Assembly (NCBI RefSeq): GCF_024345415.1
Contig: NZ_JAGQBB010000002.1
Location: 1-64,000 of the forward strand
Direction: 5' to 3'
From: Synechococcus sp. Tobar12-5m-g
GTDB lineage: Bacteria > Cyanobacteriota > Cyanobacteriia > PCC-6307 > Cyanobiaceae
DNA: 64,000 nucleotides
The notes beneath the pieces are model-generated. The model searched no databases, was not told where the DNA came from, and worked only from the letters and a program-made list of their open reading frames with translations. Each line of letters opens with the position of its first letter. Positions within the stretch are counted from its first letter, which is position 1. The position numbers and the translations under genes were made by a program. Below are positions 1 to 64,000 of the stretch, one piece after another.

Positions 1-236
1 GCCAGGGCCCGACGATGGGAATGGTCTGCGGAACCCCAGTGCGTCCGCTTCCTTGCAGTAACTCGGCTTAGGGGGGCGATTCGCCATACCCGGCAGGGCG
101 CTGCTCTATCAGCAACAAACTCCTAGCGGCTCCATTCAGGCTCCCCTAGCCGGGCCCCTCACGCAATGAAAAAGCATCAAACCGTCCGATTCCTCCATCC
201 TTTGGTTCTGCATGATCAACCGCCCGGATTCGTGAG
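1..236. other. leader region without a complete gene
   Basis: No complete gene is visible. In the second forward frame the sequence is open from the window edge to a TAA at 59-61, so this could be the last 19 codons of a gene that begins to the left, but the residues are not recognisable. The rest is the leader of the gene at 237. I see no convincing terminator or promoter. Confidence 0.3.
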
Positions 237-2210
237 TTGAAGAACTTCTTTCAACAAGCTTTCAGTTCTCCCACCTGGCTGCGGCGAGCGCTGCTGGTTC
301 TCCTTGATGGAGGGTTGATCAGCCTCAGTTTCCTCGGGGCATTCTACCTACGCTTCAACCAGAATATTGGCCTGTTCAGCAACTATTTATCCAGCCATCT
401 CTGGTTGCTTCCCTGGGCGATTCTCAGCGGGTTGGCCATTCTTTTCAGCAGCGGCTGGTACCAAGGCCTGACCCGATATTCAGGCAGTCACTCCCTCTAT
501 GGCCTGGTGCCCAGGTCTCTCCTCCTGACGGCATGCTTGTTCTTGATCAGCAGCCTGGCTGATGCACTGCGACCACCCACCTCGTTCTGGATCCTTTACT
601 TCCTGTTGTTCACGGCTGGAGCGATCAGCAGCAGAATCATGCTGCGCGATGTTCTGCGCTTTCAGTTAGAGAAATCCAAAACGATCCAGCAAGCGAACAA
701 TCAGAAACGAAACACTCCAATCTCCGTACCCACCCTGATCTATGGGGCTGGTCCAACCGGGGCCAGCCTCTACAAGGCTCTGGAGAATGATCCACGCTTT
801 AAGGTGATCTGCTTCCTCGACGATGATTCCAGTCTCCATGGCCGCCGGCTTCTGGGTCTCACGATCCGGTCGCCCTTGAAGCTGAACAGCTTGATTGAGA
901 AGTTCCAGATCGAGCAAGTTCTCCTGGCTGTTCCCTCGCTGAGCCGGCATCACAAACGCCAACTGGTTGATAAACTCACGGCCCATGGCCTCAAGGTGCT
1001 GGCGATACCCTCCCTGAGCCAATTGGCGACAGCCGAAAAGGTTGTCGAAGAACTCAGGCCTGTCTCGATCGAAGATCTGCTAGGCCGGGACCCCTCAAAG
1101 CCAGATCCCCAGCTGCTTGGAGTTGGGGTGACAGGGCAATCGGTGCTGGTCACGGGAGCAGGCGGGTCGATTGGAACCGAGCTGTGCCTCCAGATCCACC
1201 GGCTCGGCGCCAGAACCTTGGTGATGGTGGAGCGAACCGAAATTGCCCTCTACAACCTGGACAAGGAACTCATCGGCCAGCTGGGCCCGAGCCCCCATTG
1301 CGTCGCAGTGCTGGGGGATGCCTCCGACAGGAATCATCTGGAATTCTTGTGCAAAAAACATCATGTTGACACGATTTACCATGCGGCGGCATACAAGCAT
1401 GTCCCGATTGTCGAGGCGAATCTGTGTGTGGGCATTGCTAACAATATGAGGTCCACCTCTGCTGTCATCAACGCTGCCTTGAGTGCAAAGGTGAAAAGGG
1501 TGGTTCTGATCTCCACGGACAAGGCGGTACGTCCGACCAATCTCATGGGGGCAAGCAAGCGGATCTGCGAATTGATGATTCAGGAAGCCGCGCAAACGGT
1601 GGAGGCATGCAGGGGCGGTGGGCCGATCTTCTCAATGGTCAGATTCGGCAATGTGCTGGCCTCATCTGGATCCGTGATCCCCCTCTTTCATCAACAGATC
1701 AAAGAAGGTGGACCGATCACGGTGACCCATCCGGCTATCACTCGCTACTTTATGACCATCCCTGAAGCTGTGCAGCTGGTGCTTCAGTCCACGGCTATGG
1801 CCAAAGGTGGCGATCTGTTCCTTCTTGACATGGGTGATCCGGTGCGGATTGCCGATCTGGCTCGTCAAATGGTCGAACTCTCTGGGCTTCGTGTGATCGA
1901 CCGAGAACACCCCAATGGTGATATCGAAATCAGGTTTACCGGATTAAGGCCTGGAGAAAAGCTGTTTGAAGAACTCCTGATCAACCCCACAGACGAAGCA
2001 ACCTGCCATCCCCTGATCCGCCGAGCCGGCAAACGGGAGCATCCCACAAGAAAGTTGAAGCCACTTCTCGAGAAACTGGATCAAGAACTGACCAACTGGA
2101 ATGTGAAAGGGGCCCTCAGCTTGATCCATGAACTTGTTCCAGAGTATCAACCACCTACAAGTAGTCCTAACGACCCACAACAGGCTCGCAGCACCTCCTT
2201 GACTCCTTAA
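237..2210 (+). CDS. FlaA1/CapD-type membrane nucleotide-sugar dehydratase/epimerase
   Basis: Inner-membrane enzyme expected to modify a UDP-sugar, typically by C4/C6 dehydration or epimerisation of UDP-GlcNAc, for surface polysaccharide or glycan synthesis. The 657 residues follow the long family layout: hydrophobic segments at about 17-38, 53-72, 90-108 and 116-132; a first Rossmann-like domain beginning at LIYGAGPTG near 167; and a second, catalytic short-chain dehydrogenase domain beginning with VTGAGGSIG near 303. The catalytic stretch STDKAVRPTN-LMGASK near 425-440 has Met in place of the usual Tyr of the YxxxK motif, as in WbpM/FlaA1 dehydratases. The only start found is a TTG at 237; the next in-frame starts would cut into the first membrane segment. 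It opens a polysaccharide export locus. The exact sugar substrate cannot be read from the sequence. Confidence 0.88.
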   Translation: MKNFFQQAFSSPTWLRRALLVLLDGGLISLSFLGAFYLRFNQNIGLFSNYLSSHLWLLPWAILSGLAILFSSGWYQGLTRYSGSHSLYGLVPRSLLLTACLFLISSLADALRPPTSFWILYFLLFTAGAISSRIMLRDVLRFQLEKSKTIQQANNQKRNTPISVPTLIYGAGPTGASLYKALENDPRFKVICFLDDDSSLHGRRLLGLTIRSPLKLNSLIEKFQIEQVLLAVPSLSRHHKRQLVDKLTAHGLKVLAIPSLSQLATAEKVVEELRPVSIEDLLGRDPSKPDPQLLGVGVTGQSVLVTGAGGSIGTELCLQIHRLGARTLVMVERTEIALYNLDKELIGQLGPSPHCVAVLGDASDRNHLEFLCKKHHVDTIYHAAAYKHVPIVEANLCVGIANNMRSTSAVINAALSAKVKRVVLISTDKAVRPTNLMGASKRICELMIQEAAQTVEACRGGGPIFSMVRFGNVLASSGSVIPLFHQQIKEGGPITVTHPAITRYFMTIPEAVQLVLQSTAMAKGGDLFLLDMGDPVRIADLARQMVELSGLRVIDREHPNGDIEIRFTGLRPGEKLFEELLINPTDEATCHPLIRRAGKREHPTRKLKPLLEKLDQELTNWNVKGALSLIHELVPEYQPPTSSPNDPQQARSTSLTP

Positions 2211-2267
2211 TCCAAAACTTCCTCACCATTCTCCAAAAACCATCAGAACGTCTCATGCAGCCCCCCA

Positions 2268-2278
2268 CCCCCCCCCCC
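2268..2278. repeat. run of eleven C residues
   Basis: A homopolymer of 11 C, preceded by six C and a single A at 2261-2267, lies in the gap between the CapD-like gene and the phosphatase gene. Such a long single-base run is unusual in this window and sits about 95 bases upstream of the likely ATG of the phosphatase. Confidence 0.9.
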
Positions 2279-2373
2279 TGAAAAAGCCAAGCAGATGTGC
2301 TGACAAAAAGTAACCACTCAAAACTCTCCAGGGGAAGACTAGATTGTCCGTCTTTTCAGGATTCCGCAAGCAG

Positions 2374-2829
2374 ATGAAGCCCCTTTGGTTCAGTTGGATC
2401 CTGCCCAACCGCCTGGGAATAGGCCCAGCACCCCTCACGGCAGACCACTGGGAAGCCCTGAAAAAGGCAGGTTTTCTTTCCTGTTTCAGCTGTTGCTATC
2501 TTGAGGAAGAGCAGTTCCTTCCCAGTCCTGACTATGATGTTGTGCATGGCCGCGTATCCTTGCCGGACCACCGCCATCAAGAATTGCTCCTCAAGTCGAC
2601 CTTACTTGAAGCCATCAATGTTTCTCGTGGGCTGATGAATCAATCTCCACCCCTTTATCTACACTGCTGGGCCGGTCAAGAACGATCACCTCTGCTAGCG
2701 ATTGCCCATGTGAGCTTGATCAATGGAGTTTCAGTTGTCAATGCCATGGAGTCCGTTAGAAAGGCCCATCCTCAAGCCAACCCGGTCTATCAACATCTTG
2801 AATTGCTTAAAGAGATCATCAAGCAATAG
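2374..2829 (+). CDS. dual-specificity-type protein phosphatase
   Basis: Cytoplasmic cysteine phosphatase of the dual-specificity/tyrosine type. The P-loop HCWAGQERS, near residue 105 of 151, matches the HCxxGxxRS signature, with Cys as nucleophile and Arg binding phosphate; a possible general-acid Asp lies upstream in the LPDHRHQ region. The ATG at 2374 is preferred; a TTG at 2344 would add ten residues that resemble no part of the family. It converges on the Wzc-like BY-kinase gene across a 15-base gap, so it may dephosphorylate that kinase's tyrosine tail. The usual partner of BY-kinases is a low-molecular-weight (Wzb) phosphatase, and this protein belongs to a different fold class. The target is inferred from position only. 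Confidence 0.75.
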   Translation: MKPLWFSWILPNRLGIGPAPLTADHWEALKKAGFLSCFSCCYLEEEQFLPSPDYDVVHGRVSLPDHRHQELLLKSTLLEAINVSRGLMNQSPPLYLHCWAGQERSPLLAIAHVSLINGVSVVNAMESVRKAHPQANPVYQHLELLKEIIKQ

Positions 2830-2844
2830 GATGTAGCGCCGGAG

Positions 2845-5274
2845 TTATTTTCGGAACCATTGATTTATCCTGACGAGCATCGAAGCAACACCCGAAGACC
2901 CAGCCGGACTTCCTGAGGATCCATTCCCAACAGAAGATCCTTTCCCAGCAATCGGAGCACCTTCAGGAGTTTTCGACGGGTACCCCTGATCGTCTTTCCC
3001 TTGGCTGAATTCGCTTCTTCTAGAATAGGCATCATGGTATACAGAGTATGATTGATTGTATTTATAGCCGTATTCATAGCCATAATCATTAAGGTGAGTG
3101 GGTTGTGTTGCCTGGTTGCATATTAATCCCAAGATGTCAACACCCGTTCCCTTGAGTCGCTTGATAGCTTGGGGCACAATTTCTCTGCCAACTCTTCCAA
3201 GCCCAACCAGATAGAGAATACCGTCAACTTTCTCTCCCAAAAGAACTGAGTCGGAAAGCAGAAGCGAAGGTGGGGTATCAAAGATAACAAGATCGTAGCC
3301 AGGCAGCTCACGAATCTGCTGGATTACTTCCGCACATCGTTTTGAATTGAACAGTCGTGCTGGATCGGGAGCTCGTGAACCTGCAGGGAGCAAAAAGAGA
3401 TGATCATTAATCTGATGGATGTAGGAATCAATCTCATGATCAGTTTCGCAAAGGTAATCTGAAAACCCTTTGATATTGTCCACACCCAAGTGCTTGTGCT
3501 GCGAAGGAATTCTCAGGTCCGCATCAACGATCAGAACACGAAGACCCAATTCCACAAGTGTATCAGAGAAGAACGAAGTAGCTGTTGATTTTCCTTCGCC
3601 TTGAACGGTGGATGTGATGACCACCAATCGGATTTTGCGATCAGCTCCTAGATGTCTAAATGTCGTGAACAGGCTTCTCTGAGATTCTTTGATGGCGAAA
3701 CGCTCAGCACCAGGAAGATCCTTCAAGCGATTCATGAGTGAATCACTTGAAATCTTCGGGATGTAGGGTATTAAGCCCAAGACAGGCAGGCCTAATTCCT
3801 TCTCTGCGTCACCGGGGGTGTGAAAAGCATCATCTGTTCTTTCACGCAACTGAACTGCTGCAATGGCCAAAACAAGCCCGATTAGAATGGCTCGGAAAAA
3901 CTCCCGAGGGAGGTTGGGCTCAATAGGCACATCCTCAAATTGAGGGGGAGAGATGACCTGCCACGGCACCGTTTGCTTGGCAACCTCAAGCCTAAAGTTC
4001 TCCCTTGCCTGAATGTAAGAAACGTAGTTTGCTTGAGCAACATCAATCTTCTGTTGAAGTTCGTTGTATTTTCGAATTTCTTCGGGGTTCTGCTGAAAGT
4101 TCATATTTAAGAGTAAAATCTGTCGATTCAATTCGTTCTGCTGGGCCTTGTTGGCGAAGAGCTCACTGCTCAGCTGATCGATCGATTGGCTCTGCACCAA
4201 TGGCTTGATCCTGTTGCGCTGTGCAAGGAGTGATTGGAGCTGCGGGGAATCTGATTTAAAGGTGGCCCGGGCGGTGGCGATCTGCTGATCCAGTTGGGCG
4301 AGTTGCTGCTGGGGGGTGGTCACCGTGTTGCTCGGAGGTGCCAAAGAACCAGCGCGGGGACTGGTCGACAAGCCGAGCTGGGGGCTGGCCCCGGTGGGGC
4401 TTCCCTGACTGGGGCCTTGATTCCCCGATGGGGATCCACTGGGAAGGGTGACCAGCTTTCCGGAACGGACCGAAGCAAGCTGCGTTTCCAGTTCCGCTTG
4501 TCCCACCTGGAGGGATCGAAGTTGGTTCAAAAGGCTATCCCGGGTGGAAATGATGCTCCCCCCCTGGGCAAGGGGCTCAAGGAAATTGTTGGACTCACGA
4601 AACTGCTTGAGGGTTCGCTGGAGTGCGTCCACCCTCTTCTGAAGCGCTGGTGCCTGCTGCCCAAGAAACTCCAGCCCCTGTCCGAGCTTCTGCTGACGCT
4701 GAACAAGCGCATACTTCGGGTAGCTATCGGCGAGGGCCGTGAGGATATTGCGTCCCTGAACGGGATCTGACCAGCGTAGACGTACCCTCAAAACACCTTC
4801 CGTATCTTTGAGGGTGCTCGAGATCTCCAGATTGTTGATCAGGGTGCCCAATGGAACATCCTGGGACTCCGCAATCGGCTTGAGTACGACGGGGCTATTG
4901 AGCAGCTGAATGAGGGTTGGAATGTCCGTGTTCCCCACCGATGTTGTCTTCGCAAGAGATTCGACCACGCCCGCACTTGGGCTGGAAGCACCAACATTCG
5001 CCAGGGGATCAGTAACCAGAAGCTGGAATTCACCAACATACATAGGCGAAACAATCCTCTTCCTCAGGGCATTGCCTGCCAACAAAGCCGTTGTTATAGA
5101 AAAGACGAGTAGGAAGAGTGCCTGCCGCCTTTTCAGGATTCGAAACAGCTTGACGAGCGAACCATTGGGCCTCTCCTCGGGTTGCCTTGCCGCCAAGGGG
5201 GACAGTGGCGTGGGCGAGGCAGGGCCTGAGCCAAAAGGGGAATGAGGGGTAGGGGATCCAGCCTCCGTCAGCAC
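2845..5274 (-). CDS. Wzc-like polysaccharide co-polymerase with BY-kinase domain
   Basis: Inner-membrane protein that controls polysaccharide chain length and export, fused to a bacterial tyrosine kinase. In order: a short cytoplasmic N terminus rich in Pro and Ser; a first membrane segment near 53-70; a large periplasmic Wzz-type region with coiled-coil stretches near 180-250 and 320-420; a second membrane segment near 460-478; then the kinase, with Walker A (QGEGKST, near 556), Walker A' (LIVDADLR, near 578) and Walker B (VIFDTPPS, near 660). The tail near 726-750 carries eight tyrosines in an alternating pattern, the expected autophosphorylation cluster, followed by a Gly/Ser-rich end. The start is an ATG. 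It is divergent from the Wza-like exporter and convergent with a phosphatase. Base composition changes strongly within the gene (see findings). Confidence 0.93.
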   Translation of the reverse strand: MLTEAGSPTPHSPFGSGPASPTPLSPLAARQPEERPNGSLVKLFRILKRRQALFLLVFSITTALLAGNALRKRIVSPMYVGEFQLLVTDPLANVGASSPSAGVVESLAKTTSVGNTDIPTLIQLLNSPVVLKPIAESQDVPLGTLINNLEISSTLKDTEGVLRVRLRWSDPVQGRNILTALADSYPKYALVQRQQKLGQGLEFLGQQAPALQKRVDALQRTLKQFRESNNFLEPLAQGGSIISTRDSLLNQLRSLQVGQAELETQLASVRSGKLVTLPSGSPSGNQGPSQGSPTGASPQLGLSTSPRAGSLAPPSNTVTTPQQQLAQLDQQIATARATFKSDSPQLQSLLAQRNRIKPLVQSQSIDQLSSELFANKAQQNELNRQILLLNMNFQQNPEEIRKYNELQQKIDVAQANYVSYIQARENFRLEVAKQTVPWQVISPPQFEDVPIEPNLPREFFRAILIGLVLAIAAVQLRERTDDAFHTPGDAEKELGLPVLGLIPYIPKISSDSLMNRLKDLPGAERFAIKESQRSLFTTFRHLGADRKIRLVVITSTVQGEGKSTATSFFSDTLVELGLRVLIVDADLRIPSQHKHLGVDNIKGFSDYLCETDHEIDSYIHQINDHLFLLPAGSRAPDPARLFNSKRCAEVIQQIRELPGYDLVIFDTPPSLLLSDSVLLGEKVDGILYLVGLGRVGREIVPQAIKRLKGTGVDILGLICNQATQPTHLNDYGYEYGYKYNQSYSVYHDAYSRRSEFSQGKDDQGYPSKTPEGAPIAGKGSSVGNGSSGSPAGSSGVASMLVRINQWFRK

Positions 5275-5356
5275 CAGGACGCTCTCAAAACTGGTGTAAG
5301 GTTACTCCTACAATGGGTTGAACAGCCATTGGCTGATGTTTTGGTACCAAGTTGCT

Positions 5357-6496
5357 ATGGCTCGAGGATTCAGGCGTCTGAAGCTTCTTCTCATCATCGC
5401 GGTATCTCCACTCTCCATGATGCCTGTGGTAGGCGCTGCTCCCTCTTCTCCATTCACCAAGGGGGTCAGAACCTCGGCTGACGTCGTTCAGCCAGCTCCT
5501 CTTCAACAAGATGTCTATATTCTTGGCCCGGGCGACAGACTGCAATTGCAGATGCTCGACCCGAGCGCCCAAGCTTACGGAGGCAGCCTCGAGATCCTCA
5601 ATGACGGCACCGCTTCCCTGGCCCTGCTCGGCTCCGCTCAGCTCACTGGCTTGACGATCAGCCAGGCCACCCAGTGGCTCACCCAGCTCTACGGGCGTTT
5701 CCTGATCCGCCCCGAGCTGACTCTGTCCCTCAGTCAGCCCCGGGCCATGCAGGTCACCGTTCTCGGGGAAGTTCAAACCCCCGGTTTATACAGTCTTTCT
5801 GCAGGGGGTGAGGCCTCGGCCGTTGCAGGTGTGGCCGGCGCCGGAAATCCAGGACTTCCCACCGTGGTGTCTGCGATCCAGAAGGCAGGTGGGATCACTT
5901 TGAACTCGAACATCCGCTCGGTCACCCTGCGTCGCAAGCTTCCAGGATTATCCAATGAAGTCAAGCAGGTCACCCTTGATCTGGCCAGGCTTCTGCAGAA
6001 CGGGAACCTCAGCCAGAATCCGTTTGTGTTTGACGGTGACACGATCACCGTTGCCCGCGCTCAGGATCCATTGCCTGAGGAGGTGATCGCGCTCGGGGCC
6101 ATCAACCTCTCTCCCCAGACCATCAACGTCAACATCATTGGTGAGGTCCGCAGCCCCGGTCCCCTTCAAGTGAAGGCCAACACCCCTTTGGTGCAGGCCA
6201 TTCTCAAGGCAGGCGGCCCGACGGACTGGCGTGCGAGGAAAAACAATGTGGAGTTGGTGAGAATCAACCGCAACGGCACCGTTTCTCGCCAAACCTTTTC
6301 AATGAACTACAACCAGGGGGTCTCCAATGCCTTCAACCCGCCCCTGCGAGATGGGGATTCGGTGATTGTGCCAAGAAGCCTCTACGGCAAAACCGTGGAC
6401 GTGGTGAATCAGGTGATCGCACCACTAGGACAAGCACTCAACATCTATGCCATCTACTGCTCTCTCGGCAACAACAACGGCACCAACCGCTGTTGA
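5357..6496 (+). CDS. Wza-like polysaccharide export protein with SLBB domains
   Basis: Outer-membrane or periplasmic polysaccharide export protein. From the ATG at 5357 (379 residues) it has a cleavable signal sequence (residues 1 to about 27, ending near VVGAA), a poly-export domain beginning DVYILGPGDRLQLQ, and two SLBB domains marked by TVLGEVQTPGLYSL and NIIGEVRSPGPLQV. No Cys follows the signal sequence, so this is not a lipoprotein, unlike Escherichia coli Wza. A TTG at 5318 would add 13 residues before a good signal peptide, so the ATG is preferred. It is divergent from the Wzc-like gene, which fits the pairing of these two proteins in a trans-envelope export complex. Confidence 0.9.
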   Translation: MARGFRRLKLLLIIAVSPLSMMPVVGAAPSSPFTKGVRTSADVVQPAPLQQDVYILGPGDRLQLQMLDPSAQAYGGSLEILNDGTASLALLGSAQLTGLTISQATQWLTQLYGRFLIRPELTLSLSQPRAMQVTVLGEVQTPGLYSLSAGGEASAVAGVAGAGNPGLPTVVSAIQKAGGITLNSNIRSVTLRRKLPGLSNEVKQVTLDLARLLQNGNLSQNPFVFDGDTITVARAQDPLPEEVIALGAINLSPQTINVNIIGEVRSPGPLQVKANTPLVQAILKAGGPTDWRARKNNVELVRINRNGTVSRQTFSMNYNQGVSNAFNPPLRDGDSVIVPRSLYGKTVDVVNQVIAPLGQALNIYAIYCSLGNNNGTNRC

Positions 6497-6550
6497 TCTC
6501 CCGGCTGTTTCCCGGACTGTTCTTCCTGTCCCTTACCCAGGCGTCCCCGA

Positions 6551-7483
6551 ATGAACACTTCCTTTCCCTCGACCCTTCGGGCTGTGGGCTTTGCTTCACT
6601 CATCCAGCTGCTCTGGTTACCAGCGCTGCTGGTCGATGCGATCGACCAGCACAACCAAGCCCGGCGGCTGGCCGAACCAGTCCAGCCAGTTCAACCCACC
6701 AAACTGTCTTGGGGTGAGCGGGCCAGGGATCCCATGGAAGTCCTGTTGCACACTGATGATCTGTTGGGCCTGAAGCCCCATCGGTCCGCCCTGCAAACGG
6801 AAAGCGGTCCAACCCTGGCCACCGGGGCGGTGATGCTCAAGACCGACAGCGTTGCCGGCTCATCAACCCAACGGTCACAGGAGATGACCAACCCCGGCAC
6901 GCCTGTGGCGAATTCCCTTGACGGCGACACCCTGGGCATCCTCAGGCCGTTGCTTCCCGGGGGCTTTACACCGGCAGAGCTTTTGGGCGGGCCACTCAGC
7001 CTTGCCTCCCTCCAGGAAGCACCGATGCCGGCGCTGGCCCGATCAGAGCGGGCTCGCTGGCAGGCCAGTGGAGATCCCCTGGCGCCGCTCAGCCCCGAAT
7101 GGCGTGAGCCGATGCGGCAAGCGATGCGTCAATTGGGAGCAGCTGGCCCAGCGCCTGCCACGCGGCCAGTGGTGCAGCAATCCCAGATGGTTCATGTCCC
7201 CTCGTTGCGGATCCGCAGCAGCGAGCAGGTGCCGGTGGCGATCCACGCCGATGGGACCGTACAGGTGCTGAGGCGTCCTGCCGCATCGGCGGCCCTACAA
7301 GACATCGAAGACTGGTCGCGGCGGCAGCGACTGCCGGAGCCCGGCAAGGTGGTGGCTGCCGTGGTCAGCCTCGAGCCCCTGCCGGCGCCGATCGAGCGCA
7401 GCTCCACCGCCGCCCTGCCAGCAGCCCCTGAGCCCGTGGGGATCCCACCCGCTGGCGACCTTGCCCCAGCGGGCGGGGGTTAA
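6551..7483 (+). CDS. secreted Pro/Ala-rich protein of unknown function
   Basis: I do not recognise a family. The 310 residues begin with a hydrophobic segment (about 10-30) that reads as a signal peptide or membrane anchor, followed by a Pro-, Ala- and Leu-rich chain without cysteines and ending in a run of glycines. No repeats or catalytic motifs are evident. It follows the Wza-like gene by 54 bases on the same strand, so co-transcription with the export locus is likely and an envelope role is plausible. It could equally be a lineage-specific protein unrelated to export. Confidence 0.6.
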   Translation: MNTSFPSTLRAVGFASLIQLLWLPALLVDAIDQHNQARRLAEPVQPVQPTKLSWGERARDPMEVLLHTDDLLGLKPHRSALQTESGPTLATGAVMLKTDSVAGSSTQRSQEMTNPGTPVANSLDGDTLGILRPLLPGGFTPAELLGGPLSLASLQEAPMPALARSERARWQASGDPLAPLSPEWREPMRQAMRQLGAAGPAPATRPVVQQSQMVHVPSLRIRSSEQVPVAIHADGTVQVLRRPAASAALQDIEDWSRRQRLPEPGKVVAAVVSLEPLPAPIERSSTAALPAAPEPVGIPPAGDLAPAGGG

Positions 7484-7608
7484 GGGTTCCCCGCCCATCC
7501 CGACTTCAGCGAGACACTTCCCGAGACCAGCTCCGAAAGACAAGAACGCTTTTCCTTGCCATCAAGTCCGGTGATGGATCTTTTGATTGCTTCCCACAGC
7601 CTTGGGCC

Positions 7609-8154
7609 TCAGTCACCACGGCCCAGCGCCCTGATCGCCGCGGCGATCGCCTCGGTCTGCTCCTGGTCGTAGCCCCAGCGCTTCAGGAAGGAAACATCCT
7701 CGCCACTGCCGGCGGTGGCTTCCAGCAACACCTCCAGCCGTTTCCCCACCAGGGTGGGATCGAGCCACTGCAGCAACTCGGCGCAACGGCGCTGCACGCG
7801 CTCCGAGCGCCCCTGCTGCTGCTCGTCGCCCTGGCGGCCGTGCTGCACGGCCATCGCCGTGCTCATCGCCAGGTTGCGCACCGTCAAGTCCACCACCCCC
7901 TCACCGGCCAGCAACAGGCTTTGCGCCAGGGGCTCCGGCAGGCGATCCAGCAAGGCTGAATCCCCCGCCAGGGCCACCACGAAGAAGCCCCTGGCCCCAT
8001 CACGGCTCGCCACCAGCTCGCCCACCCGCTCGGCCAGCACCTCATCGCTCAGTTCACCGCCCTCCCATAGGCCAATCCACTGGGCCGTGATCTCCATCGC
8101 CTGGGGAAAGCTTGGCGCTGACGCCGGCACTGGAGCAGCAGCGGAATCGGGCAT
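7609..8154 (-). CDS. conserved cyanobacterial protein of unknown function, next to era
   Basis: Soluble 181-residue protein with an Ala/Pro-rich first 20 residues and an otherwise helical, acidic chain. No membrane segment, signal sequence or catalytic motif is visible. It is divergent from era with 43 bases between the starts, so they share an upstream region. The codon use is typical of the window, with strong G/C in third positions, which supports real coding. I cannot assign a function. Confidence 0.7.
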   Translation of the reverse strand: MPDSAAAPVPASAPSFPQAMEITAQWIGLWEGGELSDEVLAERVGELVASRDGARGFFVVALAGDSALLDRLPEPLAQSLLLAGEGVVDLTVRNLAMSTAMAVQHGRQGDEQQQGRSERVQRRCAELLQWLDPTLVGKRLEVLLEATAGSGEDVSFLKRWGYDQEQTEAIAAAIRALGRGD

Positions 8155-8197
8155 CGGATTGGACCTCCCTGGTCAGTGGACTGGCACTGTTGAGGTT

Positions 8198-9175
8198 ATG
8201 GACATTCCCAAGCTGCCAGAGCACAACCTGCCAAGCTCGAGGCTGCCGGCTCCGACCCTGCCGAGCGAAGTGGCGGCAGACTTCCGCTCCGGTTTCGTGG
8301 CCCTGATCGGCCGGCCCAACGTGGGGAAATCCACCCTGCTCAACCGGCTGGTGGGCGAAAAGGTGGCGATCACCTCCCCGGTGCCTCAGACCACCCGCAA
8401 CCGCCTGCGCGCCATCCTCACCACCCCAACGGCCCAGCTGGTGCTGCTCGACACGCCCGGCATCCACAAACCCCACCACCTGCTCGGCGAGCGGCTCGTG
8501 CAGAGCGCCCGCGGCGCCATCGGCGAGGTGGATGTGGTGCTGCTGCTGGTGGATGGCAGCGAGCCGGCCGGTCGGGGCGATGGTTTCATCGTTGATCTGC
8601 TGCGCCACTGCCGCGCCCCGGTGCTGGTGGCACTCAACAAGCAGGACCTGGTCGATCCCGCCGCGGCGGAAGGACTTGAGGCCAGCTACCGCCAGCTGCT
8701 GGAGCAGGCCGAACTCAGCGCCCCGCTGCAAGGCTGCAGCGCCAGCACCGGCGAGGGCTGCGCCGATCTGGTGGCGGCCTTGGCCGCCCAACTGCCCCTG
8801 GGCCCCCACCTCTACCCCACCGACACGGTGAGTGACCAGCCGGAGCAGCTGCTGCTCTCGGAGCTGATCCGCGAGCAGGTGCTCACCCACACCCGTGAGG
8901 AAATCCCCCATTCGGTGGCGGTGCAGATCGAGCGCATCGTCGAAGACGACAAGCGCACCGCCGTGCTCGCCACGGTGCTGGTGGAGCGCTCCAGCCAGAA
9001 GGGCATCCTGATCGGCAAGGGGGGCCGCATGCTCAAGGAGATCGGCACGGGCGCCCGCCACCAGATGGAGAAGGTGTTCGCGGGGCCGGTCTATCTGGAG
9101 CTGTTCGTCAAGGTGGTGCCGAACTGGCGACGCAGCGCGGCGCGGCTGGCGGAGCTGGGCTACAGCGGCTCCTGA
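8198..9175 (+). CDS. era: GTPase Era
   Basis: Essential small GTPase that assists 16S rRNA processing and 30S subunit maturation. The G1 motif GRPNVGKST lies near residue 38, followed by the switch region around SPVPQTTRNR, G3 DTPGIHKP and G4 NKQD; the C-terminal KH RNA-binding domain contains GKGGRMLKEIG. From the ATG at 8198 the protein has 325 residues, normal for Era with a short N-terminal extension. The frame stays open much further upstream, but that part is antisense to the 7609-8154 gene and resembles nothing. It heads a forward run with the bilin lyase, trmD and ispF. Confidence 0.96.
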   Translation: MDIPKLPEHNLPSSRLPAPTLPSEVAADFRSGFVALIGRPNVGKSTLLNRLVGEKVAITSPVPQTTRNRLRAILTTPTAQLVLLDTPGIHKPHHLLGERLVQSARGAIGEVDVVLLLVDGSEPAGRGDGFIVDLLRHCRAPVLVALNKQDLVDPAAAEGLEASYRQLLEQAELSAPLQGCSASTGEGCADLVAALAAQLPLGPHLYPTDTVSDQPEQLLLSELIREQVLTHTREEIPHSVAVQIERIVEDDKRTAVLATVLVERSSQKGILIGKGGRMLKEIGTGARHQMEKVFAGPVYLELFVKVVPNWRRSAARLAELGYSGS

Positions 9176-9220
9176 GCCGGGTTCCTGCAGGATGGGTCCT
9201 CCGCCCTCACCAGCCCCGCC

Positions 9221-9724
9221 GTGACCGGCCCGATCCCCGCTCCAACGCCTGCCCCCACCCAAGCCTTTCCGCCCGAATCCCTGCCGGCCTTCCTGGCCCT
9301 CTGCGCCGGCCAGTGGATGGGGCTGCGCAGCCGGTTCAGCACCAGCAGTGCCCCAGGCGAAGACGATGACGCCTGGCACAGCAGCGACCGCGGCGATGTG
9401 ACGGTGGTTTTTCTTGAAGCCATCACCCCGGGCAGCCTGGGCGAACTAATGGTCACCTCGCCGCTGGGGCACACCAGCCGGCTGGGCTTCCAGGCCGACG
9501 GCACCGTGCTGGATGGGGAAGCCTCCGCCCCCCTTGGCCGCTGGCAGCTCTGGCCCGACGGCAGCCTGGAGCTGGTGACCCAGGCTGCCGAACTGGAGCG
9601 GCGGGAGCGCATCTGGTTCACCAAGCCCAACCTGCGGCTGCGCAGCAGCGTGGAGCACGGCGCCGGCGGCAGCGCCGCCCAGGCCAGCTTCTGCTCGGAA
9701 ATCCGCCGGGTCAGCCGCCCGTGA
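9221..9724 (+). CDS. CpcS/CpeS-type phycobiliprotein lyase
   Basis: Member of the S/U-type lyase family (calycin-like beta barrel) that attaches bilins to cysteines of phycobiliproteins. The signature is the ERIWFTKPNLRLRSS stretch near 125-140, together with a QWxGLRSRF start and an EIRRV end. The 167 residues from the GTG at 9221 fit the family length (about 160-200). The stop overlaps the trmD start by four bases. The sequence alone does not separate the S, T-like and U subtypes or identify which bilin is used. No phycobilisome structural genes lie in this window, so it is separated from its likely substrates. Confidence 0.82.
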   Translation: MTGPIPAPTPAPTQAFPPESLPAFLALCAGQWMGLRSRFSTSSAPGEDDDAWHSSDRGDVTVVFLEAITPGSLGELMVTSPLGHTSRLGFQADGTVLDGEASAPLGRWQLWPDGSLELVTQAAELERRERIWFTKPNLRLRSSVEHGAGGSAAQASFCSEIRRVSRP

Positions 9725-10425
9725 GCGGCCTGCGGCTCGATGTGGTGAGCCTCGCCCCCGAGGCGTTCGCCCCCCTGGCGAACCTCGGCGTGATCGGCCG
9801 GGCCTTTGCGGCGGGCCTCGCCGAGCTCCACACCCACAACCCGCGCGATTTCGCCACCGACCGCTACCGCAAGGTGGACGACGAGCCCTACGGCGGCGGC
9901 GCCGGCATGGTGCTCAAGCCCGAGCCGGTGTTCGCCGCCTTCGAAGCGATTCCGGTGCTCCAACGGCGACGGGTGCTGCTGATGTCCCCCCAGGGACAGC
10001 CGCTGCGCCAGGCCGATCTGCGCCGCTGGGCCGAGGAGTGCGATCAGCTGGTGCTGCTCTGCGGCCACTACGAGGGCTTCGACGAGCGGATCCGCTCCCT
10101 GGCCGATGAGGAGGTGTCGATCGGGGATTTCGTGCTCACCGGCGGCGAGCTGCCGGCGATGACCGTGATCAACGGCGTCGTGCGGCTGCTCAGCGGCACC
10201 CTCGGCACCGCCGCCTGCCTGGAAGAGGAAAGCCACACCGCCCTGCTGCTGGAGCACCCCCACTACACCCGCCCGGCCAGCTTCCGCGGCCTGGAGGTGC
10301 CAGCGGTGCTGCGCAGCGGCGACCACGGCGCCATCGCCCGCTGGCGCGCCGATCAGCAGGTGCAGCGCACCCGGGAGCGGCGGCCTGACCTCTATGGGCG
10401 CTGGCTCTCCAGCCAGGCTCCCTGA
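9721..10425 (+). CDS. trmD: tRNA (guanine-37-N1) methyltransferase
   Basis: Methylates G37 of tRNAs with S-adenosylmethionine to prevent frameshifting. The 234 residues show the SPOUT-knot signatures: [14 protein letters not shown] near 60-73, [13 protein letters not shown] near 117 and the [13 protein letters not shown] loop near 137. The GTG start at 9721 lies in a GTGA overlap with the preceding gene, implying translational coupling. The last codons and stop fall inside the left arm of a long inverted repeat. Confidence 0.97.
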
Positions 10426-10501
10426 GCCGGGTGGTGCGTCGGGTCGCGGTGTCGCGCTGCGCGCTCACCACCGCTCCGCTCGACGCGCCACCCGGCTCAG
10501 G
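10421..10501. repeat. 81-base inverted repeat / long hairpin after trmD
   Basis: Arms of 21 bases at 10421-10441 and 10481-10501 are complementary apart from one G-T wobble. Inside lie a second pair, GCGGTG (10446-10451) with CACCGC (10469-10474), and a tip of GCGC-TGC-GCGC (10454-10464), so the element can form one nested hairpin. The left arm includes the trmD stop codon. There is no T-run after it, so it is not a standard intrinsic terminator. It resembles an intergenic repeat unit or an RNA-processing/stability hairpin. Confidence 0.8.
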
Positions 10502-10598
10502 GAGCGACGGGGGGAGGAGGAGGGAGAGGGGGATGGAGGAGGGGGAGGGAGCGGGGGTGGGCTGGGAGACTGGGGGGACACAGCCTGGGAGGGGGGGC
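10502..10598 (+). other. G-rich purine tract in the ispF leader
   Basis: Almost the whole interval is G or A on the coding strand, with at least eight runs of three or more G (for example 10509-10514, 10528-10532, 10541-10545, 10553-10557, 10572-10577 and 10591-10597). The final G-run sits just before the ispF ATG, where a ribosome-binding site would lie. The mRNA leader could form G-quadruplexes. Confidence 0.75.
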
Positions 10599-11084
10599 AT
10601 GCAGTTACGGATTGGCAACGGCTATGACATTCACCGGCTGGTGCCGGGTCGGCCGCTGATCCTCGGGGGCGAGACGCTGGAACATCCCGATGGCCTTGGG
10701 CTTGATGGCCACAGTGATGCCGATGTGCTGGTGCATGCGCTGATCGATGCCCTGCTGGGCGCCCTCAGCCTGGGGGACATCGGCCTGCATTTTCCGCCCG
10801 AGGATCCCCGCTGGAAAGGGGCCGACAGCCTGGCGCTGCTCGAGCAGGTGATCGGCCTGGTGCGGCGATGCGGCTGGCAGGTGGTGAACGTGGATGCGGT
10901 GGTGGTGGCGGAGCGTCCCAGGCTCAAGCCCCACATCACCGCGATGCGGGCTGCGATCGCGGCGCGGCTGGGGGTGGAGCCCGACCAGGTGGGGGTGAAG
11001 GCCACCACCAACGAGGGGCTGGGGCCCACCGGCCGCGAGGAGGGGATCGCCTGCCACGCCGTCGCCCTGCTGCAGAAACCATGA
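10599..11084 (+). CDS. ispF: 2-C-methyl-D-erythritol 2,4-cyclodiphosphate synthase
   Basis: Fifth enzyme of the MEP isoprenoid pathway: converts CDP-methylerythritol 2-phosphate to the cyclodiphosphate, feeding carotenoids, phytol and quinones. The 161 residues from the ATG at 10599 show GNGYDIHRL near the N terminus (Asp and His for the metal), [18 protein letters not shown] near 41-58 and the C-terminal [16 protein letters not shown]. Extension to an upstream GTG at 10431 would translate the hairpin and G-rich tract into low-complexity sequence and is rejected. The stop overlaps the next gene by four bases. Confidence 0.96.
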
Positions 11085-11536
11085 GCCGGGCCGTGCTGAT
11101 CGGCCTGGAGGCCTTGCTGTTGATCGGGCTGTGGCTCGGCCTGCCGCTGCTCAGGCCGGCCGCGACCAGCGCCTTACCGCCAGGATCCAGCGGCCTGAGG
11201 CTCGGCGAGAGCGGTGTGGTGGAGGTGCTGCGGCTCAAGGTGCCCGACGCCCAGCGGAGCTGCTGGAGCCAGGCCGAGGCGCTCAGCTGGGATCCCTGGC
11301 TGCGCCAGCAAGCCGGCTACCGCGGCCGGGAGCTGCTCTGGGATGCCAAGCGCCAGGAGGGGGTGCTGCTGATCGGCTGGTCTCGCCAGGCCGACTGGGA
11401 CGCCATCCCAACCGCCCAGCTTGAGGCACTGCAGGCCCACTTCGAGGCAGAGGCGCGCCGCTGCCTGGCCCTGGAAGAGGGAGCCGCCAATCCCTTTCCG
11501 CTGCTCTCCAGCGGCGCGTTGCTACCGGAGCGTTGA
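11081..11536 (+). CDS. membrane-anchored protein resembling the TIGR03792 family
   Basis: A 151-residue protein with an N-terminal hydrophobic anchor (about 5-23) followed by a soluble domain that reads [13 protein letters not shown] then [15 protein letters not shown]. That pattern resembles the small cyanobacterial TIGR03792 family, which looks like a ferredoxin-like (ABM-type) fold. No catalytic residues can be assigned. It starts at an ATG overlapping the ispF stop (ATGA) and ends in a TTGA overlap with larB, so it is the middle gene of a coupled trio. Function unknown. Confidence 0.7.
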
Positions 11537-12330
11537 GCAGCCAGTCCCCCGGCGACCAGGCGGCCGGGCGCCCCCTGGATCCAGCCCTGATGGAAGGCTT
11601 GGCCGAACTGGACCTGGGCCGGCGGCAGCGGCTCGGCCTGGCGGAGGCGATCTGGGGTGAGGACAAGAGCGCCGCCCAGATCGCCGCCATTTTGGAGCGC
11701 CTGGCCGCCTTGGCTTCCGAGGGCTCGCCGGGCAAGGGGGGCGGGGTCCATTTGGTGACCCGGGTGTCGGCGGAGAAGGCCGCCGCCGTGCTCGCCCGCC
11801 TTCGCCACCACCGCCGCCACCCGCCGCTGGCACTCCGGCATCACCCCGAGGCCCGCTGCCTCACCCTCGGCCCACTGCCCTGGACTGATCAAGCCGAAGC
11901 CCATCAAGCCGGAGAGGCGGACCCAGGGATCGCTCCGGTGGCGATCGTCTGCGGCGGCAGCAGCGATCTGGTGGTGGCGCAGGAAGCCTGGCTGGCGTTG
12001 TGCTGCCACGACACCCGTGCCGATCTGATCGTGGATGTGGGCGTGGCGGGACTGCACCGGCTCCTGGGCAAGCTCGAAGCCCTGGCCTGCGCCCGGGTGC
12101 TGATCGCCTGCGCCGGCATGGAGGGGGCCCTGCCCACCGTGCTGGCCGGGTTGCTGCCCCAGCCGATCATCGGCGTGCCCGTCTCGGTGGGCTATGGCGT
12201 GGGGGCCGGTGGCACAGCCGCCCTGCACGGGATGCTGGCCAGCTGCTCCCCCGGGCTCTCCGTGGTGAACATCGACAACGGCTACGGCGCCGCCATGGCG
12301 GCGCTACGGATCCTCAAGGCCAGGGCCTGA
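11533..12330 (+). CDS. larB: LarB / circadian phase modifier CpmA family protein
   Basis: Member of the LarB (CpmA) family, related to AIR carboxylase. LarB carboxylates and hydrolyses nicotinic acid adenine dinucleotide in nickel-pincer cofactor synthesis; in Synechococcus elongatus the homologue cpmA alters circadian phase. The 265 residues end in the PurE-like domain: IVCGGSSDLVVAQEA, then CAGMEGALPTVLAGL, PVSVGYGVGAGG and a closing NIDNGYGAAMAA. The TTG at 11533 overlaps the previous stop; an ATG at 11590 would remove 19 non-conserved residues and is possible. larC and larE are not in this window, so which role applies is open. Confidence 0.88.
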   Translation: MSSQSPGDQAAGRPLDPALMEGLAELDLGRRQRLGLAEAIWGEDKSAAQIAAILERLAALASEGSPGKGGGVHLVTRVSAEKAAAVLARLRHHRRHPPLALRHHPEARCLTLGPLPWTDQAEAHQAGEADPGIAPVAIVCGGSSDLVVAQEAWLALCCHDTRADLIVDVGVAGLHRLLGKLEALACARVLIACAGMEGALPTVLAGLLPQPIIGVPVSVGYGVGAGGTAALHGMLASCSPGLSVVNIDNGYGAAMAALRILKARA

Positions 12331-12358
12331 GCGCGGCGCTGAACGCGGCAGTGGGAAC

Positions 12359-13306
12359 TCAGAGGTGCTGAAGCTGGGGGTAGGCGGTGAGCAGCTCCTC
12401 CGTGCTGAGCACCTCGCCGGCCCCTTCCGGCTGCCAGATCACCTCCAGCGCCAGCAGGTCGGTGGCGGGCACAGCCCCAATCAGCCGCAGGGCCTCCCGC
12501 AGGCCTTCAGCCGTGTTCACGGTCTTGATCGGCATCCGGCCCCGGCTGGCCACCAGCAGAGTGATCGCGATGAAATCGCTGGCGGCATCGGCATTCCCCA
12601 CCGGCCTGGCCGTGTCCTGGAAGCGCTGCCCCCCCACGTTGGAGGTAACCTCGCTGCGCAGCTTGCTGCGCTCGGTCATCGAGAGGCGGTTGAAGGTGGA
12701 TTCGGCGCTCACGAAGGGCACCTGACCCACCTCGCAGTTGGCGTAGACCCAGAGGTCGGGCTGGCGCATCAGGGCCAGGCTGGTTTCCTGCAGCACCTTC
12801 TGGAGGCCGCCGCTGTCAGAGGTGTTGGCCGTGGCCGCCAGCCGGCGCAGGTCTTGCTGCAGCTCCCGGGCCGTGGCCAGCAGGCCCACCTGCAGTTGCA
12901 CCACGTTCACGGGGCCCTCGGCGACGGGGGCGTAGCCACCACCGCTGGCGGAGGGCAAGGCCCCACCACCGCCACCGCCACCGCGCAGGGCGTTGACCAG
13001 CACCCCGGCGATCGTCATCAAGATCAGGAAGCCAAACAGGCCGCCGCCGCCGAAGCCGAACATCGGGATCAGGAAGGGGAATCCGATCCCGCCACCACCG
13101 AAACCACCGCCCCCGTAGCCGCCGCGATAGCCGCCACCCCCCTGGAAGCCGCCGCCGCCGCCGCGGGGCATCGAAGGGGCCGAGCGGAAGCTGCCACCAC
13201 CGATGCGGCCCCCACTGGCGGCCTCGCTGGCGCGAGGGAAGCCGAGCAGAAGCAGGCCGCTGGCCACCAGGGGCAGGAACAGCCAGGCCGAGAAGCGGCG
13301 AATCAT
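12359..13306 (-). CDS. DUF1517 glycine-rich membrane protein
   Basis: A 315-residue protein of the DUF1517 family found in cyanobacteria and plastids. It starts with a signal or anchor segment (about 7-30), continues with a Gly-rich region with Ser, Phe and Tyr (about 34-110) that encloses a hydrophobic segment (FGFLILMTIAGVLVNAL), and ends in a folded domain of about 190 residues. The ATG at 13306 gives a clean signal peptide; an upstream start at 13357 adds 17 residues before it. The biochemical role of the family is not established. It is convergent with larB. Confidence 0.85.
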   Translation of the reverse strand: MIRRFSAWLFLPLVASGLLLLGFPRASEAASGGRIGGGSFRSAPSMPRGGGGGFQGGGGYRGGYGGGGFGGGGIGFPFLIPMFGFGGGGLFGFLILMTIAGVLVNALRGGGGGGGALPSASGGGYAPVAEGPVNVVQLQVGLLATARELQQDLRRLAATANTSDSGGLQKVLQETSLALMRQPDLWVYANCEVGQVPFVSAESTFNRLSMTERSKLRSEVTSNVGGQRFQDTARPVGNADAASDFIAITLLVASRGRMPIKTVNTAEGLREALRLIGAVPATDLLALEVIWQPEGAGEVLSTEELLTAYPQLQHL

Positions 13307-13366
13307 GGCGATGGTGGGGAAGGAACGAAGGGAGGGCACGGAAAACGCCCGAAGCATCCTCTGAAT

Positions 13367-13588
13367 CTAGGTACCCCCCCCCACAATGGTGACCACCTCC
13401 AGCACATCCCCCGCCTGGACCGGCTGCCCCAGCCAGTGCCGCCGGGCCAGGATCGAGCCGTTGAACTCCACCACCACCAGGCGGGGCTCGTAGCCGCAGT
13501 GGCATAGAAGCTCCTCCAGGCTGAGGCCGGCCGGGCTGCGGCGCTCCTCCCCGTTCAGCCGCAGGGTGATCGTCTCCGCCGCCGTCAT
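13367..13588 (-). CDS. thiS: sulfur carrier protein ThiS
   Basis: Ubiquitin-like sulfur carrier for thiamine thiazole synthesis, normally adenylated and thiocarboxylated on a C-terminal Gly-Gly. The 73 residues show the family pattern: LRLNGEERRSPAGLSLEELL, then VVVEFNGSILARR and a VVTIVGGG end. The chain here continues one residue past the glycines (GGGT), which is unusual because the carboxylate of the last Gly is the reactive group. The ATG start overlaps the thiE stop by four bases, indicating coupled translation of thiE-thiS. No TPP riboswitch is possible between them. Confidence 0.9.
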   Translation of the reverse strand: MTAAETITLRLNGEERRSPAGLSLEELLCHCGYEPRLVVVEFNGSILARRHWLGQPVQAGDVLEVVTIVGGGT

Positions 13589-14712
13589 TGAGGGACCTCT
13601 CCGGGATCCGGCGCCCCGGCTCCCCCATCGAGCAGCTCCAGCAGCTGGCGGGTGGCGGCGGCTGGATCTTTGGCAGCCGTGATCGCCCGCACCACCGCCA
13701 CCGCCGTTGCCCCGGCGGCCAGCACCGCCGCCAGGTTGGTGCTGTCGATGCCGCCGATCGCGAAGCAGGGAATCGGGCTCTGGGCCGCCGCCGCCGCCAC
13801 ATAGGCCAGGCCCACCGGCTGGCGGCCGGGCTTGGTGGGGGTGGCGTGGACTGGCCCGACCCCGACGTAATCGCAGCCATCGGCCACCGCCTGCTGCAGC
13901 TGCTCGAGCCGATGGGTGCTGCGGCCGATCAGGCGCTCCCGGCCCAGCAGGCGGCGGGCGAGCGCCGGTGGCAGGTCTCCCTGGCCCAGATGAACCCCGT
14001 CGGCGTCCACCGCCAGGGCCAGATCCACCCGGTCGTTGACCAGGAACAGGGCACCATGCCGGGCGCAGAGCTGGCGCAGGGCGCTGGCTTCGGCGAAGCG
14101 CTGGCCGTCCTCGGCCTCCTTGGCGCGGTACTGCACCAGCCGAACCCCCGCCTCCAGGGCCGCCGCCACGGTGGCCTCCAGCCGCGGTGACGGGCTGGTG
14201 ACCAGGTAGAGGCGGCACTGGGCCAGTTGGCGGCGACGGCGATCGCCGTCACCGCCGCCGGCCAGCAGGTCCACCTCCAGGTCGTAGAGGGCATAGCGCA
14301 GGGCAGCGGCCTCGGCGGCCAGGGCCGGATCGTCGGCACGGCCGAATTCCTCCAGCACCCGCAGGGCCTCCTGCACCCGGCCGGCGTTGGCGGCCACCAC
14401 CTGGGCGGGGCTGCGGCGCTCCAGCTGGGCGGGGTGGCCGAGGCCGGCCGATCCATCGCTGGCGCTGTGGCGCGCCAGCTTGTAGCTGTCGTGGTGGAGC
14501 TGTCCGAGCCGCTGGCGCATGTCCTTGGTGCGGGCCACCAGATCGTGGCGGGCCAGGCCGAAACGGCACCAGTCTTCGATCACCCGCAACCCTTCCCGGG
14601 CCCGATCGAGGTTGGCATCGATCAGGCGGCGCACCGGTGCAGACGGCAGGGGGGTGGGCATCGGTTCGGGGTCAGGTGGTGTCGGCTGGATCACACGGGC
14701 CGGCTGGGGCAT
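13585..14712 (-). CDS. thiE: thiamine-phosphate synthase ThiE with N-terminal cyanobacterial domain
   Basis: Joins the thiazole and pyrimidine phosphates to make thiamine phosphate. The C-terminal half (about 155-360) is the ThiE TIM barrel: CRLYLVTSPS, VQYRAKEAEDG, LVNDRVDLALAVDADGVHLGQ, and the VGVGPVHATPTK phosphate site. The N-terminal half (RLIDANLDRAREGLRVIEDW...) is the helical ThiD2-type extension found in cyanobacterial ThiE. The ATG at 14712 gives 375 residues; an ATG at 14661 is an alternative that removes a Pro-rich stretch. It precedes thiS in an operon and is divergent from a small membrane-protein gene only 18 bases away. Confidence 0.93.
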   Translation of the reverse strand: MPQPARVIQPTPPDPEPMPTPLPSAPVRRLIDANLDRAREGLRVIEDWCRFGLARHDLVARTKDMRQRLGQLHHDSYKLARHSASDGSAGLGHPAQLERRSPAQVVAANAGRVQEALRVLEEFGRADDPALAAEAAALRYALYDLEVDLLAGGGDGDRRRRQLAQCRLYLVTSPSPRLEATVAAALEAGVRLVQYRAKEAEDGQRFAEASALRQLCARHGALFLVNDRVDLALAVDADGVHLGQGDLPPALARRLLGRERLIGRSTHRLEQLQQAVADGCDYVGVGPVHATPTKPGRQPVGLAYVAAAAAQSPIPCFAIGGIDSTNLAAVLAAGATAVAVVRAITAAKDPAAATRQLLELLDGGAGAPDPGEVPQ

Positions 14713-14730
14713 TGGGTCTTCTTTAGCTTG

Positions 14731-14889
14731 GTGGCAAAGCGCTGGGAACCGGTGGCCAAGGATTCGGGCGGCAACGACGTGATCAGCAGCGACAACCCCA
14801 TGCTGGTGCTGGTGTCGGGGATTCTGTTGCTGGGCGGCATCGGCCTGTTCATCAGCTGGGGTCTCACCCACGCCTACCCCGCCACCTGA
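14731..14889 (+). CDS. small single-pass membrane protein (52 residues)
   Basis: From the GTG at 14731 a 52-residue protein is read: a polar N terminus (MAKRWEPVAKDSGGND), one strongly hydrophobic segment at about 24-43 and the short tail THAYPAT. It lies in the gap between the divergent thiE start and the ribF stop, and its last 16 bases overlap the 3' end of ribF on the other strand. The clear split between polar and membrane parts supports real coding. I do not recognise it; it resembles the small thylakoid-type proteins common in cyanobacteria but matches none I can name. A TTG at 14728 is an alternative start. Confidence 0.65.
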   Translation: MAKRWEPVAKDSGGNDVISSDNPMLVLVSGILLLGGIGLFISWGLTHAYPAT

Positions 14890-15887
14890 CCCCGGCAGCC
14901 TGATTCCAGCGCCCCGGCCATCGCCGCCAACAGGTGCCCAGAGAGTGCGGCATCGGCTCCGATCTGGGCGCTGAGGGCCTCCAGGTTCTCGAAACACCGC
15001 TGCTGGCGCAGCAGGGCCACGGGCTCCACCTCCAGTTCCCAGCCCTCCAGCTCCAGCTCGCGATCGAGCAGATGCACCTCCACCGCCGAGGGGGCCAGGG
15101 GGTCCACCGTGGGCTGGGGGCCGAGGTTCATCACGGCGGCCATCGGCGCTGCTTGGAGCGGGCCGCCGCCGGGGCCTCCCCCGCGAACCAGGGCGGCGTA
15201 CACCCCTTCGGCAGGCAGGAACTTGCGGCCGTCCACCCGCAGGTTGGCCGTGGGCCAGCCCAGCTTTCTCCCCAGGCCGCGGCCGCGCACCACCTGGCCG
15301 CTGAAGCGGTAGGGGCGCTCCAGCAGCCGGGTGGCCTCGGCGATGGCTCCGGCGGCCAGGGCGCGGCGGATGCGGCTGCTGCTGACCCGCTCGGCTCCAT
15401 CCCAGAGCATCGGCAGCACCTGCACCCGCAGACCGTGGCGCTCCCCGATCCGCTGCAGGGCGGCCGTGTCCCCGCGGCGCCCCACCCCGAAGCGGAAGTT
15501 GTCCCCCACCGCCACCTCCCGGGCGTCGAGCTGCCCCACCAGCACCTGCTCCACGAAGGCCTCCGGGCTGAGAGCCGCCAGGTCATGGGTGAAGGGCACC
15601 AGCACCAGCTGCTGAATGCCGCAGGGCTCCAGCAGCGCCAGCTTCTCGACCGGCAGATCGAGACGCAGTCGGGGTTCGCCGTAGAGCAGTTCGCGGGGAT
15701 GGGGCCAGAAGCTCACCACCGTGGGCACCAGGCCAGGCACCGGATCGGCGGCGATCGCCGCGATCACCCGCCGGTGCCCCTGGTGGAGGCCATCGAAACT
15801 GCCGAGCGCCACGGCCGTGGGGCCCAGGGCGTCCTGGGGGGAGCGCAGGGGAATCAACAGTGCGGCCAGTGCCCTGATGGCGTCCAT
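14874..15887 (-). CDS. ribF: bifunctional riboflavin kinase / FAD synthetase
   Basis: Makes FMN from riboflavin and FAD from FMN. The N-terminal adenylyltransferase domain shows GSFDGLHQGHRRVI near 29-42 and SSSRIRRALAAG near 165. The C-terminal flavokinase domain shows RGRGLGRKLGWPTANL near 197, followed by GVYAALV and MNLGPQPTVDPLAPSAVE. The 337 residues from the ATG at 15887 match the family; a start further upstream would add unrelated residues. It converges on the small membrane-protein gene with a 16-base overlap. Confidence 0.95.
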   Translation of the reverse strand: MDAIRALAALLIPLRSPQDALGPTAVALGSFDGLHQGHRRVIAAIAADPVPGLVPTVVSFWPHPRELLYGEPRLRLDLPVEKLALLEPCGIQQLVLVPFTHDLAALSPEAFVEQVLVGQLDAREVAVGDNFRFGVGRRGDTAALQRIGERHGLRVQVLPMLWDGAERVSSSRIRRALAAGAIAEATRLLERPYRFSGQVVRGRGLGRKLGWPTANLRVDGRKFLPAEGVYAALVRGGGPGGGPLQAAPMAAVMNLGPQPTVDPLAPSAVEVHLLDRELELEGWELEVEPVALLRQQRCFENLEALSAQIGADAALSGHLLAAMAGALESGCRGQVAG

Positions 15888-15982
15888 CTTTCCACGGCAG
15901 CACCGATCACCCGGGCTCCGATCACCGCGGGCCGCCGCAGCCATGGCAAGTTTGGGGCAACGTTCCCCACCGCCCGCTCCCG

Positions 15983-16564
15983 ATGGCCGATCGCCTCGAC
16001 CTGCAGTTGGTGTCCGCGGCGGTCAGGCGGATGGGCTGGATCCGCTTCTGGGCCCAGCTGGTGCTCGGGGTTGTGGTGATCGGGGTGCTGCTGTTCAACA
16101 ACATCAGCGGGCGGCTGGCCGCCAACTCCAGCCGGGCCCTGGGCCTGGGCCCAGGGCTGTCGCTCACCACCCTGTCTTTCCTGCTGCTGCTCTGGTCGCT
16201 CTGGCAGGCCTGGCTGGTGGTGCGCTGCGGCCGCGCCCTGGCCAGCCCGGTGCGGCCCAGCCGGGGCGAAACGGCCCGCCTGATCAAGCGCAGCCTGATC
16301 GGTGATCTGGCCGGCCTGACCCTGGCCGCCGTCGGCTACCAGGCCCTGGCCGGCAGCCTCTTCGTGCAGGCGTCGATGCAGGTGCCGGGCTTCTTCGGCG
16401 CCCAGCTGGCCGTTCCGCCCGGCACCCGCGGCGGCCTGATGGGCCTGCCGATCACCTCGATCGAGATGCTCTCTGTGCTGAGCAACACCCAGGTGCTGTT
16501 CGCCCACCTGATCGGCCTCTGGATCAGCCTGTGGCTGCTGCAGCGGGTCTACCGGCCCACCTGA
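15983..16564 (+). CDS. DUF3611-like integral membrane protein
   Basis: A 193-residue membrane protein with hydrophobic segments at about 24-41, 57-80, 107-125 and 170-187, and short soluble ends. It resembles the DUF3611 family of cyanobacteria and plants, whose biochemical function is not established. The ATG at 15983 is followed by a short amphipathic stretch. It lies divergent from ribF and converges on surE with a 16-base overlap of the two 3' ends. Confidence 0.72.
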
Positions 16565-17352
16565 GGCATCAGTTCCGGCAGCGCCTCAAGCCCGCCCCGC
16601 CAGAACAGCTCGGGCTGCAGGGGGGTCAGGGCGGCACCGCCGGCATGGATCTGGGCCACGTCGGTGGGCCAGTCCCGCGGGCCGGCCGTTGCCGATTCCA
16701 GGTCGACCACCACTTCGCCGGCCAGCCAGTAATAGGTGCGGCCGCGGGGATCGGTGCGCTCGTTGAACTGGTCGAGGTAGCGGCGCACCGCCGGGCGGCA
16801 CCAGCGCAGCGGCCCGATCTCAGCGGCGGGCAGGGCCGGCACGTTGAGGTTGAGCAGCAGCCCGTCCGGCCAGCCTCCCGCCACCACCCGCTCTGCCACA
16901 TCGAGGGCCAGCACCGCCGCCGGCTCGAACTGCCGCCAGTGGAAGCAGGCGCTGCTCACCGCCAGGGCCCGCAGCCCTTCGAGGGTGCCCTCCATCGCTG
17001 CGGACACTGTGCCGGAGTAGAAGACGTCGCTGCCCAGATTGGGACCGTGGTTGATGCCGGAGAGCACCAGGTCGGGGGGGCTCGTCAGCAGCCGGCCGAG
17101 GGCCAGCTTGACGCAATCGGAGGGGGTGCCGCTGCAGGCCCAGGCCGTCACCCCCGCGGCGAACAGGCCATTGGCAGGCTCGGCCCGCAGCGGGGTTTGC
17201 ATGGTGAGGCCATGGCCGGTGGCGGATCGCTCCTGATCGGGGCAGACCACCGTGACCTGGTGGCCCCGGGACACCGCCTCGGCCGCCAGGGCCTGGATCC
17301 CGGCGGCGAAGACGCCGTCGTCGTTGCTGATCAGGATCCGTAGGGGGGGCAT
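16549..17352 (-). CDS. surE: 5'/3'-nucleotidase SurE
   Basis: Metal-dependent survival-protein E nucleotidase that removes phosphate from nucleoside monophosphates. The 267 residues carry the metal ligands in ISNDDGVFA near the N terminus (paired Asp), the Ser of [11 protein letters not shown] and the [10 protein letters not shown] loop near 95-104. The ATG at 17352 places the ISNDDG motif at the usual distance; an upstream start would add 11 residues. It is divergent from pheS. Confidence 0.94.
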
Positions 17353-17432
17353 CGTCAGGGAGGGCACGTCCTCGGCTGGCCGCAAGCTAAGCGGCCTGAA
17401 TCCGTACAGTCAGATGTTGATGCCCGGGTTCC

Positions 17433-18440
17433 GTGAGCGCCACGATCAGCCTCCAGCAGCTCAGCGAGCAGCTTGAAAGCCTGGAGGCCGAAGCCGCCGC
17501 CGCGATCAACGCCGCCGCCAGCGCCGCCGATCTTGAGCCCTTGCGAGTGGGACTGCTCGGCAAGAAGGGGCGTCTCTCCGCCGTACTCGGGGCGATGGGC
17601 CGCCTTTCGGCCGAGGAGCGGCCCCTGGTGGGCCAACGGGCCAATCTGCTCAAGGAGCAGCTCCAGGGCCTGCTGAGCGAGCGGCTGGCCACGCTCAAGG
17701 CTGCGGCGCTGGAGGAGCGGCTGCGGGGCGAGTGCCTTGATGTGACGGCGCCGAGTCGGTTCGTCCCCGCCGGCCATCGCCATCCCCTTGTCGCCACCAC
17801 CGAGGAGATCGTCGACATCTTCGCCGGCCTGGGCTACAGGGTTTCCGAGGGCCCCGAGGTGGAGAGCGATCACTACAACTTCACCGCCCTCAACATCCCG
17901 CCCCACCACCCGGCCCGGGACATGCAGGACACCTTCTATCTCCCGGGGGGCTCCCTGCTGCGCACCCACACCTCGCCGGTGCAGATCCGCCACCTGGAGG
18001 CCAACCCACCGCCGGTGCGGATCGTCGCCCCGGGCCGGGTGTACCGCCGTGACGCCGTGGATGCCACCCACTCGCCGGTGTTCCACCAGGTGGAGGTGCT
18101 CGCCCTCGACGAGGGCCTCGATTTCAGCCACCTGCGCGGCACCGTCACCGCCTTCCTGCAGGCGTTCTTCGGGGATCTGCCGGTGCGCTTCCGGGCCAGC
18201 TACTTCCCCTTCACCGAACCCTCCGCGGAAGTGGACGTGCAATGGCGGGGCCGCTGGCTGGAGGTGATGGGCTGCGGCATGGTGGATCCGGCCGTGCTGG
18301 AGGGCCTGGGGCTGGATCCCGAGCGCTGGAGCGGCTTCGCCGCCGGGCTTGGTGTGGAGCGGTTCTGCATGGTGCGCCACGGCATCGACGACATCCGCCG
18401 CCTGTTCAGCAGCGACCTGCGCTTCCTCGAACAGTTCTGA
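17433..18440 (+). CDS. pheS: phenylalanyl-tRNA synthetase alpha subunit
   Basis: Catalytic subunit of the tetrameric Phe-tRNA ligase. The 335 residues include the N-terminal coiled-coil arm (about 1-85) and a class II core with [12 protein letters not shown] near 185, [20 protein letters not shown] near 210-229, and the C-terminal motif 3 region with [20 protein letters not shown]. The start is a GTG. The beta subunit gene is not in this window, as is usual in cyanobacteria. Next downstream on the same strand is nadK, 77 bases on. Confidence 0.96.
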
Positions 18441-18517
18441 GCAGGGGCTCAGCACCAACAGGGGAGGCAGCTGGTCCGGGGCGCCCCATAAACTCGGTAG
18501 TCCCCCGCCCGCGATCG

Positions 18518-19471
18518 GTGCCCTGCGTCGGACTGATCGTCAACGATGGCAAGGATTTGGCCGTGCAGACGGCCGACACGATCGAAGCCCATTTCACGGC
18601 GGCCGGCACCAGCGTGGTGCGGGTGAGCAGCTCCGGCGGGGTGGTGGGGTTCGCCAACCCCGACCAGCACCTGCGCACCCTCGGCTACAGCGCCTGCGTG
18701 CCCTCCAGCTTCCACAGCGGCATGCGCCTGGCGGTTGTGCTGGGGGGGGATGGCACGGTGCTCTCGGCCGCCCGCCAGACGGCCCCGATCGGGGTGCCGA
18801 TCCTGACGATCAACACCGGCCACATGGGCTTCCTGGCCGAGACCTACGTCCATGAGCTCGAGAAGGTTCTCGAACAGCTTCAGGCCGGCCACTGGAGCGT
18901 TGAGGAGCGCACCATGCTCGTGGTGAGCGTCATGCGGGGGGAACAGCGGCGCTGGGAGGTGCTCTGCCTCAACGAGATGGCCCTGCACCGCGAACCGCTC
19001 ACCAGCATGTGCCACTTCGAGATCGCCATCGGCGGCCACGTGCCGGTGGACATCTCCGCCGATGGGGTGATCCTCTCCACGCCGACCGGCTCGACCGCCT
19101 ACGCCCTCAGCGCCGGCGGCCCGGTGATCACCCCCGACTGCCCAGTGCTGCAGCTCACCCCGATCGCCCCCCACTCCCTGGCCTCCCGGGCCCTGGTGTT
19201 CAGCGATCGGGAACCCGTCACCGTCTTCCCGGCCACACCGGAGCGGCTGATGATGGTGGTGGACGGCAGCGCCGGTTGTTATGTATGGCCCGAAGACCGG
19301 GTGCTGATCCGCCGCAGCGAACACGCGGCCCGCTTCGTGCGGCTGGCCGACCACGAGTTCTTCCAGGTGCTGCGCAACAAGCTCGGCTGGGGCCTGCCCC
19401 ATGTGGCCAAGCCCGGCAGTTCCGAGCCCGGCGCCAGCCAGCGGGGGCCGGCTCGGCGAGAGCGTCGATGA
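18518..19471 (+). CDS. nadK: NAD kinase
   Basis: Phosphorylates NAD to NADP. The 317 residues from the GTG at 18518 show the family motifs [12 protein letters not shown] near 78-88, [10 protein letters not shown] near 105, [10 protein letters not shown] near 150 and [15 protein letters not shown] near 190-204. The first residues ([15 protein letters not shown]) fit the usual N terminus, so the long open frame upstream, which runs antiparallel through pheS, is not part of the gene. A short Gly/Arg-rich tail ends in an ATGA-type overlap with the regulator gene. Cyanobacteria often carry two NAD kinases; this is one of them. Confidence 0.95.
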
Positions 19472-20157
19472 GCCGCGGGGAGCTGATTCTGCTGGTCGGC
19501 CCGGAGGCCGAAGCCAGGGCCGAACGCCTGGCGGCTTCGGGGTACCGCATCGCCCGCCTGGGCGCCCTGAGCGAACCGCCGGCGGTGGTGCTGCTCTCTG
19601 GCGAGGACGCCAGCGCGCTCCTGCCCACCCTGCGGCTGACCATGCCGGAGGTGCCGCTGCTGCTCGACATCGGCTCCGACGGCATCGAAGGCCGCTCCCA
19701 TTGCCTCAGCGCCGGCGCCGACGACTTCTGGCTGTCGACGGCGGGCTCCAGCGACCTGCTCTCGCGGTTGCGGCTGCATCTCCAGCTGCGCAGCCAGCCT
19801 CTGCCTTCCCGGGGCGTGCTGCAGGTGGCCGACCTGCGGGTTGATCCCAACTGCCGCGAGGTGCGGCGCGGACCCCGCTTGATCGCCCTCACGGCCAGGG
19901 AGTATCAACTGCTGATGGTGCTGCTGCTACATGAGGGCGAGGTGCTGAGCCGGGAGCGGCTGCTGCGGGAGGCCTGGGGTGAGCAGCAGGAGGCGGCCAG
20001 CAATGTGGTGGAGGTGTATGTGCGCTACCTGCGCCAGAAGCTGGAGGAGGAGGGGGAAGGGCGGCTGATCCACACCCTGCGGGGACGGGGATACTGCCTC
20101 TGCGAACGCCAACCACCCTCCCAGCCGGCGTCAGCCCCAGCGAGGCAGGCCCCATGA
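19468..20157 (+). CDS. OmpR-family DNA-binding protein with a degenerate receiver
   Basis: A 229-residue protein with the architecture of an OmpR-type response regulator. The C-terminal winged helix is intact ([13 protein letters not shown], then [12 protein letters not shown] and [10 protein letters not shown] at the end). The N-terminal receiver lacks the key residues: the acidic pair is replaced ([11 protein letters not shown]), the phospho-acceptor Asp position reads VVLLSGED with Ser instead of Asp, and the conserved Lys is missing (DDFWLSTAG). It is therefore expected to act without aspartyl phosphorylation, as a constitutive or ligand-controlled regulator. No kinase gene is adjacent. 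It overlaps nadK by four bases and the next gene by four bases. Confidence 0.85.
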
Positions 20158-20705
20158 GCAAGGGCCCCATGAGAAGGACAGCCGCCCGCTGGGGTGTCCT
20201 CTCGGCTGCGCTGCTCGCCCTGGGCACACCGGCCTGGGCAGACCGGCGCCCACCAAGCGAACCTCCCCAGTTCCTCCCGATCGAAGCGGAGTGGTGCCTG
20301 GAGCCGGCAGCGACCAGCGGCCCGACGGCATCACCGGTCTGCATTCAGCTGGAGGTGCCCCGCACGTCCAGGCAGTACGCCTGGGGACTGATGCGGCGCC
20401 CCCCCCTTGGCCCCCGGCGCGGCATGTGGTTCGGCTTCGAGCCGGCCGCCCCGCTGAGCTTCTGGATGCACCAAACCCTCGTTCCCCTCGACATGGTGTT
20501 CCTGCGCGGCGGACGGGTGATCGCCATCGAGGCCTCCGCCGCCCCCTGCCCCAGCCTGCCCTGCCGCAGCTACGGCCCGGGCCAGCCCGCCGACGGGGTG
20601 GTGGAGCTGGATGGGGGCGAGGCGGCCAGGCTGGGAATCACCATCGACACCCCGGCGAAGATCCGTGTGCTCCCGGTCACGGGTCGATCGGCCCCAAACC
20701 GATGA
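20154..20705 (+). CDS. DUF192 family exported protein
   Basis: Small secreted or periplasmic protein of the DUF192 family. After a signal peptide (about 8-30, ending near TPAWA) it shows the family hallmarks: YAWGLMRRPPLGPRRGMWF, SFWMHQTLVPLDMVFL and a CPSLPCRSYGP cysteine pair. The 183 residues are typical for the signal-bearing version. It begins with an ATG that overlaps the regulator stop by four bases and ends overlapping folP by four bases, so it is translationally coupled on both sides. The family's role is not settled. Confidence 0.85.
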   Translation: MSKGPMRRTAARWGVLSAALLALGTPAWADRRPPSEPPQFLPIEAEWCLEPAATSGPTASPVCIQLEVPRTSRQYAWGLMRRPPLGPRRGMWFGFEPAAPLSFWMHQTLVPLDMVFLRGGRVIAIEASAAPCPSLPCRSYGPGQPADGVVELDGGEAARLGITIDTPAKIRVLPVTGRSAPNR

Positions 20706-21559
20706 CGGCCCTGCTCCCCTGGGGCACCCGGACCTACGTGATGGGGGTGCTCAACCTCACCCCTGATTCCTTCAGCGACGGCGGACGCTTCGAGAAACCT
20801 GCCGCGGCGCTGCGCCAGGCCCGGCGGATGGTGGCCCAGGGGGCCGATCTGCTCGATCTGGGCGGCCAGAGCACCCGCCCGGGCGCCCTGGGGATCAATG
20901 CCGCCGAGGAAATCGCCCGGGTGCTGCCGGCTCTGGAGCTGATCCGCGCAGCCTTAGCGGATGGCGACGGAAGCATGGAAGGCCCCCTGATCTCCATCGA
21001 CACCTTCCGGGCCCCCGTTGCCGAGGCTGCCCTGGCGGCGGGTGCCCACTGGATCAATGACGTGAGCGGCGGCCGCCGCGACCCGGAGCTGCTGGCGGTG
21101 GTGGCGGCAGCAGGATGCCCCTACGTACTGATGCACAGCCGCGGTGACAGCCAGAACATGGACGGGCTGGCCACCTACGCCGACGTGACGGCGGAGGTGC
21201 GCGAGGAGCTGCTGCGGGCCACGGATCGGGCCCTGGCCGCCGGGGTGCGCCAGGAGCAACTGATCTGGGATCCGGGCCTCGGCTTCGCCAAGACCACCGA
21301 CCACAACCTGACCTTGCTGCGCGGCCTGGCCGCGCTTCGGGCCGAAGGCTTCCCGCTGCTGGTGGGGCCCTCGCGCAAGCGCTTCATCGGCGCTGTGCTG
21401 AACGAGCCGCGGCCGCGGGCACGGCTGTGGGGCACGGCGGCGGTCTGCTCTCAGGCGATCTCAGCCGGGGCAGACGTGCTGCGGGTGCACGATGTGGTGC
21501 CGATCGTGCAGACCGCCCGCATGGCGGATGCCCTGTGGCGCCGCCCGCTCAGCCCTTGA
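20702..21559 (+). CDS. folP: dihydropteroate synthase
   Basis: Condenses p-aminobenzoate with dihydropterin pyrophosphate in folate synthesis and is the sulfonamide target. The 285 residues show [15 protein letters not shown] near the N terminus, [12 protein letters not shown] near 56, ISIDTFR near 98, WINDVSGG near 117, [13 protein letters not shown] near 196 and the GPSRKRFIG loop near 222. The ATG overlaps the previous stop. The 3' end runs 11 bases into the convergent chlH gene. folC lies about 39 kb away in the same window. Confidence 0.96.
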
Positions 21560-24500
21560 CCCCCTCGATACGGTCTTCGATCTCCTGGTAGATCTCCTGC
21601 AGCTGGGCGATGTTCTCCTCGCTCGTTTCCCAGTAGCCGCGGCCGTTCACCTCCAGCAGGGTGCCCACGATGCGGCGGAAGCTGTGGGGGTTGAGCTCCA
21701 TCAGTCGCTTGCGCATCTCCGCGTCGTTGATGAAGGTGTCGTTGGCCTCCTCGTACACGAAGTTGTCCACCGCGCCGCTGGTGGCACTCCAACCGAGGGT
21801 GAAGTTGAGCCGCTTGGCCACCTCCCGCACCCCCTCGTAGCCGGAATTGAGCATGCCCTCATACCACTTGGGGTTGAGCAGCTTGGTGCGCGAATCCAGG
21901 CGAATCGTTTCACTCAGGGAGCGCACCTGGGCGTTGGCGGTGGTGGTGTCGGCGATGTAGCTGGTGGGCGCCTTGCCATCGTCCCGCAGACCGGCGATCA
22001 GCTTGGTGGGATCACTGTCGAAGTAGTGGCTCACATCGGTGAGCGAGATCTCGGCGGAATCGAGGTTCTGGAAGGTGACATCGGCGGTTTTCATCGCCGA
22101 TTCGAACACCTCACGGTTCTGGTTCATCTCGCCTGGGTTGTCGGCGTTGAAGGCGAAGGTTTTGCGGGAGAGGTACATCTCCTGCAGTTCCCCTTCCTCC
22201 TCCCAGGTGCTGTTCTCCACCGCCAGATTCACGTTGGAGGAATAACTGCCGCTGGCGTTGGAGAACACCCGGGTGGCTGCCTCGCGGAGGCTGATGCCCT
22301 GGGCGGCCGCTTGCTCCTTGCTGTGCTTGCGCACGAAGTTCAGCTCCAGGGGCTCATCGGCCTCAGCAGCCATCTTCACCCCCTGATCGATCAGGCCCAT
22401 CTGGTTGATGAACAGATCGCGGAACACCCCTGAGCAGTTCACCACCACGTCGATGCGGGGGCGGCCCAGCTCTTCGAGCGACAGCAACTCCAGCTTGTTC
22501 ACCCGGCCAAGCGAATCGGGCACCGGCTTGACGCCGATGAACCAGAGGATCTGCGCCAGGGATTCGCCGTAGGTCTTGATGTTGTCGGTACCCCAGAGCA
22601 CGCAGGCGATCGTTTCAGGCCAGGCCCCCTGCTCGGCCTTCTGGCGCTCGATCAGCCGGTCCACCACCACCTTGGCGGCCGCCACCGCGGCGCGGGTGGG
22701 GATGGCCTGGGGGTCGAGGGCGTGGATGTTCTTGCCGCTGGGCAACACGCCGGGGTTGCGGATCGGATCGCCGCCCGGGCCGGGGATCACGTATTCGCCA
22801 TCGAGGGCCCGCAGCAGGCTCTCCATCTCCATGTCGGCGCAGATCTGCTCCAGGCAGAAGCGCAGATAACCAAACAGCTTGTCGAGCTCCGTAGGGTCCA
22901 CCGCCGGGAAGCCCGCCGCGCGGCAGGCGCTCAGCCAGGGGCTGGGCAGCCGCACACCGAAGCGCTCCAGCAGCTCGAAGAACCAGCCGAAGGTGCCGCG
23001 CAGGTTGACGCGTCCATCGCTGCCGGTGACGGAGCGCACCATCGAGGCCACCGCCTGGCGGCAGGCCTCGGTGATCGTCTGGTTGAGCTCCACGTCGGCG
23101 AGCACACCGGCGTCGTTGCTCTTGTAGATGTCGTCGATGGTACGGCCGATGCTCTCGGCCAGCAATGCCGGCAGGCTGCGGTAGCCCTCCTCTTCCCGTT
23201 CAAGGGCGGCGATGTTCACCAGGGTGGCGATCGCCTCCTCGGCGGTGGGGGGTTTGCCGATCGTGTGCAGGCCGCAGGGCAGCAGCCGGCTCTCGATCTC
23301 CATCAGCTGGCGGTACACCGCCCCCACCACGTCATCGCGGCCACCCAGATCGAGGGCGCTGGCATCGACCTCCGGCAGGGTCACATCCTTGTCGAGGTTG
23401 CACTGGCGCGCCGTTTCCACCAGCGCATTAACGATCTGCACACCTCGGCTGCTCTCGCGCAGCTGCTGGTAGGAGCCCACCAGCTCGCCCAGTTCCTTGA
23501 GCCCCTTGTAGAGGCCAGCGTTCTCGGCTGGCGGGGTCAGGTAGCTGATCGTGGCGGCGTAACCGCGCCGCTTGGCGATCGTGGCCTCCGAGGGGTTGTT
23601 GGCGGCGTAGTAATAGAGGTTGGGTAGGGCGCCGATCAGCGAATCGGGGTAGCAGGTGTCGCTCATGCCCATCTGCTTGCCAGGCATGAACTCCAGGGAG
23701 CCGTGGGTGCCGAAGTGCAGCACCGCATCGGCGCCCCACACCTTCTCCAGGTAGGTGTAGTAGGCGGCGAAGCCGTGGTGGGGGCTGGCGCTGCGCGAAT
23801 ACAGCAGCCGCATCGGATCACCCTCGTAGCCAAAGGTGGGCTGCACGCCAACGAAGACGTTGCCGAAGTGGCGGCCGTAGATCAGCAGGTTGGTGCCATC
23901 GGAGTTGAGGTTTCCGGGAGGCTTGCCCCAGTTCTCCTCCAGTCGCTCGGAATAGGGGGTGAGGCGCTCGTACTCCTCGACGCTCATGCGGTGGGCGATC
24001 GCCAGTTCGGGGGCCCCCACCAGCGCCTCGGGGTCATTGATCACCGCCTCCATCAGCGCCTTGGCGTCGCGTGGCAGGTTCTGCACGTCGTAGCCCTTCT
24101 TTTTCATTTCCTCGAGCACCCGGTGGATGGAGCCGAACACATCCAGGTAGGCGGCGGTGCCCACGTTGCCTTTGTCGGGCGGGAAGCTGAACACGGTGAT
24201 CGCCAGCTTCTTATCGTGCCTGGGCTTGGTGCGCAGCGAGGCCCAGCGGATCACCCGCTCGGCGATCGCTTCCACCCGGTCCTGCAGGGTGTGGGCCTTG
24301 CCGGTGGCGTCGTCGCGCCCCGACAGCACGATCGGCTCGATGGCGCCATCGAGTTCAGGAATGGCGATCTGCAGGGCAACCTGCACCGGGTGCAGCCCCA
24401 GGTCGCTCTCCTCCCACTCCTGGGTGGTCTGGAACACCAGCGGCAAGGCCACCATGTAGGGCCGGTTGAGCTTCGAGAGCGCCTCGATGGCGCGGGGGTG

Positions 24501-25568
24501 GTCCTGGCGGGCCGGGCCGCCGATCAGGGCGAAGCCGGTGAGGCTCACCACCCCATCCACCAGCACCTGCTCGGGGTTGAGCGGGTCGTAGAAGAAGGCG
24601 TTCACGGGCTTGGAGAAATCCAGGCCGCCGCAGAACACCGGGATCACGGTGGCCCCGCGGTATTCGAGCTCCTGGATCACGGCCACGTAGTGGGCCTCGT
24701 CGCCGGTGACGATGTGGCTGCGCTGCAGCACCAGGCCGATCACCGGACCGCCCCTGGCCTTCTCACTGAGGTCGGCGCGGCTGGCACTCCAGTTCAGGTA
24801 TTCCTTGAGGTCCTCGAACATCCCCGGCGCCAGGGGGTGCCAGATGCCCAGGTCCGGGAACACCACCGGTTCGGCCACCTGCAGCGCGGGCCGATCCGTG
24901 TCGCCGCGGGGGAATACGTACTTGTCGGCCAGCATCAACAGGAAGTTGCGCAGGTTGTCCGGCGTGCCGCCCAGCCAGTACTGGAAGCTGAGCATGAAGG
25001 AGCGAGCGTCCTGCGCCTTCTCCACCGGCAGATACTTGAGAACCGTGGGCAGGGTGTTGAGCAGTTTCAACATCGCGTCCTGGAAGCCGGCGCCATTGGC
25101 CTCCTTCCGCTTCTTCATGAAGTTGGCGATGGCGCTCTTGCTCTGGCCCAGCTGGGCCATTGAGAACGTGCCGAGCTTGTTGAGCCGCATCACCTCCGGC
25201 ATGGAGGGGAACACCACCACAGCCTTGAGCCGATCGCGGTGGGGCGCCACCGCCTCCACCACCTTCTGGGCGAGGTCTTCGATGAAGATCAGCGAGGCGA
25301 TGAACACATCGGCTTCGGCCACATCGGCGCAGAAGGCGGCGTAGTTCTCCGGATCGCGCAGCTCCTCGATCAGGTAGCCGCACAGCTCCACTGCCAGGGA
25401 GGGGTTGTGCTCGTTGAGGCTGACCGCCGCCGTGGTGAGCGCATTCTGGTACTGGGGCTCCAGCACCACGTACACAGCCTTCATCACGGGGCGGCCCTCG
25501 CTGCCGGCGGGGAGGGCGCAATCGGCAGGGCTGACCCGGCGGCTGGCGGAGCGGACCTGCGTGAACAT
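21549..25568 (-). CDS. chlH: magnesium chelatase subunit H
   Basis: Large porphyrin-binding subunit that inserts Mg into protoporphyrin IX with ChlI and ChlD, the first committed step of chlorophyll synthesis. The 1339 residues match the usual length of about 1330. Recognisable stretches include an N-terminal [17 protein letters not shown] after a short leader, [17 protein letters not shown] near 630 and [15 protein letters not shown]-like sequence near 990 in the CobN/ChlH core. The ATG at 25568 adds 28 residues ahead of MKAVYVV; the ATG of MKAVYVV itself (near 25485) is an equally plausible start. chlI and chlD are not in the window. It is divergent from dapB. Confidence 0.97.
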
Positions 25569-25705
25569 GGGCGCTGGGGTGGTTGAGCAATGTGAAGCAG
25601 CTTACGAAGGTTGCTGTGGGGGCGAGGGTTCTGGAGCGAAGGCTTAACAGCTTCCAGTGGCCGGTGGCCATAGGCTCGGCCCACCTCAGCTGAGCGAGCC
25701 CCGCC

Positions 25706-26587
25706 ATGACCGCCTCCCTGGGGGACCCCGCCCCGCCGGCCGATCCCGGCCAGCCGACTGCGCCGATCGCCGTGGTCGTGGCCGGGGCCCTCGGCCGCAT
25801 GGGCGCCGAAGTGGTGAGGGCTGTCCTGGCCGCGCCCGACTGCCGCCTGGTCGGGGCGATTGACACCACGGCGGGGAAGGAAGGGCTCGATCTGGGGCTG
25901 GAGCTGGGGCTGGGGGAGCTGGAGGTGGCGATCAGCGCCGACCTGGAGGGCACCCTCTGCCAGGCCAGCCAGGCGGTGCGCAGCGAGCCGGCCGGCGCGG
26001 TGCTGGTGGATTTCACCCACCCCAAGGTGGTCTACGAGCACACCCGGGCGGCGATCGCCTACGGGGTACACCCGGTGGTCGGCACCACCGGCCTGAGTCC
26101 TGGCCAGCTGGCCGATCTGGCCGCCTTTGCCGACAAGGCCGGCATCGGCGGCGCCGTGATCCCCAACTTCTCCGTGGGCATGGTGCTGCTGCAGCAGGCC
26201 GCCGCCGCCGCCGCCCGCTTCTACGACTTCGCCGAGCTCACCGAGCTGCACCACAACCGCAAGGCCGACGCCCCCAGCGGCACCTGCCTCAAGACCGCCG
26301 AACTGATCGAGGAGCTGGGCAAGAGCTTCAACACCCCCCAGGTGGAGGAGCACGAAACCCTGGCGGGCTGCCGCGGTGGCCGGCGGGAGAGTGGCCTACG
26401 GCTTCACTCCGTGCGCCTGCCGGGCCTGGTGGCCCACCAGGAAGTGATGTTTGGCGCCGCGGGCGAAACCTATACCCTCCGCCACGACACGATCGAGCGC
26501 TCCGCCTACATGCCCGGCGTGCTGCTCACGGTGCGGCGGGTGCGGCAACTGAGCGGACTGGTTTACGGCCTGGAGCGGCTGCTCTGA
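25706..26587 (+). CDS. dapB: 4-hydroxy-tetrahydrodipicolinate reductase
   Basis: Reduces the dipicolinate precursor in the lysine and diaminopimelate pathway that supplies peptidoglycan. The 293 residues show the NAD(P)-binding [14 protein letters not shown] near 26-39, [11 protein letters not shown] near 104 and the signature [14 protein letters not shown] near 182. The start is the ATG at 25706, with an Ala/Pro-rich extension of about 20 residues. The gene is divergent from chlH across 137 bases and is followed 13 bases later by an uncharacterised membrane protein. Confidence 0.95.
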
Positions 26588-26600
26588 AACCCTTGATCCG

Positions 26601-27245
26601 ATGCTGATCCCCCTCAAGCCCGGAGAACTGCAGCGGCTGATCCCGGCGGTGGCCACGGGCCCCCAGTTCAACGCCTGCAGCGGCGATCCGCGCAAGATCC
26701 TCCAGCGGGTACTGATCTCGGTGATCGGCGGGGTGCTCGCCCTGCTGGTGGCCCAGAGCCAGTTCTCCTACCGCTTCGGACCCATCTGGCTGGTGGCGGG
26801 TTTCGTGTTCCTGCTCTACATCCTCTGGGGCCCGATCCTCGAGGCCGGCCGCCGCAACGCCACCCTGCGCCGCTACCCAGCGGGGGCGATTTTTGAAGGG
26901 GTGGTGGCCGATCTGTTCACCCGCGAGCGGATCGAGCAACGCAATGAACAGGCCGACAAGGCAGGCCGGCTGGAGCTGGTGGAGAACCGGCGCACCTGGC
27001 TCTGCCTGGAGTTGGAGGACGACGAGGGGTACCTCGGCCAGGTGCGCTTCCCGATGGACAACAAGCACAAACAGATCCGCAAGGGGATGGCGATCCGCTG
27101 CCTGGTGCTGAGCGAGCGCCCTGATTTTTCCAGGATCGGCGCCCTCAGCGATGCCTGGATCCCGGCCCTGAAGCTCTGGGTGGGGGAGTACCCCTACCTG
27201 TTGCGGCCGGCCTTCGAGGAGCTCTGCCTGCGGCGGTTGCGCTGA
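26601..27245 (+). CDS. conserved cyanobacterial membrane protein of unknown function
   Basis: A 214-residue protein with two hydrophobic segments near 34-52 and 58-76, followed by a soluble domain of about 130 residues ([29 protein letters not shown]). Similar cyanobacterial proteins are sometimes labelled phosphate transporter permeases, but two membrane segments and no transporter motif do not support that. It begins 13 bases after dapB, probably in the same transcript. Function unknown. Confidence 0.75.
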
Positions 27246-27260
27246 TCCCGCCGGCGTTGC

Positions 27261-27320
27261 GTCACGAAGCAGGCGCGGCACCAAGCAGATGCGTTACGAA
27301 GCGAAACAATGCGTTACAAT
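27261..27320 (+). promoter_or_regulatory. phased array of HLR1-like (RpaB) half-sites in the hli promoter
   Basis: Three octamers lie exactly 10 bases apart, each preceded by GC: GTTACGAA (27293-27300), GAAACAAT (27303-27310) and GTTACAAT (27313-27320). A fourth, GTCACGAA (27261-27268), also preceded by GC, lies 32 bases further up. The HLR1 site of the response regulator RpaB consists of two (G/T)TTACA(T/A)(T/A) octamers with a 2-base spacer. The last copy contains TACAAT (27315-27320), a likely -10 box about 27 bases before the ATG. That placement would let a bound regulator block RNA polymerase, as RpaB does at hli promoters in low light. Confidence 0.7.
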
Positions 27321-27346
27321 TTCTTTATCCCCCCTACGAGGCATCC

Positions 27347-27613
27347 ATGGCTCAAGCCACCACCGTCGCCCCAGCCGCTGAGCGCGCCGCCATCCGCGGT
27401 GCGACCGTCACCACCGAAGATGGCGGCCGCCTCAACGCCTTCGCCACCGAGCCCCGCATGGAAGTGGTGGCTCCCGAGCAGGGCTGGGGCTTCCATGACC
27501 GGGCCGAAAAGCTGAACGGCCGCATGGCCATGCTCGGTTTCATCGCCCTGCTGGCCACCGAGTTCGCCCTCGGCGGCGAGGCCTTCACCCGCGGTCTGCT
27601 CGGCATCGGCTGA
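27347..27613 (+). CDS. hli: high-light-inducible (Hli / CAB-like) protein
   Basis: Small thylakoid protein with one chlorophyll-binding helix, involved in photoprotection and in chlorophyll and photosystem II handling under excess light. From the ATG at 27347 it has 88 residues: a soluble N-terminal part of about 50 residues, then the signature [20 protein letters not shown] (Hli consensus ExxNgRxAMlGf) and a short Gly-rich end. A GAGG ribosome-binding site lies just upstream. The promoter carries RpaB-like half-sites and the gene ends in a strong terminator, so it forms its own transcription unit. The N-terminal extension is longer than in the shortest Hli proteins. Confidence 0.94.
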
Positions 27614-27669
27614 GACCGGGCGGCTTCCCGTCCCCCTTCCACCGCCCTTGATCACTCCGTTCACTCCTC

Positions 27670-27698
27670 AGCCGCAACAGACTTCTGTTGCGGCTTTT
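27670..27698 (+). terminator. intrinsic terminator of the hli gene
   Basis: A perfect 11-base-pair stem (AGCCGCAACAG at 27670-27680 with CTGTTGCGGCT at 27685-27695), a 4-base loop (ACTT) and a following T-run (27695-27698). It stands 57 bases after the hli stop codon. Confidence 0.9.
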
Positions 27699-27732
27699 GA
27701 TTGCCTTGCTCCATGGCCCGGACCGGCTTCCG

Positions 27733-28905
27733 ATGAGTTCACCCCTGCTGGCAAGGGTGCAGGGGGCCGGCCCCACCGGAGCCCTTGCCGCCCTTGCCCT
27801 CAGCAGCGTGGGCTGGGATGTGGAGCTGGAGGATCCGCTTCCCCCAGCCAAATTGCTGGAGCGCAGCCGCGCCTACGCCCTCTCCCACTCCAGCCGCCTG
27901 CTGTTGCAGCGATTGGGCCTCTGGAACGAGCTCGCCCCGGATCTGACCCCGTTTCGCTCCCTGCAGCTCTGCGACCTCGAGCTGGGCGAGCGGGTGCCGA
28001 TCGACTGCACCGACCTGGGGACAGCCGCCAGGCGGGTCCCGGCCAGCGACGCCGTGGGCTGGATCCTGCAGCACAGGCAGCTGATGGAGCTCCTTCAGGA
28101 GCGGCTGCAGGCCGCTCCTGGCATCCGGCTCCTGCTTGGTGGCACGGCCAGGGGCCCAGAACCTGCCGCCCAGGCTGATTTGATCGTGGCCGCCGACGGC
28201 TGCCGATCGCCAAGCCGCACCGCCCTGGGGATCGGCTCCTGGCGGCTTCCCTACCGCCAGGCCTGCCTGAGCGTGCAGGTGCGATTGCGCGGATCGGCAC
28301 CCGACCAGGCCTGGGAACTGTTCCGCGCCCAGGGGCCCTTTGCCGTTCTGCCCCTGGGTGGCGACCACGTTCAACTGGTCTGGAGTGCTCCGGCCGGGCG
28401 GCTGCGGGCCCTCGAAGGGCTCGATCCGGCGGCCTTCCTCGACAGCCTGGCCGGCGTCCTGCCGGAAGCGCTGCAGGTCGACGCCCTGCTGGACGCGCCG
28501 CGCGCCTTTCCGGTGGCCCTGGAGCTGGCCCATCGCTTCCACAGGGGCAACACCGTGCTGGTGGGGGAAACCCTGCACCGCTGCCACCCGGTCGGTGGCC
28601 AGGGCCTGAACCTGTGCTGGCGGGATGTGGGCGAGCTGCGGGTCCAGGCCGAGCGCGTCGCCCGGGGCAGGCTGGCCGTGGCCTCGATCGGCCGGGCCTA
28701 TGGGCGGCGGCGCTGGGGCGATGTGCTGCTCACCCTGCTGGCCACGGACCTGATGGTGCGGCTGTTCTCCAACCGCCAGCCCCTGCCCCTTGGCCTGCGG
28801 CGCCTGGTGCTGGCCCTGTTGCGCCGGGTTGCCCCCCTAAGGCGGCTGAGCCTGAAGGCGATGAGCCTGGGACCTTGCCAGTTGTTCGGCCGCTGGTCAA
28901 AGTGA
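27733..28905 (+). CDS. UbiH/VisC-type FAD-dependent monooxygenase
   Basis: FAD-dependent hydroxylase of the UbiH/Coq6 group; in cyanobacteria such enzymes are candidates for ring hydroxylation in plastoquinone synthesis. The 390 residues show the dinucleotide motif VQGAGPTGALAALAL near 9-23, the DG motif IVAADGCRSPSR near 155 and the second FAD motif GETLHRCHPVGGQGLNL near 278-294. The first glycine motif reads GAGPTG, which fits the family. The ATG at 27733 places it at the normal N-terminal distance. It starts 35 bases after the hli terminator. Confidence 0.82.
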   Translation: MSSPLLARVQGAGPTGALAALALSSVGWDVELEDPLPPAKLLERSRAYALSHSSRLLLQRLGLWNELAPDLTPFRSLQLCDLELGERVPIDCTDLGTAARRVPASDAVGWILQHRQLMELLQERLQAAPGIRLLLGGTARGPEPAAQADLIVAADGCRSPSRTALGIGSWRLPYRQACLSVQVRLRGSAPDQAWELFRAQGPFAVLPLGGDHVQLVWSAPAGRLRALEGLDPAAFLDSLAGVLPEALQVDALLDAPRAFPVALELAHRFHRGNTVLVGETLHRCHPVGGQGLNLCWRDVGELRVQAERVARGRLAVASIGRAYGRRRWGDVLLTLLATDLMVRLFSNRQPLPLGLRRLVLALLRRVAPLRRLSLKAMSLGPCQLFGRWSK

Positions 28906-28930
28906 GGCCGCTCCCCCTGGCCCCGGCGTC

Positions 28931-29143
28931 ATGGTGATCAGCACCTCGCCCCAACCGATGCCCCCTTCCGCCCTTGTGAGCTACCTGCGGCGGGAACTGG
29001 GCCTCAGTGAGAACGCCCTGGAGCTGGGCGTCAAGCAGGCCCAGCTGGAGCAGGCCCCCCTGCCGGTGATCCTTTGGCGTTTCGGCTTGATCAGCCTGGA
29101 GCAGCTCGATCTGGTCCTGGCCTGGCAGGACAGCCAGGACTGA
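28931..29143 (+). CDS. DUF2949 family small protein
   Basis: A 70-residue protein of the cyanobacterial DUF2949 family. The signature is visible in order: ALVSYLRRELGLSENAL, then LPVILWRFGLISLEQLDLVL and the end AWQDSQ. It is probably all-helical and soluble. The GTG/ATG choice is settled by an ATG at 28931 with the DUF2949 core starting about residue 14. It follows the monooxygenase by 25 bases on the same strand. Function unknown. Confidence 0.75.
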   Translation: MVISTSPQPMPPSALVSYLRRELGLSENALELGVKQAQLEQAPLPVILWRFGLISLEQLDLVLAWQDSQD

Positions 29144-29190
29144 CGGTGGCCGTCCCCGGCCAGTGGCTCCCAGGGACAATGTTTCGACCG

Positions 29191-29228
29191 CAGCCTTACT
29201 TAGCTAAGCCCTAAGCTAAGCAAGGCTG
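29191..29228. promoter_or_regulatory. 38-base palindrome upstream of the toxin-antitoxin pair
   Basis: Arms of 14 bases (29191-29204 and 29215-29228) are complementary apart from one mismatch, with a 10-base spacer. Inside lies the perfect 10-base palindrome CTTAGCTAAG (29199-29208), and the near copy CTAAGCTAAG follows at 29211-29220. The site ends 13 bases before the antitoxin start. Phd/VapB antitoxins bind such palindromes to repress their own operon, so this is the likely operator. Confidence 0.72.
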
Positions 29229-29241
29229 ATACGAGCTCCTC

Positions 29242-29529
29242 GTGGTGGAACCCCCCTCCCGACTGCGGTTGGTGAACGTGCACGAGGCCAAGACCCAGCT
29301 CTCGCGCCTGATCGATGCCGCCCACGCCGGCGAAACGATCCTGCTCGCCAAGGCCGGCAAGCCCTGGGCCCGATTGGTGCCTCTGGAGCCCCCGCCGCCA
29401 CGGCGCCTGCCGGGTCGCTTGCGCAGCGGCGCCCCGCTCGCCGATCCCGATGCTCTGCTGCGGCCCCTTGATGGCCATGAACTGGCCCTGTGGGACGACG
29501 GGACGCTGCTGCCGCGGCCCCAGCCATGA
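29242..29529 (+). CDS. Phd/YefM-type antitoxin
   Basis: Antitoxin of a type II module; its N-terminal domain should bind DNA and its C-terminal tail the PIN toxin. The sequence VNVHEAKTQLSRLIDAAHAGE near 11-31 followed by ILLAKAGKPWARLVPLE is the Phd/YefM signature. The 95 residues end in a flexible Pro/Leu-rich tail, as expected. The start is a GTG at 29242 (a second GTG at 29245 is possible). It overlaps the toxin gene by four bases (ATGA) and follows a large palindrome. Confidence 0.88.
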   Translation: MVEPPSRLRLVNVHEAKTQLSRLIDAAHAGETILLAKAGKPWARLVPLEPPPPRRLPGRLRSGAPLADPDALLRPLDGHELALWDDGTLLPRPQP

Positions 29530-29936
29530 GCGAGGGCTTCGACGCCGATGACGCCTATTTGCTCGACAGCCACGTGCTGCTCTGGTGGTGGTTTCTGCCG
29601 GAGCAGCTCTCCAGCGGCGTGCTGACGCTGCTTCAAGATCCCGCTTCCCGGCTCTGGGTGAGCGCCGCCTCGGTCTGGGAGCTGAGCATCAAGCACCACA
29701 GCGGCAAGCTGCCGGACGTGCACGAGGCCTTGGCCGATCTGGAGGGCCTGCTGCAGGCCGATGGTTTGCAGAGCCTGCCGATCCGCCACGCCCATGGGCT
29801 GCGGGCCGGTGCCTTTCCCCAGGCCCACCGCGATCCCTTCGACCGGATGCTGGCGGCCCAGGCGGAGATCGAGCGGCTGGTGCTTCTCAGCGCTGATCCT
29901 GCCCTGGCCTTGTTTCCCTGCCGCACATTCTGGTGA
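29526..29936 (+). CDS. PIN-domain (VapC-like) ribonuclease toxin
   Basis: Metal-dependent RNase of a type II toxin-antitoxin pair. The PIN acidic residues are all visible in the 136 residues: Asp in YLLDSHVLLWWW, Glu in SAASVWELSIKHHSGKL, Asp in HRDPFDRMLAAQA and Asp in LVLLSADPALALF. The ATG at 29526 overlaps the antitoxin stop, so the pair is translationally coupled in the usual antitoxin-first order. The catalytic site looks intact. The RNA target is not readable. Confidence 0.88.
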   Translation: MSEGFDADDAYLLDSHVLLWWWFLPEQLSSGVLTLLQDPASRLWVSAASVWELSIKHHSGKLPDVHEALADLEGLLQADGLQSLPIRHAHGLRAGAFPQAHRDPFDRMLAAQAEIERLVLLSADPALALFPCRTFW

Positions 29937-29994
29937 GCGACTGGGCTTTCACGCCACCGGCGGCGGCACCCTGAGCTGGCTGCGGCCCACCCGC

Positions 29995-30552
29995 TCAGGC
30001 GTAGACGATCAGCGATTCGACGGGATGGTCCCCGGGCAGCCGCTGCCGGCCCCCCAGAGCCGCCAACTCGGCCACGAAGCCGTAGCCGCAGAGCTGGCCG
30101 CCTGCCAGCTCCACCAGGCGGGCGCAGGCCGCGGCGGTGCCGCCGGTGGCCAGCAGGTCGTCGACGATCAGCACCCTGGGCGCTCCGGAGAGGGCATCGT
30201 GCTGGATCTCGAGCCGATCACTGCCGTACTCAAGGTCGTAGTCGACACCGCGCAGCTCACCGGGCAGCTTGCCCGGTTTGCGCACCGGCACGAAACCCCG
30301 CTCCACCACCGTGGCCAGTGCCGTGCCGACGATGAACCCCCGTGACTCGATGCCGACGATCAGGTCGGGCTCCAGCCTCTCGCAGACCACGGCGAGTTGG
30401 CGCATCACCTCCCGCCAACCGCGGGGATCACGCATCAGTGGCGTCAGATCGCGGAAGAGGATGCCGGGCTTGGGAAAATCGGGGATCTCGCGCACCAGCT
30501 CGCGCAGATCGGGCGCCTGGCGTTGGTCGATCGAGGGGGGGCTGGGCAGCAT
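29995..30552 (-). CDS. apt: adenine phosphoribosyltransferase
   Basis: Salvages adenine to AMP with phosphoribosyl pyrophosphate. The 185 residues show [18 protein letters not shown] near 25, [14 protein letters not shown] near 77 and the PRPP-binding motif [16 protein letters not shown] near 135. The ATG at 30552 adds an N-terminal extension of about 15 residues. It converges on the toxin gene and is divergent from the DUF3038 gene, 52 bases away. Confidence 0.95.
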
Positions 30553-30604
30553 GGATCAGGAGGGAGCGTGACGGATCGGCTCCGGCACTGGCATCATCGC
30601 AGCC

Positions 30605-31150
30605 ATGGCCGATGCCCCCTTGACCAACCCCGAACGCGCCTCCGGGATCTCCCGGCGCGGCCTGGAGCGCCTGGATCTGATGCTGCTCAGCGTGGAGGCC
30701 CTGGACCTCAACGGCGGCGAAGCGATGCTGTGGATGGCCGGGCAACTCGGCTTCACCGATCTCTTCCCCAACCGGGTCGAGCTCTGGAAGCGGCGTTGCT
30801 TCAACCCGCTGAGGCTGGCCTGTCGCCGCGGTCAACTGAGCGAACCGGAAACCGACGCCCTGATCAACCTGCTCTGCGCCCTGGCGGACCGCCTCTATCC
30901 GATGCTTCGTCAATTGCTCTCCTCGGCGGAACCCGCCGCCGTGACGGCCGAGCGCTGGGGGCTGTTCCAGAAGAGGCTGGAGGAGCTGGTCCGAGAGCGG
31001 CTCAATCCCCGCCGCGGTGGCGTTCAGAAGCTGCTCGACCCCACCGCCGGACCGCCCCTTCGGCTCCAGCTGATCCAGGGCCTGGCCTTCGGGGCCGGGA
31101 CAGGAGGCTTCGATCGCCTCAAGGCCAGCCTGATGGATGCCACAGCATGA
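30605..31150 (+). CDS. DUF3038 family protein
   Basis: A 181-residue soluble, helical protein of the cyanobacterial DUF3038 family; the stretch LERLDLMLLSVEALDLNGGEA near 20-40 is typical, as is the Arg-rich middle. It overlaps the next gene by four bases, and DUF3038 and DUF4335 genes are commonly neighbours in cyanobacteria, which suggests a joint role. No enzymatic motif is visible. Confidence 0.78.
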   Translation: MADAPLTNPERASGISRRGLERLDLMLLSVEALDLNGGEAMLWMAGQLGFTDLFPNRVELWKRRCFNPLRLACRRGQLSEPETDALINLLCALADRLYPMLRQLLSSAEPAAVTAERWGLFQKRLEELVRERLNPRRGGVQKLLDPTAGPPLRLQLIQGLAFGAGTGGFDRLKASLMDATA

Positions 31151-31782
31151 AAGTGAGCCTCCGCTTCGAGCAAACCAGTTGCCGGCTCAGGCTCGACGGC
31201 CTGCCGGACCTCTCGGCCGGCCAGGGCCCGGAGGTGATCGGCATTCTTTCCGGCTGGCAACTAGCCCTGGCCGGCCACACCGAACTGGAGGGGAAACGGG
31301 AGCACCTGGAGGCCCTGCTGCAGGTGGTCCTCCCCTACACCCGACATCTGGTCAGCGGGGTGCCGCGCCGGTTCGGTGCCGAGGGAAACCCGGTTCAGAT
31401 CGAGCCGGTGGCGGAGAACGGCAGCCCCACCCGCCATCGCCTGCGCCTGTTCAGCAGCCAGCCCGACACGCCCCCCCTGGAATTGCGGTTCGACGACGCG
31501 GAACTCTCCGACCTGGTCCGCTGCCTCGACCAACTGCGACTGGATCCCCGCGTGCAGCTGGGCTTCAGCCTTCCTCCGGAGCGACCCCTGCCGCGACGGG
31601 AGATTCTGGAGCGCATTCCCCTGCGCCAGCGGCTGTTCTCCCCCGTGGCGGCGGCAACGGCCCTGGCGATCACCGCTTCGATCGGCCTGATGGTTCCGGT
31701 TCCCCGGCGGCCCACCGCCCCGAGCATCAGCCCTTCGGCCACGCCCGCAGCACCGCTCAGCCCGCCGCTGCGCAATCCTTGA
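31147..31782 (+). CDS. DUF4335 family membrane-anchored protein
   Basis: A 211-residue protein of the cyanobacterial DUF4335 family. It begins with a beta-rich domain (VSLRFEQTSCRLRLDG, then LAGHTELEGKREHLEALLQV), followed by a helical part and a hydrophobic segment near 172-187 (AAATALAITASIGLMV), and ends in a Pro/Ser-rich tail. The ATG at 31147 overlaps the DUF3038 stop. The C-terminal anchor suggests membrane attachment with most of the protein in the cytoplasm. Function unknown. Confidence 0.75.
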   Translation: MKVSLRFEQTSCRLRLDGLPDLSAGQGPEVIGILSGWQLALAGHTELEGKREHLEALLQVVLPYTRHLVSGVPRRFGAEGNPVQIEPVAENGSPTRHRLRLFSSQPDTPPLELRFDDAELSDLVRCLDQLRLDPRVQLGFSLPPERPLPRREILERIPLRQRLFSPVAAATALAITASIGLMVPVPRRPTAPSISPSATPAAPLSPPLRNP

Positions 31783-31875
31783 ACCCGGCCATCGCTGCCG
31801 CAGCGTTGACGATCCTTCCTCCGGGGCCAGACTCTTGCCAGGGGCCCAGGGCTCCGGGTCCATCCGGAAATCACG

Positions 31876-32121
31876 ATGACGAGGAGCTGGTCGGAATTGC
31901 GGCGGCGTGTCAATCGTCTGGGGGCCTGCCTGGATGTGGTGGTGCGCAGCGATCCGGAGGTGTGCGGACTGAGCGGCAAGGATTTCCACCTCTCGCTGCA
32001 CCACGGCGGCCAGGGCGACTGCACGGTGGAAGGTCTCAGCCTGGTGGACTGCCCCAATGAACTGGTGCTGATCGAGTTCGAGCGCTGGATGCGGGGCGCC
32101 GGCTACACCCTTGACACCTGA
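31876..32121 (+). CDS. small protein of unknown function (81 residues)
   Basis: An 81-residue soluble protein with Cys at three positions and a compact alpha/beta pattern (LGACLDVVVRSDPEVCGLSG, then FHLSLHHGGQGDCTVE and a helical end). I do not recognise the family. It lies between the DUF4335 gene (93 bases upstream) and a small membrane protein on the same strand. Third codon positions are strongly G/C like the neighbours, which supports coding. Confidence 0.6.
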   Translation: MTRSWSELRRRVNRLGACLDVVVRSDPEVCGLSGKDFHLSLHHGGQGDCTVEGLSLVDCPNELVLIEFERWMRGAGYTLDT

Positions 32122-32181
32122 TCGATGCTGGGCATCTGATCGAAGACCGATGGGAAAGGCGCGACGCTGGGGGAAGACACG

Positions 32182-32613
32182 ATGAACCGCCTCAGCGAGC
32201 CGGGTTTCAAGCCCCTTCCCCCCCGGAAGGTGTTTCGCAAGCGCCGCAGCCGAGCCCCCTGGCGGGAGGCCCTGTTTGCTCTGCTCAACATGGCCGTCGG
32301 CATTGGGGTGCTGGTGGCGTTGCTGCAGTTACCTGCCCGGCTCGACTCGCTGCTGGTGGTCAGCAAGGTGATCAGCACCCTGCTCAAGGCGCTCTCCCGG
32401 ATCGGCGAGGGCCTGGCACTGCTGGCCGCCGGGCTCGCTCAGACCTTCGGCATCCTGCTGGTGGTGGGTCTGGCGATCGCGGCCCTGCTGCTGCTCGCCA
32501 ATGGTGTCTTCAGGATCCTGCGGCTCGGCATCCCCGGGCTGGGCGGGGTGCTGGAGCTGCCTACCGAGCTGGCGCGCCTGCTCCTGTCCTTCGTGCGAAT
32601 CCGCAAGCCCTAG
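32182..32613 (+). CDS. small integral membrane protein
   Basis: A 143-residue protein with a basic N terminus (LPPRKVFRKRRSRAPW), a hydrophobic segment near 31-48, an amphipathic linker, and a second, longer hydrophobic region near 76-112, ending in a short basic tail. No family is recognised. Its last four bases overlap the convergent EF-hand gene. Confidence 0.65.
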   Translation: MNRLSEPGFKPLPPRKVFRKRRSRAPWREALFALLNMAVGIGVLVALLQLPARLDSLLVVSKVISTLLKALSRIGEGLALLAAGLAQTFGILLVVGLAIAALLLLANGVFRILRLGIPGLGGVLELPTELARLLLSFVRIRKP

Positions 32614-33134
32614 CGGCGCGGTGCCAGGGATCGGCGCACGGCCCAGAACTCCTCGAGGGTGACGCGGCCATTGCGGTCGAGGTCCACGTTGCTGAAGTTC
32701 TTCGCCAGCCAGGGGAACGCGGCCGCCTCCGCCTGGCTCAGCTCGCCATTGCCATCCCGGTCGGCGCCGTGGAAGCTCTTGCGCAGCCGTTCACCGAGGT
32801 AGTGGTTGTTGGCCGGGGCCAGATCCTGGGGCAGCAGAAAGCCCCGGCGGGGGGCATCGAGCCGCTCGAAATTCATCTCCAGAAACGGGTGACCCTTCGA
32901 TTCGCCCGGGCTGATCCGGCCATCCCCGTTGCGATCGATCCGGCGAAACCAGCCCTCCAGGCGCTTCTCATAGCTGTTCAGCAGGCTGGAATCCTGGGCG
33001 AGCGCGGGCCCGGCGGCCAGGCCGCCGATCAGGAGCACCGTCGCCAGCTGGATCGCCAACGCCACAACGCCGCCGGTGCCGGCTCGGCGCCAGAACCGCT
33101 CGCGGAGGTGGAGGCAGGGGGGAACACACGCCAT
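32610..33134 (-). CDS. exported EF-hand calcium-binding protein
   Basis: Predicted exported protein with three EF-hand-type loops: DRNGDGRISPGE near 67-78, DRDGNGELSQAE near 124-135 and DLDRNGRVTLEE near 152-163, each with acidic or Asn ligands at positions 1, 3, 5 and 12. A hydrophobic signal or anchor segment lies near 23-46 (ALAIQLATVLLIGGLAAGPALA). The 174 residues from the ATG at 33134 place it after a basic N terminus. It is divergent from the OmpR-like regulator gene across about 200 bases. It probably senses or buffers calcium in the periplasm; the partner is unknown. Confidence 0.82.
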   Translation of the reverse strand: MACVPPCLHLRERFWRRAGTGGVVALAIQLATVLLIGGLAAGPALAQDSSLLNSYEKRLEGWFRRIDRNGDGRISPGESKGHPFLEMNFERLDAPRRGFLLPQDLAPANNHYLGERLRKSFHGADRDGNGELSQAEAAAFPWLAKNFSNVDLDRNGRVTLEEFWAVRRSLAPRR

Positions 33135-33331
33135 CGGCTCACCCTATGGAGTGCGGATCAGAACCTCGGGGCGCCGACGGGTGCGGGCGCGGCCAATCCG
33201 TGACCGGATCCCACTGGCGGCGATGGCAGTCACCCTTGGACAACCACGGCCGGTCCCGATGGCGGGATGGGGCACGCTGGCTGCCCTGCGCCGCTCCATA
33301 CAGTTCAGGCAGTGAAGCGGTCCCCCTTGCC

Positions 33332-34057
33332 ATGAGCCGAGCTCACACGATCTGGGTGGTGGATGACGATCCGGAGCTGCGGCAGCTGCTGGGCACCCAC
33401 CTCACCGACCAGGGCTACGAGGTGCGCTGCCTGACCGACGGCCGGCAGCTGATGGCCCGGCTGGAGTTCCAGCGCCCCGATCTGCTCGTACTCGACCTGA
33501 TGCTGCCGGGGGACGACGGTCTGACCCTGCTGCGCCGCCTGCGCGACGGCAGCGACGACCTGCCGGTGGTGATGCTCACCGCCAGGGCCGAAGCGGTGGA
33601 CAGGATCATCGGTCTGGAGCAGGGCGCCGACGATTATCTGGCTAAGCCCTTCCTGCCGCGGGAGCTCACGGCCCGGATCGAAGCGGTTCTGCGCCGCCGC
33701 GGCAACCTTCCGGCCGGTACGCCGTTGGCAGAAGGGGAGGTGGTCCGCTTCGGCGCCAATGCCCTCGATCTGGCCGCCCGCACCCTCGAGCGGGAGGGGC
33801 AGCCGGTGACGATCACCAGTGGCGAGTTCAGCCTGCTGGCCGCCTTCGTGCAGCATCCGCACCGCCCCCTGTCGCGGGAGCGCTTGATCGAGCTGGCCCG
33901 TGGCCCCGCCAGCGAAACCGACAGCCGCAGCATGGATGTGCAGGTGTCGCGGGTGCGGCGCCTGATCGAGCCCGACCCCAGCCGGCCCCGCTACCTGCAG
34001 ACGGTCTGGGGCTATGGCTACGTGTTTGTGCCCGACGGCGCCCCGCGGAGCCGTTGA
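33332..34057 (+). CDS. OmpR-type response regulator, close to proteobacterial OmpR
   Basis: A 241-residue response regulator of the OmpR family. The receiver is complete: WVVDDDPELRQLL at the N terminus, phospho-acceptor Asp in LLVLDLMLPGDDG near 58 and Lys in ADDYLAKPF near 108. The winged helix ends in YLQTVWGYGYVFVPDG. The stretches TSGEFSLLAAFVQHP, PLSRERLIELARG and YLQTVWGYGYVFVPDG are very close to Escherichia coli OmpR, closer than is usual for cyanobacterial RpaA/RpaB. Start chosen at the ATG at 33332; further in-frame starts upstream lead into unrelated sequence. The kinase gene begins three bases after the stop, so the two form an operon. Confidence 0.92.
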   Translation: MSRAHTIWVVDDDPELRQLLGTHLTDQGYEVRCLTDGRQLMARLEFQRPDLLVLDLMLPGDDGLTLLRRLRDGSDDLPVVMLTARAEAVDRIIGLEQGADDYLAKPFLPRELTARIEAVLRRRGNLPAGTPLAEGEVVRFGANALDLAARTLEREGQPVTITSGEFSLLAAFVQHPHRPLSRERLIELARGPASETDSRSMDVQVSRVRRLIEPDPSRPRYLQTVWGYGYVFVPDGAPRSR

Positions 34058-34060
34058 GCG

Positions 34061-35389
34061 ATGGCGGCCTCCCTGCCCTCGGCTGCCCTGTGGCTGCGGT
34101 TGGGGGCCTTCGTGCTGGGCGGCTGGGGCATCAGCCTCGTGCTGCTTCAGGCCTTGCTGGGAGAACGGATCGGCCAGGCCCAGGTGGCCCAGATGGGGCC
34201 CCAGGTGGCCCTCAACCTGCGCCTCTCCGAGCTGGCCCTGGAGCGTTTCCCGCCAGCGGCGGTGTCCCAGTTGAGCGGCCTGCAGCTGGGGGTGGGGGAG
34301 CCTCCCGTTCCCACTCCCGACCTGGGCTTCCTCGGCCGTGGCCGCGACGCCAGGCTCAAGGACCAGGCGGCTCAGCTGCGCCAGGAACTCTGCCGCCGCC
34401 TGCCGCATTGTCCCCAGGTTGTTCCCACCAACGGTGAAGCCCGCGGCGTATGGATCGAGCTGGCCTCGCCGCTGGAGCCGGTCTGGCTCTATGCGGGGAT
34501 CCGTCCCCAACTGGGCTGGCCCCCGGATCCGCTGCTGGCCACCCTCGCGCTGATCAGCGGCAGTGTGGTGGCGGGTGCCCTGTTCCTGTTGCTGGAGGTG
34601 CAACGCCCGCTGCAGCAGCTGGAAAAGGCCCTGGGTCGCGTGGGGCGCGTCAGTCAGCCCAACCCCCTCACCCAGCGCGGCGCTCCAGAGGTGCGCCGCC
34701 TCACCCGCCACTTCAACGCGATGCTGGATCGCCTGGCCAGCAGCGAGCAGGAGCGGGCCACGATGCTGGCCGGCATCGCCCATGATATCAAGACGCCCCT
34801 GACCCGCCTGCGGCTGCGCCTGTCGCTGCTGCCGGCCGGTGGACTCGGCGGTAGTGGAAGGGAGAAGGCGGAAGCCGACCTCGACGATCTCGAGCGGATC
34901 ACCGGCCAGTTCCTGCTCTTCGCCGGGGGCGGTGGCGGTGAGCTGGCGGTAGAGGTACCCCTGCAGGAGTTTCTGGCCGAGCTGGCCGCCCGCTATGACG
35001 GGCAGCCGCTGGAGCTCGACCTCCTGCCGGTCACGGCCCGGATCCAGCCGATCGCCCTGGGCCGGGCGGTCGCCAACCTGGTCGACAATGCCCTCAGCTA
35101 TGGCCAGCCCCCGGTGCTGTTGCGGCTGTTGCCCTGGCAGGGCGACGGCTTCGAGCTGCAGATCTGGGACAGGGGAGCCGGCATTGCCGAGGAGCAGCGC
35201 TCCGCGGCGTTGATGCCGTTCCAGCGCCTCGATGCGGCTCGCGGCGGCCATGGCCACTGTGGGCTCGGCCTGGCGATCGCCCAGCGGGTCGCCCGGGCCC
35301 ATGGTGGTGAGCTGCGGCTGGGTCTGCCGTTGAGCGCCGCCAACCCCGGCGGGTTCTGCGTGAGCCTCACTGGCCGCTCGATGGCGTAG
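34061..35389 (+). CDS. EnvZ-like sensor histidine kinase
   Basis: A 442-residue membrane histidine kinase paired with the preceding regulator. In order: a first membrane segment near 10-28, a periplasmic region to about 150, a second membrane segment near 160-180 (ALISGSVVAGALFLLL), a HAMP-like linker with QPNPLTQRGAPEVRRL, the H-box AGIAHDIKTPLTRLRLRL near 243 with the phosphorylated His, N-box NLVDNALSYG near 342, then WDRGAGI and the GLGLAIAQRVARAHGG box. The layout and H-box match EnvZ. The ligand sensed by the short periplasmic domain is unknown. ATG start at 34061, three bases after the regulator. Confidence 0.93.
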   Translation: MAASLPSAALWLRLGAFVLGGWGISLVLLQALLGERIGQAQVAQMGPQVALNLRLSELALERFPPAAVSQLSGLQLGVGEPPVPTPDLGFLGRGRDARLKDQAAQLRQELCRRLPHCPQVVPTNGEARGVWIELASPLEPVWLYAGIRPQLGWPPDPLLATLALISGSVVAGALFLLLEVQRPLQQLEKALGRVGRVSQPNPLTQRGAPEVRRLTRHFNAMLDRLASSEQERATMLAGIAHDIKTPLTRLRLRLSLLPAGGLGGSGREKAEADLDDLERITGQFLLFAGGGGGELAVEVPLQEFLAELAARYDGQPLELDLLPVTARIQPIALGRAVANLVDNALSYGQPPVLLRLLPWQGDGFELQIWDRGAGIAEEQRSAALMPFQRLDAARGGHGHCGLGLAIAQRVARAHGGELRLGLPLSAANPGGFCVSLTGRSMA

Positions 35390-35497
35390 AGCGCGGCCCT
35401 GGCAGGGCAAGCGGTCTCAAAATCGGTATCATTCGAGCCGTCACAGGGTCTGCATCCCCCTAAGGCTGGTTAGAACCAAGGCACAGGGGCCAACTGA

Positions 35498-36418
35498 ATG
35501 GGTAAGGGAAAGGAGGGCAAACAGCCGAAAGCCGGCAAGAAGGCCAAGGCCGGCAATGGCCTGAACGATCGCTACCACCCCACCGCGCTGCTAGACGACG
35601 TGGAGGAAGGAGCCCCGTCCTCACCCCCCGGCCGACCGGAGAAGCTCGGCAAGAAGTTCTACGAGAAGGAGCTTGAGCGGCTGCAGATCGAGCTGGTGAA
35701 GATGCAGTACTGGGTCAAGCACACCGGGTTCCGCATGATTCTCCTCTTTGAAGGCCGTGATGCGGCCGGGAAAGGGGGGACGATCAAGCGGATCACCGAG
35801 CCGATGAATCCCCGGGGCTGCAAAGTCGTGGCGCTGGGCACACCCTCCGACCAGCAGAAAACCCAGTGGTACTTCCAGCGTTATGTGGAGAATTTCCCCT
35901 CCGCTGGTGAGCTCGTGCTCTTTGACCGCAGCTGGTACAACCGGGCCGGTGTCGAGCGGGTGATGGGCTTCTGCACGGAAGAGCAGGTGGATCAGTTCAT
36001 GAAGTCCACTCCGGAATTTGAGCGCATGCTCGTCAACTCGGGCATCGTTCTGCTCAAGTACTGGTTCTCAGTCAGTGATGAGGAGCAGGAGCTCCGCTTT
36101 CAATCCCGCATCGACGACCCGGCCCGTCGCTGGAAGCTCAGCCCCATGGACCTCGAGTCCAGGGATCGCTGGTTGGAATTCTCCAAAGCCAAGGATCAGA
36201 TGTTTGCCCACACCAACATTCCCGAAGCCCCTTGGTTCACCGTCGAAGCCGACGACAAGCGACGGGCGCGGCTGAATTGCATCAGCCATCTGCTCAGCAA
36301 GGTGCCCTACGAAGACATGACGCCGGAGGCGATCGAGCTGCCCCCCCGCAAGAGCGGTGGTGATTACCAGCGCCCCCCGATGAACGAACAGTTCTACGTC
36401 CCGAACGTCTACCACTGA
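35498..36418 (+). CDS. ppk2: polyphosphate kinase 2
   Basis: PPK2-family enzyme that moves phosphate between polyphosphate and nucleotides. The 306 residues include a Lys-rich N-terminal tail (about 1-30), the Walker A-type FEGRDAAGKGGTIKR near 90, the lid ARRWKLSPMD region near 205 and the Walker B-type LVLFDRSWYNRAGVERVMGF near 147-166. The family catalyses GTP or ATP formation from polyphosphate or the reverse; the direction is not fixed by sequence. The ATG at 35498 gives a basic extension unlike many shorter PPK2 proteins. It follows the kinase gene after 108 bases. Confidence 0.94.
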   Translation: MGKGKEGKQPKAGKKAKAGNGLNDRYHPTALLDDVEEGAPSSPPGRPEKLGKKFYEKELERLQIELVKMQYWVKHTGFRMILLFEGRDAAGKGGTIKRITEPMNPRGCKVVALGTPSDQQKTQWYFQRYVENFPSAGELVLFDRSWYNRAGVERVMGFCTEEQVDQFMKSTPEFERMLVNSGIVLLKYWFSVSDEEQELRFQSRIDDPARRWKLSPMDLESRDRWLEFSKAKDQMFAHTNIPEAPWFTVEADDKRRARLNCISHLLSKVPYEDMTPEAIELPPRKSGGDYQRPPMNEQFYVPNVYH

Positions 36419-36462
36419 TTTTTTCCCCTTACCCCTGAACCGCCTCCACCACTGAATCGGCC

Positions 36463-36789
36463 ATGTCCGAATCCAACGATCGACCGTCCACTCCAGCTAC
36501 GGCCCCCCTGAGGGGGCCCCGCGGATCACTACTGTATTCCGGCAGTGACGGAACCCAGTACATCGTCGATGGCGGGCCGGCCGGACCCAGCGATGCCCCC
36601 CTGCCCCAGGCGTTCCAGGCCCTGCGCGCCGGCGCAGCGGAGCTGGAGGCGATCACCGTGCTCTGCAGAGCCTGGGTCGAAGCCGCCAGTGCTCAAGGTC
36701 TGAACCGGCAGCAGGCCGCCGCCGTGCTGCTGGGCCAGCTGGGCCAGGCCCTCGAGGTCGGGGAAGAGGGACAGCCTCTGCCCCGTTAG
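36463..36789 (+). CDS. protein of unknown function (108 residues)
   Basis: A 108-residue soluble protein with a Pro/Ser-rich N terminus, a short beta-like element (GSLLYSGSDGTQYIVDGG) and a helical C-terminal half rich in Ala and Leu (ALRAGAAELEAITVLCRAWVEAAS). I do not recognise the family and see no membrane segment or motif. It starts 44 bases after ppk2 on the same strand, so co-transcription is likely. Confidence 0.6.
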   Translation: MSESNDRPSTPATAPLRGPRGSLLYSGSDGTQYIVDGGPAGPSDAPLPQAFQALRAGAAELEAITVLCRAWVEAASAQGLNRQQAAAVLLGQLGQALEVGEEGQPLPR

Positions 36790-36802
36790 CCCCAAACGAG
36801 GC

Positions 36803-36910
36803 TCAGTGCAGGTGCTGGAACCAGAACCCGGCCAGTTGCCAGCTGCTCCAGAGGAAAATCAACAGGAAGAGCCAGTTCAACCAGGGCGGCCGGGCGTTGT
36901 TGTCAGCCAT
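36803..36910 (-). CDS. very small single-pass membrane protein (35 residues)
   Basis: Reads MADNNARPPWLNW followed by a hydrophobic, Trp- and Phe-rich segment of about 20 residues (LFLLIFLWSSWQLAGFW) and a short HLH tail. The polar start, strong hydrophobic block and short tail are the layout of small photosynthetic or assembly subunits, but I cannot match it to a named one. It lies between two convergently placed genes and has its own ATG at 36910. Very short frames can occur by chance, so confidence is moderate. Confidence 0.5.
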   Translation of the reverse strand: MADNNARPPWLNWLFLLIFLWSSWQLAGFWFQHLH

Positions 36911-36975
36911 GGCGCTGCAGCGTCGCAGGCTCAAACCTATCGGCCCTGCTCCCCTGCGCTGGTTACCTGCCCCGC

Positions 36976-37362
36976 TCACTGGCCCCCGCAGGGGAGCAGC
37001 CTGGCACTCGCCTCCTGTTGGCAGAGCCCCCAGAGCCGCCCTGCCGGGCCATCGCTCCAGCGCACCACACTGGCTCCAGGACCGGCCCCTGGCAGGAAAG
37101 CCGCTGTGATCACGGTGAGGGTGTGCTGGCCGCGGCGGTAGTCGTAACGGCAGTAGCCCAGGCCGGAGCCGGAGCAGGCGCTGAGGCTGGCCAGCGGGTT
37201 GCCGGCCCGCTCCCGGTCCAGCTGATCGGGCTGCCGCTCGGGCGCTGGCCGCCAGCCCTTGGCCTGGAGGTTGCGATCGGCCGTCGTGATCGCCTGACCG
37301 ACTTGCAGCAGGGTGGCAAAATCCACAGAGCTCCCCCAAGCCAGCAGCAGCAGGGGGCTCAA
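36976..37362 (-). CDS. probable secreted protein with several cysteines, unknown function
   Basis: The frame from the TTG at 37362 gives 128 residues beginning with a hydrophobic segment (SPLLLLAWGSS) and continuing as DFATLLQVGQAITTADRN, then CSGSGLGYCRYDYRRGQH and an end with two more cysteines (LCQQEASARLLPC). The pattern is compatible with a small exported, disulfide-containing protein. No conventional start lies close upstream; the frame stays open to 37785, but the upstream part is low-complexity antisense to another gene. The start is therefore uncertain and may be a non-standard codon. Confidence 0.5.
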   Translation of the reverse strand: MSPLLLLAWGSSVDFATLLQVGQAITTADRNLQAKGWRPAPERQPDQLDRERAGNPLASLSACSGSGLGYCRYDYRRGQHTLTVITAAFLPGAGPGASVVRWSDGPAGRLWGLCQQEASARLLPCGGQ

Positions 37363-37454
37363 CAGGGCAATCGGTCGGTTCAGGGACGTGGGGGCGGGCA
37401 GGGCATTGGTACACCGGTGGCACTGGACGGGGAGATCCTCGTTTGCTTCTGGCC

Positions 37455-37922
37455 ATGGCCACCGGTGCCGTTTTCTCCTTTCTGGGCTTTCCCGGCTGGG
37501 CGCCGCTCCACCTCTGGCTCCCCCACGACGGCTACCCGGCGGGAGCCGCCCTGGTCCTCGCCGCGGCGGCGAAGGACAGGGGCGCCGCCGCCGTTGGAGC
37601 GGCGGGCTTGCTGAGTGGCTTCCTGCGCTGTGCGCGCCAGGGGGAGCCGTTGGCCTCGCCGGTGCTCTGCCCCACCTGCGCCTATCGCTATCTGATCGTC
37701 TATCGCGAAGGGGGAGACTGCCCCCTGCGGATCTCCGCCTGGGGCCGGGAACAGGACGGTCCGGGCTGGAGTCGCCGATGCGCACCCATGGCGCTCGAAG
37801 GCTTCCTCAGGCGCTTTCATCCCAGCAGGCCCATGCCGGCTCCGGAACCGCTCAGCGCTGGGCACGCTGGAGGTCGTGCAGACCTTCCAGCTGGTTGTAG
37901 ACGGCCAGCAGTTGAAGCCTGA
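37455..37922 (+). CDS. protein of unknown function with a cysteine-rich middle
   Basis: From the ATG at 37455 a 155-residue protein is read, with a hydrophobic N-terminal stretch (MATGAVFSFLGFPGWAPLHLW), an Ala-rich helix and a region with the CPTCAYRY motif and further cysteines that could bind a metal or form disulfides. Third positions are strongly G/C, which supports coding. A TTG at 37443 is an alternative start. The last 71 bases overlap the convergent gene at 37852. No family is recognised. Confidence 0.5.
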   Translation: MATGAVFSFLGFPGWAPLHLWLPHDGYPAGAALVLAAAAKDRGAAAVGAAGLLSGFLRCARQGEPLASPVLCPTCAYRYLIVYREGGDCPLRISAWGREQDGPGWSRRCAPMALEGFLRRFHPSRPMPAPEPLSAGHAGGRADLPAGCRRPAVEA

Positions 37923-38028
37923 TGTGATCGGTATTCTCCAGCCGGGTGAGATTGGCCAGGGCCGTTTCGATCTGGGCCTTGCTGTCGATCAACAACCGGC
38001 ACTCACTGGTACCGGGTTCGTAGCTCAT
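37852..38028 (-). CDS. small soluble protein of unknown function (58 residues)
   Basis: A 58-residue, helical protein (MSYEPGTSECRLLIDSK, then a leucine-rich amphipathic helix, ending in LHDLQRAQR). The ATG at 38028 gives a compact protein; an upstream start adds unrelated residues. It could be a small coiled-coil or dimerising protein. The 3' end overlaps the opposite-strand gene by 71 bases. Function unknown. Confidence 0.6.
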   Translation of the reverse strand: MSYEPGTSECRLLIDSKAQIETALANLTRLENTDHIRLQLLAVYNQLEGLHDLQRAQR

Positions 38029-38134
38029 GGTGAAGGGCTCTGGATGGGCGGGGCTTGGTGCCCTCAATGACCCTACTCAAGCCAACCAGGCCCGAGCGTG
38101 CTGTTGGAATGACCACCAACCGGCTCCGTCGGGC

Positions 38135-38392
38135 TCACTTGGCCGGATCCGGATCCGCTGATCCAGCGGCCTCGACGAAACCCGCGGGCACCAGAACGAG
38201 GAACAGCCACCACCACACCAGAACGGCTCCGACCACGGGAGCGGTGATCCACCAGCGGTGCAGCAGAAGCCAGCTCGCCAGGCTCACCCCGGTGCCGGTG
38301 GCCACGATGGTCCAGGGCTGGCACCAGACCGGCTTGGACTGCCAGAAGGACCCTGGCGCCCCGGGACTGTCGCTGTTGCTCCGCTCCGCCAT
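38135..38392 (-). CDS. small Trp-rich membrane protein
   Basis: From the ATG at 38392 an 85-residue protein is read: a polar start (MAERSNSDSPGAPGSFW), the WQSKPVWCQPWTIV stretch with the conserved-looking KPxWCQPW pattern, a hydrophobic segment near 30-45 and a second one near 53-72, and a short acidic tail. It resembles small cyanobacterial membrane proteins of unassigned function. An upstream start at 38425 adds 11 residues. It is followed on the same strand by nothing closer than the 58-residue gene. Confidence 0.62.
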   Translation of the reverse strand: MAERSNSDSPGAPGSFWQSKPVWCQPWTIVATGTGVSLASWLLLHRWWITAPVVGAVLVWWWLFLVLVPAGFVEAAGSADPDPAK

Positions 38393-38427
38393 GGCCAACA
38401 CCAGCAAGGGGCCCAAGTCTTTCACCC

Positions 38428-38670
38428 TCAGGAGTGAAACAGCAGCACCAGGCCCTTGGGGATCTGATGGAACTCCCGCTCCTCGCGACTGAGATCCAGA
38501 CCCACCTGCAGCCCTTCCTGCAGGGCCTCGTCAAAGGGCGGCTGGGAGGGCGCCTGCCCGGACAGCCAGAGCGCCGCAATGCCGACCGGTGTGGCGTACC
38601 ACCCGAAGCAACGGGTCAGGCCGATCGAAGGTTCGTCGAGGGCGTCCTCTAGCAGTTCGCGAATCGCCAT
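38428..38670 (-). CDS. small protein of unknown function (80 residues)
   Basis: An 80-residue protein with an acidic helical N terminus (MAIRELLEDALDEPS), a middle hydrophobic stretch (FGWYATPVGIAALWLSG) and an amphipathic C-terminal part. It starts at an ATG at 38670 and ends 35 bases before the next reverse-strand start. It is divergent from the glycosyltransferase across about 105 bases. I do not recognise the family. Confidence 0.6.
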   Translation of the reverse strand: MAIRELLEDALDEPSIGLTRCFGWYATPVGIAALWLSGQAPSQPPFDEALQEGLQVGLDLSREEREFHQIPKGLVLLFHS

Positions 38671-38775
38671 GGTGGGCAGGAAGTGCGTTCAGCATCCGGA
38701 TCCGAGCGGAGGAGCGCAATCAGCTGAGAGCATTCGTGACGTGCGCGGCCTGCCGGTGCCACTTACGGTGCCGCG

Positions 38776-39969
38776 ATGCCTGCCCTGCCCAGCCGGATCG
38801 CGCTCGTTCATGAATGGTTCACCCCCCGCTCGGTGGGCGGCTCCGAGCAGGTGGTGCGGGAGATCGATCGCCTGCTGAGCCCGGAGCTGTTCTCCCTGGT
38901 GGATGGGGAAAGCCGCCGGCCCGGCAGCTGGCTGGCCGGCCGCACCATCCAGACCTCCTTCATCCAGGAGCTGCCCTGGGGCATCAGCCACGTCCAGCAG
39001 TATCTGCCCCTGCTGCCGCTGGCGATCGAGCTGCTTGATCTCTCCAGCTTTCCGCTGGTGCTGAGCAGCAACCACCTGGTGGCCAAGGGCGTGCTCACCG
39101 CACCCGACCAGCTGCATATCAGTTATGTCCATACCCCCGTTCGCTACGCCTGGGACCAGATGCCCGCCTACCTGGCCGGCTCCAGCCTGGCCCGCGGGCC
39201 GCTCGGACCCCTGGTGCGCTGGCAACTGCACCAGCTGCGGCAGTGGGATGTGATCAGCAGCCGGCGGGTGGACCGATTGATCGCCAACTCCCGCTTCACG
39301 GCGCGGCGGATCCTCCGCTGCTGGGGCCGATCCAGCCAGGTGCTGCATCCGCCTGTGGAGGTGGAGCGCTTCCGCTGGGATCTCCCCCGCGACGACTATT
39401 ACCTCTCGGTCGGCCGCCTGGTGCCCTACAAGCGGGTGGACCGGGTGGTGGAGGCCTTCAGGCGCACCGGCCTTCCCTTGCTAGTGGTGGGCGATGGGCC
39501 CGAGCGGCAACGGCTGGAGGGCCTGGCCGGACCGAACGTGCGCTTTCTGGGTCGTCGCGGCGCTGAACAGGTCAGCGAGCTGATGGGCCGCTGCCGCGCC
39601 TACGTCTACGGGGGCCTGGAGGACTTCGGCATCGCCACCGTGGAGGCCATGGCCGCCGGTGCCCCCGTGATCGCCCTGGGGAAAGGCGGCTCGCTCGACA
39701 GCGTGCGCTGCCTGAACCGCGGCGCCTCCCACCCCACCGGTCTGCTGTTCCCAGACCAGACGGTCGGCTCCTTGGTGGAGGCGTTGGAGCACTTCGAGCA
39801 GGGACAGCTCTGGAAGCGTCTGCCTGCGGAGAAGCAGCGCACCTGGGCGGATCAGTTCGCTCCGGAGCGGTTCCGAAGCCGGCTGCTGGCCCTGATCGAG
39901 CGGTACTGGGAGGGCCATCTGGCGGCTCAGGAGCAGGGCCGCGCCGCCCTGCCGTTCCCCCTGCCGTGA
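38776..39969 (+). CDS. GT4-type glycosyltransferase
   Basis: Cytoplasmic or membrane-associated sugar transferase of the GT-B fold, probably adding a sugar during surface polysaccharide synthesis. The 397 residues show an N-terminal acceptor domain (ALVHEWFTPRSVGGSEQVVRE) and a C-terminal nucleotide-sugar domain with SVGRLVPYKRVDRVVEAF near 210, VVGDGPERQRLEGL near 238 and the EDFGIATVEAMAAGAPVIA motif near 280, where the E-x7-E element lies. Donor and acceptor cannot be named. It lies 86 bases before a polyprenyl-phosphate sugar transferase, forming a second polysaccharide patch. Confidence 0.9.
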   Translation: MPALPSRIALVHEWFTPRSVGGSEQVVREIDRLLSPELFSLVDGESRRPGSWLAGRTIQTSFIQELPWGISHVQQYLPLLPLAIELLDLSSFPLVLSSNHLVAKGVLTAPDQLHISYVHTPVRYAWDQMPAYLAGSSLARGPLGPLVRWQLHQLRQWDVISSRRVDRLIANSRFTARRILRCWGRSSQVLHPPVEVERFRWDLPRDDYYLSVGRLVPYKRVDRVVEAFRRTGLPLLVVGDGPERQRLEGLAGPNVRFLGRRGAEQVSELMGRCRAYVYGGLEDFGIATVEAMAAGAPVIALGKGGSLDSVRCLNRGASHPTGLLFPDQTVGSLVEALEHFEQGQLWKRLPAEKQRTWADQFAPERFRSRLLALIERYWEGHLAAQEQGRAALPFPLP

Positions 39970-39979
39970 ACCCTCTGTG

Positions 39980-40015
39980 CCTCTGGCCTGAGTGACCGTC
40001 CTGGCTGGCCAGAGG
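39980..40015 (+). other. GC-rich hairpin between the two glycan genes
   Basis: A 9-base-pair stem, CCTCTGGCC (39980-39988) with GGCCAGAGG (40007-40015), encloses an 18-base loop. A short T-run follows only after a gap of about eight bases, so terminator function is doubtful; it could instead be a 5' leader structure of the sugar transferase gene. Confidence 0.4.
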
Positions 40016-40055
40016 GGTCGTGAATTTTTACAGTTCCCTCACCAAGGGGAGCGTG

Positions 40056-40871
40056 ATGGACCTTCATCACCCCAATCCATTCCAGCCGGAACCGCTCGAG
40101 CCCCTCTCTGCGGTGTCCACCGTGCTGGCGGCGGCTTCCTTTCGACGCCCGCTTCCGGCCGGCCGAGCGCAATCAGCCTCCCTCGGTCTCAACCTGTCTC
40201 CCCTGGCTCCGGCCCTTCCCAGTGCTCGCGAGCTGATCGACGACCAGGCCAAACTCTCGCGGGTCCTCAAGCGCAGCGGCGATCTGGTTTTCTCGTTGGC
40301 GGTTCTGGCGCTCGGCAGCCCCCTGTTTCTGCTGCTGGCGGCCCTGGTGGTGCTCAGCTCACCGGGCCCCGTGTTTTACGTGCAGCGGCGCATGGGCCGG
40401 GGCTACAAGGAGTTCGGCTGCATCAAGTTCCGCACCATGCGGCCCGATGCCGATCGAATTCTGGGCAAACTCCTGGCCCAGTCACCGGAACTCAAGGCCG
40501 AGTTCAAGAAGGATTTCAAACTCAAGTCCGACCCCCGCATCACCCGGATCGGCAGGTTTCTGAGGCGCTCCAGCCTCGATGAACTGCCCCAGTTCCTCAA
40601 TGTCCTCAAGGGGGACATGAGCGTCGTCGGCCCCCGCCCGATTGTCAGGGCCGAGATCGCTTGCTATGGCCGCCAGATGGACGAGGTGCTGGCGGTTCGT
40701 CCTGGTCTCACCGGCATCTGGCAGGTGTCCGGGCGCAACAATCTCTCCTACCCCATCCGCGTCAAGATGGATGTGAGCTATACGCGGCGACGCAGTGTCC
40801 TGCTGGATCTGGCGATCATGGTGTGCACGGTGGGGGTCATCCTCTTCCCCAGGGACCGCGGCGCCTACTGA
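40056..40871 (+). CDS. polyprenyl-phosphate sugar-1-phosphate transferase
   Basis: Bacterial sugar transferase (PF02397 type) that starts a lipid-linked saccharide by moving a sugar phosphate to undecaprenyl phosphate. The 271 residues begin with a soluble stretch, then a hydrophobic segment near 93-113, the basic site VQRRMGRGYKEFGCIKFRTM near 117-136, LRRSSLDELPQFLNVLKGDMS near 178 with the catalytic Asp-Glu, VGPRPIV, and PGLTGIWQVSGR near 220. The ATG at 40056 has a good ribosome-binding site (AAGGGGAG), while a GTG at 40020 has none. It is the short form without the N-terminal multi-membrane domain. Convergent with cobD by seven bases. Confidence 0.92.
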   Translation: MDLHHPNPFQPEPLEPLSAVSTVLAAASFRRPLPAGRAQSASLGLNLSPLAPALPSARELIDDQAKLSRVLKRSGDLVFSLAVLALGSPLFLLLAALVVLSSPGPVFYVQRRMGRGYKEFGCIKFRTMRPDADRILGKLLAQSPELKAEFKKDFKLKSDPRITRIGRFLRRSSLDELPQFLNVLKGDMSVVGPRPIVRAEIACYGRQMDEVLAVRPGLTGIWQVSGRNNLSYPIRVKMDVSYTRRRSVLLDLAIMVCTVGVILFPRDRGAY

Positions 40872-41929
40872 GATCCCAGCCCCGCTGCCAGCAGCGCCAG
40901 CCCCAAGCTGACCGTCAACCAGAGGGCTTCCAGGCGGCGGCTCAACCGCAGGATGAGCTCCACGGCGCCCCGATCGGCACCGGGAAAGCCGGCCCCGAGG
41001 ATCGGCTTGGCTCGGGCCACCCCCCCATAGCGGTTGACGCCGCCCAATTGCACCTCGGCGGCCTGGGCGTAGGCCGCCTGGGAGAGTCCAGCATTGGGGG
41101 AAGGGTCGCCGCGACCCTGGCGACGGGACAGGGCCAGCTGGCGGACGATCTGGCCGGGACGGCGGCTGACCAGGGGCAGGCTGATCGCCACCAACCTGCA
41201 CGGCAGCCAGGTGAGCAGGTCATCGAGGCGGGCACCGGCGGTGCCGAGCCACTCCAACTGGCCGCGGCGATAGCCCAGCATCGAATCGAGGGTGCTGGCA
41301 GCCTTGTAGGCCAAGGCCAGCGCGAGGGGGCCCGGCATCGGGGGGTGGCCCGCCGCCTGAGAGCAGCCCAGGCCTGCCCCCGCCAACATCCAGAACAGGG
41401 GGCCGAACAGGCCGTCCACGCCGTTCTCCGCCGCCGTTTCCGCCGCCGCCCGCAGCAGCTCCGCTTCGTCCAGGCCCTCCACGTCGCGGCCCACGATCCA
41501 GGCGAGCTGGCCACGGGCAGGGCCCAGGCCATCGCCGCCCTGGCCTTCGCTCCCGGGGCCTTCGAGCTGATCGAGAACGCCCCGCACCGCCCGCTCCAGG
41601 CTCCCGCCAGCCAGGCAACTGGCCAGGGCCAGCCACAGCAGCGGCCGACCCAGCACTGGCCACCATCGGGCCAGTGCCTCCACCAGCCAGCCCGCCCCCC
41701 CGCTGGCACCCACCAGCAGCAGGGTGATCAATCCGCCGGCCAGCCGCAGCTTCCAGGGTCGATCGCCAGCCCAGGCCTCAGCCCGCCCGCGCAGGGCACT
41801 GATCCACCAGCCCATCACCTGCACCGGGTGCAACCAGCCGGCCGGATCGCCGATCCAACGATCGAGACCGCAGGCCACAGCCACATTCAGCCAGGCCACC
41901 AGGGCAGGGGCTGCGATCAGGGTGCTCAA
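40865..41929 (-). CDS. cobD: adenosylcobinamide-phosphate synthase CobD/CbiB
   Basis: Integral membrane enzyme that attaches aminopropanol to the corrin ring in cobalamin (pseudocobalamin in Synechococcus) synthesis. The 354 residues show DRWIGDPAGWLHPVQVMGW near 20-38, AAAETAAENGVDGLFGPLFW near 185, YKAASTLDSMLGYR near 225 and the SPNAGLSQAAYAQAAEVQLGG motif near 285. Several hydrophobic segments are present. The start is the TTG at 41929, overlapping the MFS-like stop (TTGA); no ATG lies nearby. The coupling suggests joint expression with that transporter-like gene. Confidence 0.9.
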   Translation of the reverse strand: MSTLIAAPALVAWLNVAVACGLDRWIGDPAGWLHPVQVMGWWISALRGRAEAWAGDRPWKLRLAGGLITLLLVGASGGAGWLVEALARWWPVLGRPLLWLALASCLAGGSLERAVRGVLDQLEGPGSEGQGGDGLGPARGQLAWIVGRDVEGLDEAELLRAAAETAAENGVDGLFGPLFWMLAGAGLGCSQAAGHPPMPGPLALALAYKAASTLDSMLGYRRGQLEWLGTAGARLDDLLTWLPCRLVAISLPLVSRRPGQIVRQLALSRRQGRGDPSPNAGLSQAAYAQAAEVQLGGVNRYGGVARAKPILGAGFPGADRGAVELILRLSRRLEALWLTVSLGLALLAAGLGSQ

Positions 41930-43062
41930 GCCCGCCCTGGGGAGGGAGACGGCCTGGAGAGCGGCAGGGCAGCGGCGACAAAGCCGAGCACCTGAAGCGG
42001 CAGGGCGACCGGCAGCCCGAACGCCTGCGCCGCGCCTCCCATCAACACGCTTCCGGCCAGAGCACCGACCCCACTGGAGCGCTCCAGGGTCTGCCAGCGC
42101 ATTGGCTCGTCGGCCAGGTTGTCCAGGGAAGCCGCCAACCGGGCATCGCTGCAACCGGCCAGGGCCCCCATTGGCAGGAAGAGGGCCAAGGAGCTCCAGC
42201 CCGGCAGCCACTGGGTGGCCGCCAGCAGAACGGCGAGCAGGAGGTAGGCCCCCCCCCGGAGAAGGCTCAGCCACCACGGACTCGCCAAGGCCGATGGGAA
42301 CGGCAGGGGAAAGGCGGGCCAGGAGGCCGCCAGCAGGCGACCCAGCCCATAGGCGGTGAGCAGCATGCCGAAGTCGAAGCAATTGCCGGCCCCCTCCTGG
42401 CGCACCCAGAGCGGCAGGAGGCCGAACAGGCTGCCGAACAGGAGCCCCTGGAGGCAGCAGCGCCAGTTCAGGGCGCCCGGACTGGAGGGCACCACCGCGG
42501 CGGACACCATGGCCGTTGGTGTGGGCTGGCCGGCTCGGCGCGACAGCAGGGCGGCGGGCAGCACCGGCAGCAGCAGCACGAGGGCCTGGGAGAACTGCAG
42601 CACCGCTTTGCCGATCGGGAACAGCAGGGCAGTGAGCAGATGGCCCAGCAAGGCGCCCAGATCGGAGCCGGAGCGCAGACGCCGCATCGAAAGCCCCTGA
42701 CTTCCCACAAGGAACCGCTGCAGGGGCAGCTGGGCGAGCTGAAGGCCAAGGCCGAACAGCAGCACGGCCAGCAAAGCCAGGGGCAGGGCCCAGGGAATCC
42801 CAGCGCCCCCGGACCCGGCAGGGTTTTTGCCCAACAGGCCGACCCCGACAAGCAGCAGGGTGGCCCCCATCTGCAGAACAGTGCCCAGTAGAGGCCGCTG
42901 GGGCAGGGGCACCAGGGCCGTCGCCGTAGCCAGAACGGGGAGGAGGCTGTTGACCAGGGGGGAGGGACTGAGGCCGCTGACCAGCCAGGCACTGGAGGCC
43001 AGGGTGAGACTGGCGCCGGCTTGGGCACTGCCCCAGGCCAGGGAAAGCAGGCCCCGGCGCAC
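41926..43062 (-). CDS. MFS-like membrane transporter
   Basis: A 378-residue membrane protein with about eleven or twelve hydrophobic segments spread over the whole length, compatible with the major facilitator fold. No substrate motif is clear. The GTG at 43062 has an exact GGAGG ribosome-binding site eight bases upstream and gives RRGLLSLAWGSAQAG at the N terminus; an upstream start at 43236 would add residues antisense to ilvC. It is coupled to cobD by a TTGA overlap and follows ilvC by 16 bases, so it may carry a cobalamin-related or unrelated small molecule. Confidence 0.75.
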   Translation of the reverse strand: MRRGLLSLAWGSAQAGASLTLASSAWLVSGLSPSPLVNSLLPVLATATALVPLPQRPLLGTVLQMGATLLLVGVGLLGKNPAGSGGAGIPWALPLALLAVLLFGLGLQLAQLPLQRFLVGSQGLSMRRLRSGSDLGALLGHLLTALLFPIGKAVLQFSQALVLLLPVLPAALLSRRAGQPTPTAMVSAAVVPSSPGALNWRCCLQGLLFGSLFGLLPLWVRQEGAGNCFDFGMLLTAYGLGRLLAASWPAFPLPFPSALASPWWLSLLRGGAYLLLAVLLAATQWLPGWSSLALFLPMGALAGCSDARLAASLDNLADEPMRWQTLERSSGVGALAGSVLMGGAAQAFGLPVALPLQVLGFVAAALPLSRPSPSPGRA

Positions 43063-43078
43063 GGCTAGATCCTCCGGA

Positions 43079-44110
<1,032 letters not shown>

Positions 44111-44116
44111 TTACGC

Positions 44117-44725
44117 TCAGGTTGAGGCTTCGCTGGGATGGGAGATCACCCGGTCGATCAGGCCGTAGTCCTTGGCCTCGGCAGCACTGAGGAAGTAGTC
44201 GCGGTCGGTGTCCTTGGCGACCTTCTCCACGGGCTGGCCACACATGTCGGCGAGGGACTGGTTGAGCATGTCCTTCATGCGAAGGATCTCCCGCGCTTCG
44301 ATCTCGATGTCGCTGGCCTGGCGCTGGCTGGTGCCGCCCAGGGGCTGGTGAATCATGATCCGGCTGTGGGGCAGGGCCACCCGCTTGCCCTTTGTGCCTG
44401 CGGCCAGCAGAAACGCCCCCATGCTCGCCGCCAGACCCACGCAGATCGTCACCACCTCCGATTTCACGTACTGGATGGTGTCGAAAATCGCCAAGCCCGC
44501 CGTGACCGAGCCTCCCGGAGAGTTGATGTACAGGTAGATCGGCTTGCTGCTGTCGTCGGAGTCGAGATAGAGCATCTGGGCCACCAGGCTGTTGGCGATC
44601 GAATCGTTCACCTCCTGACCGAGGAAGAGGATGCGCTCCACGCCCAGGCGGGTGTAGATGTCCACCCACCGCTCGTACTGGCTGCCGGGCAGGCGGTAAG
44701 GAACGCTGGGAGTGCCGATGGGCAT
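44117..44725 (-). CDS. clpP3: ClpP-type protease subunit, ClpP3-like
   Basis: Catalytic serine subunit of the ClpP3/R proteolytic core. The 202 residues show the nucleophile in [17 protein letters not shown] near 97-113, the His in [10 protein letters not shown] near 126 and the Asp in [15 protein letters not shown] near 175. In Synechococcus elongatus ClpP3 pairs with ClpR, encoded next to it, and works with ClpC. Here clpR lies immediately upstream on the same strand with a G-rich/polypyrimidine spacer, the usual operon order. Confidence 0.93.
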
Positions 44726-44749
44726 GGTGCGGGAGTTGGGTAAGGAGGA

Positions 44750-44777
44750 GGGAAAGGGAAAGGGAGTGGGAGAGGGG
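44750..44777 (+). other. G-quadruplex-type motif between clpR and clpP3
   Basis: On the + strand, five runs of three or more G are separated by 3-base linkers: GGG (44750-44752), GGG (44756-44758), GGG (44762-44764), GGG (44768-44770) and GGGG (44774-44777). This is the template strand for the reverse-strand clp genes, so the mRNA spacer is C/T-rich. Confidence 0.8.
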
Positions 44778-44785
44778 CCTGGCCG

Positions 44786-45460
44786 TCAGGCCGCCCCGGC
44801 CAACGCCAGGGGGGGCACTTTCTGGCTGGTGAGGATCCGGTCGATCAGGCCATACTCCAGGGCTTCGCCGGGGGTGAGGTAGGTCATCCGATCGGAATCC
44901 TTGCTGAGCTGCTCAACGCTCCGGCCGGTGTTCTCCGAGAGCATGTCCAGCATGGTCCGCTTGTTCTGGAGCACTTCCTGGGCCCGGATCTGGATATCGC
45001 TGGCCTGTCCTCGGGCGCCGGAGCGGGGCTGGTGCAGCACGATCGAGGCATGGGGCAGGGCAGCGCGGTGGCCCTTGGCCCCGGCCGAGAGAATCATCGC
45101 GGCTGTTCCCATCGCCTGGCCGATGCAGATGGTGTGCACCGGTGGCTTCACATAGCGGATGGTGTCGCAGATGGCGAAGGCTTCGGTTTCGAACCCGATC
45201 GCATCACCGGTGTACCAGCTCGTTCCGGTGGAGTTGATGTAAAAGAAGATTGGCTTTTCCGGATTGTCGAATTCCAGATAGAGCATCTGGGCAACGATCA
45301 ACTCGGTCACGTCCACGCCCATCTGGCGCTTGGCGTCGTCGTCGGAGAACAGTGGCAGGCCGAGGTAAACAATCCGCTCCTTCAGCAGCAGCGACGGCAG
45401 GTCTGGCGGAGGGGTGCGCATCACGGCGGAATCTCCGTAGTAAGGGGCCGACACCGACAT
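44786..45460 (-). CDS. clpR: ClpR, non-catalytic Clp protease core subunit
   Basis: Inactive paralogue of ClpP that forms a mixed ring with ClpP3. The 224 residues keep the ClpP fold (YINSTGTSWYTGDAIGF, IVLHQPRSGARGQASDI), but the nucleophile position reads GQAMGTAAMILSAGAKG, with Gly in place of Ser, so it cannot cleave. A ClpR-type insertion lies around TSWYTGDAIGFETEA. The pairing with clpP3 in one operon is typical for cyanobacteria. The ATG at 45460 is followed by a longer N terminus than in ClpP. Confidence 0.93.
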   Translation of the reverse strand: MSVSAPYYGDSAVMRTPPPDLPSLLLKERIVYLGLPLFSDDDAKRQMGVDVTELIVAQMLYLEFDNPEKPIFFYINSTGTSWYTGDAIGFETEAFAICDTIRYVKPPVHTICIGQAMGTAAMILSAGAKGHRAALPHASIVLHQPRSGARGQASDIQIRAQEVLQNKRTMLDMLSENTGRSVEQLSKDSDRMTYLTPGEALEYGLIDRILTSQKVPPLALAGAA

Positions 45461-45491
45461 CCGTTCACCTGATCCAGAACCAGAAGTCAGC

Positions 45492-46604
45492 CTAGCGGGG
45501 GTCTGAAGCCGGCTGAACCACGGCCCCGTGCTTCGGCCCGTCCGGGTCGCAGCGGGCGAACACCATCCGGCCGGTTGGGGTCTGCAGCGCGCCGGTCACG
45601 GTGACGGGCAACCGCTGGCCGATCCGCTTGCGAGCCGCTTCCACCACCACCATCGTGCCGTCTTCGAGGTAGCCCACCCCCTGGTCGGCCTCCTTGCCCT
45701 CCCGCACGATCTTGAGCTGCAGGGCATCGCCGGGCTGCACCTCCGGCCGCAGGGCGATCACCAGGGCGCTGAGGTTCATCACCTTGAGATCCTGCACCTC
45801 GGCCACCTTGGCGAGGTTGTAGTCAGCGGTCAGCAAGGTGCCGCCGGTGTCAGCCGTCAGCTTGAGCAGCTTGTCGTCGGCGCCGCTGCCCTCGTAGCGG
45901 GTGCTGTTCACCACCAGGCGGCGGCCGTAGCGCTCCCGCAGGGCCGCCAGCAGGTTCAGGCCCCGGCGCCCCTTGCCCCGCTTCTCGTTGTTGCCCGAAT
46001 CGGCCAACTGCTGGAGTTCGTCGATCACCGCCTGGGCCACGATCACCTGGCCCTCCAGCAGGCCCGAGTCGAGCAGGCCGCGGATGCGACCGTCGATGAT
46101 CACGCTGGTGTCGAGGATCTTGGCGCTGGCAGGTTGGAGCACCCCTTCCGTCACCAGCAGGGCGTCGGTGCTGGACGGGTTGAACAGGCGCAGCAGGGTG
46201 CGGCCGTGCACCTCGGCGAGGTTGTAGCCCAGCACCCCGAAGAACACGTTGCTGAGCACCGCCGCCAGCGGTTTGACGAACACCACCTCCCAGGGCAGGG
46301 ACAGCAGCAGGATCGGCGCCAGCAGCAGGTTGGCCACCAGCAACCCCAGGATCAGACCCACCGCCCGGCTCACCAGTAAATCGGTGGGCATCGAGCGCAC
46401 CTGGCGCATCAGGCGGCGGCGGAGCAACTGGAAGAAGAAGCCGGCCAGCAATCCGAAGAAGGCGCCGAACCCCCCCAGAACCCAGCGCAGACCATCCAGG
46501 TTGGTGACCTGAACCAGCAACCCCTCCGGCAACAGGTCGACGCCCAACCAGCCGGTGGCGGCTCCGGAGACCAGGAACAGCAGCAGGATCAGCGGGTCCA
46601 CCAT
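45492..46604 (-). CDS. membrane-anchored PIN/TRAM domain protein
   Basis: A 370-residue protein with four hydrophobic segments in the first 135 residues, then a PIN nuclease-like domain with LDTSVIIDGRIRGLL near 166-180, AVIDELQQLADSGNNEKRGKG near 198 and TADYNLAKVAEV near 258, and a C-terminal TRAM domain (VGYLEDGTMVVVEAARKRIGQ, then VTVTGALQTPTGRMVFA). This is the YacL-type layout seen in Gram-positive bacteria and cyanobacteria. The acidic PIN residues are present, so RNase activity is possible but unproven. ATG start at 46604, divergent from hemW. Confidence 0.88.
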   Translation of the reverse strand: MVDPLILLLFLVSGAATGWLGVDLLPEGLLVQVTNLDGLRWVLGGFGAFFGLLAGFFFQLLRRRLMRQVRSMPTDLLVSRAVGLILGLLVANLLLAPILLLSLPWEVVFVKPLAAVLSNVFFGVLGYNLAEVHGRTLLRLFNPSSTDALLVTEGVLQPASAKILDTSVIIDGRIRGLLDSGLLEGQVIVAQAVIDELQQLADSGNNEKRGKGRRGLNLLAALRERYGRRLVVNSTRYEGSGADDKLLKLTADTGGTLLTADYNLAKVAEVQDLKVMNLSALVIALRPEVQPGDALQLKIVREGKEADQGVGYLEDGTMVVVEAARKRIGQRLPVTVTGALQTPTGRMVFARCDPDGPKHGAVVQPASDPR

Positions 46605-46711
46605 GGGTGAGTTGGGGGCTGACCATGGTTATGGCCCTGCAGCATGGCCGATTCCAGCCGATTTGCCTGGGTCTGGTATCCACACCTCTGCCCCTGATTG
46701 GCCCCACATCC

Positions 46712-47968
46712 GTGAGCGAACCCCGCAGCGCCTACCTCCACATCCCCTTCTGCCAGCGGCGCTGCTTCTACTGTGACTTCGCCGTGGTCCCCCTCGGCGA
46801 CAGGGCCGACGGCGCCCACTCCGGTTCGATCGAGGCCTACCTCAAGCTGCTACACGCCGAGATCGCCGGCTCCCCACCCGGCCCGCCCCTCTCCACGGTG
46901 TATGTGGGTGGCGGGACGCCCTCCCTGCTCACCCCCGGCCAGATCGGCGCCCTGCTGGCGGCCCTCGGCGATCACTTCGGCCTGGCGCCCGGGGCCGAGA
47001 TCAGCCTGGAAATGGATCCGGCCAGCTTCGACCGGGACCGCCTGGACCAGTTGCTGGCCATCGGCGTGAACCGAGTGAGCCTGGGGGGCCAGAGTTTTGA
47101 TGACCCGGTGCTCGAGCGTCTGGGGCGCCGCCACCGGCGGGCCGATCTGCTCGAAGCGGCCGCCTGGCTGGCCGCAGCGTGGCGCCAGGGCCAGCTGCGC
47201 AGCTGGAGCCTGGACCTGATCCAGGGGTTGCCCGAGCAAACGCTGGACCATTGGGCCGGGCAACTGGGGCAGGCCCTGGCCCTCGAAGCGCCCCATCTCT
47301 CGATCTATGACCTGATCGTGGAACCTGGCACGGTGTTCGCCTGGCGGCAGCGACGCGGTCAACTTCCCCTGCCCGACCCTGAGATGGGGGCCGACCTCAT
47401 GGACTTCACCTCCGAGCGCCTGCGGGGCGCCGGCTATGGCCACTACGAGATCTCCAACTACGCCCAGCCGGGTCACGTCTCGCGTCACAACCGCGTTTAC
47501 TGGAGTGGTGCGGGCTGGTGGGGATTCGGGATGGGGGCCACGGCGGCACCGTTCGGGGAGCGCCAGGCCCGGCCCCGTACCCGGGCGGCCTATGGGGAGT
47601 GGCTGAACACCCGGCGGCAGCATCAGCCCGAGGAACGCGGCGGGGCGGTGAGCGCTCCGCCCTTCGATGAGCTGCTGTTGGTGGGGCTGCGCCGCCGCGA
47701 AGGGGTGTCGATGGACCGGTTGGCCGCCGAGCACGGCATCGGCCCCGCTGAGCTGGGGGGCCTGCGGCAACGGCTCGGACCCTTTCTGGAGGGTGGACTG
47801 CTGCTGATCGAAGGTTCCCGCTGGCGGCTCAGCGACCCTGCGGGCCTAGCCCTCAGCAATGCGGTGCTGCGGGAGCTGCTGGACTGGTGGGACGGGCGGC
47901 CTGATCCTGGAGCCAGCCCCGCAGGGCCCCAACGGCAAGACCACGGCCATCGATCAACGCCGGGCTGA
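46712..47968 (+). CDS. hemW: HemW-type radical SAM protein (HemN family)
   Basis: Radical SAM protein related to coproporphyrinogen III oxidase HemN; HemW members bind and deliver heme rather than oxidise coproporphyrinogen. The 418 residues from the GTG at 46712 begin [17 protein letters not shown], containing the CxxxCxxC iron-sulfur motif, followed by [34 protein letters not shown] near 123, [15 protein letters not shown] near 165 and [18 protein letters not shown] near 245. An ATG further upstream would add 35 residues outside the family. The 3' end overlaps panB by 116 bases. Confidence 0.88.
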
Positions 47969-48737
47969 ACGGGGGCTGGCGGGGACTGAGCCCGAGCAGG
48001 TCGGCGGTGACCCGCACCTGGCCGTCGCAGTCGTCGCCCGCCCCAATGCCGATCACCGGGATCGTCAGTTGGCGCCGGAGGCTGCCCGCCAGCCCATCGG
48101 GCACGTGTTCGAGCACCAGGGCGAAACAACCAGCCGCTTCCAGATCCAAGGCCTGGCGCCGCAGCCGCTCCTGGCTGAGCGGATCGTTCGCCTGGCGTCG
48201 GTAGCCCAGCCGATGCACCGACTGCGGGGTGAGCCCGAGGTGGCCCATCACCGGGATGCCGGTGCGGACCAGGCGGTCAACCACCACGAGGGTTTCCGGC
48301 TCGCCGCCCTCCAACTTCACCGCCGCGGCCGCTGTTTCCTTCAGTACCCGGCCGGCGGCAGCCACGGCCCGCTCGGGCCCGCATTGATAGCTGAGAAAGG
48401 GAAGATCACAGATCAGCAGGGGTTGCTGGTCCAGGGGACGGCTCAACCCCCTGGCCACGGCCCGGGTGTGGTGAAGCATCTGCTCGAGGGTCACCGGCAG
48501 GGTGGTGGGATGGCCCAGGACCACCATCGCCAGGGAGTCGCCGACCAGCAGCGCTTCGGCGCCCGCCTCCTCCACCCAGGCGGCCGAGAGGGCGTCCCAG
48601 GCGGTCAGCATCCGGATCGGTTGCCCCGCCTGCTTGCGATGCACGAGATCACCGGGACGCAGGGGCACGGGCGGGGTGACGCGAAAGCTGATTGCTACTA
48701 TCGCTTTGACTCGGACCGATGCGGCCGGGACGCCCAA
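47853..48737 (-). CDS. panB: 3-methyl-2-oxobutanoate hydroxymethyltransferase
   Basis: First step of pantothenate synthesis: adds a hydroxymethyl group to ketoisovalerate. Motifs include [17 protein letters not shown] near 43, [28 protein letters not shown] near 61, [13 protein letters not shown] near 137, [11 protein letters not shown] near 163 and [15 protein letters not shown] near 225. The start is uncertain: family members begin about 25 residues before MLTAWD, but that stretch holds no conventional start; the only upstream choice is a TTG at 48737 (294 residues), while a GTG at 48644 would shorten it. It lies after ftsZ in the reverse-strand run, and its C terminus overlaps hemW by 116 bases. 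Confidence 0.9.
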
Positions 48738-48852
48738 ATCTGGTCAGAACCGGAAGGTGGCAGCCACACGGGATGCTCCAGGCAGGCGTCGACTCCGGGT
48801 CACCCTCTTCAAGCCGTTCGAGCGCACCTTGAACGACAGGGGCAGGTCCTGA

Positions 48853-50064
48853 TCAGAGGTCGCTGCTGGTGCGGCCCTGGCGGTTCAGCAGGAAAGGGGG
48901 GATCTTTGCCCCCCGCTGGTGGTCACCGGCCTGGCCGTGGGGGGTCTGGGGGCTGGTGAAGCTGGGCGTCTGCTGGTCCTGGCGGTAGGAGATGCCGCTC
49001 TCGAAACCCGTGGCGATCACCGTGACGTGAATCTCTCCCTCGAGTTTTTCGTCCACCACAGCCCCGACGATGATGTTGGCGTCAGGGTCGACCATGTCGT
49101 AGATCACATCGGCGGCATTGCCCACGTCTTCGAGGGTCATGTCCTTGCCGCCACAGACGTTGATCACGCAACCCTTGGCGCCGTCGATGCGGCCCGATTC
49201 CAGCAGGGGGCTGCTCATGGCGGCCTGGGCCGCCTCGGTGGCGCGAGAGCGACCGGAACCCACGCCAATGCCGAGCAGGGCGGTGCCGGCCATGGTCATC
49301 ACCGAACGCACGTCGGCGAAGTCCACGTTGACCAGGCCCGGCTTGGTGATGATGTCGCTGATGCCCTTCACCCCCTGGCGCAGCACGTCGTCGGCGGCGC
49401 GGAAGGCTTCCTGAAGTGGAGCACCGGCGATGGCGTCGCGAAGCCGGTCGTTCGGAATCACGATCAGCGTGTCGACATGCTCGGCCAGGCGGGCGATCCC
49501 CTCCTCGGCCTGCTTCTGCCGCTTGCGGCCCTCGAAGCTGAACGGCTTGGTGACGATGCCCACGGTGAGGGCTCCGCATTCCTTGGCCACCTCGGCGAGG
49601 ATCGGGGCCGCCCCGGTGCCGGTGCCACCCCCCATGCCGGCGGCGATGAACACCAGGTCGGCCCCTTCGAGGGCAGCGAGCAACTCGGGGCGGGATTCTT
49701 CCGCCGCCTTCTGGCCGATGACCGGATTGCCGCCGGCACCAAGGCCCCGGGTGAGCTTCTGGCCGAGCTGCACCCGCTTTTGGGAGGCCGACTGGAGCAG
49801 GGCCTGGGCATCGGTGTTGAGCACCCGGTAGCCCACGCCCTCGAGGTCGGAGGCAATCATGCGGTTGACCGCATTGCTGCCGCCGCCGCCGACGCCGATC
49901 ACCTCGATCCTGGCGGACTGGCTGGGGACGATGCCGTTGTTGCTGGAGGAAGGGTGAGAGGTGGTCACGGAGAAGGGATGGGATTCAGAGGGGGGGACTG
50001 TTGTGGCGGTGGCTTCCAGTGCAGTCTCCACGCAGAGCCCTCTTCCGTTCGACATGGCAAGCAT
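48853..50064 (-). CDS. ftsZ: cell division protein FtsZ
   Basis: Tubulin-like GTPase that forms the division ring. The 403 residues include an N-terminal extension of about 50 residues (Ser/Thr/Pro-rich), then [15 protein letters not shown] near 57-70, the tubulin signature [14 protein letters not shown] near 143-156, NDRLRDAI near 205 and [16 protein letters not shown] near 240. The tail ends in a variable Pro/Gln/Arg-rich linker with no clear standard C-terminal peptide. ATG at 50064 or 50055. ftsQ lies upstream on the same strand across 114 bases. Confidence 0.97.
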
Positions 50065-50178
50065 TATGTCGGCGATTGGACGGCTCCAATCTGTTCAAAC
50101 GATCACTTTTCCTTAAAGGATTATTTCATGGTTGGCCGCGTCAGGGATCCCCCTCGGCTTTGGGGCGCCCCACACGGT

Positions 50179-51033
50179 TCAGTCGACCCCGGAACCGGCC
50201 AGAGGCTTGGCGCCGGAGGCGGTGGTCGCTGGGGTCTGGCCCAGTTCAGGCTGGTCGGGGTCACTGAGGTCGATCGAGCGAAAGGGGCGGCCCTTGAGCT
50301 GGGCGGGCAGCTGGCTGGAGAGGTGTTGAAGCACATCCAGACGGCGGACCAGCTGGGCGTCCGGCGGCCCGAGCCGAACCTGCCCCAGCGATTGGGTCAC
50401 CAGCCAGAGGTTGCCGTCCAGCTCGAAGCGAATCTCCCGCAGCGGGCTGCCCAGTCTGCTGCGGCGCTCCAGGATCTGGGCAAGCACCTGGCGGTGACGA
50501 TCCTGCCAACCCACCACCTGAACCTCCGGCGCCAGACCGTTGCGCGGACTGGCCACCTGCTGCTGCACGACGCTCATCCAATTGCCGAGACGATCGACAT
50601 AGCCCTTCTCCAGGCCACTGGCCGTGCGTCGCTCGGCCCGGGCGACCGCCTGGCGGTCGACGAGGGCGACACGCAGGCGCGGCGGCAGCATCAGCCGCTC
50701 CACCCTGACCTGCTCGACCGGCAGGGCAGCGGCCAGCTCGTCCTGCAGGCGCTTGGGCTGGAGGCTGAGCAGCAGCACCGGGAACTGAAGCCTGGCGGCG
50801 CGAATCACCTGGTCATGGCTGACCTGCTGGCTGCCGAGCACCTCGACCTGGCCAGGGCTGCGCAGGCTCCAGCCCTGGCGCAACAGGGCATAACCCAGAC
50901 CAGCGGCACAGGCTGAGAACAGCAGCAGGCGCCAGAGATTGCGAAGCCTCTCCTTGCGGCGCAGGTCCCGCAGTTGCCGGCGACGCTCGACGCCCGGGGG
51001 ATCGGGTTGGGACGGTCTGGCGCTGGCTGTCAC
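50179..51033 (-). CDS. ftsQ: cell division protein FtsQ (POTRA domain)
   Basis: Single-pass divisome protein. The 284 residues show a cytoplasmic basic N terminus (QLRDLRRKERLRNLWR), one membrane segment near 34-50, and a POTRA-like domain beginning VEVLGSQQVSHDQVIRAARL near 63, followed by VRVERLMLPPRLRVALVDRQ. The C-terminal tail is polar and Pro-rich. Its start overlaps the preceding small membrane-protein gene by four bases, and ftsZ follows on the same strand. Confidence 0.9.
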   Translation of the reverse strand: MTASARPSQPDPPGVERRRQLRDLRRKERLRNLWRLLLFSACAAGLGYALLRQGWSLRSPGQVEVLGSQQVSHDQVIRAARLQFPVLLLSLQPKRLQDELAAALPVEQVRVERLMLPPRLRVALVDRQAVARAERRTASGLEKGYVDRLGNWMSVVQQQVASPRNGLAPEVQVVGWQDRHRQVLAQILERRSRLGSPLREIRFELDGNLWLVTQSLGQVRLGPPDAQLVRRLDVLQHLSSQLPAQLKGRPFRSIDLSDPDQPELGQTPATTASGAKPLAGSGVD

Positions 51034-51440
51034 AGCTCGCAGCGGGAGCGGGCCATCAGATCGTCCATCCAGCGGCGGGCACGCTCGGCATCGGAGAAGG
51101 CCAGATCCTTCTGTTCGCCGTTGCCTACCAGGCGGATGCGGCAGCGGCCCTGGCTTTCTTCGGTGAGGGGCGCATCGCCGGATCCCAGGGCCATCAGCTC
51201 GAGCAGCTCAAGCTTGCTGATCACGAAACTGCCCTGGGGTTTGAGCTCGCCGGCCTCGAAGCTGCTCCAGGTGAGCACCCCCTCCAGCAGCCGGGCTGCT
51301 CCACAGCCATCCAGCTTGGCCAGCTCCGACCCCTCCGCCCAGCTGCGGAACAGCCGCTGCCGCCGCCGCTCCAGCCAGCCCAGGGCCGTGAGCAGCACGA
51401 ACACCACCAGGAGTGGCAACCAGAGCAGGCCGTGACTCAT
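51030..51440 (-). CDS. membrane-anchored protein of unknown function, ddl-ftsQ operon
   Basis: A 136-residue protein with an N-terminal membrane anchor ([20 protein letters not shown], about 4-23), then a basic linker and a soluble alpha/beta domain ([36 protein letters not shown]). It overlaps ddl and ftsQ by four bases each, so it is translationally coupled within a wall and division operon. I do not recognise the family; a divisome or envelope role is inferred from position. Confidence 0.7.
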
Positions 51441-52543
51441 GGCGCCAGCATCTCTCCGACCATCGACAGCTCATTTTCCCCTGCCGCCCCGACCAATTGG
51501 TGCACCAGGTCCTCAAGCGATACACCACTGGCCTGCCACAGCATCGGAAACATGCTCTGGCTGGTGAACCCTGGCAGGGTGTTGATCTCGTTCAGCCAGA
51601 TTGTGCCATTGGTTTCGTCGTAAAAAAAGTCCACCCGCGCCAGGCCGGAAGCAGCCACGGCCTGGCAGGCCAGGATGGCCAGGCGGCGCAGCTCCGCGCT
51701 GACGGCCTCCGGCAGTCGGGCCGGGATCTCGGTGCTGCTGAGCCCCTCGGTGTACTTGGTCTCGTAGTCATACCAGTCGGCCTCGAAGCGGATCTCGCCC
51801 ACCACCGAGGCCTGCAGGGGGCCTCCGGGCCCGTTGCCCAGGCTGCGCACGGCACATTCCAGCTCCCGGGCCGTCACTCCCTGCTCGACGACGAGGCGGG
51901 GATCAAAGGCCGCGGCCTGGCGCAACCCCGTCAGCAGTGAGCGGCGGTCGGTGGCCTTGCTGATCCCCACCGAAGAGCCCAGGTTGGCGGGCTTCACGAA
52001 GCAGGGGTAGCCCAGCTGCGCCTCGAGCCGATCCAGCAAGCGCTCAGGATCGGCACCCAGCTCGGCGGCCTGCACGGCGGCGTAGGGCACTTGGGGCAGG
52101 CCGGCGGCGGCGAAGGCGGCCTTCATGGCCTGCTTGTCCATGCCCAGCGCCGAGCCCAGCACACCCGATCCCACGAAGGCCACCCGCATCAAGGTGAACA
52201 GGCCCTGGATGGTGCCGTCCTCGCCATTGGGCCCGTGCAGCACAGGAAACCAGACCTCCACCTCGTTTGCCCCCTCCGGCAGCCCCTGGAAGCCAGCCAG
52301 AACCGGCGTGGCAGGAAGTTCCGAGCCGGTGGCAGGCAGGCCCCTGCGCAGGACGGCGTCGGCCACGGCGGGGGGCCACCAGCGCCCCACCTCGTCGATG
52401 TAGAAGCAACGCACCTGGTAGCGCTGGGCATTGGCGCCGCTTTGCAGCGCCTTCAGCACGGTGATCGCCGAAAGGATCGAAACGGCATGCTCCCCTGAGG
52501 CCCCGCCGAACACCAGGCCAAGACAGCGGGGAGGGGTGGGCAT
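51437..52543 (-). CDS. ddl: D-alanine-D-alanine ligase
   Basis: ATP-grasp ligase that makes the D-Ala-D-Ala terminus of peptidoglycan. The 368 residues from the ATG at 52543 show [17 protein letters not shown] near 9, [16 protein letters not shown] near 96, [17 protein letters not shown] near 172 and [11 protein letters not shown] near 318 with the metal-binding Glu and Asn. An upstream start would add ten residues. It lies 69 bases after miaB and overlaps the next gene by four bases. Confidence 0.96.
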
Positions 52544-52612
52544 GAAGCAAGCGGCGGGCCGGATCGGGGCCAAACGTATCAGCGATCCGCCCCCGGCCAG
52601 GGGCGGCCGGGG

Positions 52613-53971
52613 TCAGGCCGGCCGAGCGAGGGGGCGGCCGCTGAGCGAAAAGGCTCTGACCTCCTCAATCGCCACGATCACCAGGTCGCCGGCCCTGTGC
52701 CCTGCTGCGGGGAAAAAAGTGAGCCGGTTGGTGCGGGTGCGGCCCATCAGCTGGGCAGGGTCCTTCGGGTTGATCCCCTCGGCCAGCACCTCCTCGCTGC
52801 GGCCCAGGTAGCGGGTGCTGCGGGAGCGGGCGGTGCGCTCCACCAGGGCGTTGAGTTCCCGCAATCGCTCCACCTTCACGTCCTCGCGCAGCTGGTTTGG
52901 CCAATCGGCGGCGGGGGTGTTGGGGCGCGGCGAGTAGGCGGCGGTGTTGACAAGATCGAAGCCGATCTCCTCGATCAGGGCCAGGGTGCGGCGGAACTGG
53001 GCGTCGGTTTCACCGGGGAAGGCCACGATCACATCGGCGCTGATGGAGGCCTCCGGCATGCGCTCTCGGATGCGCTTGATGATGCGGCGGTAGCGCTCCA
53101 CCGTGTAGCCCCGGGCCATGGCCTTGAGCACGGCGTCATCGCCGCTCTGGAAGGGGATGTGGAAGTGCTCGCACACCTTGGGTAGCTCGGCGCAGGCGTC
53201 GACCAGCCGCTCGGTGAAGTAGCGGGGGTGGCTGGTGGCGAAGCGGATCCGCTCGATGCCAGCGACATCGTGGACCTGGCGAAGCAGATCGGTGAGGGTG
53301 TGTTGGCGGCGCCCCTCCGGGGTGATGCCGGGCAGGTCGCGGCCGTAGGCATCGATGTTCTGGCCCAGCAACGTGATCTCCTTGAAACCCCGGGCGGCCA
53401 GTTCCTCGATCTCCTGCCGGATCGCTTCGGGCGTGCGGCTCTGCTCCTGGCCCCGCACCGCGGGCACCACGCAGTAGGTGCAGCGCTCGTTGCAGCCGTA
53501 GATCACGTTCACCCAGGCGCAGACACTGCTGTCGCGCCGGGCGGTGGTGAGGTCTTCGAGGATCTGGCGCTCGCCAGTGGCCACCACCTGCTGGCCACTC
53601 TCCACCTGCTCCAGCAGCGCATCTAGGCGGTTGGCGTGCTGGGGGCCCATCACCAGGTCCAGCTCAGGCACCCGCCGCAGCAGGGCTTCGCCTTCCTGCT
53701 GGGCCACACAGCCCGCCACCACCAAGGTGAGATGGGGATTGAGGCGTTTGCGCTGGGCCTGGCGGCCCAGATAGCTGTAGACCTTCTGCTCGGCGTTGTC
53801 GCGGATCGTGCAGGTGTTGTAGAGCACCAGATCGGCCGTGTGCTCCCCCTCACCAGGCAGATAACCCATGGTTTCGAGGATGCCGGCCATGCGCTCGGAA
53901 TCCGCCTTGTTCATCTGGCAGCCGAAGGTGGTGATCCAGTAGCTGCCCCGGCGCGTCAGGGTGGATGTCAT
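52613..53971 (-). CDS. miaB: tRNA-2-methylthio-N6-dimethylallyladenosine synthase MiaB
   Basis: Radical SAM methylthiotransferase that modifies A37 of tRNAs reading codons that start with U. The 452 residues from the ATG at 53971 show the N-terminal Fe-S cysteines in [26 protein letters not shown] and [12 protein letters not shown], the radical SAM CxxxCxxC in [17 protein letters not shown] near 158-174, and a C-terminal TRAM domain. An upstream in-frame ATG overlaps the divergent epimerase gene and is less likely. The two starts are 34 bases apart. Confidence 0.96.
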
Positions 53972-54005
53972 GGCGCCAGTCTCATCCATGGCGGAAACTG
54001 GAGCC

Positions 54006-55088
54006 ATGCAAGGGCGCCTGCGGCGGTTTTCACTCACCAAGCTGGTGCCCCTGGCGATCAGCCGGGGCACCACCGCCAGCGTCGAGCGGTTGCTGGTGGA
54101 GGTGGAGCACGACGGGGTGGTGGGGCAAGGCGAAACCGGCGGATTCGAGACCGGTCACCGGTCCTTCAGCACCGAAGTGGTGGCGAGGGAACTGGAAGAG
54201 GTCCTGCCGCGGCTCGGCAGCCAGGATGTCTCATCAAGGCCGTGGGATCCTGCCGTGCGCCAGGCGCTCGAACCGCTCCTGGCTCCCCTCTCGCCCCCGG
54301 CCCGCTGCGGCCTCGACCTGGCCCTCCACGATTGGTGGGGGAAGCGGCTGGGCCTGCCGCTCTGGCGGCTCTGGGGCCTCGATGCCCAGGCCTGCAGCGC
54401 CACCAGCGTCACCCTGGGCCTGGGCACGGTTGAGCAGGTGCTCGCCAGGCTGGAGCGGTGGCAACAGCAACTGGGCTGCCGCCCCAGCCGGGTGAAGCTC
54501 AAGCTGGGCAGCCCCGACGGCCCCGACCATGACCGGGCCCTGGTGGCGGCCGTGGCGGCCGCCACCAGGGCAGAACTTCAGGTGGATGCCAACGGCGGCT
54601 GGGACCTGGGCACGGCCCAGCGCCTGATCCCCTGGCTGGCCGAGCAAGGGGTGGTGCTGATGGAGCAACCCCTGCCGGCTCTGGCCGATCCGGAAGCCGA
54701 CACGGCCGGCTTCGCCGCCCTCGATCTGCATTGCCCGATCGTCCTGGTGGCCGATGAGAGTTGCTGGAACCTCGCGGACCTCCTGCGGCTGGCACCCCAT
54801 GTCGATGGCGTGAACATCAAGTTGCTCAAGAGTGGAGGGCTCAGCGAGGCTCTGCTGATGGCCCGGACAGCAGATCGGCTGGGGCTGGGGCTGATGCTGG
54901 GCTGCTACTCCGACAGCGCCCTGCTCAACGGCGCCGCCGCCCAGCTGTTGCCCCTTGTGCGCTGGCCGGATCTCGACAGCCACCTCAACCTGATCGACGA
55001 CCCCTTTGCGGGCCCCGTGCGGGTCGGCGACCTCCTGCGACCCTCGCCACGCCCAGGCCTTGGCGTGGTGGCGACAGCACCGTGCTGA
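54006..55088 (+). CDS. dgcA: dipeptide epimerase / N-acyl-D-Glu racemase family (DgcA-like)
   Basis: Enolase-superfamily enzyme of the muconate-lactonising subgroup that includes L-Ala-D/L-Glu epimerases and DgcA, an N-acyl-D-glutamate racemase. The 360 residues show the Lys pair in RVKLKLGSP near 162, metal ligands in [10 protein letters not shown] near 197, [10 protein letters not shown] near 217 and [10 protein letters not shown] near 245, and the C-terminal Lys in [12 protein letters not shown] near 267. The ATG at 54006 is preferred over an earlier start. The neighbouring DUF1611 (DgcN-like) gene, overlapping by seven bases, favours the DgcA assignment. o-Succinylbenzoate synthase is a less likely alternative. 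Confidence 0.72.
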
Positions 55089-56191
55089 GCGCCACCACGC
55101 CGATCGTGCTGCTCCAGCACGACGGGCTCACCAACCTCTCCGGCAAAACGGGCCTGGCCATGCTGCGCTATCGCCCAGGCCCGATCGTGGCGGTGGTGGA
55201 CCCCAGCCAGCCCACCGGCAGCCTGGAGGCGATCACCGGGATTCGGCGAACCGTGCCCGTGGTGAGCAATCTGCGGGCCGCCTTGCCCTTCGGCCCCGAA
55301 GCGGCCGTGGTGGGGCTGGCTCCCTCCGGCGGCCGCCTGCCGGACGGGCTGCGCGCCGACCTGGAGGCCGCCCTGGCGGCGGGGCTGAATCTGGCCAGTG
55401 GCCTGCACACCCGCCTGGGCAGCGACCCGCAGCTGGCGGCGCTGCTCAGGCCTGGCCAGTGGATCTGGGATCTGCGCCAGGAACCGGCGGGGCTGGCGGT
55501 GGCGGCCGGTCGGGCCGCGGCCCTGGGTGGCGAGCGCTTCCTGGCAGTCGGGACCGACATGGCCGTTGGGAAAATGAGCGCCTGCCTCGAGCTGACGGCG
55601 GCGGCCCGGCGACAGGGTATCGACGCCCGCTTCGTCGCCACGGGCCAAGCGGGGATCCTGATCAGCGGTGGCGGCGTTCCCCTCGACGCGGTGCGGCTGG
55701 ACTTCGCGGCTGGTGCCGTGGAAGCCGCTGTGCTGACTGCCGCCGCCGGCGCCGGGGACGACACCCTGCTGTTCGTGGAGGGCCAGGGGTCGCTCTGCCA
55801 TCCCGGCTCCAGCGCCAGCCTGCCCCTGATCCGCGGCAGCCAACCCACCGGCTTCCTGCTGGTCCACCGGGCCGGCCAGACCGCCCTGACCAACCACCCC
55901 GCCCTGGCCCTGCCGCCGCTGCGCCAGTTGATCGACACGATCGAGCAGCTGGCCGCCCTGGGCCGAACCGGCACGGCGCCTGCCCCACGGGTGCGGGCGG
56001 TGGCGCTCAACACGGCCCGGCTGGGCGAGGCGGAGGCCAGCTCCGCCTGTGCCGCGATCGGATCGGAAACAGGCCTCACGTGTGCCGATCCCGTCAGGAG
56101 CCTCGCAGCGGCCGATCGGCTGCTGGAGGCGTTAAGGGCGGACGAGGGGATTCGAACCCCCGGATGGCGGCACCACAAGCCGCTGCCTTAA
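55082..56191 (+). CDS. dgcN: DUF1611 / DgcN-like N-acyltransferase family protein
   Basis: DUF1611 protein; DgcN members transfer an acyl group to D-glutamate before racemisation by DgcA. The 369 residues from the GTG at 55082 comprise an N-terminal Rossmann-like domain and a P-loop-like C-terminal domain with FLAVGTDMAVGKMSACLEL near 157-175 and LFVEGQGSLCHPGSS near 230. The last 55 bases lie over the antisense tRNA-His gene, so the tail (GIRTPGWRHHKPLP) is read from the complement of the tRNA. GTG start overlapping the dgcA stop. Confidence 0.72.
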   Translation: MLSATTPIVLLQHDGLTNLSGKTGLAMLRYRPGPIVAVVDPSQPTGSLEAITGIRRTVPVVSNLRAALPFGPEAAVVGLAPSGGRLPDGLRADLEAALAAGLNLASGLHTRLGSDPQLAALLRPGQWIWDLRQEPAGLAVAAGRAAALGGERFLAVGTDMAVGKMSACLELTAAARRQGIDARFVATGQAGILISGGGVPLDAVRLDFAAGAVEAAVLTAAAGAGDDTLLFVEGQGSLCHPGSSASLPLIRGSQPTGFLLVHRAGQTALTNHPALALPPLRQLIDTIEQLAALGRTGTAPAPRVRAVALNTARLGEAEASSACAAIGSETGLTCADPVRSLAAADRLLEALRADEGIRTPGWRHHKPLP

Positions 56192-56210
56192 CCACTTGGC
56201 GACGCCCGCC
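56137..56210 (-). tRNA. trnH: tRNA-His (anticodon GTG)
   Basis: The reverse strand folds into a cloverleaf with a 7-base-pair acceptor stem (GCGGGCG with CGTCCGC, one G-T), the anticodon stem GCGGC/GCCGC around loop TTGTGGT (anticodon GTG) and a TTCGAAT T-loop. The G at 56210 pairs as G-1 with C73 at 56137, the hallmark of tRNA-His. No CCA is encoded. It lies antisense to the end of the DgcN-like gene. Confidence 0.95.
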
Positions 56211-56251
56211 GTGGTCTTTGCCAATGTATCAACCTGCCCTGCCGCCAGACG

Positions 56252-56710
56252 TTGTCGTCCATCCGTCCAGCCACGCCGTTTCGTTGGGGGTTGGTTCTCG
56301 CCGCAGGGCTGGGCGTGGGCGGCGCAACGGTCGTTCTGGCGCTGACCAACCCAGGCCCTGCGGACTTTGAGGCCTTCGCCGCCGAGCAATTGGTGCAGCG
56401 GGCCACAGCGGATCTTTGCGGGCCGGACGGCCTGCCGATGGCCCTGCGACTGGTGGTACGGAACTGCCCGGAGTTGATTCGAAGCCAGCGCCATTTGCTC
56501 GGATCCCTGGCGGCCCAGGCGAGCGAACGCCAGAACTTCGGGCTGTTCAGCCTCTACCGCACCACGATCGGCGGACCCAGGGTGCTGCGGTTTCTGGAGC
56601 TGCCGGTCTACCGGGCCATCACCCTGGCGGGAGCAGGCCAGTTCGTGATCCTCAGCACGTCCAGTGATCGCAGCGAATCCGCCGCCGGCCATGCCGGCCC
56701 CCAGCCGTGA
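56252..56710 (+). CDS. DUF4359 family exported protein
   Basis: A 152-residue protein with a membrane anchor or signal segment near 11-33 (GLVLAAGLGVGGATVVLALTN), then a soluble domain with LPMALRLVVRNCPELIRSQR near 60 and FGLFSLYRTTIGGPRVLRFLELPVYR near 95, resembling the cyanobacterial DUF4359 family. The start is a TTG; an ATG upstream is out of frame. Its stop overlaps the amidohydrolase start (GTGA). Function unknown. Confidence 0.72.
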   Translation: MSSIRPATPFRWGLVLAAGLGVGGATVVLALTNPGPADFEAFAAEQLVQRATADLCGPDGLPMALRLVVRNCPELIRSQRHLLGSLAAQASERQNFGLFSLYRTTIGGPRVLRFLELPVYRAITLAGAGQFVILSTSSDRSESAAGHAGPQP

Positions 56711-57996
56711 CCGGATCCGCCCTGCCGCCGCTGCTGCTGCCCCGCGCCCTGATTGACCCCTTGCGCACCGACCTGCCTGCAGCCGACGCGGAAGGGCTCC
56801 TGGCGGTTCGGCTGGAGCATCACGCGGGCCTGATCAGCGGCATCCAGCCCTACCAGGCCCGGCCCGGCGAGCAGCTCCCGCTCGCCCTCACCCCCCTGGT
56901 GGAGCCCCATGCCCACCTCGACAAGGCCTTCACCTGGGCCGAGCACCCCAACCGTGCCGGCAGCATGGCCGGGGCCCTCGCCGCCAACCAGCAGGAGCAC
57001 CTCAGCCGCAGCCAGGAGCAGGTGGGCCGCCGGGGCGAGCGCGCCCTGCAGCGTGCCTGGCGCCAGGGCTCCCGGGCGATACGCAGCCACGTCGACAGCC
57101 TGGGTCCGGGCGCGGAGGCCAGCTGGGAGGCGCTGCTGGGCTTGCAACAGCAGTGGCGGGACCGGCTGACCCTCCAGCTGGTGGCGCTGGTGCCTGTGCG
57201 CCACTGGGCGACCGAAGCAGGAGAGCGCCTGGCCCGGCGCTTGAGCGGCGAGGCAGGGTCGGTGCTGCTCGGTGGTGTGCTCGGTGCCCCCTTTCCCCCA
57301 ACCCCGGAGGACCGGGCCGGTCTGCTGGCCCTGCTGCGGCTTGCCGATGGCCTGGGCTGCGGCGTCGATCTCCATGTCGATGAGAGCGCCGCCGGTGGCG
57401 GGGCTGGGGTGGCCCTGGTGGCCCGGCTGGTGCGGCAGGAGCGCACCGCCATTCCGGTCACCTGCAGCCACAGCTGCAGCATGTCCCTGCTGCCGGCGCG
57501 GCGCGGCCAGGATTTGGCCGAGTTGATGGCGGAAGCGGGGCTGGCGGTGGTGGCCCTGCCCACCACCAACCTGTGGCTGCTGGGCCACCGGGACGGCAAC
57601 ACCCCGGTGGCTCGGCCCATGGCCCCGATTCGCCAGCTGCAGCGGGCCGGTGTGACCGTGGCGGTCGGCGGGGACAACGTGCAGGATCCCTGGTTCCCCG
57701 GCGGCGACTTCGACCCCCTGGAGCTGCTGCGGCTCACGGTGCCGGCGGCCCACCTGGCCCCCTGGCAGCGCCAGGGGCTGATGCCCTTCACCACCGCCGC
57801 CTCCCGGCTGCTGGGGCTGGCCTGGGATGGGGTGCTGCGGCAGGGGGCGCCCGCCGATCTGGTCGTGCTGGCCGCCGGCAGCTGGAGCGACCTGCTGGCC
57901 CGCACCCCCCAGCGGCGGGTCCTCCGCCAGGGCACCTGGCTGCCTGGCCTGGATCCAGCGCCCCTGCTGCCGCTGCTGGAGGCCCTGCCGCGATGA
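56707..57996 (+). CDS. cytosine-deaminase-like amidohydrolase
   Basis: Metal-dependent hydrolase of the amidohydrolase superfamily, cytosine deaminase branch. The 429 residues show the metal motif VEPHAHLDKAFTWAEH near 65, HVDSLGPGAEASWEAL near 118, DLHVDESAAGGGAG near 222, CSHSCSMSLLPARRGQ near 255 and the metal Asp in VAVGGDNVQDPWFPGGDFDPL near 320. The substrate may be cytosine or another cyclic amide. The GTG overlaps the previous stop, and the stop overlaps the FAD oxidase start, so the three genes are coupled. Confidence 0.82.
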   Translation: MTGSALPPLLLPRALIDPLRTDLPAADAEGLLAVRLEHHAGLISGIQPYQARPGEQLPLALTPLVEPHAHLDKAFTWAEHPNRAGSMAGALAANQQEHLSRSQEQVGRRGERALQRAWRQGSRAIRSHVDSLGPGAEASWEALLGLQQQWRDRLTLQLVALVPVRHWATEAGERLARRLSGEAGSVLLGGVLGAPFPPTPEDRAGLLALLRLADGLGCGVDLHVDESAAGGGAGVALVARLVRQERTAIPVTCSHSCSMSLLPARRGQDLAELMAEAGLAVVALPTTNLWLLGHRDGNTPVARPMAPIRQLQRAGVTVAVGGDNVQDPWFPGGDFDPLELLRLTVPAAHLAPWQRQGLMPFTTAASRLLGLAWDGVLRQGAPADLVVLAAGSWSDLLARTPQRRVLRQGTWLPGLDPAPLLPLLEALPR

Positions 57997-59423
57997 CCGC
58001 CCAACCTGTGCCCGACCTCTTGCCAAGCGAGCTGCCGGCTGGATTGCCCCCCCTGGCCACGGCACAGCAGCTGGCGGCGATCACGGCCGAACTCGGCGGG
58101 GTCAGTGGGTTGCGCCTGGTGAGCAGCGGCGCGGAGCTGGAGCGCCTGTCCCATGACCGGTTCGACTACTCGCCAGTGCTGGCCCCCTTGTTGCGCGGGA
58201 AACGGGCCCAGCTCATCGTCCAGGCCACAACCACGGACCAGGTGCTGCGGGTGGCGAAGGCCTGTGCCCGCCACGCTGTCGCCCTCACCGTCCGCGGCGC
58301 CGGCACCGGCAATTACGGGCAGTGCGTACCCCTGGCCGGCGGGGTGGTGCTCGATCTCAGTGGCCTCAACCGGCTGCGCCGGCTGGATCCGCTCAGCAAC
58401 ATCGTCACGGTGGAAGCGGGCTGCCTGCTGGCTGATCTGGACCGGCGGCTGGGTGCTTTGGGGCGGGCTGTTCGGTTGGCGCCCAGCACCTGGCGCAGCG
58501 CGACGGCGGCGGGCTTCATCGCCGGTGGGTCGGGCGGGATCGGTTCCCTGCGCTTTGGATTTCTGCGCGATCCCGGCAACCTGGTCGGCCTGGAGGTGGT
58601 GACCCTGGAGCCCGAACCCCGTCTGCTCCAGCTCGATGCCCCAGCCAGCCGCGCCCTCAACCATGCCTACGGCACCAACGGCATCCTCACTGCCGTGCAC
58701 CTTCCCACGGCCGCCGCGGTGGCCTGGCAGCAGCTGGTGGTGGACTTCGAGAGCTGGGATGCCGCCCTCGCAGCCGCCCGCCTGCTTCCGGCCACGGCCC
58801 TGCTGCTCAACAGTCTCTGCCTGCTGGAGGCCCCGGTGGCGCACTGCATGCCTGCCCCTGGGGGCAGCGGGCCGGGCGGTTGCCCCCAGGCCCGCGGCCA
58901 TCGAATGCTGGTGCTGGCCGCACCCGATGCCCTGAGCACCCTGGAGCCCCTGCTGGCGGAGCTGGGGGGAACCCTGGTGTGGCAGGCAGCGGAGCAGGGG
59001 GACCGCGGACTCCCCCTGCGAGAACTCAGCTGGAACCACACCACCCTGCACATGCGGGCCCGCGACCCCGGCTGGACCTATCTGCAACTGCTGCTGCCCC
59101 AACCCGAAGCCCCCGCCCTGGGGGCCTTGAAGCAGCGCTGGGGGGACGATCTGCTTTGGCACCTGGAGGGGGTGCGGCAGCAGGGGGGCCAGCGGCTCGT
59201 GGCCCTGCCGCTGGTGCGCTGGCGGGGCGCCGCGGCCCTGGAGTCCCTGATAGGCCAGGCCCGGGATCTCGGCGTGATGCTGTTCAACCCCCATGCCCTC
59301 ACCGTCGAGGATGGGGGACTCGGGGTGATCGACGCCGATCAGGTGGCCGCCAAGGCCGCCCACGACCCGGCCGGACTGCTCAACCCCGGCAAGCTGCGCG
59401 GCTGGGCGAAGCTTCCACACTGA
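57993..59423 (+). CDS. FAD-linked oxidase (GlcD/BBE-type)
   Basis: Flavoenzyme of the PCMH/VAO type. The 476 residues show the FAD-binding region with LTVRGAGTGNYGQCVPLAGG near 95-114, TVEAGCLLADLDRRLGALGR near 136 and the C-terminal AAKAAHDPAGLLNPGKL, the usual end of such oxidases. The substrate cannot be read; D-lactate, glycolate and other hydroxy acids are typical for relatives. The ATG overlaps the amidohydrolase stop. It ends the forward run, converging on a pentapeptide gene. Confidence 0.85.
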   Translation: MTAQPVPDLLPSELPAGLPPLATAQQLAAITAELGGVSGLRLVSSGAELERLSHDRFDYSPVLAPLLRGKRAQLIVQATTTDQVLRVAKACARHAVALTVRGAGTGNYGQCVPLAGGVVLDLSGLNRLRRLDPLSNIVTVEAGCLLADLDRRLGALGRAVRLAPSTWRSATAAGFIAGGSGGIGSLRFGFLRDPGNLVGLEVVTLEPEPRLLQLDAPASRALNHAYGTNGILTAVHLPTAAAVAWQQLVVDFESWDAALAAARLLPATALLLNSLCLLEAPVAHCMPAPGGSGPGGCPQARGHRMLVLAAPDALSTLEPLLAELGGTLVWQAAEQGDRGLPLRELSWNHTTLHMRARDPGWTYLQLLLPQPEAPALGALKQRWGDDLLWHLEGVRQQGGQRLVALPLVRWRGAAALESLIGQARDLGVMLFNPHALTVEDGGLGVIDADQVAAKAAHDPAGLLNPGKLRGWAKLPH

Positions 59424-59457
59424 TTGTCAACGGCAGGCCCGTTCAGAGGCAGCCACC

Positions 59458-60051
59458 TCAACGGCAGTCGAGACTGAGCCTGGTGCTGACCCCGGTGATC
59501 GGATGGGTGCCGTGGGCCCGCTGGCAGAGCTGCAGCTGGTCAGCGCGATCGAGCAGGGCATCGGTGAAATCGGCGTTCTCGATCACGGCCTCGCTGAAAC
59601 TGCTGCCCGAGGCGATCACCCCCTGCAGGAGGGCGCCGCTGAGGTCGGCCGCCGTGAAATCAACCCGATCCATCAGGACATCGGAGAGGTCGGCACCATT
59701 GAAGCTGGCCCGGATGAAGGAGGCCTGGGTGAGGATCGCCCCTCTGAGATCTGCCCCGGCGAAGTTGGTGTCCTGAGCCGTCGCCCCGGCAAAGGAGGTG
59801 TTGCGCAGTTGCTGCCCGCTGAAGTCCTGGCCACTCTGATTTGTGAGGGTGTAGTCCACCCTGTCCTGAAAGAGGGCCCGGTCCTGGAGGCCCCCGCCGG
59901 CAGTGGTATCGAGGGCCAGGGCCGGCCCAGGGATCAAGGGTGTCAGCCCGACCAGCCAAAAAAGCCCGACGGCGGCCATGGGCAGCAGCAGCCGGAGAAA
60001 ACGGTGGTGCAACCCATGCGGCAACTGGTCGCCCTGTTCGATCGATGCCAT
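59458..60051 (-). CDS. exported pentapeptide-repeat protein
   Basis: A 197-residue protein with an N-terminal hydrophobic segment near 20-42 (FLRLLLPMAAVGLFWLVG) and, from about 70, repeats of the A(D/N)LxX type (FAGATAQDTNFAGADLRGAIL, then FNGADLSDVLMDRVDFTAAD), which fold into a right-handed beta helix. A C-terminal segment with two cysteines follows. Such proteins in cyanobacteria are often lumenal or periplasmic. The function is not established. It converges on the FAD oxidase gene. Confidence 0.85.
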   Translation of the reverse strand: MASIEQGDQLPHGLHHRFLRLLLPMAAVGLFWLVGLTPLIPGPALALDTTAGGGLQDRALFQDRVDYTLTNQSGQDFSGQQLRNTSFAGATAQDTNFAGADLRGAILTQASFIRASFNGADLSDVLMDRVDFTAADLSGALLQGVIASGSSFSEAVIENADFTDALLDRADQLQLCQRAHGTHPITGVSTRLSLDCR

Positions 60052-60075
60052 GGTTTCTGCCCGCGAACCCTGGCC

Positions 60076-61338
60076 TCACTCTGGCTCGGCATGGGCCTGC
60101 AGACTGCCGAGCAGGTAGAGCGATCCCGCCACTACCACGGGGTGCGGGGGGGTGGCGGCGGCGGAAGCGGCGGCCAGGGCCGCAGGCAGATCAGCGGCCG
60201 CTTCGAGCTGGTCGCCCAGCTGGGGGGAGGCGGCGAGCAGGTCGGAGCGGCTCCAGCAGGCATGGCTGGGCACGGGCACCAGCCAGGCCCGGTCGCCAGG
60301 AGCGAGCAGCGCCCCAAGCAGTTCAGGCCCCTGCTTGTTGGCCAGGACCCCTACCACGAAACACCAGGGCCGCCCTGCCCCCGGCTCCCGCCCGGCGCGG
60401 TGATCCAGCTCGGCCCGCAGGGCCCTGGCTGCCGGTACGTTGTGGGCGCCATCGAGCAGCAGGGGGTTTCCCCGCCAGCTGGAGTCCTGCAGCCGGGCCG
60501 GCCAGCGGGCACCTGCGAACCCGGTGGTGATCGCCTGATCGGGAATCCGCCAGCCGACCTGGCGCAGCAGCTGGAGCATGCCGAGGGCCACGGCGCTGTT
60601 GCTGCGCTGCACCTGGCCCGGCAGGCCGCTGCGCCAGCGCAGGGAGCCAGCCACCAGTTCCTCGCCGCGGGTCTCGAGGGGATCCACCCACAACAAGCTG
60701 CTCCCGAAGTCCTCGGCCCGCTGCCGCAGGGCGAGGGCCACCTCCGGCGCCTGGGGTCCACTCACGGCGGACCCGCCCGGCCGCAGGGATCCAGCCTTTT
60801 CGGCGGCGATCAGCTCCAGGCTGGAGCCGAGATGCTCGGCGTGGTCCATGCCAATGGCGGTGAACCCCACCACCTGGCGATCGGGATGCACCGTGGTGGC
60901 ATCGAGGCGGCCCCCCAGCCCCACCTCCAGCACAACGATCTCCAGCTTCGCCGCGGCGAAGGCCTGGAAAGCCGCCGCCGTGATCAGCTCGAAGGGGGTG
61001 AGGTCATGGCGGCGAGCGACGGGTTGGAGGTCGGTGAGCAAAAAGCGGAGCTGGGCCGGGGTGATCCAGTCGGGGCCGAGCCGGATCCGCTCACACCAAC
61101 TCACCAGATGGGGCGAGGTGTAAAGACCGCAGCGCAGGCCAGCCGCCGAGAGGGCCCCGTGCAGCAGGGCGCAGACCGATCCCTTGCCATTGGTGCCCGC
61201 CACCTGAACGGCTGCGAACTGCCGCTCCGGATGTCCCAGTTCCGCCAGGGCGGCTTCGAGCCGTCCCAGGCCCAGGTCAATGCCCCGGCGGCTGAAGGGT
61301 TCGATCAGGTCGGCGAAGGAATCGGCCAGGGGCGCCAC
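60076..61338 (-). CDS. folC: folylpolyglutamate synthase / dihydrofolate synthase
   Basis: ATP-dependent ligase that adds glutamate to dihydropteroate and to folates. The 420 residues show VQVAGTNGKGSVCALL near 44 (P-loop), YTSPHLVSWCERIRLG near 73, LEVGLGGRLDATT near 132 and the VVGVLANKQG stretch near 345. The GTG start directly abuts the argD stop, implying coupling. folP lies elsewhere in the window; no other folate gene is adjacent. Confidence 0.94.
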   Translation of the reverse strand: MAPLADSFADLIEPFSRRGIDLGLGRLEAALAELGHPERQFAAVQVAGTNGKGSVCALLHGALSAAGLRCGLYTSPHLVSWCERIRLGPDWITPAQLRFLLTDLQPVARRHDLTPFELITAAAFQAFAAAKLEIVVLEVGLGGRLDATTVHPDRQVVGFTAIGMDHAEHLGSSLELIAAEKAGSLRPGGSAVSGPQAPEVALALRQRAEDFGSSLLWVDPLETRGEELVAGSLRWRSGLPGQVQRSNSAVALGMLQLLRQVGWRIPDQAITTGFAGARWPARLQDSSWRGNPLLLDGAHNVPAARALRAELDHRAGREPGAGRPWCFVVGVLANKQGPELLGALLAPGDRAWLVPVPSHACWSRSDLLAASPQLGDQLEAAADLPAALAAASAAATPPHPVVVAGSLYLLGSLQAHAEPE

Positions 61339-62523
61339 TCAGGCGGTGGCGATAGCCTGCAGCGCCTGCTCCAGCCGAGACACCGCCAGCTTCAGCTGGC
61401 GGGGCTGGATCACCAGGGGCGGCACGAACCGCACCACCCGGGGGCCGGCAGCCACCACGAGCAGGCCGGCCTCGATCGCCTTGAGCACCACGTCCGAGGC
61501 GGCCGGGCCATCGGAGCGCAGCACCAGCCCCTGCAGGAGTCCCCAACCCCGCACCCCTTCGAGCTGCTGGGGCCGGCGGCTGACCAGATCGGCCAGCAGT
61601 TGTTGGAGCAGTTCGCCCATCCGCTGCACGTGGGGCACCAGCAGCCGCCGTTCCAGCTCCTGGGCCACGGTGAGGGCGGCCCGGCAGGCGAAAGGGTTGC
61701 CGCCGAAGGTGCTGGCATGGTCGCCGGGGCGGAAATGGTCGGCGGCGTGTTTCACGGCCAGGGCCCCGATCGGGATTCCTCCCCCCAGTCCCTTGGCCAG
61801 GCTGATCGCGTCGGGCTCCACCCCCAGCTTCTCGTAACCCCAGAGGGCCCCGCTGCGGCCCATGCCGATCTGCACCTCATCAAAGATCAGCAGGATGCAG
61901 TGCTGATCGCAGAGCTCACGGACCCGCCGGAAGAAGGCGGGATCGCCGGGATTCACGCCCCCCTCCCCCTGCAGGGGCTCCAGCAGCACCGCCGCCACCT
62001 TTGGCCCATCGGCCTCCAAGGCTGAGAGCAGGGCCTCGAAGGCCGCGATGTCGTTGTAGGGAAAGAAGCGGAACCCCTCCACCATGGGCTCGAAGCCCTG
62101 ATGATACCGGGGCTGGCCCGTGGCACTCACCGCGGCCAGGGTGCGGCCGTGGAAACTGGCCTGGGCCGTGAGGATGAAGGGCCGCTCGACGCCGCGGACC
62201 ACGTGGCCGTGCTTGCGGGCCAACTTGATGGCGGCTTCGTTTGCTTCCGCCCCGGAATTGCAGAAGAACACCCGATCGAGGCAACTACGGCTGGTGATCC
62301 AGGTGGCGAGCAACTCCTGCTCGGGGATTCGGTAGAGATTGGACACATGCTGCAGCCGTCCGAGCTGGCGGCCCAGGGCACGGCGCATCACCCGGTCGCT
62401 GTGGCCGAGGGTGCAGGTGGCAATGCCGGCGACACAATCGAGATAGCGGCGGCCGCGGTTGTCTTTCACCCAGACGCCGTGGCCTTCGACCAGCTCCAGG
62501 GGAAGTCGGCCGTAGGTGTCCAT
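61339..62523 (-). CDS. argD: acetylornithine aminotransferase
   Basis: PLP enzyme of arginine synthesis that converts N-acetylglutamate semialdehyde to N-acetylornithine. The 394 residues show VFFCNSGAEANEAAIKLARK near 88, SFHGRTLAAVSATGQ near 124, LIFDEVQIGMGRSG near 200 and the PLP Lys in AISLAKGLGGGIPIGA near 230. The ATG at 62523 places the DTYGRLPLELVEG start normally; a longer frame runs into the tRNA-Leu gene and is an artefact. folC follows directly on the same strand. Confidence 0.95.
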   Translation of the reverse strand: MDTYGRLPLELVEGHGVWVKDNRGRRYLDCVAGIATCTLGHSDRVMRRALGRQLGRLQHVSNLYRIPEQELLATWITSRSCLDRVFFCNSGAEANEAAIKLARKHGHVVRGVERPFILTAQASFHGRTLAAVSATGQPRYHQGFEPMVEGFRFFPYNDIAAFEALLSALEADGPKVAAVLLEPLQGEGGVNPGDPAFFRRVRELCDQHCILLIFDEVQIGMGRSGALWGYEKLGVEPDAISLAKGLGGGIPIGALAVKHAADHFRPGDHASTFGGNPFACRAALTVAQELERRLLVPHVQRMGELLQQLLADLVSRRPQQLEGVRGWGLLQGLVLRSDGPAASDVVLKAIEAGLLVVAAGPRVVRFVPPLVIQPRQLKLAVSRLEQALQAIATA

Positions 62524-62588
62524 CACCGGGCTCGGGGGCTGAGGGGCCTGCTCCAGCGCAAGGGCCCAGCCGGTCTGGTCGGGGGGGA

Positions 62589-62670
62589 TGGGAGCGGTGG
62601 GACTCGAACCCACAAACCCGAAGGCGCTCGATTTTGAGTCGAGTCCGTCTACCAATTCCGGCACGCTCCC
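62589..62670 (-). tRNA. trnL: tRNA-Leu (anticodon CAA)
   Basis: The reverse strand folds into a class II cloverleaf: 7-base-pair acceptor (GGGAGCG with CGCTCCC), the anticodon stem CTCGA/TCGAG around loop CTCAAAA (anticodon CAA), a long variable arm (CGCCTTCGGG region) and a GTTCGAG T-loop. The discriminator is A at 62589. Length 82 bases, normal for tRNA-Leu. No CCA is encoded. Confidence 0.95.
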
Positions 62671-62716
62671 GTGGGCTCGACCTTAGCCGTGGGATCAACC
62701 ACAGCCGCGCGCCCGC

Positions 62717-64000
62717 TCAGGCAGCAACGCGGCGGATCCTGGCGCCCACGGCGTTGAGCTTGCCTTCCAGATCGGCGTAGCCACGATCCAGAAAGGAGAG
62801 GCCCTGCATGGTGGTGGTGCCCTCGGCGGCAAGACCAGCCAGCACCATGGCCGCCGAAGCGCGCAGATCGCTGCCTTTCACCGGCGCACCGCTGAGGCTC
62901 GGCACCCCTTCGATGAAGGCGGTGTTGCCCTGGAGGCGGATGTCGGCACCCATCCGTTGCAGCTCGGCCACGTGTTGCAGGCGATTCTCGAAAATGGTTT
63001 CGACGATCATGCTGGTGCCGGGAATCGTGGCCAGCAGGCTCATGAACGGGGCCTGGAGATCGGTGGGGAACCCTGGGAAAGGCTGGGTGCGCAGATCAAC
63101 GGGACGCAACTCGCCCGGCCGGATCGTGAGGCCATCCCCGGTGGCCTCGAATGAAAAGCCCATGTCTTCGAGCTTGGTGATCACCGCACCGAGGTGGTCG
63201 GGAACGATCGGGCCAACGGTGAGGACCGAGCGGGTGATGGCCGCCGCCAGCAGCAGGGTGCCCGCTTCGATGCGATCCGGGATCACCGCATAGCCGGCGC
63301 CATGAAGACGCTGGACTCCAACGATGGTGATGGTGGGGGTGCCGGCACCGCGGACTTCGCCACCCATGGCGTTCAGCAAGCCGGCAAGATCAACAACCTC
63401 CGGCTCCAGGGCAGCGTTCTCGATCACCGTTTCGCCGTCGGCCAGGGCGGCCGCCATCATCAGGGTTTCGGTGGCACCCACACTGGGGCAGTCGAGGTGG
63501 ATGCGGCCACCGACCAGCCGCCGGCTGCGGCCCGGAACGGCCGCCGACACCACGCCGTGGTCGATCGTCACCTGGGCCCCGAGCGACTTCAGACCCTTGA
63601 CGTGCTCGACGACCGGCCGGGTGCCGATCTGGCAGCCACCCGGCAGGGGGACACTGGCCACCCCGAGGCGAGCCAGCAGGGGCCCGATGCAGAAGAAGCT
63701 GGCCCGCAGGCTGCTGACCAGCTCATAGGGGGGCATCGCCTGGGTGAGCTGGCTGGCATCGAGCTCCACCCAGCTGGCGCCGCTGCTGACCTTCACCCCC
63801 ATGGCGGCAAGGATCTCCCCCATCGCGGCGATGTCGGTGAGGGGTGGAACATTGCTGAGGCGCAGGGGTTCTGCAGTTAGCAGACAGGCCGCCATCAGGA
63901 CCAGAGCCGAGTTTTTGGCGCCGCCCACCCGGACCTCCCCCGTCAGGGGGTGACCGCCCACGATCTCCAGCTGGGGCATGGTGAGCAGCTGGAGCGGCAT
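62717..64000 (-). CDS. murA: UDP-N-acetylglucosamine 1-carboxyvinyltransferase
   Basis: First committed step of peptidoglycan synthesis: transfers enolpyruvate to UDP-GlcNAc; the fosfomycin target. The 427 residues show [19 protein letters not shown] near 24 with the catalytic Lys and Asn, and [17 protein letters not shown] near 120 with the active-site Cys present, so the enzyme should be fosfomycin-sensitive. An ATG at 63979 is the likely start, and one at 64000 coincides with the window edge, so the gene may extend beyond it. It lies upstream of tRNA-Leu. Confidence 0.94.

Follow-up and report, generated by a model that had tools for sequence, protein, structure and literature searches.

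What do two overlapping genes, one for a racemase-like protein and the other for a DUF1611 protein, do together in a picocyanobacterium, and on which substrate? The pair lies in the genome of Synechococcus sp. Tobar12-5m-g (2.95 Mb), within a stretch of 64,000 nucleotides that was analysed as a whole and is called the window here. The first-pass annotation had read it as a DgcA-DgcN-like cassette for the recycling of D-glutamate, and the coordinates and the gene overlap that it gave were found to be exact, with both genes complete. The dgcA-like gene (54006-55088, + strand) starts with ATG and encodes a 360-aa protein of the enolase superfamily (MLE subgroup), an N-acyl-amino-acid racemase or dipeptide epimerase. 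The dgcN-like gene (55082-56191, + strand) encodes a DUF1611 protein of 369 aa with a Rossmann-like and a P-loop domain, which is probably a D-amino-acid N-acyltransferase. The frame of this gene is open from 54761, GTG at 55082 is its likely start, and its stop ends at 56191. The two genes have 7 bp in common (55082-55088, + strand), and the first start codon of the DUF1611 frame is found at an identical 7-bp overlap in five relatives (L168, L169, L170, L171, and L172). This overlap suggests that the two genes are translationally coupled. A scan for signals of the pair found no promoter-like sites and one terminator-like site versus 0.9 expected, and a promoter or terminator for the pair was therefore rejected.

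We compared the distribution of the two genes in 194 genomes of the phylum. A strong DUF1611 match was present in 57 of them, and the racemase-like gene was present in all 57. Neither gene was found in 136 genomes, and the single genome with the racemase-like gene and no DUF1611 is 9% contaminated. The co-occurrence is highly significant by Fisher's test (p = 9e-49, shared ancestry ignored). These counts leave out six genomes with a weak DUF1611 match (G124, G125, G136, G148, G166, and G176) and four with a weak racemase match (G001, G016, G050, and G139; at most 51 bits), and they include G168, whose DUF1611 is split in two and contains a stop. With the weak genomes included, DUF1611 is present in 63 and the racemase-like gene in 62 of the 194. 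Of the 57 genomes, 52 have the two genes on the same strand and within 2.5 kb of each other, with the racemase-like gene upstream in 49, and the other five have them unlinked. A draw of 201 genomes from the family of the window gave a similar picture, with DUF1611 in 107 genomes and the racemase-like gene in 104, all 104 of which carry DUF1611. The three genomes that have DUF1611 and lack the racemase-like gene all carry a second type of DUF1611 that has a racemase of its own. Furthermore, in one relative of the same family (G302), the two proteins are fused in a single uninterrupted ORF of 715 aa (L163, 5039-7186, - strand). Since the pair is almost always retained or lost jointly and has been fused once, the dgcA-like and dgcN-like proteins very probably work as one unit.

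Among 80 named loci, the racemase-like gene is upstream of DUF1611 on the same strand in 66 and on the opposite strand in one, and it is absent from the stretch covered in 13. The sponge symbiont Candidatus Synechococcus spongiarum retains the pair (L236 and L238), and DUF1611 also has a match in the control genome of Synechococcus elongatus. In three loci (L144, L148, and L149), other genes are inserted between the two. We considered these as members of the pathway and rejected them, because each insert contains an ORF for a Uma2-family endonuclease and one contains an ORF with a TIR domain, so that they resemble insertions of a mobile or defence kind.

In the racemase-like protein, MR_MLE_N and MR_MLE_C are both above the Pfam cut-offs. 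Its best NCBIfam model is DgcA (NF042940) with 162.9 bits, which is below the equivalog cut-off of 400, and the L-Ala-D/L-Glu epimerase model gives 112.6 bits. The DgcAs of Pseudoalteromonas (402.0 bits) and Vibrio pelagius (413.7 bits), which served as controls, are above the NF042940 cut-off, and the identity of the racemase-like protein to annotated DgcA is 27-32%. Assignment to o-succinylbenzoate synthase (MenC), another enolase subgroup which the first-pass annotation had itself named as speaking against its reading, was rejected, because the MenC models give at most 55.7 bits on this protein and another locus of the genome (C1:125202-126071) matches MenC better, with 136.8 versus 24 bits under the same model, though still below the cut-off of 259 of that model.

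The alignments and trees cover part of the available sequences, namely 43 racemases and 44 type-I and 16 type-II DUF1611 proteins. The KxK motif (K164 and K166), D194, E220, D250, K272, the DxD motif (D322 and D324), and R20 are intact in all 43 cyanobacterial racemases, and they are likewise intact in three annotated DgcAs and in E. coli YcjG. All 43 proteins thus have the features of the Lys/Lys racemase (MLE) subgroup, which are KxK, the D/E/D metal ligands, and a second Lys. Enolase-type N-acylamino-acid racemases use a metal and a lysine pair in catalysis (PMC8142540). The predicted structure has a mean pLDDT of 88.6, with values below 50 at residues 19-22, the loop of R20. Its best fold match is 3IJI, a dipeptide epimerase with L-Ala-D-Glu (TM 0.85/0.90).

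This match brings in another explanation, in which the racemase-like protein takes part in the recycling of murein peptides as an L-Ala-D/L-Glu epimerase comparable to YcjG, and the DUF1611 protein acts otherwise on the same peptides. The nearest folds are dipeptide epimerases, the L-Ala-D-Glu enzyme 3IJI being the first, and E. coli YcjG and B. subtilis YkfB have the same fold, the same Lys/Lys metal chemistry, and the DxD motif as the cyanobacterial protein, as well as the ISRG-type arginine (compared for YcjG only). We take DxD to hold the dipeptide by its free amino group in dipeptide epimerases, and R20, the ISRG-type arginine, presumably meets the side-chain carboxylate in those that are specific for Glu. 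However, the DxD of the 43 cyanobacterial racemases is also found in the annotated DgcAs and is non-discriminating for a dipeptide epimerase, and DxD and the arginine do not tell the two activities apart, because both are also present in YcjG. In the tree, the cyanobacterial proteins form their own clade (100/99) on long branches, YcjG, an L-Ala-D/L-Glu epimerase, is placed among the three annotated DgcAs, DgcA as a single group occurs in 0% of the bootstrap trees, and the innermost fork is weak (85/26). A separation of DgcA from L-Ala-D/L-Glu epimerase by motifs or by the tree therefore failed, and since YcjG groups with the annotated DgcAs and DgcA is no clean clade, sequence alone cannot fix the substrate of the racemase.

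Murein-peptide recycling deserves attention as an alternative because a cyanobacterial endopeptidase makes L-Ala-gamma-D-Glu (PMC2954226) and because cyanobacterial relatives were named L-Ala-D/L-Glu epimerases earlier (PMC3605383). It is also consistent with the occurrence of NlpC/P60, which is present in 49 of 58 racemase carriers versus 60 of 136 non-carriers (p = 1e-7, shared ancestry ignored). However, an NlpC/P60 match at E 0.001 is absent in nine of the 58 carriers, whereas the racemase gene is absent in none of the 57 genomes with strong DUF1611. Among the ORF clusters that were named, none of the recurrent neighbours of the pair is a peptidase gene, and the fixed partner is DUF1611. 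In E. coli, ycjG adjoins mpaA, whereas the cyanobacterial racemase-like gene adjoins DUF1611; ykfB of B. subtilis adjoins ykfC (PMC2954226). The fusion with a protein of the DgcN fold is also left unexplained. We consider it quite unlikely that the protein is such an epimerase.

The partner protein carries DUF1611_N (PF17396) and DUF1611_C (PF07755), both above cut-off (82.2 over 22.6 and 213.9 over 25 bits). Its sole NCBIfam match is DgcN (NF041892) with 218.3 bits, below the equivalog cut-off of 480, which the DgcN of Pseudoalteromonas passes as a control with 493.1 bits. The identity to annotated DgcN is 32-36%, and the cyanobacterial type-I proteins form a clade with long branches apart from the proteobacterial enzymes, with a support of 92/83 that is short of the strict mark. 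The model of the protein (pLDDT 89.9) has as its best fold match 2OBN, which is Ava_3511 of Anabaena variabilis, titled only "duf1611 family protein" and 50-51% identical along almost the entire sequence. The second is 7XRJ, titled N-acetyltransferase DgcN (TM 0.76/0.84, 32% identity, E 2e-24), and the third is 2G0T from Thermotoga. The best fold matches, 7XRJ and 2OBN for the DUF1611 protein and the dipeptide epimerase 3IJI for the racemase-like protein, count in favour of the first-pass reading.

The P-loop of the DUF1611 protein is GTDMAVGKM (residue numbers count from the codon at 55085), and its residues G156, D158, G162, and K163 are kept in more than 95% of each DUF1611 group. This conservation, together with the weaker fold matches to nucleotide-dependent enzymes such as dethiobiotin synthetase (E ~2e-4), would also suit a ligase-like P-loop enzyme that couples ATP to N-acylation (or phosphorylation) and uses no acyl-CoA. 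However, the closest characterised structure, 7XRJ, bears the title of an N-acetyltransferase, and N-acetyltransferase is also the name of the enzyme class in PMC11747546. We regard a ligase of this kind as highly improbable.

An N-acyltransferase of the DgcN type is also the reading to which individual residues of DUF1611 point. Six positions are common to the 44 cyanobacterial type-I proteins and five DgcN-type proteins and are different in 18 proteins encoded beside PLP racemases; the reverse pattern, in which type I is like the PLP-racemase-associated type and unlike the DgcN type, is found at two positions. In Haladaptatus, DUF1611 lies between two dipeptide-epimerase-family genes, and of the four positions read, D206, S236, and T310 agree and A211 is replaced by I.

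The reading that we lean toward is that the pair is a divergent cyanobacterial two-step unit of the DgcN-DgcA type for the salvage of D-glutamate, which converts D-glutamate to N-acyl-L-glutamate. The DgcN-DgcA pathway of D-glutamate was reportedly described by Yu et al. 2023 (ISME J 17:537) in marine Proteobacteria and halophilic archaea. The cyanobacterial pair resembles it in the adjacency of DUF1611 and an enolase-superfamily racemase, in the folds, in the catalytic residues, and in the best NCBIfam models. In contrast, the cyanobacterial proteins are only 27-36% identical to those of the known pathway, are far below the equivalog cut-offs, and form separate clades. The gene order is also different, with DgcN first in Pseudoalteromonas, Vibrio pelagius, and Pantoea and the racemase first in 49 of the 52 linked cyanobacterial pairs. 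As both proteins score under half of the cut-offs, have this low identity, and belong to their own clades, we do not file them as equivalogs of DgcN and DgcA; the pair is a divergent variant, which probably functions in the same way. The claim of a DgcA-DgcN-like cassette therefore holds with regard to the best models, the folds, the conserved pairing, and the fusion, and it does not hold as membership in the equivalog families. Its interpretation as D-glutamate salvage is partly supported: it appears right in kind, with D-glutamate as a putative substrate.

In the first step of the proposed pathway, the DUF1611 protein would N-acylate D-glutamate to N-acetyl-D-glutamate, most likely with acetyl-CoA bound at the P-loop. 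This N-acylation would be effectively irreversible and would fix the direction of the pathway. In the second step, the enolase-superfamily protein would hold the carboxylate of the N-acyl-glutamate on a divalent metal bound by D194, E220, and D250, and the alpha proton would be taken off via K166 or K272 and put back on the opposite face to give N-acetyl-L-glutamate; the chemistry of this step is well supported, and N-acyl-glutamate is its presumed substrate. N-acetyl-L-glutamate is an intermediate of the arginine pathway, so a dedicated deacylase is unnecessary for entry, and in the third step, the product could enter this pathway directly. The genome encodes one ArgJ and a single M20 amidohydrolase (TIGR01891). 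For the known D-glutamate pathway, EC 2.3.1.312 (N-acetyltransferase) and EC 5.1.1.25 have been assigned (PMC11747546).

The same two-step logic could be applied to a different D-amino acid, such as D-Asp or D-Gln, or could use an acyl donor other than acetyl-CoA. This would be compatible with the divergent clades of the cyanobacterial proteins and with one position of the active-site strand of the racemase, which is Tyr in 41 of the 43 cyanobacterial proteins and Met in all seven references. However, R20, the presumed contact of the side-chain carboxylate in Glu-specific epimerases, is kept in all 43, and the positions typical of DgcN-type proteins are retained in DUF1611. We consider a change of substrate or donor unlikely.

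The genes around the pair were also compared. The first-pass annotation had suggested the amidohydrolase downstream (56707-57996, + strand) as a candidate deacylase. Its best model is that of the cytosine deaminase PRK07583 (268 bits, below the cut-off of 403). The amidohydrolase gene is present in 171 of the 201 family genomes versus 104 of 201 for the racemase-like gene, and among 20 listed family genomes that lack it, 8 carry the racemase-like gene. Of the 37 picocyanobacterial loci, 27 have the amidohydrolase gene next to the pair, whereas none of 43 other named loci does. On these grounds, it was rejected as the deacylase and partner of the pair. The other neighbours are miaB (52613-53968, - strand), which is divergent from the pair and outside the pathway, ddl for D-alanine--D-alanine ligase (51437-52573, - strand), which provides context, and the gene of an FAD-linked oxidase (57999-59423, + strand). 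Near the pair in the 37 picocyanobacterial loci, where several contigs end early, miaB was found in 34, tRNA-His in 34, DUF4359 in 28, ddl in 26, and the FAD oxidase in 25; none of these is near the pair in the 43 other named loci. Within the family of the window, miaB, ddl, and the genes downstream, the amidohydrolase and the oxidase among them, recur as lineage synteny. In L139, from a genome of another family, miaB and ddl also lie beside the pair. When the ORFs of 40 type-I loci and the window were clustered and those over the pair were set aside, each neighbour family adjoined at most 4 of the 21 pairs that lie outside the family of the window, and a conserved third gene of the pathway was thus rejected. 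The tRNA-His (GTG) gene (56136-56209, - strand) overlaps the 3' end of the dgcN-like gene by 56 bp in antisense orientation, and an overlap of this kind is found in 6 of 34 picocyanobacterial loci with the tRNA.

The genome contains a second DUF1611 gene (C18:32489-33082), which overlaps by 4 bp the gene of a PLP racemase (Ala_racemase_N). The best model of the latter is the ornithine racemase Orr (296.8 of 480 bits), and no solved chain matching it at E 0.001 was found. This DUF1611/PLP-racemase system is present in 4 of the 194 phylum genomes and in 36 of the 201 family genomes. Of 37 Orr matches, 36 lie next to a DUF1611 gene, and the remaining one is a fragment. Plasmids of Ruegeria and Vibrio cyclitrophicus bear the same pair. 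These systems are similar to the pair of the window in that DUF1611 adjoins or overlaps a racemase gene, whereas the racemase fold is unrelated, DUF1611 comes first, and Q, A, and H are found in place of D206, S236, and T310. A PLP racemase requires a free amino group on its substrate, and any N-acylation in the second system would therefore have to come after racemisation.

It is possible, though doubtful at present, that DUF1611 proteins generally modify amino acids as partners of racemases and have joined up with two unrelated racemase folds, that the enolase-type pair of cyanobacteria is a conserved shunt from D-glutamate to N-acyl-L-glutamate which returns D-glutamate of the cell wall to the arginine/cyanophycin branch, and that the PLP-type pair provides the cell with another D-amino-acid system. 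If the reading of the pair as a D-glutamate salvage unit is true, 57 of the 194 sampled phylum genomes hold a two-enzyme route for the salvage of D-amino acids, cell-wall turnover is tied to the pool of N-acetylglutamate, and the cyanobacterial structure 2OBN, which is titled only by its DUF1611 domain, gains a testable function. The second DUF1611-racemase pair would broaden the meaning of the DUF1611 domain. The pair of the window is real, conserved, and coherent, and the pathway that it probably serves is of a known kind, although its setting is unexpected and widespread. In the accessible parts of the openly licensed literature, no account was found of a DUF1611/racemase pair in cyanobacteria or of such a two-enzyme salvage route for D-amino acids in phototrophs. 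The mentions of DUF1611 found in the same parts of that literature concern Dickeya and its phages.

Among the genomes of the window's family, one has the racemase-like (dgcA-like) gene and the DUF1611 (dgcN-like) gene joined: a single ORF (L163 5039-7186, minus strand) encodes a natural fusion of the two proteins of 715 aa. The pair is interrupted in three other cyanobacterial genomes, by inserts of 0.9 to 2 kb (L144 6065-7012, L148 6019-6958 and L149 6035-8014); each insert carries an ORF for a Uma2-family endonuclease, and that in L149 additionally carries a TIR-domain ORF. The order is reversed, with the DUF1611 gene first, in the three pair-bearing genomes of family f35 (G071, G090 and G100), and both f35 racemases checked (2/2) have Met instead of Tyr at the GC[YM] position of the active-site strand. 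The f35 loci L154 and L174 come from another class of the phylum. The pair is also kept in the sponge symbiont Candidatus Synechococcus spongiarum (L236, L238); no amidohydrolase match was found in the 4 kb searched downstream of it in L236, whereas the L238 sequence stops short of covering this stretch.

In the window, a tRNA-His gene (56136-56209) lies antisense to the dgcN-like gene and covers its last 56 bp, so that the C-terminal tail of the protein, ...GIRTPGWRHHKPLP, is read from the complement of the tRNA. The predicted structure of the protein gives this tail low confidence. Among 34 picocyanobacterial loci containing the tRNA, the overlap was found in six.

The genome of the strain carries a second DUF1611 gene on contig C18, which overlaps by 4 bp the gene of an Orr-like PLP racemase; the two genes occupy L003 7303-8433 and 8430-9635, both on the minus strand. 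This racemase is present in 36 of the 201 family genomes, and DUF1611 nearly always adjoins it.

Outside the cyanobacteria, the annotated dgcN on a plasmid of Sinorhizobium meliloti (L202 3569-4576) adjoins genes annotated as Glu/Leu/Phe/Val dehydrogenase and aminotransferase, and the 8.5 kb searched around it gave no racemase match. On a Haladaptatus plasmid (L198 2714-6075), DUF1611 is flanked on each side by a different dipeptide-epimerase-family gene, one of which is without the DxD pair.
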